Assembly: GCA_004173475.1 (NCBI GenBank)
Contig: SEBU01000001.1
Span: forward strand, 558,001-622,000
Reading direction: 5' to 3'
From: Gammaproteobacteria bacterium
GTDB lineage: Bacteria; Pseudomonadota; Gammaproteobacteria; Pseudomonadales; Cellvibrionaceae
Length of the DNA stretch: 64,000 bases
In this document: positions 1 through 64,000 of the stretch, in pieces
Layout of the letters: each line of letters begins with the position of its first letter
Position numbering within the stretch: the first letter of the stretch is position 1
The notes under the pieces: generated by a model
Told to the model about the DNA's origin: nothing
What the model saw: the letters and a program-made list of their open reading frames with translations, nothing else
Database searches by the model: none
Program-made: the position numbers and the translations under genes

Positions 1-5
1 AAGTT

Positions 6-48
6 TTCAAGGTGTCACCTTGAATTTGCTGGACGCCAAGCGTCCGGC
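6..48. other. Two adjacent hairpins upstream of the giant gene
   Basis: ttcaaggtg-t-caccttgaa (6-24) and gctggacgc-caa-gcgtccggc (28-48). Confidence 0.5.
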
Positions 49-180
49 GAATTAGGTTTAAAATTTTTCGCGCGTTTGCTGTTAGATGGCGTTAGGTAAA
101 AGGAAGCATGGATTATAAAAATAACAGTGTTTCTTAATCTTTATACGAAGTTTGTATATGAAAAAAGTATTTGAGTAGCC

Positions 181-3100
181 ATGTCAAAATCAACGCGTCC
201 TCGTCGTCCACTGATCGAAGCTATAGAACCTCGGCTGCTATTTTCGGCCACTGCCGATATTGCTGTTTTTGACGATGCAACTCACTCGGTTGATTCACTC
301 TCACACGCTGCAGACAACCTGGATTTAATGCAGGTTTATCCCGACTTAATCGCGCAGCAACACGCCGTTGCCTCTGAAACCAACACCACAGATAATACGA
401 ATAATCCAACGGATAACGCTGATACGCCTATCGCATTGCCGAGCAATACTGCGCCGGAAGCCGCCACTCATTCATTGGTATTTGTGGACACGCATGTTGC
501 AGATTATCAACGTCTGGTCGACGATATTTTGAATAATCCTGACAACAAAAATATAGAAATTATTTTCCTCGATCAAAATCAGGATGGCATTACTCAGATT
601 ACCCAGAGCCTTAGTCTCTACACAAATATCACGTCGATTCATTTGATTTCACACGGCGTTCCAGGTGAATTGCAACTGGGTAGTACCGTGCTTAATGGAA
701 ATACTATTGCGCAGTTTATAAATGAATTGGCCAGCTGGCAGACAAACCTGACGAGCGAGGCCGATATTCTAATTTACGGCTGCGACCTAGCGGCAAACGA
801 TGCGGGTGTTCAACTGCTGCAACAGTTAAATCAATTTACTGGTGCAGACGTTGCCGCAAGTACCAACCTTACCGGTACTATCGCGCATGCCGATTGGATA
901 CTGGAAAAAAATATCGGGTCCGTTGAAACCGCAAGCTTGCTTAACGCACAACAAGATCTTACCTGGAGCGGTGCACTGGCGGATGTGACTTATATTAATA
1001 CCGGCTCCGGCGGCAATAATTACGCGCTGATTCCCGGGGATTTTGCAGGTCAAAGTTTTCAGTACACCAGTGGAGTAAATATTGATCGCATCAGTGTAGA
1101 AATTAATAAAACCGCAGGTGCGGCTACACAAAATTTATATCTGGAAATACGCGACAATTACAACGGTACTTTGATTGGAAGTGCGACGGTTTCATCCAGC
1201 ACACTTAGCAATGGTTTGCAGTGGGTTAATTTTAATTTTCCCGAGGTATCCCTCACCGCCTACCAGGTTTATTGGGTACGGTTGAGCACAAGCGGTAGCG
1301 ATCATTTAATTGCTGCGACTTATCACAATACGAGTGTATTCAGTAACGGTACTTTTTTTAACAACGCGGGTGGCGCAGAGCGAGATTTATCATTCGCAGT
1401 CACTAACGTGGGCGCCTCAAATTCAGCACCTACGGTTGCTATAACGCCTACAACTTACTCGGCCACTGAACAAGTTGCATTAAATTTACATGGCACCGGT
1501 ATTAGCGTTGCGGATGCCGACGGCGATAACCTGACGATCACGCTTGCTGCAACAGGTAGCAACAGCCAAATCACCGCCAATGCAGGTACAACTGGCGTGG
1601 GTATCACTTCTGGTAATGGCACTAACAGCCTGGTGGTAAACGGCACAGCTGCCCAATTGAATAATTTTTTTAACGGCACCAGCGGCGCGACACTGACCTA
1701 TCGCGTCGCCGCTGATACACCGCCGGGGAGTTCGACATTAACCATTACGGCGAGCGATGGCGTTTTAACAGCTAACGATACTGCCACTATCAACATTACC
1801 GCCGTTAATGACGCACCTGTTAATACCGTACCTACAACCCAAAATACGAACGAAGATACTGCGCTCATTTCCAGCGCAGGCAATGGCAACCGAATCAGTA
1901 TTGCCGATGTAGACGCAACGACTAACACAGTACGCACGAGTATTTCCGTAAGTCACGGCGTTCTATCGCTGGCAGGCGTCACGGGTTTAACGTTTAGCGC
2001 GGGTGACGGCACTAGCGATTCCACCATGACGTTTACCGGTACGGTGGCCAATATTAATGCGGCATTGGCAACACTCACTTATCTACCAACCGCCAACTAC
2101 AACGGCAGCGATACCTTCTCCATAATCACGAATGATTTGGGTAATAGTGGTACGGGCGGAGCCTTGAGCGATACAGATTCGTTCACCATTAATATCGCCG
2201 CCGCGAACGATGCTCCAATTACCGCACACGCTATTCCCAACCAGAATGCGCCTATAAATGTCGCTTTCAATTTTGCCTTTGCAGCTAATAGCTTCAGCGA
2301 TATAGACGCTGGCAATACACTCTCCTATACCGCGCAATTAAGTGGCGGCGGTGCGCTACCATCATGGTTAAATTTTAACGCCGCAACGCGAACCTTTAGT
2401 GGAACGCCATCGAACCTGGATGTAGGGACGCTTAATATCGATGTAACTGCCAGCGACGGTAACGGCGGCACAGTAACCGATACCTTTGCAATTATTACGT
2501 CTAGCAATGTCGACACTAATTACATAGCCACAAGCGCGAATAACACTGATTTGTTCGTGTCCACAACCCAGCAAGTCGGGCAAAGTTTCACGTACAACAG
2601 CGGCAACGGAACTTATCTTGCCAACGAAATCAGCTTGTTTGTGACTGCCAGCGGTGCAGCGCCGCAAACCGTCACCGTTCAACTATTAGATGCTTGGAAT
2701 GGAACAGTTTTAGGTAGCGACATGGTCAGTTCAGCGGCGCTAAGCCCTAACGGCAAAGAGTGGTATAGCTTCGACTTCAGCAACGTCACCCTTACAGATA
2801 ACACCACCTACTTTATAAAGGTCAGCTCCACCGGAACCGATGGCGCGGTGAAGATCGGATATCTGGGCGATGTAGTGACGCCAGGAAATGTTCTGATCAA
2901 CGGTGTGGATGACGCAACTAAAGACCTGTCTTTTAAGCTGGGCTATGAGAACGGCAGCAACCTGGCGCCCGCCGTTGCAAATCCGATAACTGATAAAACT
3001 ACTAACTCGAATGCGGCATTCAACTACACAGTTCCTGCCAATACTTTTGCAGATGCCGACCCGGTCGACACTATTATTTACCGGGCTAATCTAGTCGGTA

Positions 3101-6100
3101 GAAGCGATCTGGATTGGCTTAGCTTTGATACAACGACACGGCAATTTAGCGGTACACCGAGCCTCGCTCAAATCGGCACTTGGCAGGTGGAAGTTATTGG
3201 TACCGATAACCACGGTGCGTCTACCTCGGAATTTTTCGATATTGTAGTGGCCAATCCGAATACCGTACCTACGCCCATCCCGGATCAAAATGTCTCTGAA
3301 GATAGCGTTTACAGTTTTCAATTTACTGCCTTTAACAACGGGAATGGCGATGCCTTAACCTACACTGCGACCCAGGCAAATGGGGACCCCCTACCAACCT
3401 GGCTTAATTTTAATGCAGTAACGCGCACTTTTTCTGGCACCGCAGACGATGGCGACGTGGGCGTAAAAAGCATTAAAGTCACTGCGACTGATCCCAATGG
3501 TGGATCAATCTCGGATACGTTCACGCTTACCGTGAGCGATGTACAAGAAGCACCCTTCGTTCTTAACCCCATCGCTAACCAAACTGCAACTGGCTACGTT
3601 CCTTTTACGTTTACATTTGCTTCAGATATCGCGGCTGATCAAGACATTGGCGATTCCATTACCTATTCTGTACAACTCGCGGGCGGTGGCGCACTACCTT
3701 CGTGGCTAACTTATGACAGCGCAACGCGAACATTTAATGGAACACCGACCAACGCAAATGTCGGCACACTTTCCATTGATGTCATAGCAACCGATACGAG
3801 CAACAACACGGTAACCGATACTTTTGACATAGTGATCAGCACAGGCAACACGCCGCCCGTTAACACCATGCCCGTTACTCAATACACCAACGAAGATGTG
3901 CCACTGGTGTTTAGCGCGGGTAATGGAAATCAAATACAAATTACCGATGTGGACGCAGGTAGCGGAAATGTTCGCGTCACACTTGCCGTCATCACTGGCG
4001 AATTAAATTTAGCGAGTATCGCCGGGCTGACCTTCAACACAGGTGATGGCACTAATGACACAGCAATGGATTTCACCGGCACAGTCGCCAATATTAACAA
4101 CGCACTCGCGACACTGACTTACCACTCTGCCACTAATTATTTTGGCGCAGATACTTTTACCATTGTAACTAACGATCTCGGCAATACCGGACCTGGCGGG
4201 GCCTATAGCGATACAGATACAGTCTCAATTAATGTTCTCTCCGTAAATGATTCACCACTAGTTGCAAACGCAATCCCAAATCAAAATGCAACGGAAGACT
4301 CTGCATTTAATTTTCAATTTGCATCAAATACATTTAACGACGCAGATGCTGGCGATACCCTGACTTACACCGCGCAATTAAATGGCGGCGGCGCATTACC
4401 AAGCTGGTTAACATTTAATGCTGCAACTGGAACCTTTAGCGGAACGCCAACCAATGCAGATGTTGGAACTATAAGTATTGATGTAATTGCCAATGACGGC
4501 CATAACGGGACCGGCACTGAAACTTTTAATATTGTCATCGGAAACACTAACGATGCACCAACAGTTGCGAACGCGATTCCAAACCAAAACGCAACAGAAG
4601 ATTCTGCGTTTAATTTTCAATTTGCATCAAACACTTTTAACGATGTAGATGTTGGCAATACCCTAACTTACACAGCTCAACTCGCGGGCGGCGGTGCTTT
4701 ACCCAGCTGGTTATCGTTTGATGCTGTCACGAGAACTTTTAGCGGAACACCTACAAATGCGAATGTAGGAACTGTTTCTATTGATGTTGTTGCTGATGAT
4801 GGAAATGGCGGAACGGTTACCGACACATTCAACATCGTCATCGCAAACACGAATGACGCTCCAACAGTTGCAAACGCAATCCCAAACCAAAACGCGACAG
4901 AAGATTCTGCATTTAATTTTCAGTTCGTAGCCAATACCTTTAGCGATGCCGATGTCGGAAATACCCTAACTTACACTGCTCAACTTGCGGGTGGTGGTGC
5001 TTTACCCAGCTGGTTATCCTTTGATGCTGTCACGAGAACTTTTAGCGGAACACCTACAAATACAAATGTAGGAACTGTTTCTATTGGTGTTATTGCTGAT
5101 GACGGAAATGGAGGAACTATTACCGATACATTCAACATCGTCATTGCAAACACGAATGATGCGCCAACAGTTGCAAACTCAATTCCAAATCAAAACGCGA
5201 CAGAAGATTCTGTATTCAATTTTCAATTTGCATCCAACACCTTTAACGATGTGGATCTCGGCAATACATTAACTTACACCGCACAGTTAAATGGTGGAGG
5301 CGCACTACCAAGCTGGTTAACATTTAATGGTGCAACAGGAACCTTTAGCGGAACACCAACCAATGCAGATGTGGGGACCATAAGCATTGATGTCGTCGCC
5401 AACGATGGAAATGGTGGATCGGTCACAGATACCTTTAATCTTGTTATTGCAAACGCAAACGATGCCCCAACAGTTGCGAACGCGATTCCAAACCAAAACG
5501 CAACAGAAGATTCTGCGTTTAATTTTCAAGTTGCATCAAATACATTTAACGACTCAGATGTTGGCGATACCCTGACTTACACCGCGCAATTAAATGGCGG
5601 CGGTGCATTACCAAACTGGTTAACATTCAATACCGCAACCGGAACCTTTAGCGGAACACCGACCAATACCGATGTTGGAACAATCACGATTGACGTAACC
5701 GCAAATGATGGCAATAGTGGAACGGTTACAGATACATTTAATCTTGTAATCGCCAACGCCAACGATTCACCCACAGTTACAAACGCAATCCCAAATCAAA
5801 ACGCGACTGAAGATTCTGCATTTAACTTTCAAGTTGCATCAAATACATTTAACGACTCAGATGTTGGCGATACCCTGACTTACACCGCTCAACTAAATGG
5901 AGGCGGTGCATTACCAAGTTGGTTATCCTTTGATTCTGTCACTAGAACTTTTAGCGGAACACCTACAAATACAAATGTAGGAACTGTTTCTATTGATGTT
6001 ATTGCTGATGACGGAAATGGAGGAACTGTTACCGATACATTCAACATCGTCATTGCAAACACGAATGATGCGCCAACAGTTGCAAACGCAATTCCAAATC

Positions 6101-8013
6101 AAAACGCGACAGAAGATTCTGTATTCAATTTTCAATTTGCATCCAACACCTTTAACGATGTGGATGTTGGCAATACCTTAACTTACACCGCACAATTAAA
6201 TGGAGGCGGTGCATTACCCAGCTGGTTAACATTTAACGCTACAACCGGAACCTTTAGCGGAACGCCAATCAATGCCAATGTTGGAACTCTAAGCATCGAT
6301 GTTACGGCCACCGATGGCAATGGTGGAACAGTTACAGATACATTTAATCTTGTAATAGCCAACGCTAATGATGCCCCGACAGTTGCGAACGCAATTCCGA
6401 ATCAGAATGCGACAGAAGACTCTGCATTTAATTTTCAATTTGAAAACAACATTTTTAGCGATATTGATGCGGGAGATTCATTAAGCTACTCAGCGCAACT
6501 GAATAACGGTAGCGCGCTACCAGCATGGTTAAATTTCAATGCCGCGACACGTACATTCAGCGGAACCCCGACCCATGGAGATGAAGGCAGCTATACAATT
6601 GAGTTAAGAGCAACAGATAGTCAGGGTCAATCTGCGACAACAGATTTTGTTATAAATGTTGCACACGTAAACGAGGCACCAACAAGTAGCGTTATACCAA
6701 CATTAAATACAGTGAGAAATAGTAACGGCGATACTATAGATTTATTCGTGGTATTTTCTGACAGGGAAGATCAAGACTCGCAATTGGTTTATTCCATTGT
6801 CGGTAATACTAACAGCGCACTGATAACCCAAACACTTATCGATCCACAAACCGGAAAATTACAGCTTCATTACGCGGAAAACCAATTTGGCTCTGGTCAG
6901 ATTACTATTCGGGCAACAGACGCTCAAGGTGCTAGTGTTGACGCAAGCTTTACCGTAAATGTTGCGTTCACCAACAATTTGCCAATCAGCAATGGCATTA
7001 AAAATATTAACGTTTTTCAAGGTAGCGCCCAAAGTAGTTTGGATTTTTCCAAAGTGTTCAGCGATGTTGAAAATGGAAATAATCTGCAATACAGCCTGGT
7101 TAGCAACAGCAATCCAGAATTGCTTCAATCGATTCAATTCAATCAACAAAACCATACTTCCACTATTAGTTATAATTCGATGGCATTAGGTGAAGCTACA
7201 ATTGTTTTACGTGCGACTGATAGTGATGGTGGATTTGTTGAAAGCGTATTTAAAATTACCGTTTTACCTCTACCAATACTGCCGCTGGACCCAACGTTTA
7301 TCCCCTCAGCGGATGAAGACCAAGATCTTGTTATCTCTAACCCTGGCGGTAAAACCAATGACGAACCAACCGACAAGCCACGCGATAATGACAATAGCTT
7401 TATTCCATCTGGTGGCGGGGGGCAAATTCAGAATGGTCTGTCAGATCCGCTTGCCAATAATTTAATTGGTCATGGGTCAGGTGATTTGCCAGCTCTCATA
7501 GTTGATACGCAAGCAAATAGGACGCAAGAAATTTTTGACCGAAATCGTTACGATCGCATCCTAATGCATCAGGATTCGCAGACTAAAAAGTTAATTGATT
7601 CGTTAAGCACGCGCTCCATAGCATCATCATTAATTTCTCCGGGCGAGGGTTATAGCGCTGCAGACTCAGAAGAGTTTAATACACAGCTGCGGAAAATTCG
7701 TCGCGAAATGGACAATGTGATCGAAGAAGAAAAACAACACCGGGCAATAGTCTCCGGCATAACCTTATCGCTAACCACCGGCATTTTAATTTGGTCGTTG
7801 AGAGCGAGCAGTCTGTTACTAGCACTTATGTCTATGCTTCCACTTTGGCGCGGGGTAGACCCCTTACCAATTCTGGAGGAAGTCAAAAAACGTAAAAAAG
7901 ATATAGAAAAACAACGCAGCGACAAAAAAGCCGAAGATCAAAATGCGAAAGAAGTTGGTTACCTATTTGATAACGCCGACAGCAACGTAAAAAAAACTAA
8001 GGAAAAAAGCTGA
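181..8013 (+). CDS. Giant surface/secreted repeat protein: N-terminal LEPR-XLL-type motif, DUF4347 domain, cadherin/He_PIG-like Ig repeats, C-terminal hydrophobic segments
   Basis: 2610-aa ORF; N-terminus IEAIEPRLLFSA; DUF4347-like block HSLVFVDTHVADYQRLVDD...HLISHGVPGELQLG...ADILIYGCDLAANDAG; repeated NDAPTVANAIPNQNATEDSAFNFQF...ALPSWLxFxxxTxTFSGTPTN units; hydrophobic stretch near C-terminus followed by a Lys-rich tail. Confidence 0.9.
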   Translation: MSKSTRPRRPLIEAIEPRLLFSATADIAVFDDATHSVDSLSHAADNLDLMQVYPDLIAQQHAVASETNTTDNTNNPTDNADTPIALPSNTAPEAATHSLVFVDTHVADYQRLVDDILNNPDNKNIEIIFLDQNQDGITQITQSLSLYTNITSIHLISHGVPGELQLGSTVLNGNTIAQFINELASWQTNLTSEADILIYGCDLAANDAGVQLLQQLNQFTGADVAASTNLTGTIAHADWILEKNIGSVETASLLNAQQDLTWSGALADVTYINTGSGGNNYALIPGDFAGQSFQYTSGVNIDRISVEINKTAGAATQNLYLEIRDNYNGTLIGSATVSSSTLSNGLQWVNFNFPEVSLTAYQVYWVRLSTSGSDHLIAATYHNTSVFSNGTFFNNAGGAERDLSFAVTNVGASNSAPTVAITPTTYSATEQVALNLHGTGISVADADGDNLTITLAATGSNSQITANAGTTGVGITSGNGTNSLVVNGTAAQLNNFFNGTSGATLTYRVAADTPPGSSTLTITASDGVLTANDTATINITAVNDAPVNTVPTTQNTNEDTALISSAGNGNRISIADVDATTNTVRTSISVSHGVLSLAGVTGLTFSAGDGTSDSTMTFTGTVANINAALATLTYLPTANYNGSDTFSIITNDLGNSGTGGALSDTDSFTINIAAANDAPITAHAIPNQNAPINVAFNFAFAANSFSDIDAGNTLSYTAQLSGGGALPSWLNFNAATRTFSGTPSNLDVGTLNIDVTASDGNGGTVTDTFAIITSSNVDTNYIATSANNTDLFVSTTQQVGQSFTYNSGNGTYLANEISLFVTASGAAPQTVTVQLLDAWNGTVLGSDMVSSAALSPNGKEWYSFDFSNVTLTDNTTYFIKVSSTGTDGAVKIGYLGDVVTPGNVLINGVDDATKDLSFKLGYENGSNLAPAVANPITDKTTNSNAAFNYTVPANTFADADPVDTIIYRANLVGRSDLDWLSFDTTTRQFSGTPSLAQIGTWQVEVIGTDNHGASTSEFFDIVVANPNTVPTPIPDQNVSEDSVYSFQFTAFNNGNGDALTYTATQANGDPLPTWLNFNAVTRTFSGTADDGDVGVKSIKVTATDPNGGSISDTFTLTVSDVQEAPFVLNPIANQTATGYVPFTFTFASDIAADQDIGDSITYSVQLAGGGALPSWLTYDSATRTFNGTPTNANVGTLSIDVIATDTSNNTVTDTFDIVISTGNTPPVNTMPVTQYTNEDVPLVFSAGNGNQIQITDVDAGSGNVRVTLAVITGELNLASIAGLTFNTGDGTNDTAMDFTGTVANINNALATLTYHSATNYFGADTFTIVTNDLGNTGPGGAYSDTDTVSINVLSVNDSPLVANAIPNQNATEDSAFNFQFASNTFNDADAGDTLTYTAQLNGGGALPSWLTFNAATGTFSGTPTNADVGTISIDVIANDGHNGTGTETFNIVIGNTNDAPTVANAIPNQNATEDSAFNFQFASNTFNDVDVGNTLTYTAQLAGGGALPSWLSFDAVTRTFSGTPTNANVGTVSIDVVADDGNGGTVTDTFNIVIANTNDAPTVANAIPNQNATEDSAFNFQFVANTFSDADVGNTLTYTAQLAGGGALPSWLSFDAVTRTFSGTPTNTNVGTVSIGVIADDGNGGTITDTFNIVIANTNDAPTVANSIPNQNATEDSVFNFQFASNTFNDVDLGNTLTYTAQLNGGGALPSWLTFNGATGTFSGTPTNADVGTISIDVVANDGNGGSVTDTFNLVIANANDAPTVANAIPNQNATEDSAFNFQVASNTFNDSDVGDTLTYTAQLNGGGALPNWLTFNTATGTFSGTPTNTDVGTITIDVTANDGNSGTVTDTFNLVIANANDSPTVTNAIPNQNATEDSAFNFQVASNTFNDSDVGDTLTYTAQLNGGGALPSWLSFDSVTRTFSGTPTNTNVGTVSIDVIADDGNGGTVTDTFNIVIANTNDAPTVANAIPNQNATEDSVFNFQFASNTFNDVDVGNTLTYTAQLNGGGALPSWLTFNATTGTFSGTPINANVGTLSIDVTATDGNGGTVTDTFNLVIANANDAPTVANAIPNQNATEDSAFNFQFENNIFSDIDAGDSLSYSAQLNNGSALPAWLNFNAATRTFSGTPTHGDEGSYTIELRATDSQGQSATTDFVINVAHVNEAPTSSVIPTLNTVRNSNGDTIDLFVVFSDREDQDSQLVYSIVGNTNSALITQTLIDPQTGKLQLHYAENQFGSGQITIRATDAQGASVDASFTVNVAFTNNLPISNGIKNINVFQGSAQSSLDFSKVFSDVENGNNLQYSLVSNSNPELLQSIQFNQQNHTSTISYNSMALGEATIVLRATDSDGGFVESVFKITVLPLPILPLDPTFIPSADEDQDLVISNPGGKTNDEPTDKPRDNDNSFIPSGGGGQIQNGLSDPLANNLIGHGSGDLPALIVDTQANRTQEIFDRNRYDRILMHQDSQTKKLIDSLSTRSIASSLISPGEGYSAADSEEFNTQLRKIRREMDNVIEEEKQHRAIVSGITLSLTTGILIWSLRASSLLLALMSMLPLWRGVDPLPILEEVKKRKKDIEKQRSDKKAEDQNAKEVGYLFDNADSNVKKTKEKS
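4261..6684 (+). repeat. Eight tandem 303-bp (101-aa) repeat units inside the giant CDS
   Basis: The codon after 'NDAPT/NDSPT' (VANAIPNQNATEDS) falls at 4261, 4564, 4867, 5170, 5473, 5776, 6079 and 6382; spacing is exactly 303 nt, and the degenerate next unit (NEAPTS) falls at 6685. Confidence 0.93.
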
Positions 8014-9506
8014 TGATTCGTATAACGCCTGCCATACGTTTAAGCATAGGCCTTATTGTTTTGGTCGTATCCATTTTGCTATTGGCACAAGCACTGGGTT
8101 TAACGTCCGGAACTGAAAAACAACAGTTTGAAATCCGCAAACAAACCGCCGAAACACTTGCAGCGCAAATAAATTTGGCGGTCAGCCGTGGCGATGACGG
8201 TCTGATACGCGACCTTATGAATACAGCTATAGAAAGAAATGCCGACATGCAGTCTGCGGCGATTCGAAAAACTGATGGCGAAGTACTTATTGAAACCAAT
8301 AATCATGATGAGTTTTGGAAAGGTGCGGAAGCCAAAGTATCTACGCCAACTCACATGCGTTTTCCAATGATCATTAATAGCGTTACTCGCGCTAACACCG
8401 AAATTACTTTTAAACCTCTAACTAGTGAAACCCATCCGCTGTTTCATATTCCCACATTTATCGTGCTCATTATTTTTGTGGTAGTCAGTGGTTTTATAGG
8501 TTTCTGGTTATACATTCGCCGTGTCCTTAAACATCTTGATCCAAGCGCCGTTGTACCTGCACGTGTGCGCAATGCGCTGAATATTTTGGCAGAAGGTGTT
8601 TTGATTTTGGATAAGCGCGAACATATTGTATTGGCAAATACATCGATATTGGAAAATCTGAATAAATCCGAACAAAATCTTGTAGGAAAGAAAGCGAGTA
8701 GTTTGGGGTGGCAACTTATCGATAATAAAAATAGCAAAGAATTTCCATGGCTTACTGCATTATCCTCAAATACAAAGCAAGTGAATGTCCACCTTGCACT
8801 CCCGAATGGTGAACAAACAAAAACGTTTCGCGTTAACGCCGTCCCTATACTCGACGCTAAAGGTTCGAGCCAGGGTACAATCGCAGTTTTTGACGATATA
8901 ACTGAGCTGGAAGAAAAAAGGCGGCAACTGGAAGAGACGGTTAAAGAACTGGCGAAATCCCGCACAGCAATTGAATCAAAAAATAAAGAATTAACTTTTT
9001 TAGCAACACGCGACCCACTTACCAATTGTTTCAACCGTCGCGCGCTTTACGAATATCTCGAAGGAAAAGCTGCTGGCTCACTCAAACCTAACACAGATTA
9101 CGCGTGCATCATGGCTGACATAGATCATTTCAAGCGCGTAAATGATACCCATGGCCACGGCGTAGGCGACGCCGTTATTAAAACAATGGCAAATACAATA
9201 AAAGAAGTTGTAAGGGAAAAAGATATAGTCGCCCGTATGGGTGGTGAAGAATTCTGCATTATTTTGCCCAACACCTCATTGGACGTAGCACGCAATATTG
9301 CCGAACGCTGCCGCGAAAGTATCAGTTCAAAAATGACCAGGGGAGTAAAAGTCACCGCAAGTTTCGGTGTAACTTCAATAGCTCTAGGCGCAAAAGACTC
9401 CGCCACTATTATTCACCAGGCCGACGAAGCACTTTATGCATCAAAAGAAAACGGAAGAAATCGCGTAACCTCGTGGAGCACAAGTATTACTTCGAAAGGT
9501 GGGTAG
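8013..9506 (+). CDS. Membrane diguanylate cyclase (TM - periplasmic region - TM - PAS - GGDEF with GGEEF motif)
   Basis: DPLTNCFNRRALYEYL...DIDHFKRVNDTHGHGVGD...REKDIVARMGGEEFCIILP; two hydrophobic segments; PAS-like VLILDKREHIVLANTSILENL. Confidence 0.93.
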   Translation: MIRITPAIRLSIGLIVLVVSILLLAQALGLTSGTEKQQFEIRKQTAETLAAQINLAVSRGDDGLIRDLMNTAIERNADMQSAAIRKTDGEVLIETNNHDEFWKGAEAKVSTPTHMRFPMIINSVTRANTEITFKPLTSETHPLFHIPTFIVLIIFVVVSGFIGFWLYIRRVLKHLDPSAVVPARVRNALNILAEGVLILDKREHIVLANTSILENLNKSEQNLVGKKASSLGWQLIDNKNSKEFPWLTALSSNTKQVNVHLALPNGEQTKTFRVNAVPILDAKGSSQGTIAVFDDITELEEKRRQLEETVKELAKSRTAIESKNKELTFLATRDPLTNCFNRRALYEYLEGKAAGSLKPNTDYACIMADIDHFKRVNDTHGHGVGDAVIKTMANTIKEVVREKDIVARMGGEEFCIILPNTSLDVARNIAERCRESISSKMTRGVKVTASFGVTSIALGAKDSATIIHQADEALYASKENGRNRVTSWSTSITSKGG

Positions 9507-9565
9507 GTTTTAAAGATAAATATTAACTGACTTATTTTTTATCTCACTTTTGCCCATTCAAAACA

Positions 9566-9922
9566 TCATGAAAAAAGTGATACTTGAGCAAATAACAAAA
9601 AAGAAACCGATACAAAAAATGGTACTGAATGAAAAATTAACTGTGGACATTCCTCGAGTTGATTTATTGTAGGGACAAAATAGAATGGATCTATTCGTTC
9701 AAATTTTTCATTTAACCAGGAAAGCATCCACTTTAGCGTGCCATCGTAAATTTGCTTTAAAGCAATAACTAGATAACTAGCTAAAAGTAAGAAAAAGACC
9801 TCCAGCCCAATAATATCAACAATCGCTCCAAACATCCTTATTTCAGGCGCCAAGGACAACATTAGGTAAATCGTTACTAATATTGTTAAACACTTCAAGA
9901 TTTTCTTTTTATTCATTTGCAT
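9566..9922 (-). CDS. Small hypothetical membrane protein
   Basis: 118-aa ORF with hydrophobic segments; purine-rich AAGGAGACATGC just upstream of ATG. Confidence 0.55.
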   Translation of the reverse strand: MQMNKKKILKCLTILVTIYLMLSLAPEIRMFGAIVDIIGLEVFFLLLASYLVIALKQIYDGTLKWMLSWLNEKFERIDPFYFVPTINQLEECPQLIFHSVPFFVSVSFLLFAQVSLFS

Positions 9923-10110
9923 GTCTCCTTGTTCGAAATGCTTAGATTAGCGCATGGCTTCGAATTTATGTTTGCTCAGGTCAAATCGCTAGGGAATTTT
10001 ATTGTATATCGGTAGGTTACTCATCAAAAAAAGCTAAATTCCAATCTCGAAAATAACGTAGCAAGAACAAACTTTGGTGGAAAACTCATAAGTTAGGTAG
10101 GTGGGGAAGC

Positions 10111-10183
10111 GTCATCCTCGCATAGCGGGGATCCAGCTTTTAAATCAGGATCAACACTGGATCCCCGCTTTCGCGAGGATGAC
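10111..10183. repeat. REP-like intergenic palindromic element
   Basis: gtcatcctcgcatagcggggatccag ... ctggatccccgctttcgcgaggatgac, near-perfect inverted repeat of 26-27 nt arms. Confidence 0.8.
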
Positions 10184-10332
10184 GACTCCCTATTAATTTT
10201 ATATATAGTCCGTTAAGGCAAAGTAGTGACCTTGCGAACAGAGCAACCAATATTTTCTAGTCCGCATTTTGGGTACGCCAATTGAGGTTTACCGATGTGT
10301 GCATTGTAAAATGCCGGAGTCTGAACCAGAAA

Positions 10333-11106
10333 CTAGATCCTTTGATCATTATTAAAGAGAGCGTCTGCTGCTTTAAGTATATTTGCTGCAGTATTTAAAC
10401 TCTCATTGTCATCGAGTTTACCTTTTAAAATATTCTCAATTTCTGAAAGAATTTTTGTCTCTAACTCATCAAGAAAATAATGCACATTTTCGTTACCATA
10501 TTTCTCAATGTGTTGACCGTGATGAGGTAACGCGGCTTTTACTAAAGCAACCATTTCTTCACTCTTTGAAAAATCTTGTTCCCAGCCCGACTTCAAAGCT
10601 TCCAGACGAAGTATTGACTGAGAGATTATAGCTTTGTATGCACTGTAATATGCCCAAACAAGCTTTGACACAAAGGGCCTCGCCCTATAAGCAGACAATG
10701 CATCTATTTTTTCAGGGTCAAAGGATTTTCCCACAGCCTTGAAGATTTCACGCGCCTGCGGATTTTTCTCAGACTCCTTTGCGGCAGCCTCAAATTTAAT
10801 TTGTGACATGATTTCTGATATTTGCTTAGCTGCAGCCATTGATGAAACTGCTGCCCATATTTCTTCTGTTGCTTTAAGTTTCCTTTCATACAATATTGCT
10901 TGACGATGACTTACGCCATCAAGAACTCCAGATCGCAAAGCTTCAATCTGGCTTTCCTTTTCGCGAATTTTAGATCTAATATTTTCTAGCTTTTCATCAA
11001 ACTCATGCCGCACAGAGTTTTGCAATCTTTGTAAAAGGACATTTCTACAAAGCCACAGGGCAGCACCTAGTAGAGTTGTAGTTGTAATAGAAGGTAACCA
11101 ATCCAT
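10333..11106 (-). CDS. Hypothetical membrane-anchored coiled-coil protein
   Basis: 257-aa ORF; N-terminal hydrophobic helix followed by charged coiled-coil-like sequence (EFDEKLENIRSKIREKESQIEALRSG). Confidence 0.65.
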   Translation of the reverse strand: MDWLPSITTTTLLGAALWLCRNVLLQRLQNSVRHEFDEKLENIRSKIREKESQIEALRSGVLDGVSHRQAILYERKLKATEEIWAAVSSMAAAKQISEIMSQIKFEAAAKESEKNPQAREIFKAVGKSFDPEKIDALSAYRARPFVSKLVWAYYSAYKAIISQSILRLEALKSGWEQDFSKSEEMVALVKAALPHHGQHIEKYGNENVHYFLDELETKILSEIENILKGKLDDNESLNTAANILKAADALFNNDQRI

Positions 11107-11149
11107 AGAACGCTCTCAGGTATCTATTTTTTAAAAGTTTAATAAGATT

Positions 11150-12400
11150 TTACTGTAAAGCCCTGCCCACCTCTTCCGCAATAATTTTCGCTCCCGCTTC
11201 CACCACACTCGCATCCTGACAATAAGTCACCCTTATACACTCATGACTATGTTGCCACTCTTCCTCCAATCCCGGAAAAAAGTGATGGCCGGAGATAACC
11301 AAAACACCGCGTGCTTTTAGGCGTTGATAAAGTTCTTCGCTTGTAATGGGTAAATCTTTGAACCATAACCACAGAAAAATAGCGCCTTCGGGTTTGTGGA
11401 TGCGGTAAGGTAAATTTCCAAGATGGTGTTTGAATATACGAACCGCGTTTTCCATTTTTTCAGAATAGAAAGGAGCGACTATTTCTCGGCTCAGTTTTAG
11501 GATTTTCCCATCTTGTAATAAATTTTTTGCGAGTGCAGGACCAAAATTACCGCAGGCTAAATTTACGATGGTATTTGCTTTTGAAAACGCGTTGATCACT
11601 GTTGGGTTAGCAATCACGATTCCCGTGCGTGCGCCGGGTAGACCTAATTTTGAGAGGCTTAACACCAAAATTGTGTTTTCATTCCAGTGCGGTTTTATAT
11701 CGGCGAATAAAATATTAGGGAATGGCGTGCCGTAAGCGCCATCCACAATCAATGGCACATCATGTTCGCGCGCGAGCTGGTCCAGGTGATCCAGCTCTTC
11801 ATCACTTAAAACATTGCCAGTAGGATTCGTGGGGCGCGATACGCAAATAGCGCCAGTATTTTCGGTGATATGAAGCTTGGAAAAATCGACGTGATATTTA
11901 AAGAAGCCATCGTCTAATAATTCAATGCTGGGGCGTGTGGATGTAAAAAATCCCTCACCAATTCCCAAATCGCTATAACCTAAATATTCGGGAGCAAGCG
12001 GAAATTGAATCTGTTTTTTTACGCCGTTTTCGTAATCGCCCGCAAACATATTGAACAATACAAAAAATGCGGATTGGCTGCCATTACTGAGTGCAATATT
12101 TTCGCGTGTGAGTGGCCAGCCGTATTCATTACTAAGCATTTGTGCGAGCGCATCTAGAACGTCTACATCGCCCTGCGGTGGTTGATACACGCCTAATAAC
12201 TGATGTGCTTGTTGCGGGTCTTGCAGTGTTTGTTCGAGCGCCTCTGCGAAAGCTTCTTCCATTTCAGGAATTCGTGCGGGATTTCCGCCACCCATAAAAA
12301 TCATATTGGGATTGGTGCGTAGCGCATCACCCAAGTCATCCATCAATTGAACTATGCCTGCGTTACCACTGAGCTTGTTACCGAACCGAGAAAATTGCAT
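11150..12400 (-). CDS. avtA: Valine--pyruvate aminotransferase
   Basis: MQFSRFGNKLSGNAGIVQLMDDLGDAL...MGGGNPARIPEMEE; PLP-type SLSKLGLPGARTGIV. Confidence 0.92.
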   Translation of the reverse strand: MQFSRFGNKLSGNAGIVQLMDDLGDALRTNPNMIFMGGGNPARIPEMEEAFAEALEQTLQDPQQAHQLLGVYQPPQGDVDVLDALAQMLSNEYGWPLTRENIALSNGSQSAFFVLFNMFAGDYENGVKKQIQFPLAPEYLGYSDLGIGEGFFTSTRPSIELLDDGFFKYHVDFSKLHITENTGAICVSRPTNPTGNVLSDEELDHLDQLAREHDVPLIVDGAYGTPFPNILFADIKPHWNENTILVLSLSKLGLPGARTGIVIANPTVINAFSKANTIVNLACGNFGPALAKNLLQDGKILKLSREIVAPFYSEKMENAVRIFKHHLGNLPYRIHKPEGAIFLWLWFKDLPITSEELYQRLKARGVLVISGHHFFPGLEEEWQHSHECIRVTYCQDASVVEAGAKIIAEEVGRALQ

Positions 12401-12505
12401 CTGGATTTCCTAATAAAAACCTAGCGCGCAATCTAACGTGGATTAGAGGAAATGGGAACGAGGGAGCAATTAGGAGATGGAGCTGAAAGGTGCAACTATA
12501 ACGAC

Positions 12506-12871
12506 TTAAATCAAGCCAAACTTACGCAAAACTTCTTGCAGCTTTTCTGGGCTGACAGGCTTTTGGATGAATTCCATTGCGCCCATTTTGGTGACGCGTT
12601 TATAAGCGTCGGGTTGGATGTCGCCTGAAATTACGATAATCATAGAGTCCAAGCCTTCGGCTTTAACTGCTTCTAGTACTTGATAACCGTCCATTTCAGG
12701 CATAGTCAAATCGAGAAAAACCATTTCGCCCTTGCCAGCACGGATTGCCTGAATTCCTTCCACACCATTGGTTGCGAAGGTAATGTCCACATCCCAACCA
12801 GCCGGTAATGCCTTGGCAACCTGCTTGCGGGCCATGTTGGAATCATCACAAATGAGAAGAGGTATGGTCAT
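12506..12871 (-). CDS. Single-domain CheY-like response regulator
   Basis: LLICDDSNMARKQVAKAL...MVFLDLTMPEMDGYQVLEAV...VISGD...FIQKPVSPEKL. Confidence 0.92.
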   Translation of the reverse strand: MTIPLLICDDSNMARKQVAKALPAGWDVDITFATNGVEGIQAIRAGKGEMVFLDLTMPEMDGYQVLEAVKAEGLDSMIIVISGDIQPDAYKRVTKMGAMEFIQKPVSPEKLQEVLRKFGLI

Positions 12872-12986
12872 AAATAGTATTTTGACAGCAACTATTATTG
12901 GATACCCTGAGTATAGACAGCGATTCCCGGTTCGCTGATTTTTTTTGATAAGCCATAAGTAGCAGTTACTAACAGATCAAAATACT

Positions 12987-14231
12987 CTAACGCCCGTCGA
13001 AAAACGCTTCCACTGATAGATTAAAACGTTCGTTTTCCAAATTATCGACGTAACCAAGATGTAATTGTGCGTTAGGGTACCAAGGCAAATTTTCCACTTG
13101 GCCGACATTTGTGGGGAGCAGATCTTTCTCGCCTAGCATATTGCGCAAATCGTTAAGGCTCAGGCGAGCCAAATCACGACTTAAGACAAATTCATTCTGT
13201 TGGGTTGTAGCTATCACAGTGTTGGACAGAAGAACTTCTCGAATGCGCTGCCATTGATCGACAGAAAGTCCCAAATGCAATAGATCGTAATTAGCAACGC
13301 TATTACCTTTATCGGATGCTTGGTGGAATTGCCAAAGAACTAACAGGCAGCCAAAAAAATCAGGGTAGCCACGATCCTTCAGGTCAACCTGGTACAACTC
13401 TATACTTCGGACTAAAACGGCGCCGCCCAGAATTACCATCCAACTAATATTTACCCAGAGCAAAAACAGCGGCACCACCGCAAAAGCACCGTAAATCAGC
13501 TTAAAGCTGGAGTGCGACACCATAAATGCGAAACCAAACTTGATGGATTCAAACACCAGAAGCGTAGCAGCGCCGCCAATAGCGGCATGTTTAAACCGCA
13601 CTTTACAATTAGGCACTGCCACAAATAAAAGTGTGAAAGCGGACGCGGTTAAAAGCCAGGGTACCCATTCGAAGGCAACATCCAAAAGGCTCAGACTTTC
13701 GTAATGACCTACAAATTTACGCAAGGCGATCAAGTAAGTTTTCATAAACACAGCGAGGCCGAGCAATAAAGGGCCGAGGCTTAATACGGCCCAATAAAGT
13801 AAAAAGTTGGAAACACCACGGCGCTCGCGCTGAACATTCCAAATGCCGTTAAAATTTTGCTCAATGTTCTTGAGCATAAAATAGGCAGATAGCATTAAAA
13901 ATATCACGCCTACCGCGGTGAGCTTCCGCGCCTGTGCAGAGAAATCACTAAGATACTTACTAATAACCTGCTCATTGCCAGGTAGGAGTTGGGAATAAAT
14001 CAGCGATTGAAATTGATCACCCACCGTAGAAAACGCTGGGATAATGGAAAACATGGAATAGCTGACGGTAAGCAACGGCACTATGGCGAACAACGTCATA
14101 TAGGTGAGTGACGCCGCGCTTTTTTGACAATCTTTTTCCCTGTACAGCTTAAAGGCCAGAACAAGGCAGCGTCGCGCCACTCGATAATAATGATTAATTT
14201 CAGCCAGCAAAGACCTGCCCTCTTTTAACAC
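12987..14231 (-). CDS. YihY/BrkB family inner membrane protein
   Basis: KSAASLTYMTLFAIVPLLTVSYSMFS; multi-TM; YGAFAVVPLFLLWVNISWMVILGGAVLV. Confidence 0.9.
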   Translation of the reverse strand: MLKEGRSLLAEINHYYRVARRCLVLAFKLYREKDCQKSAASLTYMTLFAIVPLLTVSYSMFSIIPAFSTVGDQFQSLIYSQLLPGNEQVISKYLSDFSAQARKLTAVGVIFLMLSAYFMLKNIEQNFNGIWNVQRERRGVSNFLLYWAVLSLGPLLLGLAVFMKTYLIALRKFVGHYESLSLLDVAFEWVPWLLTASAFTLLFVAVPNCKVRFKHAAIGGAATLLVFESIKFGFAFMVSHSSFKLIYGAFAVVPLFLLWVNISWMVILGGAVLVRSIELYQVDLKDRGYPDFFGCLLVLWQFHQASDKGNSVANYDLLHLGLSVDQWQRIREVLLSNTVIATTQQNEFVLSRDLARLSLNDLRNMLGEKDLLPTNVGQVENLPWYPNAQLHLGYVDNLENERFNLSVEAFFDGR

Positions 14232-14275
14232 GCCCGGAGTATATTACGGGCTATAATGCGATTTTTTTAAGATTA

Positions 14276-14626
14276 GTGATTATGCCGACACTTTACCATA
14301 ACCCGCGCTGCTCTAAATCACGTGACGCCCTGGCACTCCTACACGCCAAGGGCTGTGAGCCCGACATAGTTTTATACCTGGACAATCCACCCACAGCAAA
14401 AAAACTTAAAGAGTTGCTCGCAACGCTGGGCATCAATGCACGCCAATTACTGCGCAAAACAGAAGATGCTTATAAAGAATTAAATCTTGCTGATGAGAAA
14501 CTTAGTGAAACCGCGCTCATCAAAGCCATGGTAACTAATCCCAAGCTAATCGAACGACCCATTTTTATTAATAATGGAAAAGCAACTGTTGGCAGACCAC
14601 CAGAAAATGTTCTGACGATTTTATAA
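14276..14626 (+). CDS. arsC: Arsenate reductase (glutaredoxin-dependent, ArsC/YfgD type)
   Basis: LYHNPRCSKSRDALALLHAKG; LLRKTEDAYKELNL; RPIFINNGKATVGRPPENVL. Confidence 0.92.
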   Translation: MIMPTLYHNPRCSKSRDALALLHAKGCEPDIVLYLDNPPTAKKLKELLATLGINARQLLRKTEDAYKELNLADEKLSETALIKAMVTNPKLIERPIFINNGKATVGRPPENVLTIL

Positions 14627-14681
14627 GTTTTATTACTTATCGAATCCAAAAATTTGTATGGCTGCTGGCTGCACCTTGTAG

Positions 14682-15732
<1,051 letters not shown>

Positions 15733-15751
15733 TTTTTTATAGGACAACATT

Positions 15752-17614
15752 GTGAATTATCCACAACACAAACCGCGCGGATCAGTGCGCCGCTTTTTCG
15801 GTGGCTTGGGCTCGGTGATTACCTTTCTGCGCAACCTGATAATGAATACGTTTTTCATTATATTTTTACTAATTATTTTTTTCGCGTTTGAAGGCGCCTC
15901 AAAGCCTCTACCAGCATCGTTCGCACTACGCGTCGCACCAAGTGGCGTATTGGTAGATCAACGCAACTACCTGGACACCGCAAGCCTCTTAATGAAAGAT
16001 GATAACGAAGAAGCGGAAACTGTAGTTCGCGATCTAGTGGATGCTATTAATGCGGCAGCGGATGATAAGCGAATCGACACGATCGTTTTAGAGCTTAATG
16101 GGTTACGCGGCGGCGGCATTACTAAGATGACGGAAATTGGCCAGGCCCTGCTTGCTTTCAAAGCAAAAAATAAACACATCCTCGCGATGAGCGACAATTA
16201 CAGTCAGGATCAATATTTCCTCGCCACTTACGCCGACGAAATTTATTTACACAACATGGGCGAAGTCGAACTCACCGGATACGGTCGTTACATTACTTAT
16301 TACAAAACAGCGCTGGAAAAGCTTGGCGTTAACGTGCACGTTTTCCGCTCTGGTAAGTATAAAGATTTCGTGGAGCCCTACTTGCGCGATAATATGTCCG
16401 ACGAATCGCGTGAACACAATGCTCAATGGTTAAACGCGCTTTGGGCGCAATACACGTCTACGGTAGAAGCACAACGTAAATTATCCGAAGGAAGTTTGAA
16501 TAAATTAATTAATAATCTGGACAGCAGACTTTTAGAGGTGAAAGGCAACAGCGCACAATTGGCACTCGACGAAAAACTCGTGGATAAGCTAGTCTCTAGA
16601 AATGAAATAGATAATATCCTTATCGAAAAATTTGGAAAAAGTGAGGAAGGAAATTTTTACCAAGCTGTTAACGTGCGCTCCTACCTCGCAGACGTCCATA
16701 AAAATCAGACTTCGAAGGCAGATCAGGTTGGCTTAATAGTAGCCTCGGGCACCATTCTAGATGGCTACCAGCAAGAGGGTTCAATAGGCAGCGAAAATTT
16801 TGTTGAGTTACTGCGTAGTGTCGCCGACGATACGTCTATTAAATCATTAGTAATCCGCATCGATAGTGGTGGCGGAAGTGCATTTGCTTCAGAAATTATT
16901 CGAGAAGAAATTGCAGCCATACGTGCGAAAAAAATTCCCGTCTTAATTTCCATGGGAAGCGTTGCTGCTTCAGGTGGCTATTGGATGGCAACCGCGGGCG
17001 ATGAAATTTGGGCAACACCGACCACAATCACTGGTTCGATTGGTGTGTTCGGCGCATTTCCTACACTGGAAAATAGTTTAGGAAAAATTGGATTAAATAC
17101 TGATGGCATCAGCACTACGGAATTAGGTGGTGGGGCCAGTATTGAGCGAGCGCTCGCACCGAAAATGCATTCAGTTATCCAATCCGGTGTTGATCATATC
17201 TATCAAAATTTCTTGAAATTAGTAGCGCAAGCGCGCAAGAAAGAAATAGCCGATGTACATGAAATCGCGCAAGGCCATGTATGGACAGGTGCTAAAGCAC
17301 AGGAAATTGGCTTAGTTGATAAGCTCGGAACTTTAAATGACGCCATTGCGGCCGCCGCTCAGCGCGCCGACTTGAAAGATTACAGCGTTAAACTTATTAC
17401 TCAAAAACTTTCAACAAAAGAAGAATTTATTCGCAAACTTGTAGGCGAAGAAGATGCAAAAGGGTTTATTCCTAAAGCACTTCTTAAACCTTTGACAGAT
17501 ATACAACAGGTACAGCGCGAATTATCTCCACTGCTGAAACCGCTACTGGCCTTGCAACACATGACTGACCCACAAGGTGTATACGCAACCTGCCTTGAAT
17601 GCGTTAGTCCATAA
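15752..17614 (+). CDS. sppA: Signal peptide peptidase SppA, 67K type (GTG start)
   Basis: N-terminal TM; SLVIRIDSGGGSAFASEIIREEI; PVLISMGSVAASGGYWMATAGDEIWATPTTITGSIGVFG. Confidence 0.94.
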   Translation: MNYPQHKPRGSVRRFFGGLGSVITFLRNLIMNTFFIIFLLIIFFAFEGASKPLPASFALRVAPSGVLVDQRNYLDTASLLMKDDNEEAETVVRDLVDAINAAADDKRIDTIVLELNGLRGGGITKMTEIGQALLAFKAKNKHILAMSDNYSQDQYFLATYADEIYLHNMGEVELTGYGRYITYYKTALEKLGVNVHVFRSGKYKDFVEPYLRDNMSDESREHNAQWLNALWAQYTSTVEAQRKLSEGSLNKLINNLDSRLLEVKGNSAQLALDEKLVDKLVSRNEIDNILIEKFGKSEEGNFYQAVNVRSYLADVHKNQTSKADQVGLIVASGTILDGYQQEGSIGSENFVELLRSVADDTSIKSLVIRIDSGGGSAFASEIIREEIAAIRAKKIPVLISMGSVAASGGYWMATAGDEIWATPTTITGSIGVFGAFPTLENSLGKIGLNTDGISTTELGGGASIERALAPKMHSVIQSGVDHIYQNFLKLVAQARKKEIADVHEIAQGHVWTGAKAQEIGLVDKLGTLNDAIAAAAQRADLKDYSVKLITQKLSTKEEFIRKLVGEEDAKGFIPKALLKPLTDIQQVQRELSPLLKPLLALQHMTDPQGVYATCLECVSP

Positions 17615-17624
17615 AATCAATTAC

Positions 17625-17658
17625 AAAAAAACGCGCTTGTATGAGCGCGTTTTTTTTG
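17625..17658 (+). terminator. Rho-independent terminator after sppA (likely bidirectional)
   Basis: aaaaaaacgcgcttgtatgagcgcgtttttttt. Confidence 0.85.
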
Positions 17659-17683
17659 CCTTGCATGCGTGCGAATCAAGTTT

Positions 17684-18112
17684 CTACATATTATCTTCTG
17701 CCACGCTGACCATCCAGCTAACGCCAAAACGATCCGTAAGCATACCGTAGAGCGGTGACCAAAAAGTTTTGCCCAATTCCATTTGCACACTCCCACCTTT
17801 TGTAAGCGCATTAAATGCGTTTTCAACTTCGGCGGTGGTTGGCAAGGCGATGGAGAGACTAAAACCTTTAAAACCAGCGTCATCGTTAACACCGTCTGAC
17901 AACATGATCCTGTTACCTGCGACTCGTATAGATGCATGCATTACTTTCTTTTCAAAACCTGGCTGCAATACACCTTGCGGTAATGGCTCTGGGCTATCGC
18001 TGAATAACATTACCATTTCTACCTCTGCGCCCAAGCCTTCCTTGTAAAACTCTATCGCCTCCTCACAGCGCCCACCAAAAAATAACTAGGGTTCGATAAT
18101 TGCCTTTGCCAT
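17684..18112 (-). pseudogene. VOC/PhnB-like (3-demethylubiquinone methyltransferase-like) protein with in-frame TAG at codon 9
   Basis: ORF track starts at 18034, but the same frame extends upstream to ATG at 18112-18110 preceded by GGAGG; reads MAKAIIEP*LFFGGRCEEAIEFYKEGLGAEVEMVM; amber codon at 18088-18086. Confidence 0.8.
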
Positions 18113-18441
18113 ATAGCCTCCCGGACTCGTGTGTTAATTAGTAACGTGACTTCAAAGAAAAAGATTTGTTTTGGTGAAGTTTTACAGAAAGTCTCAATTC
18201 ACCTCCGCAATTATTCGGTTAATAGTCGCGGCATATCGCATCATAGAATAAACGACTATATACTCAAAAATTGTCAGGAGAACTATTAAACTCTAAAACT
18301 AAATACAATTTAATGCGCCACCTAAACAAGTGTCGTTCTCCGGATTTTCATGAGTATGACGGCTTTAAGCAACGATTAATGAAGAGCCGTCACTTCAATT
18401 CTTTATAAATTAATTAACTCAAATAAAGCATGGAGTGGTAG

Positions 18442-19212
18442 ATGAAAACATTAACTCTTATAGGGCGATCTTTTATCGCCATCGCCTTGATCGTATTTGG
18501 CATCCAACATTTTATTTACCTCGAGTTTGTAACCCGTGCTTTTCCGGTAATACCTTTGTGGATTCCCGGTCACAGCTTGTTGGCGTGTATATTCGGTGCA
18601 TTTTTATTGATAACCGGTATTTGCATTTTTTTCCAGATTAAAGCGCGTTTGGCGTGCATATTACTTGGCAGCCTTATTTTATTAATGTTCATGCTCTTAC
18701 TATTACCCTCATTACTCACTAATTTAAATAATGGTGTAGTTTGGACAAACGCAGGTAAAGCGTTGGTAATCGCTGGTGCTAACTTTTTAGTGGCCGCAAG
18801 CTTTCCAAAAGAGCCGCACGGAAAGTTTATTTCTTTTTTGGAAAGCTTGATTCCCTTGGGAAAATATTTTTTATGCGGATTTTTTATTTTGGCAGCCATT
18901 TTACATTTTGTTTACGCACCATTTGTAGCTATGTTAATTCCAAAATGGATTCCGGCTCCTGTATTTTGGACTTATTTTGCGGCCGTGGCATTGATCGCCG
19001 GTGCGATTGGAATGCTAATACCGCGAACTGCGCAATTAGCCGCAACCCTATCGGCCATCATGGTTTTTATTTGGGTAATAATTCTTCACATACCCAGAGC
19101 ACTCGCGGATCTTCATGCCCCCAATGAAACCACGGCGACTTTTGAAGCTTTAACTATGTGTGGTATGGCTATTTTAATTGCGGTGTTTGCTGCACAGAAA
19201 AAACGTGTGTAA
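18442..19212 (+). CDS. DoxX-like multi-TM membrane protein
   Basis: 256 aa; two similar halves (GRSFIAIALIVFGIQHFIYLEFVTRAFPVIPLWIP / GKYFLCGFFILAAILHFVYAPFVAMLIPKWIP). Confidence 0.75.
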   Translation: MKTLTLIGRSFIAIALIVFGIQHFIYLEFVTRAFPVIPLWIPGHSLLACIFGAFLLITGICIFFQIKARLACILLGSLILLMFMLLLLPSLLTNLNNGVVWTNAGKALVIAGANFLVAASFPKEPHGKFISFLESLIPLGKYFLCGFFILAAILHFVYAPFVAMLIPKWIPAPVFWTYFAAVALIAGAIGMLIPRTAQLAATLSAIMVFIWVIILHIPRALADLHAPNETTATFEALTMCGMAILIAVFAAQKKRV

Positions 19213-19257
19213 GTACTTCGTGTCTATTCATTGCCAAATGTAATGCGATAATCTCGG

Positions 19258-22200
19258 TTAACGCGACGCTAACCACACCCGTGCGGCAGCAATAGTTGCC
19301 GCTATTTCTTCCTTAACTGTTAGATGAAGACTGTCAATCATATCGACATTATGATTTCTGATAGCCAATTCCAGTTCGCGTGACGCTTCCACAAAACGTT
19401 TTGCACCTAATACCCCAATTGACCCGCGCATTGTGTGTAACAAGTGCGCTGCTTCTTCGTACTGTTTTTTATCAAATGCCAAGTTGACCTTTTCCATAGA
19501 TGCTGCACTCGAATCAATCAGGTTACGAATAAGTTGCGTCGTTTTTTGCTTCTGCTCATTATTACCCGCAACCATGGCAAATAATTTATCGACGTTAAAG
19601 ACGTCTGGCAGGCTCGAGGAATTTTGCTGCGACTCTTCTCCTTGAAGATGTAAGTTTTGTGTGGAGTTCGTTAATGAATTAGATGTAACTGCAGCAGGTG
19701 ACAAATATTTATTGATAATCGATAACATCTGCTCAACTTCAATAGGTTTGGCAATTAAATCGTTCATGCCAGAAGTGATACATTTTTCCCGCTCGAATTC
19801 AGTGACGCCTGCCGTCATAGCCAACACCGGCAAGGTTAATTTTAATTCGTTGCGAATTAAATCGGTGGCTGTAAAACCGTCCATAACCGGCATTTGCACA
19901 TCCATTAAAATCAAATCAAATGCATCAGGTTTATTACGCAAGAGTTCAACCGCCTTTTTGCCATCATCTACTATGTCAATCGTTGCGCCGGCTTGTTCCA
20001 GAATGCCTTTTGCAACAATCTGATTAAATGTATTGTCCTCGACTAATAATAAATGCCCCTTTAGCTGCAAATAAGTTGTTTCATTTTCCTCGGTTTTAAC
20101 AGCCAACTTACTGCCATGCCGCGCCAGGGTTTCATGTAAGGTATCAAATAAACTTGATGATGTTATAGGCTTGAATAAATAAGCATCTGGCGATTGTTTA
20201 ACATTATTTTTGGTTAATTTGCCTCGCCCAAAACCGTTAACCATAACAATGATGGGCGTGGAAGTATTGTCTTTAATTGCTTGAAATATACTTAATCCAT
20301 CTACATCCGGTATCTGCCAATCAACAAGAATGGCATCGTAAAATTTTTCTTTAGCCTGTTGATTATTAATTGCCGCAATGGCTTCTGCTCCAGAAATAAC
20401 GGCAGTAACGTCCCAATGCCAGGCTTGAATCGTTTTAGTAAGATAGATCCGATTGGTTTCATTATCATCAATAACGAGTAAACGTAATGGGCCCAACAAT
20501 TTTTGTGGTCGCACTGTTTCTTCATTATTGCTAACCACTACAAATGGCAAGCTCACTGAAAATTCGCTACCGCGCCCAGGTTCACTTTGCATGGTGATAG
20601 TGCCGCCCATAAGTTCAGCGAGGCGGCGCGATATTGTTAACCCCAAACCTGTTCCGCCAAATTTCCGGGTCATTGACGAATCAGCCTGGGTGAAAGGTGA
20701 AAATAAGCGATCCTGCTGCACTTGGGTCATGCCGATGCCGGTGTCACGCACGCAAAAAAGTAGATTTACACTTTCTGCCGACTGAGCAATAGATTTCACA
20801 AAAATGGATACTTCGCCGTGCTCCGTAAATTTAATGGCATTACTAACCAAATTAACCAGTATTTGCTGCAAACGCTGACCATCGCCGATAAACACTTTGG
20901 GAACATCCAGCTCAACGCCAATTGTCAATTCCAAATCCTTTTCACCGGCATTAATACTCATGATGCTTGCCAGCGAATGCATAACGTCACTCAACCTAAA
21001 TTCAGTAGGGGATAATTCCATTCGCCCTGCTTCAATTTTTGAAAAATCGAGTACGTCATTTAAAATTCCGAGCAGGGATTTTCCTGAGGACGTTATCATT
21101 TCCAGATATTTTTTTTGCTCGTTTGATAATTGTGTGCGAGTTAATAGTTCCGCCATGCCTAGCACAGCATTTAATGGAGTGCGAATTTCGTGACTCATAT
21201 TGGCCACAAATTCACTCTTGGCCTGATTGGCTAATTCAGCGCGTTCCATGGCTGCTCGCAATTCATTTTCTGAACGTTTGCGCTCGGTAATATCGCGAAC
21301 AATTCCAACAAACAAATGCTTGCCTTCAATTTCAATGGCGTTAATGGCGAGTTCCAAATAAAAAATATTGCCATTTTTGTGAAGCCCGGGTAACTCAACA
21401 TTTCGTTTGCCCACGACTGTGGGTTCACCGCCAGACAAATAACGTTTCATACCGGCGTCATGTGCGGATTGCATTTCAGTGGGCATTAGAATTTTAATAT
21501 TTTTGCCCACAATCTCTTCATTGTGATACCCAAAAATAATTGAGGCCGCGTGATTAAAGGATTCAATTATCCCTTTTTCATCCAAGGTTATAATACCTTC
21601 GCCAACATTATCCATAATTGTGCGAATACGCAGCTCTTTATCTCTTGCTTCACGCTCCGAGCGCAGCAGCTTGGATGCAAGCGGAATAATCTGGGCACGC
21701 AATAAAAGCGCACCGACGACCGCTAAAAAAAATAATAACGGAATACTCCACCTGAATTGTTCACGAATGGGTGCGAATAATTCCTCCGTATCTTTTTTTA
21801 TCACTAAACCCAATCCCGTATCTGTAAGCGGCCCATAAGCCGCTACAACATTTACGTCGCGATAATCCAAACCTTTAAATATGCCGGACTTACCATTTAC
21901 GGCGAAACTCATCGCCGTGGCATTACCGCTAGTGCTAAACAATTCAGTTTCATAGACATGCGGATGGTTCAAACCGGGGAAGCACAATAATTTTTGCACG
22001 TGCAGTACACACATACGTACTTCGCTGGTGTCACCTGACACGAGAGTTGGTTTTATATGATCGAGCGGTTCCTCGATCATGAGCGATCCAACAACTTCGT
22101 TCTTATCCCATATAGGAATACCGCTTCTTAAATAAAATCCATTCGACCACAACAACGTGGCCGAAGCATCTGAATCCAGTTTGACCTCAAGATCTGCCTG

Positions 22201-23208
22201 GTTTACAAATGAGCCAGCGCGCATGAGTTCGCGCCCTGCTTTGTCATAAATAATAATGCCGGCAGTGCCAGTGATTAATACGCTTTGGCCTATTAACTGT
22301 AACTCATCATGCATTAATTGATCGTTAGGGTGATTGCTTAACTGGCGCGCCAAACGAATTAAGCTGGGGCGCACCGAAATTCCTTTTAATTTCTCTGCAA
22401 CTTGGCCAACTTCGATATGAAAAAGTGTCGTTTGATTTTTTACAGCTGAAGCAAGGTTCTGACTCAATACTCGTTCGAAAGTTGACTGCTGTGCCGCAAA
22501 ACCGGAGATTCCTGCAGTGAGAGCAACGATAACTAAAAGTGCAGTTCCTACAAATGCGATTTTATCGCCATCGGTAAAATATTGGCGCGAGCGATACCAA
22601 TCGGCCCCATGCCAGGTTGCCCATAGACCTATGGCAACGATGATGACACCAATTGCTGTTGGCGCGGCCATACGTGTTGCTTTGAATCCGTAAAGTAAAT
22701 CTAATTGCAACAAATAGCCTACGAAGCCGGTAAGCCCGATAAACAAGACAAAAAACGTTGCGAGTTGAACGATAAACCCTTTCGTTCGGCTTCTTACTAC
22801 CTGCGAGAACACTAAAATCGCACCAGCTGTTAAAAAGCTGATACCAGAATTTAACGCCATGCGTCCAGGGTGAGGATTTCCGTCTTTAAGCCAACGGTGA
22901 AATTCGGGCCGATCTATTTGCAAATCTATAGCGAACAGGTTTTCGATAATTGATACGAATGCTATTCCTACAACCAACCAGCCAATTCCAGTACGCAAGG
23001 CTACGGCTTGCCTGGCATTCGTTAATGACAAAAGAAGGGCTGAGCCTAACAGGGTAAAACATAGCGCGGTGTTGGAAACGACCGCCACAAAATCAGGCTT
23101 TACTTGTATTAAAACCGGGTTATGAATGTACCAACCATAGATAACAACCAGTCCAAGACCCAAGGCTAATATGCCAGCCCCAGCTTGAATGGATATAATT
23201 TTTTTCAT
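19258..23208 (-). CDS. Hybrid sensor histidine kinase: multi-TM, extracytoplasmic sensor, PAS, HisKA-HATPase, two REC, HPt
   Basis: [59 protein letters not shown]...[29 protein letters not shown]. ORF-track start at 23283 probably too long; [16 protein letters not shown] at 23208 fits better. Confidence 0.92.
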   Translation of the reverse strand: [1316 protein letters not shown]

Positions 23209-23393
23209 TGATACCTGACACGCACAGAATCCATTGCAAGAATGGAAGATGGAACCCGGATACGCAGGTGGCCCGGCATCCAAATTGGTTGTAACTACTA
23301 ACCCAGAATAGACGAAATCACGGGCTTTGCCATTTAGACTAATTCACAATGAGGCGCGAAATTTGAAGCGGAAGAGATAAAAAAACTATAGAT

Positions 23394-23429
23394 AAAAGGA
23401 GGTTATGGGCTAGCCCATAACCTCCTTTT
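23394..23429. terminator. Perfect 36-nt palindrome, probable bidirectional terminator
   Basis: AAAAGGAGGTTATGGGCTAGCCCATAACCTCCTTTT is identical to its reverse complement. Confidence 0.85.
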
Positions 23430-23449
23430 GAAAGATGAAATAGATTTTT

Positions 23450-24034
23450 CTAACTTGTTTTACGGGCTGATCGAGTACGTAATACTAGCGTGGTTAACAG
23501 CCCCACGAATAACAGGAGAACAGAAGACGGCTCAGGCACCTCAGTACGGGTTACATCTACCGAAAATGTAACATTACTAAGATAGATATTTCCGCTGTAA
23601 ACCGATAAAAACTCACGTGCAGTACCGTTTAAATCCAAATTAAACTCGCACTCCCCTGTGTCATAGTTTTCCTTTTGACAATAGGTGTCATCTTTTAGCC
23701 AACCTACCCGCTGCGAGAGGACACCAGGGTTTATATCGTGATAATTAGCCCTGCCGTCAAAAATATAAGAATTTAATTGGATAGTTTCCAAGGTTTCGTA
23801 ATTTTCAAAATCATCCGTCTCATCAATCATCTTGCTAAAGTCATAACTCAGCTCAACAAAATTAATGGTGTCCGTGAGATGATTGTAACCTTGTTTGGTT
23901 AAATCAAATTCAAACGAACGCCAAGTTAGATCCAATGTTTTATTGACAGAAATAACGTCGCTAATTACAAACGCATGGGATTTAAGCGACAGTATTCCGA
24001 GAACACCCACAAACAGCGATCGCCAGGCAGCCAT
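23450..24034 (-). CDS. PEP-CTERM sorting domain protein
   Basis: N-terminal signal peptide; C-terminus VPEPSSVLLLFVGLLTTLVLRTRSARKTS. Confidence 0.88.
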   Translation of the reverse strand: MAAWRSLFVGVLGILSLKSHAFVISDVISVNKTLDLTWRSFEFDLTKQGYNHLTDTINFVELSYDFSKMIDETDDFENYETLETIQLNSYIFDGRANYHDINPGVLSQRVGWLKDDTYCQKENYDTGECEFNLDLNGTAREFLSVYSGNIYLSNVTFSVDVTRTEVPEPSSVLLLFVGLLTTLVLRTRSARKTS

Positions 24035-24273
24035 AGATACCTCCAGATATGCATATTAAAAATTCGATTTTGTATGAATATTTTCTCACAGAATCGTGCC
24101 GATAATAACGAGCGAAAAATTAGAATTTCTGACGGAGAATTACATAAGCAACATTGACATACTGTGTTGCATTGCACAGTGTAAAATGTGTAAAAAATTC
24201 TTTGTAAATTTAAAATGATTTAGGCGGCAGGGGAATTTTTTGCGAGTGATAACGGGGGGTGAAATAAAAAGCA

Positions 24274-24324
24274 TCAGGGCTTATTAATAGCTAGGGGCTG
24301 AAGTTAGCTATCAATAAGCCCTGA
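24274..24324. terminator. Long inverted repeat (20-bp stem, one mismatch) downstream of the CsbD-like gene
   Basis: tcagggcttattaatagcta-ggggctgaagt-tagctatcaataagccctga followed by TTTTTT. Confidence 0.75.
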
Positions 24325-24332
24325 ATTTTTTG

Positions 24333-24352
24333 CAGGCTAGTTACCTAGCCTG
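24333..24352 (-). terminator. Second hairpin with U-rich tail on the minus strand
   Basis: caggctag-ttac-ctagcctg; minus strand continues CAAAAAATTC. Confidence 0.5.
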
Positions 24353-24369
24353 ACGGGGCTCCACAATAA

Positions 24370-24534
24370 TTAACGGTTTTCTTTTGCGTTGCCGATACCT
24401 TTTTGAACTGTGCCCTCAACGCGTTTCGCCGCGCCTTTTGCTTGTTGTTTTTCACTGCCTACGGCTTCACCAACTTTTTGTTGAACTTTACCAGCAGCTT
24501 GCTTTATTGAGCCTTTTACTTGGTCTTTATTCAT
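24370..24534 (-). CDS. CsbD family stress-response protein (54 aa; not in ORF track)
   Basis: Hand translation MNKDQVKGSIKQAAGKVQQKVGEAVGSEKQQAKGAAKRVEGTVQKGIGNAKENR*, the typical CsbD/YjbJ pattern. Confidence 0.9.
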   Translation of the reverse strand: MNKDQVKGSIKQAAGKVQQKVGEAVGSEKQQAKGAAKRVEGTVQKGIGNAKENR

Positions 24535-24850
24535 GATGGTCACCTTTGCTAAGTGGTTAATGTTATGAAATGATTACCACTGAAGGTTAGTCATTACGCT
24601 ATATAAAGCTAAACTTTTATATCAGCGTTTCGATCCAGCTCTTCCGTGCAATAACACATTTCATAGTGACACTATCTCACCTAACATTGTTGAAGTGTGT
24701 TCGTTAGCTAACGCTAGCGAAACATAATTAGTTGCGGCCATTCAACGAATTGTTAACGAAAAATCCAAGTATAAAATCTTGAAATTATAACTGTAAGTGG
24801 CAACGAATCAGGCACCTCAAATAAACTTATAACCGTGAATTGGACTGTAT

Positions 24851-25423
24851 ATGGAAAAGCGCTTTATTACTGCAAATGAGCTTCTGCTAGATTCTTTTAA
24901 ATTAGGTGAGCAAATTTTCCAGCGCGGTTTTCGCCCACATTTTATTGTCGGTGTATGGCGAGGTGGTTCACCGGTAGGAATTGCGGTGCAGGAATATTTG
25001 GAGTTCGTGGGCGTCCCCACTGATCACATTGCCATTCGAACATCTTCCTACTACGGCATTGATCAGCAAAGTAAAGATATTCGTGTGCATGGATTGGATT
25101 ACATTGTTAACAATGTAGAAGCAGATCAGGAATTGTTGATTGTGGATGACGTTTTCGATTCTGGCCGATCAATACAAGCCATCATTAATGAAATAAAACG
25201 TAAATCGCGTCGTAATACACCTAATACGATAAAGGTGGCCTGCCCTTGGTACAAACCGAGTCGCAACGTTACCGATATGGAACCAGATTTTTATATTCAC
25301 GCTACCGATAGCTGGCTGGTTTTCCCCCATGAATTGCGCGGCTTAACGCCTGAAGAAATTCTGGCAGGGAAAGGTGAGGAAATTGCAAAAACCATTGCTC
25401 AAGCCACGCAACAACAAAAATAA
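24851..25423 (+). CDS. Phosphoribosyltransferase family protein (HPRT-like)
   Basis: FIVGVWRGGSPVGIAVQEYL; LLIVDDVFDSGRSIQAIINEIK (PRPP-binding motif). Confidence 0.9.
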   Translation: MEKRFITANELLLDSFKLGEQIFQRGFRPHFIVGVWRGGSPVGIAVQEYLEFVGVPTDHIAIRTSSYYGIDQQSKDIRVHGLDYIVNNVEADQELLIVDDVFDSGRSIQAIINEIKRKSRRNTPNTIKVACPWYKPSRNVTDMEPDFYIHATDSWLVFPHELRGLTPEEILAGKGEEIAKTIAQATQQQK

Positions 25424-25478
25424 TGCATTCGGTCTGGATAATTCAAAATTACCAGACCGGAAATAAACACGTTTATAT

Positions 25479-25937
25479 TTAATCCGTAGTTGTCAAAGGA
25501 TCGTTTTCTACTTTCCATGGATCGTAGGTACCAAAATTCCACACGTGACCTTCTGGATCCACGCAGGAATAACCGCGCCCGCCATATGCCTCATCTCTCA
25601 GTTCAATAACTATTCGAGCGCCTGCCGCCACCGCTTTTCGATGATGTTCGTCAATATCCTTAACAACGGTATAAACACTTTGCGAACCTACTCCACCACT
25701 TTCAAACGTTGACTGGACCAATTCATGGAATTCATTATTAGTCGCAGCGCCCAACATAATCATGCCATTGTTGTAGACCAACTGCGCATGGGCTACGGCT
25801 CCTGTTTCGTCGGGAATAATTAGTTGCGCTTCAAAGCCAAAGGCCTCGCATAACCATTCAATTGCTGCCTGACCGTTTTGATAACGTAGGGTTGGAATAA
25901 CACAGGAACTTGACTCGATCTGATTCATTGGATGCAC
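25479..25937 (-). CDS. VOC/glyoxalase superfamily protein
   Basis: VIPTLRYQNGQAAIEWLCEAFGFEAQLIIPDETGAVAHAQLVYNNGMIMLG; YSCVDPEGHVWNFGTYDPW. Confidence 0.88.
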   Translation of the reverse strand: MHPMNQIESSSCVIPTLRYQNGQAAIEWLCEAFGFEAQLIIPDETGAVAHAQLVYNNGMIMLGAATNNEFHELVQSTFESGGVGSQSVYTVVKDIDEHHRKAVAAGARIVIELRDEAYGGRGYSCVDPEGHVWNFGTYDPWKVENDPLTTTD

Positions 25938-26060
25938 CTCAATTCATAAAAATTGTGAATAAGATGCGGGAAATAGAAATACACATCTGTACGCTATAAG
26001 ACAAAAATTAGTGCGTCATAAAAATTTCAAACAACTTCCTTGTTGTTATCCAATCGAAAA

Positions 26061-28078
26061 TTATTTCTTCCTGAATACCGCTACTGCACCGCCGGATGGG
26101 GCCAGCACTAATGTGAGCGTATCTTTATTTACGGCAGTCAACTGTGTTTTGTCCAAAGTCGAAATCGTTTTTCCGTCTTGCCAAACCTGCGCCTGATAAT
26201 TTCCTTTACCCAAAAGTTAAGAGGTATTGAAAGCGTGCGCCCTGCTTCGTTGGTCATTGCGCCTATGTACCAATCTTTTCCTTTGCGCCGCGCGGACACT
26301 ATGAACTGGCCAATATCGCCTTGCAGAATGCGAGTCTCATCCCACGTGGTGGGTACGTCTTTTATAAATTCCAAACCAGCTTCCCAGTCGCTCTGAGGCT
26401 TCGGCCAAGCGCCTTCGGTTTTTGAATAGGTGATTGGCGAATCCGCAAGCATTTGTAAGGGGCTGTCATAAACCACATACATTGCAACGGCCTGGCCACG
26501 CGTAGTTTGAACATAGGGCAAAGTATTGCGACGGAGCTTTGGGAATTCTTCTGGCGATGCGTGACGGAACCCACCCGGCGTGTAATCGATAGGGCCGAGA
26601 ATCATGCGTGTGAAAGGTATGGTCACGTTGTGCGTTGCAGTCGCACGCAAACTCCATTTGTTGTACTCGGCACCCAACAGGCCTTCCTGTGTCAGAAAAT
26701 GCGGATAAGTTCTTACCAAACCATTTGGCGCAAAAGCGCCGTGCAAATCCACCATGATGTGATGTTTTGCAGTCAGGCTCAGGAGCTTGTGGTAATAACC
26801 CACGATTTCCTGATCAGAGCGATCCATAAAATCCACTTTAATACCTTTGATGCCCCATTTCTCGAACGCGGCCAAGGCATCTGCCATCTGCCAATCCAGC
26901 TGTTTCCACTGCAGCCATACCCACACGCCCACGTTTTTACGCTTGGCGTAACTGATAATGGCGGGCATATCCATCGCAGGGACAGGCTTTAACAAATCAG
27001 AACCGGGTTTGGCCATCTCCGATGAACCGGTATACCAACCCTCGTCAATCAAAATATATTCCAGGCCCAGAGTCGCGGCGAAATCAATATAGGCTTTGTA
27101 GGTATCGGTATTCTTACCCGGTTTGCTGGCAGTTGCGCCTTTGCTGAAGACGACCTGATTATCGTTCCACCAATCCCACGCCGTTTTGCCTGGCTTAATC
27201 CAACTGGTATCTGCAATTTGGGTTGGCTCACCCAAGTTGACGACTAACGATGACTCCGTCAGCTTGCCAGGCGTATCACCCACCATAATCACGCGCCACG
27301 AGGTGTTGAAACCACCAGCAGGCATGTTCACCCTGGCAGAAGCATAATTGGACCCGTCAGGGAGATTGTCAGCACTGTAAGTGAGGCGGATTTCCACCCC
27401 ATTGGCGCCATCATTTGCGCCCGTAAAATAAGCGCCTGGATAATCGCGCAAATTTGATTCTGCGAGCGCAAAAGTCGTTTGGCCAACACCGGTTTTACAA
27501 ACCAATGGATTGTCGTAGAGGTTATGCGATCGAATAGCCGACGACTTAATCGGGTCGAACTCGCCTTCGTGGCCGTACACCATTTTGCCCTGATTGAAAC
27601 CAAAACAATCGTAATTACCAACGAAAAGAAAGCGCGTCATTTCGTTTTGAATTGTGAATTTTTCGAGCCCTGCCTGATTAGGTAATTGATAACGAATGGC
27701 CAGGCCATCATCGTAAGCACGCACCACCAGATTGAGTTTGCGTTCGTCTTTCGCCGCAAATTTCAGGGTATAAGTGTTGTAATGATCAGGAACATTTTTT
27801 GTTCTACCGAGCAGAGTAAAACTTGTATTTACGGCGGATTCTTCCTTACTGAGAAATTGCATTTCCGCATTTCCAAGGGGTTTATTGTTGACGATTAAAC
27901 CCAACGCAGACTCGCTAATAACGGGTTTACCATCAAAGCTCAGGCTGTAGCTTAAACCCTGCTCACCGTTATTTAACGCTACTTGCAAACGCGAATTAGG
28001 AGATTTGAGGTTATAAGTCTCAGCGTGTAGCGTGGCGGACATTAATAGACAAGCCGATAACCAATGGTGTTTTTTCAT
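26061..28078 (-). pseudogene. Glycoside hydrolase family 97 (alpha-glucosidase/alpha-galactosidase type); 3' end apparently frameshifted
   Basis: MKKHHWLSACLLMSATLHAETYNLKSPNSRLQVAL...VGVWVWLQWKQLDWQMADALAAFEKWGIKGIKVDFMDRSDQEIV; ORF-track frame ends at 26138, but family-like C-terminus LGKGNYQAQVWQDGKTISTLDKTQLTAVNKDTLTLVLAPSGGAVAVFRKK* continues in another frame to 26061. May be a functional gene with a sequencing error. Confidence 0.8.
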
Positions 28079-28218
28079 TATTTTCCCCTGCAAAAACTCG
28101 ATGCACCTGATGCAGACAATTACACCTGTATAGGGCAACCGTTCGTAATTACCTAACGAATTTTATGATAAGCATTACATATTGAGCGAGCCAAACACAT
28201 CCGCTAAATCTATCTGAG

Positions 28219-29235
28219 TTATTTTCCTTGCAAATGTTTGATCAAACGGGCTTTTAAAGCTGGCGGGAGATTCTTAATGGTGAGGCTATCGCTAGCGGGA
28301 TCGTAATGAATGTTATTACCCAGACACTCAGCGTCAAAACTCATGCTGAGTGAATCGTTGCGGCCACTGATACGAGCGTAACTGCGCACTTGTGCCGTGT
28401 CGGGAATAAACTCGGCTTTGATTTGATCTTGGGTTGAAGCGACATAACGCGAGAAATGATCAGGTTCGTAGGTTTTCAATTCGTCTGATAATGAATTGGA
28501 GAGATCATGAATTACGACACTTTTGCCCGCTTTGTGTTGTTCAAGACAATAATCCACAACTTTATTGCGCGTCATTTTCGCGGTAGTTTCGTCAAGCGAT
28601 TCAGTAAAGTTATCAACGATTTTTAAAAATTCCACCGTATCATTTTTAACATCGTGTTTATCGCTAAAGCCGAGAAACTCAGTGAAGGCATCCGATAATT
28701 CTTTTTCACCGCGCTCGCGCAGCAGTGCAAGGTAAGTAACGGAATCACCAGCTTCCCAATCATTCAAACTGATTTTAGCCGCAAGCGTGAATTGCGACGA
28801 ATTTAAAAAGTAGCTATCGCTGATCGCTAATTCAGCATCTAGATAAACACTGTGCGTGTGCTCAACAACGAACACGTATAAAGTTTCACCCGCTTCAATT
28901 TTTTCAATGAGGAAAAACACGTAACCATCAAACGCGTTTTCAGTTTTCTCAATTGCGTAAGACAAATGCTTCATAGCTTTATGCGTAAAGCTTTCGAAGC
29001 CCACTCGCTCCTCGCGAAATTCTTTCAACCAGGATGAAAAAGGAAACTCGACCGTTTCCGCAGAAAAACGGCCGTAAAATTTTCCACCTTTGCGAATAAA
29101 ATTAACTTTTAGTTCGTAAGCTAGTTCTTCAAGTTTACCGTTGACGCCAAATACGTCTGGCCGTAACTGTAAGCTAGCGGAAGCATTCGGCTGCATGCGT
29201 TGAATGCGATGGGCGATAATGTGGGAAAAGGCCAT
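28219..29235 (-). CDS. yejK: Nucleoid-associated protein YejK/NdpA
   Basis: 337-aa class ORF; HIIAHRIQRMQPNASASLQLR; family-like KLEELAYELKVNFIRKGGKFYGRFS. Confidence 0.85.
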   Translation of the reverse strand: MAFSHIIAHRIQRMQPNASASLQLRPDVFGVNGKLEELAYELKVNFIRKGGKFYGRFSAETVEFPFSSWLKEFREERVGFESFTHKAMKHLSYAIEKTENAFDGYVFFLIEKIEAGETLYVFVVEHTHSVYLDAELAISDSYFLNSSQFTLAAKISLNDWEAGDSVTYLALLRERGEKELSDAFTEFLGFSDKHDVKNDTVEFLKIVDNFTESLDETTAKMTRNKVVDYCLEQHKAGKSVVIHDLSNSLSDELKTYEPDHFSRYVASTQDQIKAEFIPDTAQVRSYARISGRNDSLSMSFDAECLGNNIHYDPASDSLTIKNLPPALKARLIKHLQGK

Positions 29236-29320
29236 AGAAAAATTCTAGAAGGTCAAAAACGGTGGAGGTTTGATATATTGTAAGATGTGAACTAAACCCG
29301 AAGTTTAACACGCAGATTCG

Positions 29321-29728
29321 ATGGCAGGTATAACGATGACAGAAACTAAAATGGAAACAAAACTATCTCTTCAAGACAATATTCAGCGCTTAAGGCCAAC
29401 GCCACGCTGGTCAGACGCAACTATTTTTAACGGCATAGCGCATTTCGTTGAAGTGCCGGCAGACACTGAACAAGATATGACCAGTCAAATTGTACAAATT
29501 TTTAAACAGGCCGAAGCAACCCTCGCAGAAATAGGTACCAATAAATCGCATTTACTTTCAGCCACGGTCTATCTAACCCACGTAGGCAACGTTGCGATTT
29601 TTAATCAACTGTGGGAAGCCTGGCTACCTAAAAATTGCGCACCATCCCGCGCATGCATAAAAGTAGAATTACTCGACCCAAAAATGTTAATTGAAATTGC
29701 GTTTGTTGCTGCGATTGAAAATATTTAA
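29321..29728 (+). CDS. RidA family protein
   Basis: PRWSDATIFNGIAHFVEVPADTEQDMTSQIVQIFKQAEATLAEIGTNKSHLLSATVYLTHVGNVAIFNQLWEAWLPKNCAPSRACIKVELLDPKMLIEI. Confidence 0.9.
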   Translation: MAGITMTETKMETKLSLQDNIQRLRPTPRWSDATIFNGIAHFVEVPADTEQDMTSQIVQIFKQAEATLAEIGTNKSHLLSATVYLTHVGNVAIFNQLWEAWLPKNCAPSRACIKVELLDPKMLIEIAFVAAIENI

Positions 29729-29733
29729 TTTTA

Positions 29734-30675
29734 TTAATTTTCGACATAAGATTTTTGCCGGCGCATTAAGGTAGATTTTCCGAATAATGAGTCAATTAAA
29801 TCTACTGCGATTTCCGCAGTTTTATTGCGTACATCCAGCGCAGGGTTTAATTCCATTACATCGAGCGATGCCATTAATCCTGTGTCGGCAATCATTTCCA
29901 TGCATAACTGTGCTTCGCGATAAGTGGGACCGCCGTAAATGGTTGTGCCTACGCCAGGTGCAATATTGGGATCTAAAAAATCTACATCAAAACTCACGTG
30001 AAGATGTGTATTTTGGTCGAGACCTGCCAGCGCTAACTCCATGGTATGGCGCATTCCCATCTCATCAATAAAGCGCATATCAAACACATCGAGATCTTGA
30101 TCGTGCACAAACTTTTTTTCGCCAGCATCAACACTGCGGATTCCAATCTGACGAATCCACTTTGGGCTGATGGCAGGTACATGACCGCCAATTTCTACTA
30201 ATTCTTTTGGACCAAAACCACAAAGACAAGCAACCGGCATTCCATGAATATTTCCACTAGGTGTTAACTCGCTGGTGTTAAAATCTGCATGCGCATCTAG
30301 CCAGATTATTCGAAGTTTTTTGTTCACATCGCGACAGTGACGTGCAACTGCGCTGATTGAACCTATGCCAAGACAGTGATCGCCGCCCAATAAAATAGGT
30401 AGGCGCTGTTCCTTTAATTCCGCATAAACCGCTTCATGGACCGTGCGATTCCATTCAACGACTTCCTGTAAATGCCTAAAGCCATTAATCGGAGACAGGC
30501 CGGGATTAAACGGACCATTTAAATTTCCGCGATCAAGCACATCGACATCTTGGCCCTTAAGTGCTCCTACCAGATTCGCAATACGTATGGCCTCAGGACC
30601 CATACTCGCACCGCGAGTACCTGCGCCAATATCAGTTGGTGCGCCAATTAGGGATACAGCTCTCAGCTCTGTCAT
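29734..30675 (-). CDS. rocF: Arginase
   Basis: VSLIGAPTDIGAGTRGASMGPEAIR; LGGDHCLGIGSISAV; WLDAHADFNT; SFDVDFLDPNIAPGVGT. Confidence 0.92.
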   Translation of the reverse strand: MTELRAVSLIGAPTDIGAGTRGASMGPEAIRIANLVGALKGQDVDVLDRGNLNGPFNPGLSPINGFRHLQEVVEWNRTVHEAVYAELKEQRLPILLGGDHCLGIGSISAVARHCRDVNKKLRIIWLDAHADFNTSELTPSGNIHGMPVACLCGFGPKELVEIGGHVPAISPKWIRQIGIRSVDAGEKKFVHDQDLDVFDMRFIDEMGMRHTMELALAGLDQNTHLHVSFDVDFLDPNIAPGVGTTIYGGPTYREAQLCMEMIADTGLMASLDVMELNPALDVRNKTAEIAVDLIDSLFGKSTLMRRQKSYVEN

Positions 30676-30949
30676 AACAATACCCTTTCACAATGAAATC
30701 GTTCGTGATTTGTTGAAGCTAAAGATTATTTATCAATTCAAACTTTTATCGCCAATACGTCATGCTACATATTCAATTAATTATTACCGTCTGCTTTCGC
30801 ACATTTGCTCGCGAGAAAATATCTCTCGATTACTAAGTGATTACAATCGTTAATTGAAAATAATGCGGGTGGCCCCATAATCCAAGTATTTCGCAACACA
30901 TGTTCCGCACATTGCTTCGCAGGTTCGTTACGCTTAGGGTCTATTCGCT

Positions 30950-31939
30950 ATGTTGAAAAATATTCCATTTTCTTTGCTTGAGTTGGCGTCGGTTCGCGAG
31001 GGCGGAACTATAAGCGAAACGCTGCAAAACTCTTTAGGTTATGCTCAGGCGGCCGAAAAACTAGGCTTCAACCGTTTCTGGTTAGCCGAGCACCATAATA
31101 TGGAGGGAATAGCGAGTTCCGCAACAGCCGTTTTAATTGGTCACATCGCCGGAGGGACTAAAACCCTTCGTGTCGGTTCTGGTGGAATTATGCTGCCAAA
31201 CCATCCACCGCTCGTGATTGCAGAGCAGTTTGGAACACTTGCAAGTTTGTATCCAAATCGAATTGATTTGGGATTAGGGCGAGCACCAGGCACAGATCCC
31301 ATTACCAGCCGTGCATTGCGGCGCGATAATCTTGCAGCAGATCAATTTCCTACCGAAGTGAATTTGTTACAACAATTGTTAGCCCCCAGCAAACCGGGAC
31401 AAAACTTAAGAGCAATTCCGGGTGCAGGAACACAGGTGCCCATTTGGCTTTTAGGTTCGAGTTTATTCAGCGCACAGTTGGCAGCGAAGCGCGGTTTACC
31501 TTATGCATTTGCAGGGCATTTTGCACCGCGATTAATGCGTGAAGCGGTACGTATTTATCAGACACATTTTGAGCCTTCAGAAAACTTACAAGCGCCGTAC
31601 GTGATGTTGGGCATGCCAATTATTATTGCTGAAACAGAAACTGAAGCGAGATTTTTATCCACCACAAGTCAGCAGCGCATTTTAGCCTTGCTGCGTGGAA
31701 ATCCACTTTGGCTCAAGCCACCAGTAGAGTCTATGGAGGGCATTTGGGATCTTGGAGAAGAACTTAACGTTAAGGACTTTTTAGGTCTATCAGCAATTGG
31801 TAATCCGCAGCAAGTTAAAAATAAGCTTGAAGCTTTGGTGACCGAGTTAAATATAAACGAATTTATATTTACAAACGACCTCTACGATCCACAACAGCGA
31901 ATTAAGTCACTTGAACTCTTAGCTGCGCTTAAGTCGTGA
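30950..31939 (+). CDS. LLM class flavin-dependent oxidoreductase (luciferase-like)
   Basis: [90 protein letters not shown]. Confidence 0.92.
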
Positions 31940-32167
31940 CATTTCCTACCAATCGTAATTAACAAAATTATTAATATGACATAGAGCCACATGCGTATGT
32001 GCGCAACATTATACTTTAGTCTTATATCTTGTATTCAAGTGTGGCAATGACTTTCCTTTGCAGTAGACTGCAGCGATTTCGTTAAAAATTGCAGTCTAAC
32101 AATGTGGGGCCGGATCACTCGCAGGGTTAGTTTTATTAAATTGATCCATTCCGGAGGATTGTCCCCC

Positions 32168-33643
32168 ATGAAAACAATAAGTAATAAAATAATTTTATTT
32201 GCAGCCGCGATTTTTACCGCAGCCTTAAGTTCTACTTTAGTTGCGCCACGCGCTTCAGCTGCATCCTTACAAGAAATAACTAATTTCGGTAATAACCCAA
32301 CTAATTTGCGTATGCATTTGTACGCACCGGATTCGCTACCGAATAACGCAGCTGTATTAGTTGCTGTGCATTACTGTACTGGTTCGGGCCCCGCGTATTA
32401 TTCAGGAACTCAATTTGCAAGCCTGGCTGATCGCTACGGTTATATTGTTATTTATCCATCTGCAACACGCAGCGGAAATTGTTTTGACGTTTCAAGTTCG
32501 CAAGCGCTCACACACAATGGCAACAGTGACCCTGCAGCCATAATTTCGATGGTGAATTACGTTAAATCAAATTTCAGCGTGGACTCTACAAGAGTATTCG
32601 TAACGGGTTCTTCGTCCGGCGCTATGATGACCAATGTTTTATTAGGCGTTTATCCAGACGTTTTTAAAGCAGGTGCGTCATTTGCGGGTGTCCCTTTTGG
32701 CTGCTTCGCAACAACCAATGGCTCTTCTTGGAATAGTGATTGTGCTGGCGGCAACGTTAATAAATCACCGCAGGAATGGGGCAATCTTGTTCGAGCTGCC
32801 TACCCCAGTTATGGTGGAACGCGACCACGCATACAATTGTGGCATGGCACTAACGATGAAACTTTGAATTACAGAAATTTTAATGAAGCAATTGAACAAT
32901 GGACCAATGTGTTCGGCCTGAGCCAAACCCCTACTTACACAGATACTCCACAGTCTGGTTACACACGCACTCGTTACGGAAGCAGTGGTGGTCAAGCACA
33001 GGTTGAAGCTATCAGCATGCAGGGTGTCACTCACAACTTACCTGTCAATGCGGCGGAAGCGATTCGCTTTTTCGGTTTGAATTCGTCTGCCTCCTCGTCT
33101 TCATTATCTTCTTCCAGAAGCTCTTCGGTTATCTCAAGTTCTTCCATTGCCAATACAAGTTCAAGCTCAAGTTCCTTGCCGAGAAGCTCTTCTTCAAGCC
33201 TAACCTCAAGCTCTGCACCGAGAAGTTCATCGTCATCATCAAGTGTCGCAAGTGGCGCTCGTTGTAATTGGTATGGTTCGCCCATTGTGTTGTGCGTTAA
33301 TGCTACCAGCGGATGGGGCTGGGAAAATCAGCAAAGTTGCGTTTCTCGCAGCACCTGTAGCAGCCAGCCCGCACCCTACGGAATCGTTGGTGGAACAACA
33401 AGTTCTGCGCCCGCGAGCAGTTCCGCGCCCGCGAGCTCAAGTAGTTCATCCGTCGCAGTTTCATCAAGCTCCAATAGCTCAAGCTCGGCGTCCAACACCA
33501 CCATGCAAGTTTGTAATTGGTATGGCACGCGTTATCCTTTATGTGTTACTACTCCGTCCGGGTGGGGCTGGGAAAATCAGCGCAGTTGTATTGCACGCAC
33601 AACCTGCAGGGCGCAACCAGCACCTTACGGCGTAACGAACTAA
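32168..33643 (+). CDS. Secreted PHB-depolymerase-type esterase (acetylxylan/feruloyl esterase-like) with two CBM10 modules on poly-Ser linkers
   Basis: [13 protein letters not shown]-like esterase start, [36 protein letters not shown]; two copies of [40 protein letters not shown]; Ser-rich linkers. Confidence 0.93.
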
Positions 33644-33662
33644 TATCCTCGTAATGTTTTGT

Positions 33663-33703
33663 CCTTTTGCATCAGATGCCACCTTGGCACCTGATGCAAA
33701 AGG
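33663..33703 (+). terminator. Rho-independent-like hairpin after the esterase
   Basis: ccttttgcatcagatgcca-cc-ttggcacctgatgcaaaagg. Confidence 0.7.
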
Positions 33704-33986
33704 TTCTATCCCTCCTACAAATAAAACCTCCTTCATCCCCATTTAACTCCTTGTGTAGCTCTCTCCAATCCAGCCTTTGTTATATCTAACCGATTCAAAT
33801 CCAGTTACCCTAACTAACAAAGTTGGATGGCGCACAGATGAATAAATGAATTGCATTTATTTTAAGAAACATTGTTCACGACATTTTAATATTAACCTAG
33901 CTGTACATTTTTTTGATCACCGGATTCGTTTTAAAATTTTGTGGCGCATAGCCAAACCGAAAGTATAAAAACTACGCAGGGATAAA

Positions 33987-35099
33987 ATGACCAAGGCTAG
34001 CTTTCAACTAGAAAACAATGGCACGCAATCTACTCTGTATTTAAGCGATGATTGGCAACTCGGTGAGACACCCGATGTGGATTCCATTCATTCAGACATT
34101 CCCGATGAAATCAAAACGCTCAATGTCAACACAGATAAATTGGGCCAGTGGGATTCAAGCCTTGCTATTACTTTGTTACACCTGGCGCGTCGGTGTCAGG
34201 AGAAAAATATCCAGTTCGACACCAGTAATACTCCCGAGGGTCTGCAGAAATTAATTCGCCTGGCTACGGACGTTCCCGCGTACCAATCCAGTAGCGAAAA
34301 GGAACCCGAGCCCTTTTTACAACGGATGCAGAAGAAATTTAACGATGTGTGGGGAGATATTAGCGCAACGTTTATCTTTATTGGTGAGGCCAGTCTTGCA
34401 CTCTTGCAATGGATTAAAGGCAACGCAAAAACACGCAAAAGCGATATTTTTTATTTTATAAATCAGGCTGGCCCAAAAGCATTAGCCATAGTCACACTGA
34501 TCAGCTTATTAGTAGGGATGATTCTCGCCTACCTTGGTTCTGTGCAATTGCGGCAATTAGGCGCACAAGTTTATGTAGCCGATTTAGTCGCCTTGGGCAT
34601 GGTACGTGAAATGGGTGCACTCATGACCGCCGTAATTATGGCTGGTCGCACTGGAGCAGCTTATGCCGCACAACTTGGCACCATGCAAGTTAACGAAGAA
34701 ATAGATGCATTAAAAATCATGGGCATTTCAAGCGTAGAATTTTTAGTGCTCCCGCGTTTAATCGCGTTGGTTTTTGTAATGCCACTACTGTGTATTTATG
34801 CGGACATTATTGGAATGATTGGTGGTGCGTTAATCGCAGCCAATATGGATGTAAGCTTCACGCAATATATTCTACAAACTCAGGGCGCTGTAGATTGGTT
34901 AGATATTTGGACCGGTATATTAAAAAGTGTTTTCTTCGGAATATTGATTGCGATTGCCGGGTGCCAAGCGGGGTTGAATTGTGGGCGAGACTCCAATGCG
35001 GTGGGTATGGCGGCTACCAATGCGGTAGTAAGGGCCATCGTATATTTGGTGGTTGCAGATGCGGCCTTTAACATCCTTTACGACAAGTTGGGAATTTAA
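33987..35099 (+). CDS. MlaE-family ABC transporter permease with N-terminal STAS-like domain
   Basis: LISLLVGMILAYLGSVQLRQLGAQVYVADLVALGMVREMGALMTAVIMAGRTGAAYAAQLGTMQVNEEIDAL. Confidence 0.93.
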   Translation: MTKASFQLENNGTQSTLYLSDDWQLGETPDVDSIHSDIPDEIKTLNVNTDKLGQWDSSLAITLLHLARRCQEKNIQFDTSNTPEGLQKLIRLATDVPAYQSSSEKEPEPFLQRMQKKFNDVWGDISATFIFIGEASLALLQWIKGNAKTRKSDIFYFINQAGPKALAIVTLISLLVGMILAYLGSVQLRQLGAQVYVADLVALGMVREMGALMTAVIMAGRTGAAYAAQLGTMQVNEEIDALKIMGISSVEFLVLPRLIALVFVMPLLCIYADIIGMIGGALIAANMDVSFTQYILQTQGAVDWLDIWTGILKSVFFGILIAIAGCQAGLNCGRDSNAVGMAATNAVVRAIVYLVVADAAFNILYDKLGI

Positions 35100-35101
35100 T
35101 T

Positions 35102-35929
35102 ATGGCTGCCACTGAATCAGAGTCGAACACGGAAATAATTCCCGACACCAATTCACAACCTTTTATTTCCGTAAATAATCTAAGTATTGGTTATGGAGAT
35201 CGCGCCGTACAAAATAATTTAAATTTTACGGTTAATAAAAACGATATCTTTTTTGTCATAGGTGGAAGTGGCTGCGGTAAAACAACCTTGCTCAAAAGTA
35301 TGATTGGACTACTTCCCCCTATCAAAGGCGAGGTGCTCTACAAGGGGCAAAATTATTACACGGCAGATGAAAAGTCACGCCTTGAGCTTTTAAAAAGCTG
35401 GGGTATAACCTTTCAAACCGGTGCGCTTTTTTCCAGCATGAGTCTGGGCGAAAATGTCGCCCTACCTCTCCAGCTCTACACCGACTTAAGCGAAAAACAA
35501 ATTGCGGAAACGGTTGCTTACAAACTTGCATTGGTGGGGCTTGCAGGGTTCGAGGAATTTTATCCTTCTGAACTGAGCGGTGGCATGCACAAACGAGCTG
35601 GTCTCGCACGCGCTATAGCATTAGACCCTCAATTATTATTTTTTGATGAACCTTCTGCCGGGCTTGATCCCATCAGCTCATTACGTTTGGATCAATTAAT
35701 TTTGCAAGTGTGCAGAGCATTGGACTCGACCGTGATCATAGTGTCCCACGAATTACCCAGTATCTTATCGATAGGCACCAACTCAGTATTTCTCGATGCG
35801 CAAAGCAAAACCATGTTGGATGCAGGAGATCCAAAAATGTTACTGGAACACAGCAAAGAAGAAAAAGTGCGGCAATTTTTAACTCGCGCTGAAAATAAAA
35901 CTCAACCCATTGAAGAGTCAACGTCATGA
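35102..35929 (+). CDS. MlaF-like ABC transporter ATP-binding protein
   Basis: VIGGSGCGKTTLLKSMIGLLPP; ELSGGMHKRAGLARAIALDPQLLFFDEPSAGLDPISS. Confidence 0.93.
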   Translation: MAATESESNTEIIPDTNSQPFISVNNLSIGYGDRAVQNNLNFTVNKNDIFFVIGGSGCGKTTLLKSMIGLLPPIKGEVLYKGQNYYTADEKSRLELLKSWGITFQTGALFSSMSLGENVALPLQLYTDLSEKQIAETVAYKLALVGLAGFEEFYPSELSGGMHKRAGLARAIALDPQLLFFDEPSAGLDPISSLRLDQLILQVCRALDSTVIIVSHELPSILSIGTNSVFLDAQSKTMLDAGDPKMLLEHSKEEKVRQFLTRAENKTQPIEESTS

Positions 35930-36903
35930 CTAATACCAAAAACACCGCATTTACCATAGGTGCTTTTATTGTAGGCGCCATGGTACTTATTTTTGTCGCG
36001 CTGCTGTTTTTTTCTGGCGGTCGGCTTTTCTCAGAAAAAGAACCTGTGATTATGTATTTTGAGGGTTCGGTACAGGGTTTACAGGTAGGCGCTCCTGTTA
36101 AATTAAAAGGTGTCGTACTCGGAGAAATCACTGATATCCAGCTTAATTTTCAAAACGATGAAAAAACGGTTATTACAGCTGTTACCGCTGATTTGGTTCT
36201 AAAACGCATTAACAGCAAGGGAATCAGTATTAAACGAGAATTTTTTAACGAAGCCATAAAAAACGGCATGCGGGCACAATTAAATTTTCAAAGTTTTTTA
36301 ACTGGTCTACTGTATGTTGAACTCGATTTTTATCCCGAAACACCGGTTAAGCTTTACGGCCTGCAGAATAAAATTCGTGAGTTGCCTACGGCTGCCACTC
36401 AATTTGAAAAACTTTCGAAGCGTTTTGCTGATATGGATATCAGTGGAATAGTCACACATGTGGATGAACTGCTAACGGAAGTTAATAAAATTGTAAAAAG
36501 CGGCGATATTCAAGTAGCAATAAAAAGCGTCGGTGACGCTGCAACATCGGTGGAAAAAACCTCAGACTCCTTCGACAAAAACTTTTCCGACCTTAGCCGA
36601 AACATCGAAAAAACCCGTACTCAAGTTGATAAATTGTTAGTCGAGTTAAATACCCAAACTCCAGAGATAGCGCAGGCGCTACACAAAAGCCTTAACGATT
36701 TAAGTACTAGCCTACAACAAGTCGATAAAAGTGCAGCCTCGATTGGCAATACCTTTTCTGAGGATGCGCCTTTGTTAAATCAACTCAATTCCACCCTCGA
36801 AAGCATTAATCGATCTGCTAGCGCGTTTCGCGACTTAACCGATACATTAGAGCAACAACCTGAAGCTTTGTTGCGCGGCAAAAATACCGCTAAGGATAAA
36901 TAA
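35926..36903 (+). CDS. MlaD/MCE family substrate-binding protein
   Basis: N-terminal TM then IMYFEGSVQGLQVGAPVKLKGVVLGEITDIQLNF. Confidence 0.92.
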   Translation: MTNTKNTAFTIGAFIVGAMVLIFVALLFFSGGRLFSEKEPVIMYFEGSVQGLQVGAPVKLKGVVLGEITDIQLNFQNDEKTVITAVTADLVLKRINSKGISIKREFFNEAIKNGMRAQLNFQSFLTGLLYVELDFYPETPVKLYGLQNKIRELPTAATQFEKLSKRFADMDISGIVTHVDELLTEVNKIVKSGDIQVAIKSVGDAATSVEKTSDSFDKNFSDLSRNIEKTRTQVDKLLVELNTQTPEIAQALHKSLNDLSTSLQQVDKSAASIGNTFSEDAPLLNQLNSTLESINRSASAFRDLTDTLEQQPEALLRGKNTAKDK

Positions 36904-36904
36904 T

Positions 36905-37480
36905 ATGAAAAAATTAGTATTAATCGTGGGCATTTGCTGTTTCATATTTGCATGTGCGAATTCGCCGAAGAAAAATTATTTTTATCTGACGCCTAACCTT
37001 ACTACCGAATCGCAAAGTAAAAGCGAAATTAATGAACTCATCGGTATTGGGCCCGTTGAAATTGCGGAATATCTCAGCCGCTCGCAAATTATCGACAATC
37101 AAACCGACAACTCGCTAAACCTCTCCGAAAACGCGTATTGGGCCGAACCCTTGGACAAAAGCATCGCTCGGGTTATTGCGCTGAATTTAACCCAATCAAA
37201 TAGCGCGCGAAGTTTTGTGAATTTTCCATGGCGCAGTGACAGTAAACCACGCCACAGCATTCGCGTGCGTGTCGATAATCTCTCTCGTACGGATAATAAA
37301 GCATCGATAAATGCGACGTGGGAATTAGTGGATAACGATACAAAAACCAACATTGTTCGGCGAAATTTTATCCGAACTATTGGGTCTGATTCCGGTGCGA
37401 GAGGCCTCGCCAAGGCGTACAGTCGGCTTCTTGCGGACTTGGCGAGTGAAATGGATAAGGAATTAAACGAAGTGCGGTAA
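36905..37480 (+). CDS. ABC-type transport auxiliary lipoprotein
   Basis: Lipobox-like CCFIFACANSPKKNYFYLTP; GIGPVEIAEYLSRSQIIDNQTDNSLNLSENAYWAEPLDKSIARVIALNL. Confidence 0.88.
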   Translation: MKKLVLIVGICCFIFACANSPKKNYFYLTPNLTTESQSKSEINELIGIGPVEIAEYLSRSQIIDNQTDNSLNLSENAYWAEPLDKSIARVIALNLTQSNSARSFVNFPWRSDSKPRHSIRVRVDNLSRTDNKASINATWELVDNDTKTNIVRRNFIRTIGSDSGARGLAKAYSRLLADLASEMDKELNEVR

Positions 37481-37520
37481 AAAAAGCAGTAAATAAAAAG
37501 TCCAACCAGCAGTTTATCTG

Positions 37521-37550
37521 CAAAAAAACGGCGATCAAATCGCCGTTCTA
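37521..37550 (-). terminator. Terminator downstream of the OsmC-like gene
   Basis: minus strand AACGGCGAT-TTG-ATCGCCGTTTTTTTG. Confidence 0.8.
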
Positions 37551-37575
37551 CATTTTACAGTCCAAGCTCAACAAA

Positions 37576-37995
37576 TTAAGCCTCGCGTATTTCATAAGCG
37601 TGCGTGATTTCAACTCCACCAGCTTCCAACATAATTGACGCGGAACAATATTTTGTCGCGGACAATTCAACCGCCCTTTTCACTTGCGCTTCTTTAAGTT
37701 CTTTTCCGGTGACAATAAAGTGCATATGGATTTTCGTGAAGGGTGATGGAACTCCCTCGGCGCGTTCTGCTTGTAGCTCACAGCGACAGTCAGTTACGGC
37801 TTGGCGTGCTTTGGTGAGAATGCTCATTACATCAAATGAAGAGCAGCCACCCAAACCCATTAACAACATCTCCATCGGCCGTACGCCGGTGTTACGCCCA
37901 CCGTGATCTGGAGGGCCATCCATTAGCACTGCGTGACCACTTCCCGACTCTGCTAAAAATTGTGCGCCATCCACCCATTTGACCACTGCTTGCAT
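37576..37995 (-). CDS. OsmC/YhfA family protein
   Basis: GGRNTGVRPMEMLLMGLGGCSSFDVMSILTKARQAVTDCRCELQAERA. Confidence 0.9.
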   Translation of the reverse strand: MQAVVKWVDGAQFLAESGSGHAVLMDGPPDHGGRNTGVRPMEMLLMGLGGCSSFDVMSILTKARQAVTDCRCELQAERAEGVPSPFTKIHMHFIVTGKELKEAQVKRAVELSATKYCSASIMLEAGGVEITHAYEIREA

Positions 37996-38212
37996 GTAAA
38001 CCTCGTCACTTACCTATAATAAAGGTGGCAAGGTTAACATACGCCACATAAAAAAATGAAAGCGTCACCAAAATCAACATATATCTCAAAAATAAGATTT
38101 TCTTATGGACAACTATCAGGACTAGGCTTATAACGACGTCACAAAGCTTTAGCTACTTACTGGCAGATTACTATACTAACAGCCATAATAAGACTATTTA
38201 TCGCATTATCTT

Positions 38213-38866
38213 ATGCAAAGGAGCATCAACTTGGTCTCAGTGTCACTCACCCCGCATATAAAAAACGTAGACGAATTTTTAGTCCATTGTCATCGCCGCC
38301 GCTATCCGGCTAAAAGCACCATAATTTATGCTGGCGACAAAAGTGACTCACTGTATTACATCGTAAAAGGTTCCGTAACCGTTCTCATTGAAGATGACGA
38401 TGGCCACGAAATGATTGTCGCCTACTTAAATGATGGTGACTTTTTCGGTGAGATGGGTTTGTTTGATGATAAAGATTCCCGTAGCGCATGGGTAAGAGCA
38501 AAAACAGAATGTGAAGTTGCCGAAATTGGATATGCGAAGTTCCAGGAAATATCAGAAGCACATCCTGAATTCCTATTTGCGCTCGGTATTCAAATGGCGC
38601 GCCGCTTACGCGCAACGACTCGTAAAGTTGGCGACCTCGCTTTCCTGGATGTAACTGGCCGCGTTGCCCGCACATTGTTGGAGTTGTGTAAGGAACCCGA
38701 TGCGATGACTCACCCTGATGGTATGCAAATTAAAATCACTCGTCAGGAAATTGGCCGCATAGTAGGCTGCTCTCGCGAGATGGTTGGCCGCGTACTTAAA
38801 ACTTTGGAAGACCAAGGTTTAGTACTGGTCAAAGGCAAAACCATGGTTGTTTACGGAACTCGTTAA
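38213..38866 (+). CDS. vfr: cAMP-receptor-type transcriptional regulator (Crp/Vfr)
   Basis: cNMP domain [67 protein letters not shown]; neighbours OsmC-like and trpC as in Pseudomonas. Confidence 0.92.
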
Positions 38867-38878
38867 TTTTGTAAATTC

Positions 38879-38910
38879 GAAAAAAAAACCGCCAATCGGC
38901 GGTTTTTTTA
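38879..38910. terminator. Bidirectional terminator between vfr and trpC
   Basis: aaaaaaaaccgccaatcggcggttttttt between convergent genes. Confidence 0.88.
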
Positions 38911-38928
38911 TGCTCGCATTTCAAGCAA

Positions 38929-39726
38929 TTATTTAAAAAATTCGCTTAAGGCAACTCCCGGTTCTTCAGCACGCATAAACGCCTCACCCACTAAAAATGC
39001 ATTCACATTTTTAGCTCGCATTGCTTGCACATCTTCAGGAGCCAAAATTCCGCTCTCAGTTACGACAATACGCTCAGGACCAATTTGGTCCAGCAATTTA
39101 TAGGTCGTGTCCAAGGTTACATCGAACGTATGTAAGTTGCGGTTGTTAATGCCGATAAGTTTGTTGGGCAATTGCAATGCGATATCCAACTCTTTTTCAT
39201 CATGAACTTCAACAAGCACATCCAAACCAATCCCGTGCGCCAAATCGTTTAGTTCCTTCAGCTTTGCAGTGTCAAGCGCCGACACAATCAGCAACACGCA
39301 GTCGGCTCCCAAAGCACGAGCTTCGTAGATGTGATATTCATCCACCAAAAAATCTTTGCGGATAACAGGAATATTTACGGCCGCACGAGCTTGCAGTAAA
39401 TAAGCGTCTGCGCCCTGGAAAAAATCAACATCCGTGAGAACAGAAAGACAAGCCGCGCCACCCTGCTCGTAAGAACGAGCAATTTCAGCGGGAACAAAAT
39501 GTTCGCGAATAACACCTTTACTGGGAGATGCTTTTTTTATTTCGGCAATAACAGCTGCTTTACCCTGCTCAACTTTTTGCTCAATAGCATTTACAAAACC
39601 ACGCGCCGGTAACTGCTCGCCCGCGCGAACTTTTAAATCAGCAAGCGACGTATTTTGTTTACGTAAGGCAATTTCGTCCCATTTGCGAGCAATAATTTTA
39701 CGCAATACCGTGGGCGTTTCAGACAT
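38929..39726 (-). CDS. trpC: Indole-3-glycerol phosphate synthase
   Basis: [55 protein letters not shown]. Confidence 0.96.
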
Positions 39727-39798
39727 GCTGTTCTCTCTTACTATTTAATCTACTTAATTTACTGAACACTTTTAAAAAATGAATTCTAAAAATAGAGG

Positions 39799-40827
39799 TT
39801 ACAAGTATTGGGTAAAAGCTGCTAGCTCGCGAATTTTTTCACCCGCTAAACTACTGCCTATTGCATCACGGGCCATTTCAACGCCGTCAGCGAAAGTGTC
39901 GACAACACCACTGACATAAATTGCTGCGCCCGCATTGAGGGTAATGATATCTGCTGCTTTTTCTGCATACTGCCCGCGCCGATTGCCGAGGGCATCTTTA
40001 ATAAGTAATAAAGAGTCTTCCGCGTTGCGAACACTTAAGCCAATTAAACTCTTGCTTTGAATACCAAAATCTTCCGGTTTTATCGTGTACTCGCGAATAA
40101 CACCATTCTTTAACTCAGCAATTTGGGTTTCGGTCGCCAGACTTATTTCATCCAAACCATCTTTGGCATGAACGACCATGACATGTTCGCTTCCAAGACG
40201 CGCTAGTACTTCAGCCATAGGTTTGCACAGCGCTCCGTTAAAGACACCGATGACCTGACGCTTGACGTTAGCGGGATTAGTGATGGGACCGAGCATATTG
40301 AAAATAGTGCGCATTCCCAATTCTTTACGCGGGCCAATCGCGTGCTTCATTGCACTGTGGTGGGCTGGAGCAAACATAAAACCCACGCCTATTTCTTTAA
40401 CGCAACGCGCAACCTGTTCAGCAGTTATATCCAATTTTATTCCAGCGGCTTCAAGAACATCTGCACTTCCTGTTGAGCTGGACACTGAACGATTACCGTG
40501 TTTTGCAACTCGTCCACCCGCTGCTGCAACCACAAATGCACTGGCCGTAGACACATTGAACAAATTGGCACCATCGCCACCGGTACCGCATGTATCCACC
40601 AGATAATCCGCTTGAATATCAACTGGCGTTGCAAGCTCGCGCATTACCATGGCTGCGCCGGTAATTTCGTCCAAAGTTTCCCCTTTCATGCGCAGCGCGA
40701 CCAAAAAGCCGCCAATCTGCGCGGGTGTCGCTCCGCCCGTCATAACAATACGCATGATCTCAATCATTTCTTCGGTGCTGAGATCAACTCGCGCAACCAA
40801 AGTGTTCAATGCTTGTTTGATATCCAT
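39799..40827 (-). CDS. trpD: Anthranilate phosphoribosyltransferase
   Basis: [52 protein letters not shown]. Confidence 0.96.
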
Positions 40828-40909
40828 TGCCTACCGCCTTTATTGTTCACGCGCCTGTCTTTCTGGGACGACACATTATTTATTTGTGTATTTGTTACTC
40901 GAGCTTTTA

Positions 40910-41323
40910 TTACACATTAATTGCGTAATTAAGTTTTATTTCGTCACCATGCATACCGCGAAATCCCCAATTACAAGCGGGGCTTTCGTAAATACAGATT
41001 TCGACATCCATATTCTCGATTCCGATTTCCATTTTAATATTATCAAACAGTAAACGAATTAATTTTTTTCGTGCTTCGATTGAACGCCCTTCGATCATTG
41101 TAATTTCTATAATGATGTATGAGTCGCTTCTGCCAGCGGGCATAAAAAAATCATCTTTTTCAAGACCAATAAAACGATGCGCGCGTTTATCGGCAGGAAA
41201 TTGCAAAGCATCCATTACGCAGGAATGAATGACATCAGACAATCGCCGCTTAATGGGATCCAGATTCGTTTTTAAGCCGTAAATTTTAATTTGTGACATT
41301 ATTCGTCTCCAAACATTTATCAA
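40910..41323 (-). CDS. Tautomerase family protein
   Basis: HRFIGLEKDDFFMPAGRSDSYIIIEITMIEGRSIEARKKLIRLLFDNI; likely start MSQIKIYGLK. Confidence 0.8.
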   Translation of the reverse strand: MINVWRRIMSQIKIYGLKTNLDPIKRRLSDVIHSCVMDALQFPADKRAHRFIGLEKDDFFMPAGRSDSYIIIEITMIEGRSIEARKKLIRLLFDNIKMEIGIENMDVEICIYESPACNWGFRGMHGDEIKLNYAINV

Positions 41324-41325
41324 GT

Positions 41326-41634
41326 TTATTCGCTCGGTTGCGCACCTTCATAACCTTCGAGAATGGTTATGTCGATTTCACAGGCATTGTCACGCAAGGA
41401 TTTTGCAGCCTGATATTCTTCGCTACGCCAACACTCGAGTGCAGCTTGATAATTGGGAAACTCAATAATGGTATTTCGAGCGCGACCATTTCCTTCTACG
41501 GATTCGTGGCGCCCGGCCCGAGCTAAAAACCGTGCACCATATTTTTTAAACGCGTGCTGGTTTTCTGTTGCATAAGCTTTAAATTTTTCGAGATCAGCTA
41601 CATCAACATGAACCATCCAGTAACCTTTAGTCAT
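41326..41634 (-). CDS. DUF1330 family protein
   Basis: YWMVHVDVADLEKFKAYATENQHAFKKYGARFLARAGRHESVEGNGRARNTIIEFPNYQAALECWRSEEYQAAKSLR. Confidence 0.92.
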   Translation of the reverse strand: MTKGYWMVHVDVADLEKFKAYATENQHAFKKYGARFLARAGRHESVEGNGRARNTIIEFPNYQAALECWRSEEYQAAKSLRDNACEIDITILEGYEGAQPSE

Positions 41635-41646
41635 ACTCGGCTCCCG

Positions 41647-42228
41647 TTACTTACCGTCAAGAAAATTACGCAGCATGTCGTGACCGTGTTCAGTCAAAAT
41701 CGACTCGGGATGAAACTGTACGCCTTCAACAGCAAGCGTTTTATGTTTCACCCCCATGATTTCGGCCATGCTGCCATCTTCATTTTGAGTCCATGCGGTA
41801 ATTTCTAAACAGTCTGGAATAGTTTCTTTTTCGATAACTAAAGAATGGTAGCGTGTTGCTTGAAACGGATTTTTTAATCCCGTGAATACACCCATATTTT
41901 TGTGATAAATCGGCGATGTTTTTCCGTGCATAACGAACGGAGCACGAATAACTTTTCCCCCAAATGCCTGGCCAATACTTTGGTGCCCAAGACATACGCC
42001 CAGTAATGGGATTTTCCCGGAGAACACTTTTAATGTTTCAACAGATACGCCCGCCTCATTAGGCGTGCATGGACCTGGAGAAATAACAATTTTTTCTGGC
42101 GCAAGAGCTGCAATTTCATCGATGGTGATTTCATCATTCCGCACAACTTTTACATCCGCACCTAATTCGCCGAAATATTGCACCAGGTTGTATGTAAAAG
42201 AATCGTAGTTATCGATCATTAATATCAT
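41647..42228 (-). CDS. trpG: Anthranilate synthase component II (glutamine amidotransferase)
   Basis: [57 protein letters not shown]. Confidence 0.96.
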
Positions 42229-43754
42229 TGCATTTCTCCCTTAACGCCAACGCGGGCTTTTGCTTCTGAGCATCCTACAGCCTCAGAGTTTCCCACCATA
42301 TCAACGGCTTTAAAAATTGCGCGAGCTTTATTCATGGTTTCTTTCCACTCCAACGCTGGAATGGAATCAGCAACCACGCCTGCACCAGCTTGCACAAACA
42401 ATTTGCCGTCTTTGATTACCGCAGTTCGAATTGCAATTGCGGTATCCATATTGCCATTCCAGGAAATATATCCCACTGCACCGCCATAAATACCGCGCTT
42501 TTCAGTTTCAAACTCGTCAATAATTTCCATTGCGCGAATTTTAGGGGCACCACTTAAAGTTCCTGCTGGTAAAGCCGCTCGCAGTACATCCATCGCATGT
42601 AAGCCAGCTTTTAATTTTCCAGTGACGTTTGATGTAATATGCATAACATGAGAATAACGCTCCACCACCATTTTATCGGTGAGCTTAACGCTACCAACTT
42701 CCGCAACACGACCAACGTCATTGCGACCCAAATCGATTAGCATCAAGTGTTCCGCAATTTCTTTCGGGTCGTTTACTAATTCTATTTCAAGCGCCTTATC
42801 TTCTTCAGGCGTATAACCGCGACGACGCGTTCCAGCAATCGGCCGCACAGTGACTTCACCATCTTCCAAACGCGCTAGAATTTCCGGGCTTGAACCTACC
42901 ACATGATGATCACCCAGGTTCATGAAATACATGTATGGTGATGGATTTAAATTGCGTAATGCGCGATATAAATTGATCGGCTCTTGTGTAAAATCTATCG
43001 ATAAGCGCTGGGAAATAACCACTTGCATGGTGTCACCCGCCAATACGTAATCTTTAATTTTATCTACGACTTGATGAAATTTTTGTTCGCCGAAATGGGA
43101 TTTAAATTGCGGTTCGCTGTGAATATTCATACCAAGTGTCAAACTTGGTGTCACTGGAATTTCACCTCGCAACCTCGCTTCCAATTCATCCAAACGCTTG
43201 GTAGCTTTTGCGAAGGCATTTTCCACATCCGGATTTGCGTGAATAACAAAAATTATTTTTCCGCCGAGATTATCGAACACCAGTACTTCGTCAGAAACAC
43301 TTAACAAAATATCCGGCGTACCTATTACATCTTTTGGTGTTGATGCATTTAAGTGCGGCTCAACATAACGCGCGCAATCGTAGGCAAAATAACCAACCAG
43401 TCCGCCAGTAAATCGTGGCAGATTTGGTAGCTCAGGCGCGCGATAACGCAGCTTGAATTCTTCGACAAAAGTCAAAGCATCTGCACGGGTGTGTTGTTCA
43501 ATAATTTCACCGTCGCGCTCGATTTGAATTTGGTCGCCAAACGCTTTAAGGATAGTGCGCGCCGGTAGGCCAATCATGGAGTACCTACCCCATTTCTCGC
43601 CACCTTGAACAGATTCAAACAGATATGAGTATGACCCGCTGGCCAACTTTAAATAAGAAGAGAGTGGTGTGTCTAAATCGGCTAATACTTCGCGCACCAC
43701 CGGGATACGGTTATAGCCCTGCTGGGCTAACTCGGCAAATTGTTCCGGAGTCAT
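42225..43754 (-). CDS. trpE: Anthranilate synthase component I
   Basis: [63 protein letters not shown]; start MTPEQFAEL at 43754 preferred over 43796. Confidence 0.95.
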
Positions 43755-44072
43755 GTCGTTACCTTTTTCACTCGTCCATTCAGGTGGACAAGCCATTATC
43801 TTTTTTGTAATAAGGTTTGCTGAATCTCACGTACGCATGGATAAATAACGCAAACCAGGAGAAGGTGCCTCATATGCAAACACATCGCTTGCAAGCAGGC
43901 GAAACGAACTAGCGACGCCATCGGGAGGCGAGTTGGGTGGCGCACTCTGTAGTGATAAAAGTTGCGTTTTTCACGGGGATGTTCCTGAGGCATGACGCCC
44001 AAATGAGATGAGCGAAGTGTACTTAATTAATCAGGTAATGCCTACCCTCAAATTTGCTTTAATTAATAACCA

Positions 44073-44759
44073 TTAAGAAATTGCGGCCTTAAGCTCAGAT
44101 CGCATCGAATCGATAACTGCTGCGTAATCCGGAGCGCCAAAAATGGCTGAGCCGGATACAAAAGTGTCTGCCCCAGCTTCTGCAATTTCGCGAATGTTAG
44201 CGACACCGACCCCGCCGTCTACTTCCAGTCGGGTGGAAAAACCGCCTTGATCTATGAGTGCGCGAGCCTCACGCATTTTATCTAGCGTGTGCGGTATAAA
44301 CTTTTGCCCGCCAAAACCAGGGTTTACCGACATCAGCAGCAACATGTCCAACTTGTACAATACGTGTTTCACCTGTTCCAGGGAACTTGCCGGGTTTAAT
44401 ACCAAACCAGGTTTGCAGCCTTTTTCCTTGATCAACTCAATCGACCGATCTACGTGGCGCGATGCTTCCGGATGAAAACTTATATAGGTCGCCCCGGCGT
44501 CTGCAAACTGTACTATAAGGTCATCAACGGGCTCGACCATAAGATGTACATCTATAGGTGCGGTAATGCCGTATTTGCGTAGCGCCCTACATACCATTGG
44601 TCCGATAGTTAGATTGGGAACGTAGTGGTTATCCATGACATCAAAATGAATAAAGTCTCCACCAGCCGCAAGTACCGCGTTTGCCTCTTCACCCAGGCGG
44701 GCAAAATCGGCCGATAAAATAGACGGGGCAATTTTAAAATCTCGATTAATGTTTGGCAT
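44073..44759 (-). CDS. rpe: Ribulose-phosphate 3-epimerase
   Basis: [73 protein letters not shown]. Confidence 0.96.
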
Positions 44760-44839
44760 AACTCAAAAGTCTTCCAGTTCAGATCCAAATACCAGCGAGA
44801 TGCACTATGCTCTCCTGAAGATACACGCATTCTAAAGAG

Positions 44840-45931
44840 ATGCATTTAGATAAGGCAATGAAAACAACTATGCTTATCCTCAATAGATTTCTATGCAAGC
44901 CGCTGGCGCTCTTACTCATGACCTGCTTTTTTTGCCAGAGTTGCCTGAGCCTTGCACAAAACCCACCCAAGGCGGATGAAGCCTCTGCTTCGAGCGCTGG
45001 ATCATCGCCACCGCCTGAAAAACTTATCTACCTTAATAGCAGCGAACGCGATAACGATTTGCTGGCAAAAGCTCTCACCGCAGTTGCGAAAGCCGATGAA
45101 CTTTTGTGGCTGGAAACGCCGGATGAAAAACTACTGGCACTGTACAAAGCCGGCGAAACCCGAAAAACGCTAGGCGTATTACTGATCATGCATTCACCCG
45201 AGGCTCCACAGCTTTGGCCTGCCAATCTCGAAAGCCTACGACGCCACTTGCCCTTATACAGTTGGGCTACTATTGCCCTTCCCCTGCCCGCGAAATACTC
45301 ACCCGTGTCGCCATCGCGCGATCCGCTTCCCGTAACGCCGCAAGCATTGGAGGAATCCAGCGCATCGTCTTCTGAGGCAGCTGCGCCAGCGGTTGCACCG
45401 GTTGAGGCCTCAAAACCTGTATTGGCTCGGGATAAACTAATTTCTGGGCGTGTGTCTGCTGCAGCGGGCGAGGTTAATAAGTTAGGTAAATTGGACTTAG
45501 CAGTTTTGGTGGACAACAGTAGCGCACCCGATGCTCTCGCGGCGCTTTATCCACAAGTCAATATTGCGAAAGGTAGTACGGCTAATAGCGCGATGACGGC
45601 CTTAATCCTGCTTAACCTACAAGATCAGGAGCCCTTAACCAAAACTCAATTAGCCGCCATATTTGCGAGCAGCAACGTGCGTGTAATGGATGTGTTTTTT
45701 AGCCCAGATAGTAAAGCCCAAATTGAACAACGCCGGCTTCACCAGGCTGAGGCTATGCGTCAGGACGTAAGAGATTATCAACAGTTGATTTTGCCTGCGC
45801 AGCCCAGCGTCTCAGCAGAGGATACGCAGAGCTTTTGGTTAGGGAAAGTGCACGGATTTTTAAACAGGAAACTTGAAAATAGCCAGCGTCCGAAAGAGAA
45901 CAAACCGTCAGCCAAAGCAGATCAACCATAA
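44840..45931 (+). CDS. DUF3530 family protein (predicted exported)
   Basis: Signal-peptide-like N-terminus; LLALYKAGETRKTLGVLLIMHSPEAPQLWPANLESLRRHLPLYSWATIALPLP. Confidence 0.82.
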   Translation: MHLDKAMKTTMLILNRFLCKPLALLLMTCFFCQSCLSLAQNPPKADEASASSAGSSPPPEKLIYLNSSERDNDLLAKALTAVAKADELLWLETPDEKLLALYKAGETRKTLGVLLIMHSPEAPQLWPANLESLRRHLPLYSWATIALPLPAKYSPVSPSRDPLPVTPQALEESSASSSEAAAPAVAPVEASKPVLARDKLISGRVSAAAGEVNKLGKLDLAVLVDNSSAPDALAALYPQVNIAKGSTANSAMTALILLNLQDQEPLTKTQLAAIFASSNVRVMDVFFSPDSKAQIEQRRLHQAEAMRQDVRDYQQLILPAQPSVSAEDTQSFWLGKVHGFLNRKLENSQRPKENKPSAKADQP

Positions 45932-46448
45932 ATGCATACGGAAGTTCTGTAGCGACACAAAAGAAGTGGGGCCTGATAAGATTATCTACGGCCCCATAAC
46001 TATTGTAATGGAGGTCTCCCCATTACTAATTTACCACCACCATTAATATCCTTATAAATGTAATTTGTCCTGAGCGTCCCTACATCAAACCACTATAAAT
46101 CCCTTCTAAACCAGCCATCCAGGCCCGCTCCTTATCCTGAAAATCCTTCTAATGCTACGCCGTCCTCCAATCTTTAATCCTTAAAACTCTATTAAATTTC
46201 CCTATTTTTTCCTTTTCTTAACGCACCGAATCCATCACCCTTGATATTCGCAGCGTCCGAGCTACCCTGAAAAATAAGTCGCTTCCATTGACCCTTCTTG
46301 GTCAACTTCACTTCCTTGAAGACCTCCTTGTTGTTGCCATTATTGAAGAATCAGGCGAGTCAGCCTAGTCGCAAATAGCGCTAAATCTTGTAGGAGATTA
46401 ACCATAGAAAGCGCGGGCATTAACGTCGGAGTGACAAAATTGTATGGT

Positions 46449-47285
46449 CTAGATCTGCGACTTGATCGCTGAGAGGCGTTGATGAACCTCTCCAAGCACC
46501 GGAGGGTAGCAACCACGGGTTGCTAAATAATGCTCATTAAATAATTGAAAATAATCTAAAAGAATCTCACTATTTTTTTTATCGTTCACCATTTGCAAAC
46601 ACAGGGACGCTGCTTCCGCAGTGGATAAATAATTATCCTGATGTGATTTTCGCACGGCGTAGCCACGCAATGACCCCTCTGGCAAAGCTATACATGGAAC
46701 ATTTTCTAACCAGCGACTTAAGTGATACATACGACCACTTTGTTTCCAGGTTGCATCCAACAAAATAAATGTTTTTAGTTTCTCATTCGCCGGAATTTCT
46801 AAAAAAATCTTTCGTGGTTTTGCTTCCAAATCCGTTAAGTTTGCGGGATAGACGATAAAACATTGTCGCGTTTTATCATTCAGTAAATCCATTAAGGCCT
46901 GTTCTGGCTCAGTACGACTCCAACAATACGCGTGGGTTTGGGACGGGAATAAATCGGCTATTAAACGACCAGTATTGGTAGGTTTGAAAACTTCATCTCG
47001 GTGCAACAATAATACAAACTCAGCATCACAATTTAACTGCGGCTGCCAATCACAAATACACGCGAAAGTCGCGAGCTGACAGCGGTCGCAACGAATTACG
47101 GATTTCCCTCGAGCTAGAAATTCCCGTGTTGACTGCGCCTTACAGCGCTCGAGCAACTGATGAAATGAGTTTTTAATTTTTTGCATACAAATATCAAAGA
47201 GAGCAAAACGTGGATCAAAGCGAAGATTTGATTTTAACATTAAGCCAACTTTGCGGTGTGAATTAAAAACCCTTGATAATTGCAA
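46449..47285 (-). CDS. DTW-domain protein (tRNA-uridine aminocarboxypropyltransferase-like)
   Basis: CDRCQLATFACICDWQPQLNCDAEFVLLLHRDEVFKPTNTGRLIADLFP; LDATWKQSGRMYHLSRWLENVPCIAL. Confidence 0.88.
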   Translation of the reverse strand: MQLSRVFNSHRKVGLMLKSNLRFDPRFALFDICMQKIKNSFHQLLERCKAQSTREFLARGKSVIRCDRCQLATFACICDWQPQLNCDAEFVLLLHRDEVFKPTNTGRLIADLFPSQTHAYCWSRTEPEQALMDLLNDKTRQCFIVYPANLTDLEAKPRKIFLEIPANEKLKTFILLDATWKQSGRMYHLSRWLENVPCIALPEGSLRGYAVRKSHQDNYLSTAEAASLCLQMVNDKKNSEILLDYFQLFNEHYLATRGCYPPVLGEVHQRLSAIKSQI

Positions 47286-47298
47286 TAACAGGATAATA

Positions 47299-47324
47299 AA
47301 AAAACCCGCTGTTACACGGGTTTA
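47299..47324 (-). terminator. Terminator downstream of the sigma-54 activator gene
   Basis: minus strand AAACCCG-TGTAACAG-CGGGTTTTTTTATT. Confidence 0.8.
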
Positions 47325-47363
47325 AGACTGGAGATAACTATGGCGAATTTTCAGCGCGAATTT

Positions 47364-48596
47364 TCAACCTGCCTGGAGTTCATTAAGGTGGCTGTCCAAA
47401 TGGTGCTCGTCATCAGAACTGCGCGCATATGAATTGTCGCTCAACAGACCATGGCGTTTTAGCAGCGTACGCATCACATTACGAGAGATTCCCAGAAGAG
47501 CCGCACCATGAACCTGATTGGATCTCACGTAGGCAAACGCCTGATGCACAATCAAACTTTCCAAAGTTTCAAAATGGGCTCCGTCACCATATTCAGTAAA
47601 AAGTCTACGCAGCTGTAGCGCAATAATAGACAGCGGATCATCTTTGGAATTATTAACAACCAAATTCGCAGGCTGCACGGAGGCCACATTTTGCGGAATG
47701 ACATTTACATTTTGAACAGGCTGCGAACTTGTGCGCGCTGCCCCTGTATCCCAACCACCTGTCACTTTTAAATGCGATGCATCAATCGTATTTGAACTCG
47801 CAACAAGCAATGCAAAGTGGACGACATTTTCAAGTTCACGAATATTTCCTGGCCATGAATAACCTAGTAGTAAATCTACCGCTTCGGGAGCAAATTGCGA
47901 TTGCTTGGAGCCCATACGTTGACTGTAAGATTTCAAAAAATATTCAGCCAAAGGCAAAATATCACCGGGCCTGTCGCGCAACGGAGGAAGCTTTACATGC
48001 GCGATGTTAATTCTGTACAGCAAATCACGACGAAAATGTCCCGCATTCACTGCATAATCCAAATCGACGTTGGTAGCCGCTACTAAACGTACATCCACAG
48101 GAATAGATTTTCGCGAACCTATACGTACGACTTCTTTTTCTTGTAAAACGCGCAACAATTTTACTTGCAGCGGTAATGGTAAGTCGCCGATCTCATCGAG
48201 AAATAAGGTTCCACCATTTGCAGCCTCAAACCAACCTTCGCGTTTGCCTACAGCGCCAGTGAATGATCCAGCTTCATGGCCAAATAATTCGCTTTCTGCC
48301 AAGTGATCGCTAATCGCGCCGCAATTGACGGCGAGAAACGGCCCTTTCCTGCCACTTAATAAATGTATATGACGCGCAACCAATTCTTTCCCTGTGCCCG
48401 TTTCGCCGCCAATAAGCACCGGGGCTTCACTAGGTGAAATACGCTCGATGTATTCCAATAAATCTGCCGATATAGGATCAGAAAAGACCAGAGCCTTTGC
48501 TCTTACAGACAAGGGCTGTGCGTTGCCACCTTCTAATGAAAGTACTACAGGTTGTTTAGATGTTTCAGGCACAAGTAACCTCGATTTATTTTTCAA
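47364..48596 (-). CDS. Sigma-54-interacting transcriptional regulator (SfnR-like, no receiver domain)
   Basis: [95 protein letters not shown]. Confidence 0.92.
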
Positions 48597-48752
48597 TTGT
48601 CGGCTTAATTTTTACACGTGATGACGCGATTAATCTGGAGGCATTGTAAAAGCTGCGTATAAAAAAATTAAGGAATTTAAAAATCTAAAGTTATAACAAA
48701 AAGATTAACGTTAAATGATTTAATCTTCGAAAAACAGTTGTCAAAACGCAAA

Positions 48753-48776
48753 ACACCTGCCGAGGCAGGTGTCTTT
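48753..48776 (-). terminator. Terminator-like hairpin downstream of sbp
   Basis: acacctgc-cgag-gcaggtgt flanked by T/A runs. Confidence 0.65.
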
Positions 48777-48787
48777 TAGTAGCAAAT

Positions 48788-49786
48788 TTATTTCACGTAA
48801 ATCTTGTCGAAGATGCCACCATCACCGAAGTGCTCTGGCTGTGCCTTACTCCAACCACCGAAATCAGCGATAGTCACAAATGTTAATTTAGGGAAATTTT
48901 TAGCAAACGTCGCCGCAACTTCTGCATTACGTGGACGATAATAATTTTTTGCAGCGATCGTTTGACCTTCTTTGGAATATAGATATTCCAAATAGGCTTT
49001 AGCTACAGCGCCATTGCCTTTTGCTTCTGCATTCTTATCTACAACTGCTACAGATGGTTCTGCCAAAATAGAAATAGACGGTGAAACAATATCAAACTTG
49101 TCTGCACCAAATTCTTTCAATACCAAGTGAGCTTCGTTTTCCCAAGCAAGCAGCACATCACCTACACCGCGTTGAGCGAAGGTCGTTGTTGAGCCACGAG
49201 CGCCTGAATCTAATACTGGAACATTTTTATAAAGTTTTGACACAAAATCCTGGGCCGCTTGATCTGAACCCAATTTCTTTTTAGCGTAACCCCAGGCCGC
49301 AAGGTAATTCCAACGCGCACCACCGGATGTTTTTGGATTAGGGGTAATAACTTCTATACCTGGCTTGACTAAATCGTCCCAGTCTTTAATTTTTTTCGGG
49401 TTACCTTTTTTTACTAGAAATACAATGGTCGATGTATAAGGAGCACTGTTGTCAGCCAAACGACTTGACCAGTCTTCTGGTAATAGTTTTCCTTTTTTAG
49501 CTAATGCATCAACATCTGCCGCTAAAGCAAGGGTTGCAACGTCTGCCTGGAGGCCGTCAATAATTGCACGCGATTGACTACCAGAACCGCCGTGTGATTG
49601 TTCAACTTTTACGTTGTCACCAGTTTTTTCTTTCCAATATTTAGTAAAGGCCGCGTTGTATTCCACATACAACTCACGAGTCGGGTCATAGGACACGTTC
49701 AATAAACTAATATCTTTTGCAAAACTTGTAGTTGATATTAATAGAGTGGCGGCCAAAAGAGCGGCACGTTTAGCAAACAGCTTCAT
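48788..49786 (-). CDS. sbp: Sulfate/thiosulfate ABC transporter substrate-binding protein
   Basis: [70 protein letters not shown]; start at [16 protein letters not shown]. Confidence 0.95.
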
Positions 49787-50379
49787 TAGATTTTCCTCAT
49801 TAGTAAAAGTGAACAACAAACTTAATTCGTTGCTAAGGCGACATATGCCATATTTATGCCAGTGAGATTGGTTTCTTAGACGTGTTAAGTTTGAAAATTG
49901 AAAAAATATTATATGCGCCGCGCATGAATAAAATTCAGGCAGAAATTCAAGATCACGGCGTGAAAATTAACCGATGTAATGTTTATTACGATGATAATTT
50001 AAGCAAATTTATGCGACTTTGCTATTAGTCACTAAGCAAAAAATATAAGGGTTTTTATTTCGCAGCTGTAGTTAAAAAAATTTCATTAGGTTAAAAAATA
50101 TAAACAGCTCTACAAAAAAATGAATTATGATTTTTCAACAGAACTGTTTAAATCAAAACAGTTTGAGGGGCATGCTGGTGATTTATAAACACGCAATCCC
50201 TTCAAGCCAACAGACTGTGTGTTTAAGTAAGCATTTGGAATACTTAAGATGCCTGCATTAAAAAATCGATAGCGATATTTTAGTACTTGGAATTACCATC
50301 GAGCCTTTTTATAGCTGAGGCCCGGCGCCACGATAATTTCACAATTTGAGGATACAAATGTTAAGAAGGAAGTTTAAGA

Positions 50380-52500
50380 TTAAAAGTTATATTTTAACCC
50401 AGCACGAACTGAACGCGGCTCTTCCGCGCGGCTAACTCGCCCACCTTCGGAATCAAAAGCATTCTCGTAGAAGTAAACTATATCTTTGCCATCATGATCC
50501 AACACGTTAAGTACTTCTCCGTAAAGCGTGATTTTTTTAAGATCGTATGCCACGCGAAGATTCAACATGGTTTCGCTCTTGGCTCGTTGTGAATTATCAG
50601 GTAACAACGGGTATGGTCCTAGGTATCTCAAGCGCGCACTAAATTCCCAGGCATTGCGAGTTGCGGCGATACCTAGTTCACCCGCATGCTCCACACCGCC
50701 TTCAACATATTTTCCACCGGCTGCTTCCGGGTCGCTATTACGTGCTTGGCTACCGGTATAAACCGCATCTATTCCTATCCAATTTACCGGGTGCCAAAAA
50801 GCCACTACTTCATAACCTCTGCGTTCAGTACCTCCTTTTGGTTCCACCGAGTTTGAATCCCCTACAAAAATTAATTCGCTATCCAGATTCAACCACCAAT
50901 AAGCCGCCGTAATTTTAAAACTTCCTTTTTCAAAACGAACACCGGACTCATAACCCGTGCCACGAACTAAACCAGGAACAGGTGATTGTTTATTAACAAC
51001 GCCACGCGCATCGTTAGAATGAAAGCCCTGCCCCCAATTTGCGTAGAGTTCAATCTGCTGGTTCAGGTTATAGGCCGCGCCTAATTTGGGAGCTGCGATT
51101 GAATCGCTTGCATGTCCATCATTGCTATTACCGGAGCCTCTATTTGTGTTCACATCGAAATTATAAAATTCACCGCGTAAACCGGTTGTTAAACGCAGTT
51201 CATCAACGGGTTTCCAAATTGCTTCACCATAAATACCTAGCGAACCTTCATTGACTGCATTGTTGCTGATGTTTTCAATAAACTGACCACGCTGGGCGGA
51301 ATTTAATCCAACCTTTGCGATATGGTCATACCGCCATTCCGTTCCTACTAAAAATTCCAGGGCTTCATCCTTAAGAAAATTTTGCTCATATCTCCCGCCA
51401 ATAATAATGCGTTGATCAAATTGATCGATTTGAGCATTAACTTCGTAGGTTGGGTTCGACAACATATGCCAATCGTAAAATTGCCCGTAGAGCGTCGCCC
51501 GCCACTCATCGCTTGTCCAATGACTGGTGAGAATCCAACGATTGGTTTTTCCCGACGCACTGGAATCAAGTGAACAAAATTTATTTTTACACTCAGCCGA
51601 ACCGAATGCACTTTCAGGCGTTTGTTCGGTTGGGTGCCAGCTGGCCACATATCCTGATAAAGAAATATCCCAATTTCCGTATTCGGTATTTTCAGAATAT
51701 TTTGCCCAAAGGGATTGGTGCCGCAAATTTTCTGGCAACTGCCAAGGACCATCATACGTTTTGTACTGACCTAACAGTGTGAGTTCGCCATCGCCAACAT
51801 TTGTAGTAGTTCCACCCGCAATTCGGCCCCAATTATAGGAGCCCGTTTCGAGCGCAAAAAATGAGTGTTCGAGGCTGCTAATAGTTTTCATGTGGCCACT
51901 TCCAGCCATGGAGAAATCACCAGCAGATGCACGATAAGTACCCTTGCGATAATCAATGCGCTCAACTGTTTCAGGAATTAGGCCATTTACATCCAGATAA
52001 CCCTGACCGTGACCGTGGGTACGTAAATTCCACGGAACATCTTCTATGTAGGTGGTGAAATCAGTTCCGTGATCAAGATTAAAGCCGCGCAAAAAATATT
52101 GATTAGCTTTACCACTACCTGAATGTTGGGCCGCGATCATACCTGGGACCGCCTCTAATAAATCGGCTACGCGCAACATAGGCCTTACTAATAAATCATT
52201 TCCGGCAACCGCACCTTCGCTCGCTGCTCCCGCAGAGCCGATAAGACTTTCGCCACGGCCGAACACAATCACCTCTTCGATAGCGTAGAGATTTTGCGAA
52301 CTCAGAGTGAATTCACTTGTAGATTGAGTTGAAAAGTTTTGCTCGTTTGACGCGGGAGCGGAGTACGCAAGAAAGGAATAGCTGAGGAGCCATAAAAACA
52401 AAAAAACATTCTTTGCAATACTACTATTCGAATTATTCTCTGCTGTTGTACCCCGCGGTCGGTTGCTTGATCCATTTCCAGCATTGTCTTGCACAAACAT
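50380..52500 (-). CDS. TonB-dependent receptor
   Basis: Plug LRVADLLEAVPGMIAAQHSGSGKANQYFLRGFNLDHGTDFTTYIEDVPWN; C-terminal beta-strand ending PRSVRAGLKYNF. Confidence 0.93.
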   Translation of the reverse strand: MFVQDNAGNGSSNRPRGTTAENNSNSSIAKNVFLFLWLLSYSFLAYSAPASNEQNFSTQSTSEFTLSSQNLYAIEEVIVFGRGESLIGSAGAASEGAVAGNDLLVRPMLRVADLLEAVPGMIAAQHSGSGKANQYFLRGFNLDHGTDFTTYIEDVPWNLRTHGHGQGYLDVNGLIPETVERIDYRKGTYRASAGDFSMAGSGHMKTISSLEHSFFALETGSYNWGRIAGGTTTNVGDGELTLLGQYKTYDGPWQLPENLRHQSLWAKYSENTEYGNWDISLSGYVASWHPTEQTPESAFGSAECKNKFCSLDSSASGKTNRWILTSHWTSDEWRATLYGQFYDWHMLSNPTYEVNAQIDQFDQRIIIGGRYEQNFLKDEALEFLVGTEWRYDHIAKVGLNSAQRGQFIENISNNAVNEGSLGIYGEAIWKPVDELRLTTGLRGEFYNFDVNTNRGSGNSNDGHASDSIAAPKLGAAYNLNQQIELYANWGQGFHSNDARGVVNKQSPVPGLVRGTGYESGVRFEKGSFKITAAYWWLNLDSELIFVGDSNSVEPKGGTERRGYEVVAFWHPVNWIGIDAVYTGSQARNSDPEAAGGKYVEGGVEHAGELGIAATRNAWEFSARLRYLGPYPLLPDNSQRAKSETMLNLRVAYDLKKITLYGEVLNVLDHDGKDIVYFYENAFDSEGGRVSRAEEPRSVRAGLKYNF

Positions 52501-52952
52501 ACTCTACTCCAAACAATGGATTTCCAGCTCTCATTTTGATGAATGGCATTGCACCTCAGTCATCGAAGGCGGCGATACTAGAGAGATATGTTTTAAACAA
52601 AAAATATTTTTTATTTATTAGCTTATAACGGTTTTAAACAGCAGCTGATTAATTGCCAGCAATCTCACTAGAAATCGGTTTTTAAAATGTTGAATATTTA
52701 ACAAACTGTTTTTCAAATTGCTTTTTTATCAGCAGAAAAGTGCTGATATTAAAACAGGCCAACCCGCTACATATTTTTAAAATACCGGAATTTCTCGTTT
52801 CCGAAAAAAACCAAGTGTCCTCATAGCAGTACTCCGTGCTGCTTTACATGCCGCCCTGTTTGTTTTTCATCACCTCTTTTTCAAATTGGCATAGATATTG
52901 AGATGGGAGAGCGTTTCCTGCTTTTTCTCACTATTTTTTGTTGGAGTTTTTA

Positions 52953-55580
52953 ATGAGTATTTTTCGTTCAAACAGTCTGGCGTATTCTTCTCGGACAGTT
53001 TCAATTGCAAACCCTTTCACGCGTAAATTAATCGCAACCGCTGTCAGCCTTGTTGTAGGAACTACACTCGTATCGTTGAATGCGTTTGCGGCTGAAAAAA
53101 CCGAACAGGAAAGTCAGAAAGAAAAAGAAAACGCGGTGAAGTTGGAAAAAGTTGTCGTGACCTCGCGCAACCGCGCGGAAGCCGCACAAGATGTTCCATT
53201 ACCTGTACGAGTTATAGGCGGCGAACGCCTGGATCGCGATGATGTTAAATCCGTTTGGGATTTGCCTTCTATAGCACCGAATTTGCAACTTAATAATCCG
53301 GGTGAAAACGCGCGTAAAGTAAGCCCCGGCATTCGTGGATTAGGTCGTGGCGGCGCTAACGATTCTATGGAGCAGAGTGTAGGTACTATTGTTGATGGAG
53401 TGACATTGTATTATTCAGGTCAAGCCTGGGCAGATTATGTAGATCTCGATCGCATTGAAGTTTTATACGGGCCGCAAGGAACGCTTGTGGGTAAAAACAC
53501 TTCACTCGGTGCAATTAAAATTGCCACAAAATTACCGAGTTTTAAACCAAGCTCATCGGTAGAAATCACGGCGGGCGAATTAAATACACTACAAGCTAAA
53601 GTATCCACCACCGGCCCATTGATTGACGACTTGCTCGCCTATCGCGGAACTTTTTTAGTGGATCGTAGAGACGGGCTTTACGACAATACGTATTTAAACT
53701 TTGGGAAGTCGCGCGAAACCTGGCGTGAGTCCAATAAAATTGCAGGGCGTATACAATTCTTATTAACACCTAACGAAGATTTCACGGGCCGTTTTATTTT
53801 CGACAAATTGCGCTCGGATGAAAGAACCAATACTGGAAGTGTATTAGTTTCTAACGGACCTGAAACATGGGCCGACGGAACTGCCCGTGCAAAAACTCCA
53901 CCTATTGATGGAACCGGATATACCGCAACGGGTAGCTATGCTGATTACGGTTACCTCGGAAAATTTGCAGAACGTTCTGCATGGTTTCATAACTCTGACG
54001 GTACGGTTTACCAACCGCCAGTGGGCACAACGGATATAGAAAATTCGGAGGCACGCCCACAAATTACCAATCAATACGGTGCATCGGCGCAATTTGATTG
54101 GAGCGTAGCGAATCATACGATTACATCAATCACTGCTTATCGCTACCAGGATTTTGATATCAAAAACGGCGGTCAGTTTGGCCAGTTTTATGTGAGTAAC
54201 AGCGGGCAACAATTGTGGAACGATCAATTTTCACAAGAGTTACGTATCGCCTCCGACACTGAACCAGGTAAATTTTTTGATTACCAAGCCGGTCTTTATT
54301 ATTTGAATGCAGAAGTTTACAGCGACGACCCAAGTTACTACGGAGCCGATGCTGGAGCTTGGTTTGCCAAATCAAAGCAATTCAAAGATTTGTTAGCAGT
54401 ACCTAAGGAACAACGTGCGGCGGGTCGTGAATTATTGCGCGCTTCTCTGGATAAGGTTTATCAATCGTCTGTAACCGACGCAACGGCAGACAGCTTGGCA
54501 GTTTACGCGCAAGCAGATTTTCATTTCACCGAAAAAGCAACGCTTTCAGTGGGTGTTCGTGATACCGACGAAACAAAGAAAAATAAAATTGCTACGCAAT
54601 TAGATCGTCAAGGTGAAAATCTCGATGTACTCGGTGAACAATACGGAGCAACTGCTGGCCAAATTGCTGCAGCAAAAGCAGTAAGAAGCGGTCAAGTACC
54701 GATAGAACCATTTTCTTTTGTCGAAGGGAATGATATTGACGATAACCTGATCGCCTGGAACATAAGCCCAAGTTATAAATTAACGGATGATTTCAATATC
54801 TATGCTTCTGTAGGTAAAGGCGTGAAATCTGGTTTCATTTATTTTAACCAATATGTTGCACCTACAGATCCAACATTTGAGACTGACGTTAAAGCGGAAG
54901 AAACGCTTGATTATGAATTAGGTTTCAAAAGTTTATTGTTGAATCGTAGCTTGCAACTGAACGTAAATCTTTACGACACCAAAGTAACTGACTACCAAGC
55001 TTCCTGGACTCGAACAGATCCACGCAATGACGGCGCGTTTGTTACTGCGTGGGGTAACGCGCCTAAAGTTGAAGCGAAAGGTATTGAACTGGAATCCAAT
55101 TATCGTTTAACCAAAGAATTGGATTTCAATTTAGGAGCCGCTTACAACGAGGCTACTTATGAGTCTGAGTGGTTGGTGTTAAAACCCGAAGTTGTTGCAA
55201 ATAATAATAGAAATGATTTTATCGACAGAAATGGTAAGCAAATTGCAAACGTACCTAAAGTGGTAGTGAATTATGGGTTGAATTACCAAACACCTGTCGC
55301 GGGTTATTTAGGTCGTATCACTTTGCAAAACACCTATAAATCAGGCTCCTATTTTAATGACAACCAGTCGGAGTTCACTTACCAAAAAGCCTACACGGTT
55401 TCCAACTTAAGTTTTGCTCTGGGCTCGCTGAATAAAAAATGGGAAGCGCAGTTAAATATTCGCAATGTGTTTGATACAGAATATGCCATCCGTCGTACTA
55501 CATTTACCTCCACGGCAGGTCAGACGATTGAGATAGGCGCACCGCGTTATACAAGCCTTACGCTCAAATACAATCTGTAA
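52953..55580 (+). CDS. TonB-dependent receptor
   Basis: LEKVVVTSRNRAEAAQDVPLPVRVIGGERLDRDDVKSVWDLPSIAPNL; VLYGPQGTLVGKNTSLGAIKIATKLP; C-terminal RYTSLTLKYNL; ATG MSIFRSN preferred over TTG at 52938. Confidence 0.94.
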   Translation: MSIFRSNSLAYSSRTVSIANPFTRKLIATAVSLVVGTTLVSLNAFAAEKTEQESQKEKENAVKLEKVVVTSRNRAEAAQDVPLPVRVIGGERLDRDDVKSVWDLPSIAPNLQLNNPGENARKVSPGIRGLGRGGANDSMEQSVGTIVDGVTLYYSGQAWADYVDLDRIEVLYGPQGTLVGKNTSLGAIKIATKLPSFKPSSSVEITAGELNTLQAKVSTTGPLIDDLLAYRGTFLVDRRDGLYDNTYLNFGKSRETWRESNKIAGRIQFLLTPNEDFTGRFIFDKLRSDERTNTGSVLVSNGPETWADGTARAKTPPIDGTGYTATGSYADYGYLGKFAERSAWFHNSDGTVYQPPVGTTDIENSEARPQITNQYGASAQFDWSVANHTITSITAYRYQDFDIKNGGQFGQFYVSNSGQQLWNDQFSQELRIASDTEPGKFFDYQAGLYYLNAEVYSDDPSYYGADAGAWFAKSKQFKDLLAVPKEQRAAGRELLRASLDKVYQSSVTDATADSLAVYAQADFHFTEKATLSVGVRDTDETKKNKIATQLDRQGENLDVLGEQYGATAGQIAAAKAVRSGQVPIEPFSFVEGNDIDDNLIAWNISPSYKLTDDFNIYASVGKGVKSGFIYFNQYVAPTDPTFETDVKAEETLDYELGFKSLLLNRSLQLNVNLYDTKVTDYQASWTRTDPRNDGAFVTAWGNAPKVEAKGIELESNYRLTKELDFNLGAAYNEATYESEWLVLKPEVVANNNRNDFIDRNGKQIANVPKVVVNYGLNYQTPVAGYLGRITLQNTYKSGSYFNDNQSEFTYQKAYTVSNLSFALGSLNKKWEAQLNIRNVFDTEYAIRRTTFTSTAGQTIEIGAPRYTSLTLKYNL

Positions 55581-55615
55581 AGCGGCGTTTGTGTTAGTTG
55601 GTCACGCGTTCGCGA

Positions 55616-55646
55616 AGCGGAGCCGTTAACCCGGCTCTGCTTTTTT
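55616..55646 (+). terminator. Terminator after the TonB-dependent receptor
   Basis: agcggagccg-ttaacc-cggctctgct + TTTTTT. Confidence 0.82.
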
Positions 55647-55681
55647 AGGTAATCATATTTAACAATCCGGAAAATCTGACA

Positions 55682-56245
55682 ATGAAATTTCTAACCCTTA
55701 GATTTCTAACCCTTAGTTTGCTAGCTGGCTTGTGCGCATTTAACAACGGTGTAATTGCGACTGATGCACCGACTAAAATCGACGTAAGCAAAACGGAACC
55801 TTCCACAACTGCACCTCGACAACAGGTGCCAGCCGCGCGCGGCCCAGCACTTGAGCTTGCAATAGAAGCGGCGCGTGTTGCAATTGAAACTTGCGCTGCC
55901 GATGGCGGTCAGAAAATCGCTGTAAGTGTGATAGATTCTGCTGGCATACTTAAACTTTTGCTTGCTGCAGACGGTGCATCCCCACGCGGTGTAGCATCCA
56001 GCACGAACAAAGCAGCTACCGCGCTCACCTTTAAATCAGCTACAAGTCAACTTGGCGAACAAGCTAAAACTGATAAAACTCTCGCAGATAAAATCGCTGC
56101 AGACACCGCGCTAAATTCACGTCCTGGTGGCGTGCTGTTAAAAGTGGGGGAAGATATTATTGGCGCGATTGGCGTAGGCGGCGGTAAAACCGATGAACCC
56201 TGTGCATTGAAAGGCATTGAAAAAATTCAGGCACGTTTGAAGTAA
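55682..56245 (+). CDS. GlcG/HbpS-family heme-binding-like protein, exported
   Basis: Signal peptide; LELAIEAARVAIETCAADGGQKIAVSVIDSAGILKLLLAADGASPRGVASSTNKAATALTF; RPGGVLLKVGEDIIGAIGVGGGKTDEPCALKGIEKI. Confidence 0.88.
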   Translation: MKFLTLRFLTLSLLAGLCAFNNGVIATDAPTKIDVSKTEPSTTAPRQQVPAARGPALELAIEAARVAIETCAADGGQKIAVSVIDSAGILKLLLAADGASPRGVASSTNKAATALTFKSATSQLGEQAKTDKTLADKIAADTALNSRPGGVLLKVGEDIIGAIGVGGGKTDEPCALKGIEKIQARLK

Positions 56246-56254
56246 GGATTGAAT

Positions 56255-58357
56255 ATGCTGCTTTGGCGTTTGCTTGCAGGTTGTGCCCTGCTTTTAAGTT
56301 CCGGATTTTGTTTGGCAACGAGTGATCGTGCGAGCACTGAACAAGTGAGCGCGCAATTGGTTGCATCGGTAGACTCAGTTGCGCCCGGCAGCGAAATTTA
56401 TGTGGGCGTCAATCAACGGATCATTCCGCACTGGCACACTTACTGGTCCAACCCAGGCGACTCCGGCCTCCCTACAGAAATAACCTGGACCTTACCTGAA
56501 GGTGCAACTGCCAGCGAAATACTCTGGCCTATACCAGGCAGGATCAGTCTTGGTACCATCACCAATTACGGTTACTCCGACGAAGTTACCCTACTCACTA
56601 ACATCAAAGTGCCAGCTAACGCAAAAGTTGGCGAACAATTTGTTGTTGATGCGGCGGTGGAATGGTTGGTGTGTAATGAAGAATGCATTCCACAAGACGT
56701 TAAGCTCCAGCTGAGCTTGCCTATAGAAACTTCCGCACGCAAAAGCGACGCAGGAAATACGCTTATTCAAAAGTCTCTGGGCCAGCTTCCCGTTACCAGC
56801 CCCTGGCCAGTGAGTGTAGTGTCGGCTAACGGAGGTTTCGATATCAATATCGGTCTCTCGGAACTTCAGGCAAAACAAATTAAGGACATTTGGTTTTACC
56901 CTGCAGACTGGGGCGTGATCGTCCAAAACATAGATCAACCTCGTAAGCAAACTGCCAAGGGCATAAGCGTGAACCTTAAAGCGGGCGAAACCCCGCTCAC
57001 ACCTGCTCAAAAACTCAAAGGTGTTCTTGTCATCACCGAAGAAACTGACAAAGGCCCTGTTACAACTGGTTTTAATATCGACCTCGCGCCGACATCCCCG
57101 GCAAACAAAAATCCATCTGACATAGGATTTTTTTCTGCGTTGCTGCTCGCATTGCTTGGGGGCTTGATTCTAAATTTAATGCCCTGCGTGTTTCCGGTTC
57201 TCTCACTGAAAGCTTTGTCGTTAGTAAGCCATTCGCATCAATCGTCTCTGCAGATTCGCTTGCATGGCTGGATTTACACCGCTGGCGTGCTTGCCAGCTT
57301 TGGCTTATTAGCCGCAGTCCTTGTGATACTCAAAACCGGTGGCGCTCAAATCGGGTGGGGATTCCAATTCCAATCACCTCTTTTCGTGCTCGCTATGGCT
57401 TACCTGATGTTTTTAGTAGGGCTCAATTTGTCTGGCGTATTTGTAATTGGTGGAAGCATCGCCGGGGTTGGCTCATCACTTGCTGACCGCGGCGGTTACA
57501 GCGGTAGCTTTTTCACCGGGGTGCTCGCAACCATTGTCGCAACTCCCTGCACCGCACCTTTTATGGCGGCGGCACTGGGTTACGCCCTTGCACAACCTGC
57601 AGTTAAATTATTTGCCATCTTTTTCAGTTTGGGATTCGGACTCGCGCTTCCTTACTTACTTTTGGCAAATTGGCCAAGGCTACAACGCTGGTTACCGAAA
57701 CCCGGGTTGTGGATGGAGCGAACCAAACAAGCGTTGGCGTTTCCCATGTATGCAGCCGCAGTTTGGCTGGTTTGGGTACTGGCTCAACAAGCCGGACCTG
57801 GTTCGGTTGTAATTGCACTTGGCGGCATGGTCGCACTGGCGCTCGCGGTGTGGTTATACGACACCACTCGCAACACCAGCTCATTGACAGAACGCCTGGG
57901 CACGACTTCTGCATTTATGATTCTGGCGGCGACCCTGATGCTCGGATATGCAGGCGTTAAAGAAACTGCCCAAACGGAAAAATCCAACGCGGGCGATTAC
58001 GCAGATCGAAATTGGGAGCCCTACTCGGCCGAGCGATTAAAAGAATTGCTCGCTGAGAATAAACCGGTATTTCTTAATTTCACGGCCTCGTGGTGCATTA
58101 GCTGTTTGGTGAACGAACAGGTTGCTTTGAGTAATCAGGAAGTAAAGAGGGCTTTCACAGAGAAAAACATCACTTATTTAAAAGGTGATTGGACAAAACG
58201 CGATGGCGAAATTACTGCAATCCTAAATCAGTTTGGTAGAAGCGGTGTGCCACTTTACGTGTTTTATTCAGCGGGAAATAATTCAAAACCAATAGAACTT
58301 CCGCAGGTACTTACGCCAGACATTGTACTGAACGCCATAGCGGCGCCGGCTCCGTAA
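56255..58357 (+). CDS. Protein-disulfide reductase, DsbD/ScsB-like
   Basis: N-terminal DsbD/ScsB-like IPHWHTYWSNPGDSGLPTEITWTLPEG; membrane core FFSALLLALLGGLILNLMPCVFPVLSLKAL and ATIVATPCTAPFMAAALGYAL; C-terminal thioredoxin FLNFTASWCISCLVNEQVAL. Confidence 0.93.
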   Translation: MLLWRLLAGCALLLSSGFCLATSDRASTEQVSAQLVASVDSVAPGSEIYVGVNQRIIPHWHTYWSNPGDSGLPTEITWTLPEGATASEILWPIPGRISLGTITNYGYSDEVTLLTNIKVPANAKVGEQFVVDAAVEWLVCNEECIPQDVKLQLSLPIETSARKSDAGNTLIQKSLGQLPVTSPWPVSVVSANGGFDINIGLSELQAKQIKDIWFYPADWGVIVQNIDQPRKQTAKGISVNLKAGETPLTPAQKLKGVLVITEETDKGPVTTGFNIDLAPTSPANKNPSDIGFFSALLLALLGGLILNLMPCVFPVLSLKALSLVSHSHQSSLQIRLHGWIYTAGVLASFGLLAAVLVILKTGGAQIGWGFQFQSPLFVLAMAYLMFLVGLNLSGVFVIGGSIAGVGSSLADRGGYSGSFFTGVLATIVATPCTAPFMAAALGYALAQPAVKLFAIFFSLGFGLALPYLLLANWPRLQRWLPKPGLWMERTKQALAFPMYAAAVWLVWVLAQQAGPGSVVIALGGMVALALAVWLYDTTRNTSSLTERLGTTSAFMILAATLMLGYAGVKETAQTEKSNAGDYADRNWEPYSAERLKELLAENKPVFLNFTASWCISCLVNEQVALSNQEVKRAFTEKNITYLKGDWTKRDGEITAILNQFGRSGVPLYVFYSAGNNSKPIELPQVLTPDIVLNAIAAPAP

Positions 58358-58452
58358 AAGTAATGACAATAATTTTGCAGCTTTAATTTTAAATTTGACC
58401 GTAAACTTTTTTAACCCCGAAATGTAACACCAACCCTTGTGAGGAGATTGAT

Positions 58453-59070
58453 ATGCTTTTACGTAAATTCGCTACCAGCGCACTCGTGGCGCTCGCATTC
58501 ATCGGCATAAATACTATGGCGGAACCTGTAGTTGACCAACCTGCCCCAGCATTTACTGCTAAAACTGCTGATGGAAAAACACTGAATCTCGAATCGTTAA
58601 AAGGAAAAACTGTAGTTCTTGAGTGGACAAATCACGAATGTCCTTTTGTTATCAAACATTATGACAAGAGCGACAACATCCCCGCTCTACAAAAAGAATT
58701 TACCGCAAAAGGGATTGTCTGGTTGCAAGTAATTTCTTCCGCAGTAGGCAATCAGGGTTATGTTGAGGGTGAGTCTGCCATTAAAATTAATCAACATCGC
58801 GGAGCCGCACCTACTAACACCATCCTTGATCCGGAAGGCACTTTAGGAAAACTTTACGGCGCGCAAACAACTCCGCATTTTTTCATCATTAACGACAAAG
58901 GCGTATTGGTTTATAAAGGTGGTATTGACAGTATCGCTTCTGCCAGGCCACAAGATATTCCAAAGGCAACCAACTATGTACGCGAAGCATTGAATGCAGT
59001 AGCCAGCGGTAAAAAAGTAGCAAATGCAAGCACCAAACCTTACGGTTGCTCAGTTAAGTTTTCAAGTTAA
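58453..59070 (+). CDS. Exported redoxin/AhpC-TSA-like thioredoxin-fold protein
   Basis: APAFTAKTADGKTLNLESLKGKTVVLEWTNHECPFVIKHYDKSDNIPALQKEF; LYGAQTTPHFFIINDKGVLVYKGGID. Confidence 0.9.
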   Translation: MLLRKFATSALVALAFIGINTMAEPVVDQPAPAFTAKTADGKTLNLESLKGKTVVLEWTNHECPFVIKHYDKSDNIPALQKEFTAKGIVWLQVISSAVGNQGYVEGESAIKINQHRGAAPTNTILDPEGTLGKLYGAQTTPHFFIINDKGVLVYKGGIDSIASARPQDIPKATNYVREALNAVASGKKVANASTKPYGCSVKFSS

Positions 59071-59089
59071 ACCTTAGCAATCCACCCCC

Positions 59090-59116
59090 AAAAAAGGCGC
59101 TACGGCGCCTTTTTTA
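59090..59116 (+). terminator. Rho-independent terminator after the redoxin gene
   Basis: aaaaaaggcgc-tac-ggcgccttttttat. Confidence 0.85.
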
Positions 59117-59395
59117 TTTATGCTAAGCAACAAACACACTATTTAAATTTCAACAATTTCTGCAGCACTGTTGCTGCTAAATCAACACACTATTTTAGTT
59201 ACACGCGAGCTGGTAGAAAAATAAAAATATCAGACTACGCATTCTACGCGGTTATAGAAACCAATTCATTGGGGCATCAAAAAATTTCAACTCAACTTAG
59301 CCTTGCATATTAAACATTGGCGCGATCCCTGCATTTTGTACTGAAGCCATCTTGGCGAACTAATCGTTTTTCTTCCCCGGATATTTTCTTCACCA

Positions 59396-60385
59396 ATGAG
59401 AGTAAGCATGTCTGTTAATTCATCCAATATTATTTCTAAAATGGCGGCCAAAAATTTATTTATCGCGGCGTCTATTCTACTAACAACAAATTCCTATGCA
59501 GAAAACAGCGTTACTACCGCAATTGATGGCGTGGTTGCGCAAGGCACACAGGTTGAATTTATTAGAGATAAGTTTGAAGGCACTGAAGGGCCGACCAGCT
59601 TGCCAGACGGCGGCTTTATATTCACCGAGACCCGAGCGAATCGTGTTATCCGGATCGCGGAAGACAACACAGCTAGTACGTATTTTGAAAACAGCAACGG
59701 CACAAATGGCATAGCGTTTACAAAGAAAGGCGAAATTGTTTCCGTGCAAAATCTCAAACCTCAAGTCGGCGTGGTATACCCAAAGGGCAGCGAAAAAGTT
59801 TGGGCGGATAATTACCAGGGAAAACCGTTCCAGCGTCCTAATGATTTGGTCATCGACAAAAGTGGTGGTGTATATTTCACCGATATAGGCGTTCTACCTA
59901 AAGGTGAAATTACCGAACCTGCGCGTCCAGCCGTGTATTATGTAAAAGCTGATGGAAAAATTACGCAACTTATTACTGATGTTGAGCGTCCTAATGGCGT
60001 ACAGTTGAGTCGCGACGAAAAAACGCTTTATCTGGCAAACACTGCGGGCGAATACGTTTTGTCTTATCCCGTGCTTGGTAATGGCAAATTAGGCGCACGT
60101 AAGGAATTTGCAAAACTCGCAGGTTATGAGAAAGGTGAAACCGGTTTTTCAAGCGGCGCAGATGGTTTGGCGATAGATGATGAAGGCCGCGTGTATGTTG
60201 CTTCCAATAAAGGCGTTGAAGTTTTTGACGATAAAGGCAAAGCACTAGGCATTATCCCTATTCCACAAAAGCCACAAAATCTGGCGTTTGCAGGTAAAGA
60301 TAAAAAGACGCTTTATGTAGTAGGTCGTGGTGCAGCTTATAAAATTGCAACTCTGACAGCGGGATTTAAGGGCCGTATTAAATAA
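59396..60385 (+). CDS. SMP-30/gluconolactonase-like beta-propeller, exported
   Basis: EGTEGPTSLPDGGFIFTETRANRVIRI; FQRPNDLVIDKSGGVYFTDIG; ERPNGVQLSRDEKTLYLANT; GADGLAIDDEGRVYVAS. Confidence 0.92.
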   Translation: MRVSMSVNSSNIISKMAAKNLFIAASILLTTNSYAENSVTTAIDGVVAQGTQVEFIRDKFEGTEGPTSLPDGGFIFTETRANRVIRIAEDNTASTYFENSNGTNGIAFTKKGEIVSVQNLKPQVGVVYPKGSEKVWADNYQGKPFQRPNDLVIDKSGGVYFTDIGVLPKGEITEPARPAVYYVKADGKITQLITDVERPNGVQLSRDEKTLYLANTAGEYVLSYPVLGNGKLGARKEFAKLAGYEKGETGFSSGADGLAIDDEGRVYVASNKGVEVFDDKGKALGIIPIPQKPQNLAFAGKDKKTLYVVGRGAAYKIATLTAGFKGRIK

Positions 60386-60408
60386 TATCTAAAATCTGGA
60401 GTAAAAAG

Positions 60409-61299
60409 ATGACTCGCAAAACTGCTAATGATTTCCATCCAGAAGTACTTAAACTTTTCGACCAGTATGTCCATGGTCAAAGCTCGCGGCGCGATTTTTT
60501 AAATGGCGCTGCTAAATATACAATCGCCGGCGTAACTGCATCAGGCTTACTCGCTGCATTAAGTCCAACATTTGCAGAAGCACAACAGGTTAGTCCTACA
60601 GACAAAGACATCAAAGCTACGTACGTAGAATATCCGTCTCCTAACGGCAGTGGAAAAATTCGTGGCTATTTAGTGAAACCGGCCAAAGCGAGAGGAAAGT
60701 TACCAACCGTTTTGGTGATTCATGAAAACCGTGGTTTAAATCCACACATTGAAGATATTGCGCGTCGCCTAGCAAAAGACAATTTTATTGCATTTGCTCC
60801 CGACGCATTATTTACACTGGGAGGCTATCCTGGTGACGAAGATAAAGCGCGTGAATTATTTCCAAAACTTGATCAAACTAAAATCATCGAAGACTTTGTT
60901 ACCGCAGCGGATGTTCTAAAGCATCTACCAGAAGGTAACGGAAAAGTGGGTGCTGTCGGCTTCTGCTACGGTGGTGGAGTATCAAATACTCTCGCCACGC
61001 GTATTCCGGATTTGGGAGGTGCGGTGCCTTTTTACGGCAGACAACCCGAAGACGCCGACGTCGCAAAAATTAAAGCGCCCTTGTTGATTCACTACGCAGG
61101 AGCTGACGAACGAATTAACGCTGGCTGGCCAAAATATGAAGCTGCACTCAAAGCGGCGAATGTAAAATATGAAGCGTTTATTTATCCCGAAGTGCAACAT
61201 GGCTTCAACAATGACACAACCCCGCGTTACGATGAAAAAGCGGCGAAACTTGCCTGGCAACGTACTGTAGATTTTTTCAAGAAAAATTTACGCGCGTGA
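60409..61299 (+). CDS. Dienelactone hydrolase family protein with Tat-like signal (YghX-like)
   Basis: SSRRDFLNGAAKYTIAGVTASGLLAAL; VLVIHENRGLNPHIEDIARRLA; VGAVGFCYGGGVSN; YPEVQHGFNND. Confidence 0.93.
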   Translation: MTRKTANDFHPEVLKLFDQYVHGQSSRRDFLNGAAKYTIAGVTASGLLAALSPTFAEAQQVSPTDKDIKATYVEYPSPNGSGKIRGYLVKPAKARGKLPTVLVIHENRGLNPHIEDIARRLAKDNFIAFAPDALFTLGGYPGDEDKARELFPKLDQTKIIEDFVTAADVLKHLPEGNGKVGAVGFCYGGGVSNTLATRIPDLGGAVPFYGRQPEDADVAKIKAPLLIHYAGADERINAGWPKYEAALKAANVKYEAFIYPEVQHGFNNDTTPRYDEKAAKLAWQRTVDFFKKNLRA

Positions 61300-61412
61300 T
61301 ATTGGATGCATCTGCTAAATAATTATTCGTTTTAATTGTTAACGTCAATAAAGTGTTGTAAGTACGATCCGAATCAAGTTGTAAGTAGTTGCTTTACCTT
61401 CTCCAAAGGTTA

Positions 61413-61445
61413 CCCCGAGCCGTAAAAAAGCTTGGGGATTTTTTT
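61413..61445 (+). terminator. Terminator-like hairpin after the dienelactone hydrolase gene
   Basis: ccccgagccgtaaaaaagcttggggatttttt. Confidence 0.7.
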
Positions 61446-61735
61446 AATTTAATGCTTAAAAAATAACAGTCGATTTTTTAAGGTGAATAAAAATCAACAC
61501 TTTAGTTGATTTCGACGCTGTCGCTCTCTTCAGCTGTTTCAATCCCGCCAATTTCTTGCCCACACAAAAATTTTTATCACGACCCTAAAGCCTTGCAAAA
61601 TCGACATTAATCGCATTTTCATTCTGTAATGGGTTTCCCCTAACAGCCAGCTGGTATGTAAGTTGCTCTGTACACGCATCTCAGATATTTCTGGGTAATT
61701 ACCTTTAATTTTGATTTGCCAGGATAACCAATCAC

Positions 61736-62194
61736 ATGAACAACATTGTTAAAGCTTTTGCATTAATAGCTGCGTTTGCGACACCCGCTGTATTTGCGCA
61801 AAACCAGCCAGCCAAGGCACCCGCTGCCGAAGTGAAATATAAAACGCCGGAACTAACCCCTGCGCAAGTAGACGAGTGGCTAGCAAAGCCAGATAAAGTA
61901 TTGATTATTGATATTCGCCGCCCCGACGAACTTATTACCTTCGGTAGCTTCCCGGTATTTCTAAGCATTCAACTCGCTGACTTGGAAAAAAATATCGCGT
62001 TCATACCAAAAGATCGCAGCATTATCACGGTTTCAAACCACGCTAATCGCGCCTTCAGAGCTGGAGATTTATTAAGCAGCAAAGGATTTAAAGTCGTTGG
62101 CGCTGCGGGCTCCGAAAATTATGAGCAAGCTGGTGGAACCGCCGTTAAGAAAATTGTTAAACCTGCTCCAAAGCCAGAAACAGAAACAAAATAA
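61736..62194 (+). CDS. Exported rhodanese-like protein (catalytic Cys apparently replaced)
   Basis: Signal peptide; VDEWLAKPDKVLIIDIRRPDELITFGSFPVF; loop SIITVSNHANRAFRAGDLLSSKGFKVVGAAGS. Confidence 0.82.
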   Translation: MNNIVKAFALIAAFATPAVFAQNQPAKAPAAEVKYKTPELTPAQVDEWLAKPDKVLIIDIRRPDELITFGSFPVFLSIQLADLEKNIAFIPKDRSIITVSNHANRAFRAGDLLSSKGFKVVGAAGSENYEQAGGTAVKKIVKPAPKPETETK

Positions 62195-62350
62195 GAGCCG
62201 ATACAAGCGGCCTATCGATATCGAGGGCATAAAGCAATTTATGCCCTCAGATTATTTAGATAACAAGTTTTTAGATTATTTCCAAATTCAAATAAATCCA
62301 TACGAAGCAATACGCACACGAATTAGTAATAGCGAAATACAGAGAAGCAA

Positions 62351-62848
62351 ATGAACACCAAAGATTTTTTACAGCAATTGCAAGACTCAACCTTAGGTGT
62401 TGCACTTAGTGAATCCATTTATATGTATCCCATCGTTGAGGGATTACATCTCATCAGTTTGATTTTCTCTTTCGGTTTAATTTTACTGACAGATTTGCGT
62501 CTGGTCGGTCTTTTTCTTCCAGGGGTTCCTGTACAGGATTTATTGCACAAACTGCGGCCGTGGTTAATAAGCGGCTTTGTGGTGACGTTTATTACAGGCT
62601 TTCTGCTGGTATTCGTGAATGGGCCAAGCTTGATGAATACGTGGGTATTTCCTCTAAAACTTTTATTAATCGTGTTTGCGGGACTAAACGCGGTCTGGTT
62701 CGAATATAAATTTGGTCGGCAAGTCATTCAATGGGGGCATCAAACTTCATCCCCCAAGGGCGCAAAAATTGCGGGTTGGGTTTCGCTTACATCCTGGAGC
62801 TTAGTCATTGTTTGCGGGCGCTTGATTCCTTACTTAAACGGCCATTAA
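62351..62848 (+). CDS. DUF6644-like four-TM membrane protein (copy 1)
   Basis: QDSTLGVALSESIYMYPIVEGLHLISLIFSFGLILLTDLRLVG; hydrophobic. Confidence 0.7.
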   Translation: MNTKDFLQQLQDSTLGVALSESIYMYPIVEGLHLISLIFSFGLILLTDLRLVGLFLPGVPVQDLLHKLRPWLISGFVVTFITGFLLVFVNGPSLMNTWVFPLKLLLIVFAGLNAVWFEYKFGRQVIQWGHQTSSPKGAKIAGWVSLTSWSLVIVCGRLIPYLNGH

Positions 62849-62896
62849 TTAATTTTATTTTTTTGAAAACAACAGTTTAATCGACCGAGAATTTTT

Positions 62897-63376
62897 GTGA
62901 GTACACTTCCATTTTTTCAGGCACTACAAAATAGTGAAATAGCTGTGGGTATTGGGCAATCCAATCATTTGTATGGTGTTGTTGCCCAGATATTTCATAT
63001 TGCTGGCTTGGTACTTATTTTAGCGCCGGTACTTTTAGTGAATTTACGGTTACTCGGTACGGGCTTGGTCAATCAATCAGTACCGCATTTGGTAAAAGCG
63101 ACGAATCCTTTAATCTGGATTGGTTTTTTATCGATTCTTTTTTCCGGAATATTTATGTTTGCGCCCAGCGCAGCCCTTTATTATCCGAATCCCGCGTTTT
63201 GGCTAAAGTTCCAATTGTTGGCAGCTGCACTCGTCGTGCAATTTACACTTTATCGAAAAGTTACTGCTTCAGAAAAACCTAATCGTGCCTTGGCCGTAAC
63301 CACCGCCATTATTTCGCTCACACTTTGGTTTGGTGTTGGTATCGCTGGCCGTGCGATCGGCTACGTTGCCGCCTAA
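62897..63376 (+). CDS. DUF6644-like four-TM membrane protein (copy 2)
   Basis: QNSEIAVGIGQSNHLYGVVAQIFHIAGLVLILAPVLLVNLRLLG; GTG start; similar layout to the preceding gene. Confidence 0.7.
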   Translation: MSTLPFFQALQNSEIAVGIGQSNHLYGVVAQIFHIAGLVLILAPVLLVNLRLLGTGLVNQSVPHLVKATNPLIWIGFLSILFSGIFMFAPSAALYYPNPAFWLKFQLLAAALVVQFTLYRKVTASEKPNRALAVTTAIISLTLWFGVGIAGRAIGYVAA

Positions 63377-63426
63377 AACTTATCGCCCATTTTTTAAAAT
63401 CCACCACTAACATTAGGAAACAATTA

Positions 63427-64000
63427 ATGAATCTAAAATCCTTAACCATGATTGCCATTTTTTTGAATACACCTTTCGTCTTCGCAGCAGATGCACCGGC
63501 ACCCAAGCCTGAGGTAAAACCCGCAGAAGCGCAAAAGCCTTTAAGTTTTTTCGTAACCAGCGAGGGTTTAGGCAAGGGAGCTGACCTCGGTGGCCTTGCA
63601 GGTGCAGACGCCCATTGCCAAAAATTAGCGACTGCGGCTGGCGCGGGCAACAATGTTTGGCATGCATATTTAAGTATTCAAGCAGCTAACGGCAAACCCG
63701 CAGTTAACGCGCGTGATCGTATAGGCTCAGGTCCATGGTTCAATGCAAAGGGCGCTATAGTTGCGAAAGATGTTGCGGATTTACATGGCGATACTTTGGA
63801 TTCTGCAAGACGCGGAAATAACTTAAGCCGTACTACCGCAATTTCCGAAAAGAAAGAATCCGTTAAAGGCGCAGGCGATACACCAAACCAACACGATATT
63901 ATTACCGGCTCACAAACAGATGGCACCGCTTTCAATGACGGAACTGACCACACTTGTAGCGGGTATACAAGTGCAGCCGAAGAAGGGACTGTACAAGTAG
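63427..64000 (+). CDS. Exported lectin-like protein, truncated by window end (not in ORF track)
   Basis: Hand translation MNLKSLTMIAIFLNTPFVFAADAPAPKPEVKPAEAQKPLSFFVTSEGLGKGADLGGLAGADAHCQKLATAAGAGNNVWHAYLSIQAANGKPAVNARDRIGSGPWFNAKGAIVAKDV...; open to the window edge. Confidence 0.82.
   Translation, partial: MNLKSLTMIAIFLNTPFVFAADAPAPKPEVKPAEAQKPLSFFVTSEGLGKGADLGGLAGADAHCQKLATAAGAGNNVWHAYLSIQAANGKPAVNARDRIGSGPWFNAKGAIVAKDVADLHGDTLDSARRGNNLSRTTAISEKKESVKGAGDTPNQHDIITGSQTDGTAFNDGTDHTCSGYTSAAEEGTVQV

Follow-up and report, generated by a model that had tools for sequence, protein, structure and literature searches.

The giant surface protein gene and the diguanylate cyclase gene at the left end of the window (the whole 64,000-nucleotide stretch analyzed, G000:C1:558001-622000) appear, by comparison with related genomes, to form the 3′ end of a five-gene export-and-signaling operon, in the order GAF-HlyD, RRE-M50-HlyD, HlyD adaptor, giant, sensor. 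The finding is larger than first described: an initial sequence-only reading had proposed a dedicated two-gene module, and the pair is indeed dedicated and conserved, but the unit comprises five genes and includes its own exporter-like genes. Within it, the pairing of a short motif in the tail of the giant with the sensor is, on comparative grounds, strongly supported as not due to chance and as inherited together across several phyla. The sensor is probably the means by which the cell follows the state of this one surface protein.

The giant ORF (positions 181 to 8013, forward strand; ORF call and domain scans) encodes 2,610 amino acids, with its start and end as earlier described. The LEPR-XLL N terminus, DUF4347 domain, Ig array, and C-terminal hydrophobic segments reported in the first description were all recovered by domain scans and hydropathy analysis. 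The leader motif (residues 11 to 24; positions 211 to 252) was matched by the LEPR-8K model NF012209 at 17.6 bits, against a cutoff of 17, and so qualifies as LEPR-XLL; it is conserved in the alignment of relatives, and no Sec-type hydrophobic core was seen in its hydropathy profile. The DUF4347 domain (residues 99 to 265; positions 475 to 975) scored 168.8 bits in Pfam, and its residues H158 and C201 are invariant among 31 sequences. When an AlphaFold2 model of this domain was searched with Foldseek, the top match was Tce1/PA0256 (2.9e-6), with legumain at 4e-4 and caspases at approximately 2e-3. As modeled, the domain has a clan-CD cysteine-peptidase-like fold with a His/Cys dyad and is a predicted peptidase. 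PA0256 is a DUF4347 protein (PMC8262886), and Tce1 has been treated as a putative cysteine protease relying on a His/Cys dyad (PMC13323088).

Further along the giant, an array of Ig-like (He_PIG) repeats of about 101 residues (positions 4267 to 6690; domain scan and hydropathy plot) sits inside a longer Ig/cadherin-like region, and the domain scan matched He_PIG in 12 stretches of the protein. Hydropathy placed the C-terminal hydrophobic segments at approximately residues 2521 to 2556. Alignment of 38 loci defined in this region a C-terminal membrane motif, here called CT (residues 2520 to 2577, ...GITLSLTTGILIWSLRASSLLLALMSMLPLWRGVDPLPIL...; positions 7738 to 7911), which is followed by a basic tail. 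A G, a P, and a DP are invariant in CT across these loci, and the aligned giant C termini yield a consensus of about 50 residues, G.T.SLT.G...W.LR.GSLL..L.S.LP.WR..DPLPIL. No RTX-type C-terminal signal was detected in the giant.

The stop codon of the giant (TGA, 8011 to 8013) and the start codon of the cyclase (ATG, 8013 to 8015) have one base in common, giving the TGATG overlap at positions 8011 to 8015 of the forward strand (...aaggaaaaaagcTGATGatt) that had been noted originally. AAGGA lies about 9 nt upstream of the cyclase ATG. A promoter scan, run as a check for independent promoters, was uninformative, returning fewer matches than were obtained in shuffled sequences. The overlap, from which translational coupling had been proposed, is present in this genome, but only a minority of orthologs have it, the others having gaps of about 6 to 121 nt. 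We therefore rejected the overlap as a defining feature of the module.

The downstream gene (positions 8013 to 9506, forward strand; ORF call and domain scans) encodes a membrane-bound PAS-GGDEF diguanylate cyclase of 497 amino acids, the sensor partner of the giant. Its sensor half consists of TM1, a periplasmic domain of about 105 amino acids, and TM2 (positions 8013 to 8528; hydropathy, Pfam, and alignment). Pfam gave no match above threshold for the periplasmic domain, and the sub-threshold likenesses were to sCache_4, LapD_MoxY_N, and CHASE8. The PAS domain (positions 8562 to 8912; Pfam and alignments) begins in a conserved juxtamembrane LDPSxVVPxRVRNALN, and the GGDEF domain (positions 9003 to 9464) scored 147 bits in Pfam. 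The REKD-IVARM-GGEEF stretch picked out in the sequence-only reading was confirmed at cyclase residues 401 to 414, with the I-site RxxD at residues 401 to 404 (positions 9213 to 9224) and GGEEF at residues 410 to 414 (positions 9240 to 9254), which is the standard I-site spacing. Judged by its GGDEF fold and intact GG[DE]EF, the partner is an active-type diguanylate cyclase.

The operon extends to the left of the window, where ORF calls with Pfam and NCBIfam identified three exporter-like genes on the same (forward) strand. These encode a GAF-HlyD protein of 615 amino acids with a GAF-like part and an HlyD_D23 region (C1:553104-554951), an RRE-M50-HlyD protein of 718 amino acids (C1:554948-557104), and an HlyD/RND_mfp-type, MexA-like periplasmic adaptor of 281 amino acids (C1:557210-558055), the 3′ end of which occupies positions 1 to 55 of the window. 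An unrelated MATCAP-type carboxypeptidase gene lies about 600 bases upstream of the exporter genes. The operon appears to end after the cyclase, because the next substantial ORFs are on the opposite strand. Although MFP-type proteins are present, no ABC ATPase is encoded within the operon, nor are a PilZ protein, a LapD-like degenerate EAL/GGDEF receptor, or LapG. In the NCBIfam copy that was searched, no curated model is dedicated to this exporter family.

The N terminus of the M50-HlyD protein gave sub-threshold PqqD matches in both Pfam and NCBIfam. When a profile built from 31 sequences of this region was compared with PDB chains, the best match was PqqD 3g2b (1.1e-4) and the next two were PqqC/D chains, so that the top three were all PqqD-type, and an AlphaFold2 model (pLDDT 87) showed three strands followed by three helices. 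We therefore assign it as a PqqD-like RRE domain, the similarity being moderate. In RiPP systems, PqqD-type RRE domains bind leader peptides, and for this reason we propose the RRE as the candidate binder of the LEPR-XLL leader. The site-2 protease motifs HExxH and NxNPxxxxDG are conserved in the M50 part, with residues H211, E212, H215, N307, P308, and D313 invariant among 39 sequences; the M50 core scored 138.9 bits against daptide_HExxH, below its cutoff of 300. The periplasmic HlyD part matches MexA, AcrA, and MacA. In four relatives (L134, L146, L156, and L162) a SecA-like ORF of 670 to 705 amino acids lies just after the M50 gene, a call made by Pfam in three of them and by position, length, and similar start in L156. 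A SecA-like motor as a universal part of the system was rejected, as the present genome has canonical SecA only.

We then determined how the giant tail and the sensor are distributed. Using the first 326 residues of the cyclase as the query, matches were found in 45 of 144 genomes of the family, of which 34 were strong (E below 1e-20). A profile of the CT motif alone recovered the same 34 genomes and no others at E below 1e-15, and at all 34 sensor loci a CT-bearing ORF lies directly upstream on the same strand. The two features are present or absent together even within genera: CT and sensor occur in 16 genomes of genus g1, with neither in 5 others, and in one of four genomes of genus g3. In a class-level sample of 369 genomes, the sensor was present in 25, CT in 23, and both in 22. 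Fisher values for this co-occurrence are tiny, but relatedness among the genomes makes them overstate its significance.

The sensor alignment, searched against 84,980 species genomes, returned 291 related stretches, the best 80 of which include Cellvibrio, Gilvimarinus, Methylomonas, Neptunomonas, Desulfobacterota, Planctomycetota, Campylobacterota, Nitrospira, and Myxococcota. Among the best stretches, 76 loci had upstream DNA, and a CT-bearing ORF was directly upstream of the sensor in 67 of these, or 68 after inspection of L163; 14 loci of the window's own family are among the best 80 and likewise among the 67. Of the nine loci that lacked CT directly upstream in the first pass, L163 thus has it on inspection; among the others, several have an adaptor gene directly upstream, and L112, L131, and L143 have a giant on the other side of the sensor. 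The neighborhood of giant and cyclase, for which a conservation check had been suggested, is therefore conserved both in the family and across phyla, and we regard the anatomy and linkage of the module as well supported.

The exporter follows a different pattern. An M50 exporter protein is present in 60 of the 144 family genomes, including all 34 with the sensor, leaving 26 in which it occurs without one. Among the giants, 24 complete proteins with both leader and CT lie beside exporter and sensor, and 5 more are next to the sensor, their exporter being either more distant or beyond the DNA retrieved; the other giants tabulated were mostly split by sequence gaps or frameshifts, or had a leader missed by the pattern. 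Three DUF4347 giants of genus g22 (L169, L170, and L173) carry a variant leader, LEKR-[IV]LLDA, and are accompanied by the M50 exporter, with no CT and no sensor. Five paralogous giants (L174, L175, L177, L179, and L180) combine leader with CT but have no operon next to them, the full operon being found elsewhere in the genome. Twelve leaderless DUF4347 proteins have no CT, exporter, or sensor, and DUF4347 was accordingly rejected as a marker of the system. Taken across these loci, the comparison indicates that the leader goes with the exporter genes and the CT motif with the sensor.

What the sensor is fused to proved to vary. A table of 115 fusions of the sensor half (TM-periplasmic-TM-PAS) contains 54 GGDEF, 39 GGDEF-EAL, and 22 histidine kinase outputs, counts in which some rows are the same contig twice and GGDEF-EAL was reported in one or two pieces. 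The histidine kinase types mostly carry a receiver and Hpt, and at 15 such loci the next gene has a receiver plus GGDEF and/or EAL domains. Nearly every GGDEF form keeps an intact GGEEF, and 23 of the 25 close relatives carry the I-site by pattern. The sensor half is thus constant and its c-di-GMP-related output interchangeable. Because the half that would face the giant is conserved and the half that writes the signal, mostly as part of c-di-GMP metabolism or adjacent to it, is variable, we favor information passing from giant to c-di-GMP over the reverse; from this swapping of outputs alone, we infer that the signal runs from giant to sensor to c-di-GMP.

The reverse direction was the original suggestion, namely, that the cyclase raises local c-di-GMP and thereby governs whether the giant is secreted or kept at the surface, in the manner of LapD and LapA. 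The strict linkage and common operon fit this proposal, as do the active-type GGEEF and the I-site conserved by pattern in those close relatives, and the GAF-like domains of the GAF-HlyD exporter could bind nucleotide. We nevertheless consider it unlikely, and nothing that we found shows such control. A module that delivers c-di-GMP should keep its output, whereas here it is the sensor half that persists, with GGDEF-EAL or a kinase taking the place of the output; the operon lacks PilZ, a degenerate receptor, and LapG; and the exporter does without the sensor in the 26 family genomes noted above. It is improbable, too, that what the sensor follows during secretion is the exporter or the load on the envelope, and not the anchor of the giant: sensor and exporter share an operon and every sensor genome of the family has the M50 exporter, but the exporter is common without the sensor, whereas in the family sample neither CT nor the sensor is ever found without the other. 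Simple cotranscription, with a protein of the biofilm matrix and a cyclase of general function making no direct contact, is very unlikely, for although operons often group functionally related, noninteracting genes and the overlap seen here points to shared translation, the short CT motif co-occurs exactly with the sensor half across phyla and that half is conserved while outputs are exchanged.

We therefore lean, with somewhat better than even confidence, toward a five-gene export operon in which the sensor reads the membrane anchor of the giant and sets c-di-GMP. Against this reading stand the five paralogous giants that have no operon beside them, the sensor loci at which CT was not directly upstream, and the merely moderate likeness to PqqD. 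In this scheme, the PqqD-like RRE of M50-HlyD would bind the LEPR-XLL leader, and M50-HlyD, GAF-HlyD, and the MexA-like adaptor would convey the giant across the periplasm to a putative TolC-type outer membrane channel. Export would proceed without a dedicated ABC ATPase, a SecA-like motor being added in some relatives. The CT motif, as a putative anchor, would hold the giant in the inner membrane, where the adjacent sensor may touch it and respond with altered output to arrival, pulling, or release of the giant; c-di-GMP would then report the state of this one surface protein. The giant may also be cut, by M50 at the membrane and by DUF4347 near the N terminus; for DUF4347 this is a guess. 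More tentatively, and at slightly less than an even chance, the module may represent a multiphylum envelope system in which an RRE-site-2-protease-HlyD exporter recognizes LEPR-XLL and CT is the ligand of a sensor with plug-in outputs, coupling secretion or pulling of the giant to c-di-GMP.

How surface contact leads to c-di-GMP and how proteins of thousands of residues are exported without a standard signal are both open questions, and one conserved operon joins them. Its genetic handle is a tail motif of some 50 residues together with a sensor of some 300 residues, the two being coinherited in several phyla. With this handle the adhesin-to-messenger direction becomes directly testable, and the operon provides a lead to the function of the LEPR-XLL leader and the DUF4347 domain. 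We found no published account of this operon or module in the literature searched, which omits most subscription journals; the papers located on LEPR-XLL and on DUF4347 were not seen to deal with it.

Among known systems, LapA/LapD/LapG (and likewise BpfA and CdrA) resemble the present one in that a giant repetitive surface protein is genetically tied to a membrane GGDEF-family protein, and the sensor periplasmic domain has its sub-threshold likeness to LapD_MoxY_N. LapD, however, is a degenerate receptor, and LapA comes with LapG and an ABC exporter, whereas the partner here has an intact, active-type GGEEF and no EAL. The giant differs from LapA in its LEPR leader, DUF4347 domain, and C-terminal membrane motif, as the sequence-only reading had recognized, and this genome has its LapG-family gene on a different contig, C42. 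Because the operon encodes neither LapG nor an ABC exporter nor a degenerate receptor, we rejected membership of the LapA/LapD family. Type I secretion (HlyBD-TolC) shares the HlyD/MexA-type adaptors, and a TolC-type exit is probable here, but the pairing of an ABC exporter with a membrane fusion protein next to the substrate is not found in the operon, which has RRE-M50-HlyD in place of an ABC ATPase and a substrate with an N-terminal leader and no detected RTX-type signal. RiPP M50 peptidases (daptide HExxH and YydH/LiaK) and NHLM HlyD exporters have in common with it the M50 core and a PqqD-like domain of the kind that binds leaders; in the present system the HlyD domain is fused, and the cargo is a surface protein of several thousand residues rather than a short peptide. 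In PilY1-SadC, a membrane diguanylate cyclase receives input from a surface protein, an adhesin-to-cyclase route of surface sensing, but the proteins are unrelated, and here the link would be a short C-terminal membrane motif with an interchangeable output. Finally, Tce1 (PA0256) has the same DUF4347 domain, a putative Cys/His dyad peptidase (PMC13323088), but carries it as a small T6SS cargo effector, whereas here a giant surface protein bears it as its N-terminal domain.

Gene pairs encoding HlyD and M50-HlyD proteins were present in many members of the class (loci L058-L086 of relatives' genomes). For these pairs, a cargo was identified only where the genome also encodes the sensor, the membrane-PAS half of the adjacent cyclase, so exporters of this family extend beyond the giant/sensor module. 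Loci of genus g22 carried a variant leader, LEKR-[IV]LLDA, together with a divergent M50-HlyD gene and without the sensor (L169:1541-3796, L170:9019-11136, and L173:1866-3998), providing a natural control for the pairing of leader with exporter.

Paralogous giants bearing the leader and the C-terminal membrane motif, with neither exporter nor sensor adjoining, were found at L174, L175, L177, L179, and L180. The full operon is present at another site in these genomes, and the paralogs are possibly alternative cargo of the same machinery. LEPR/DUF4347 giants also lay 3' of the sensor (L105:3351, L109:3958, L131:12042, and the right end of L143); at L105 and L109, a single sensor is flanked by an upstream and a downstream giant.

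A second conserved gene pair, separate from giant/sensor, comprised a gene for a product of ~280 amino acids and, directly 3' of it, a leaderless DUF4347 giant (L171, L172, L178, L181-L183, and L185-L188). The smaller product carries the motif HFISGLPRSGSTLLAGxLRQNP close to its start and is sulfotransferase-like in sequence. Exporter, C-terminal membrane motif, and sensor were all absent from these pairs.

In some relatives, the exporter operon itself contained a gene for a SecA-like ATPase (L134:4018-6069, L146:6383-8392, L162:3320-5434, and L156:2870-4921). The three products scanned (L134, L146, and L162) matched SecA_DEAD at ~1e-87 to 1e-92, and these ATPases are shorter than canonical SecA.
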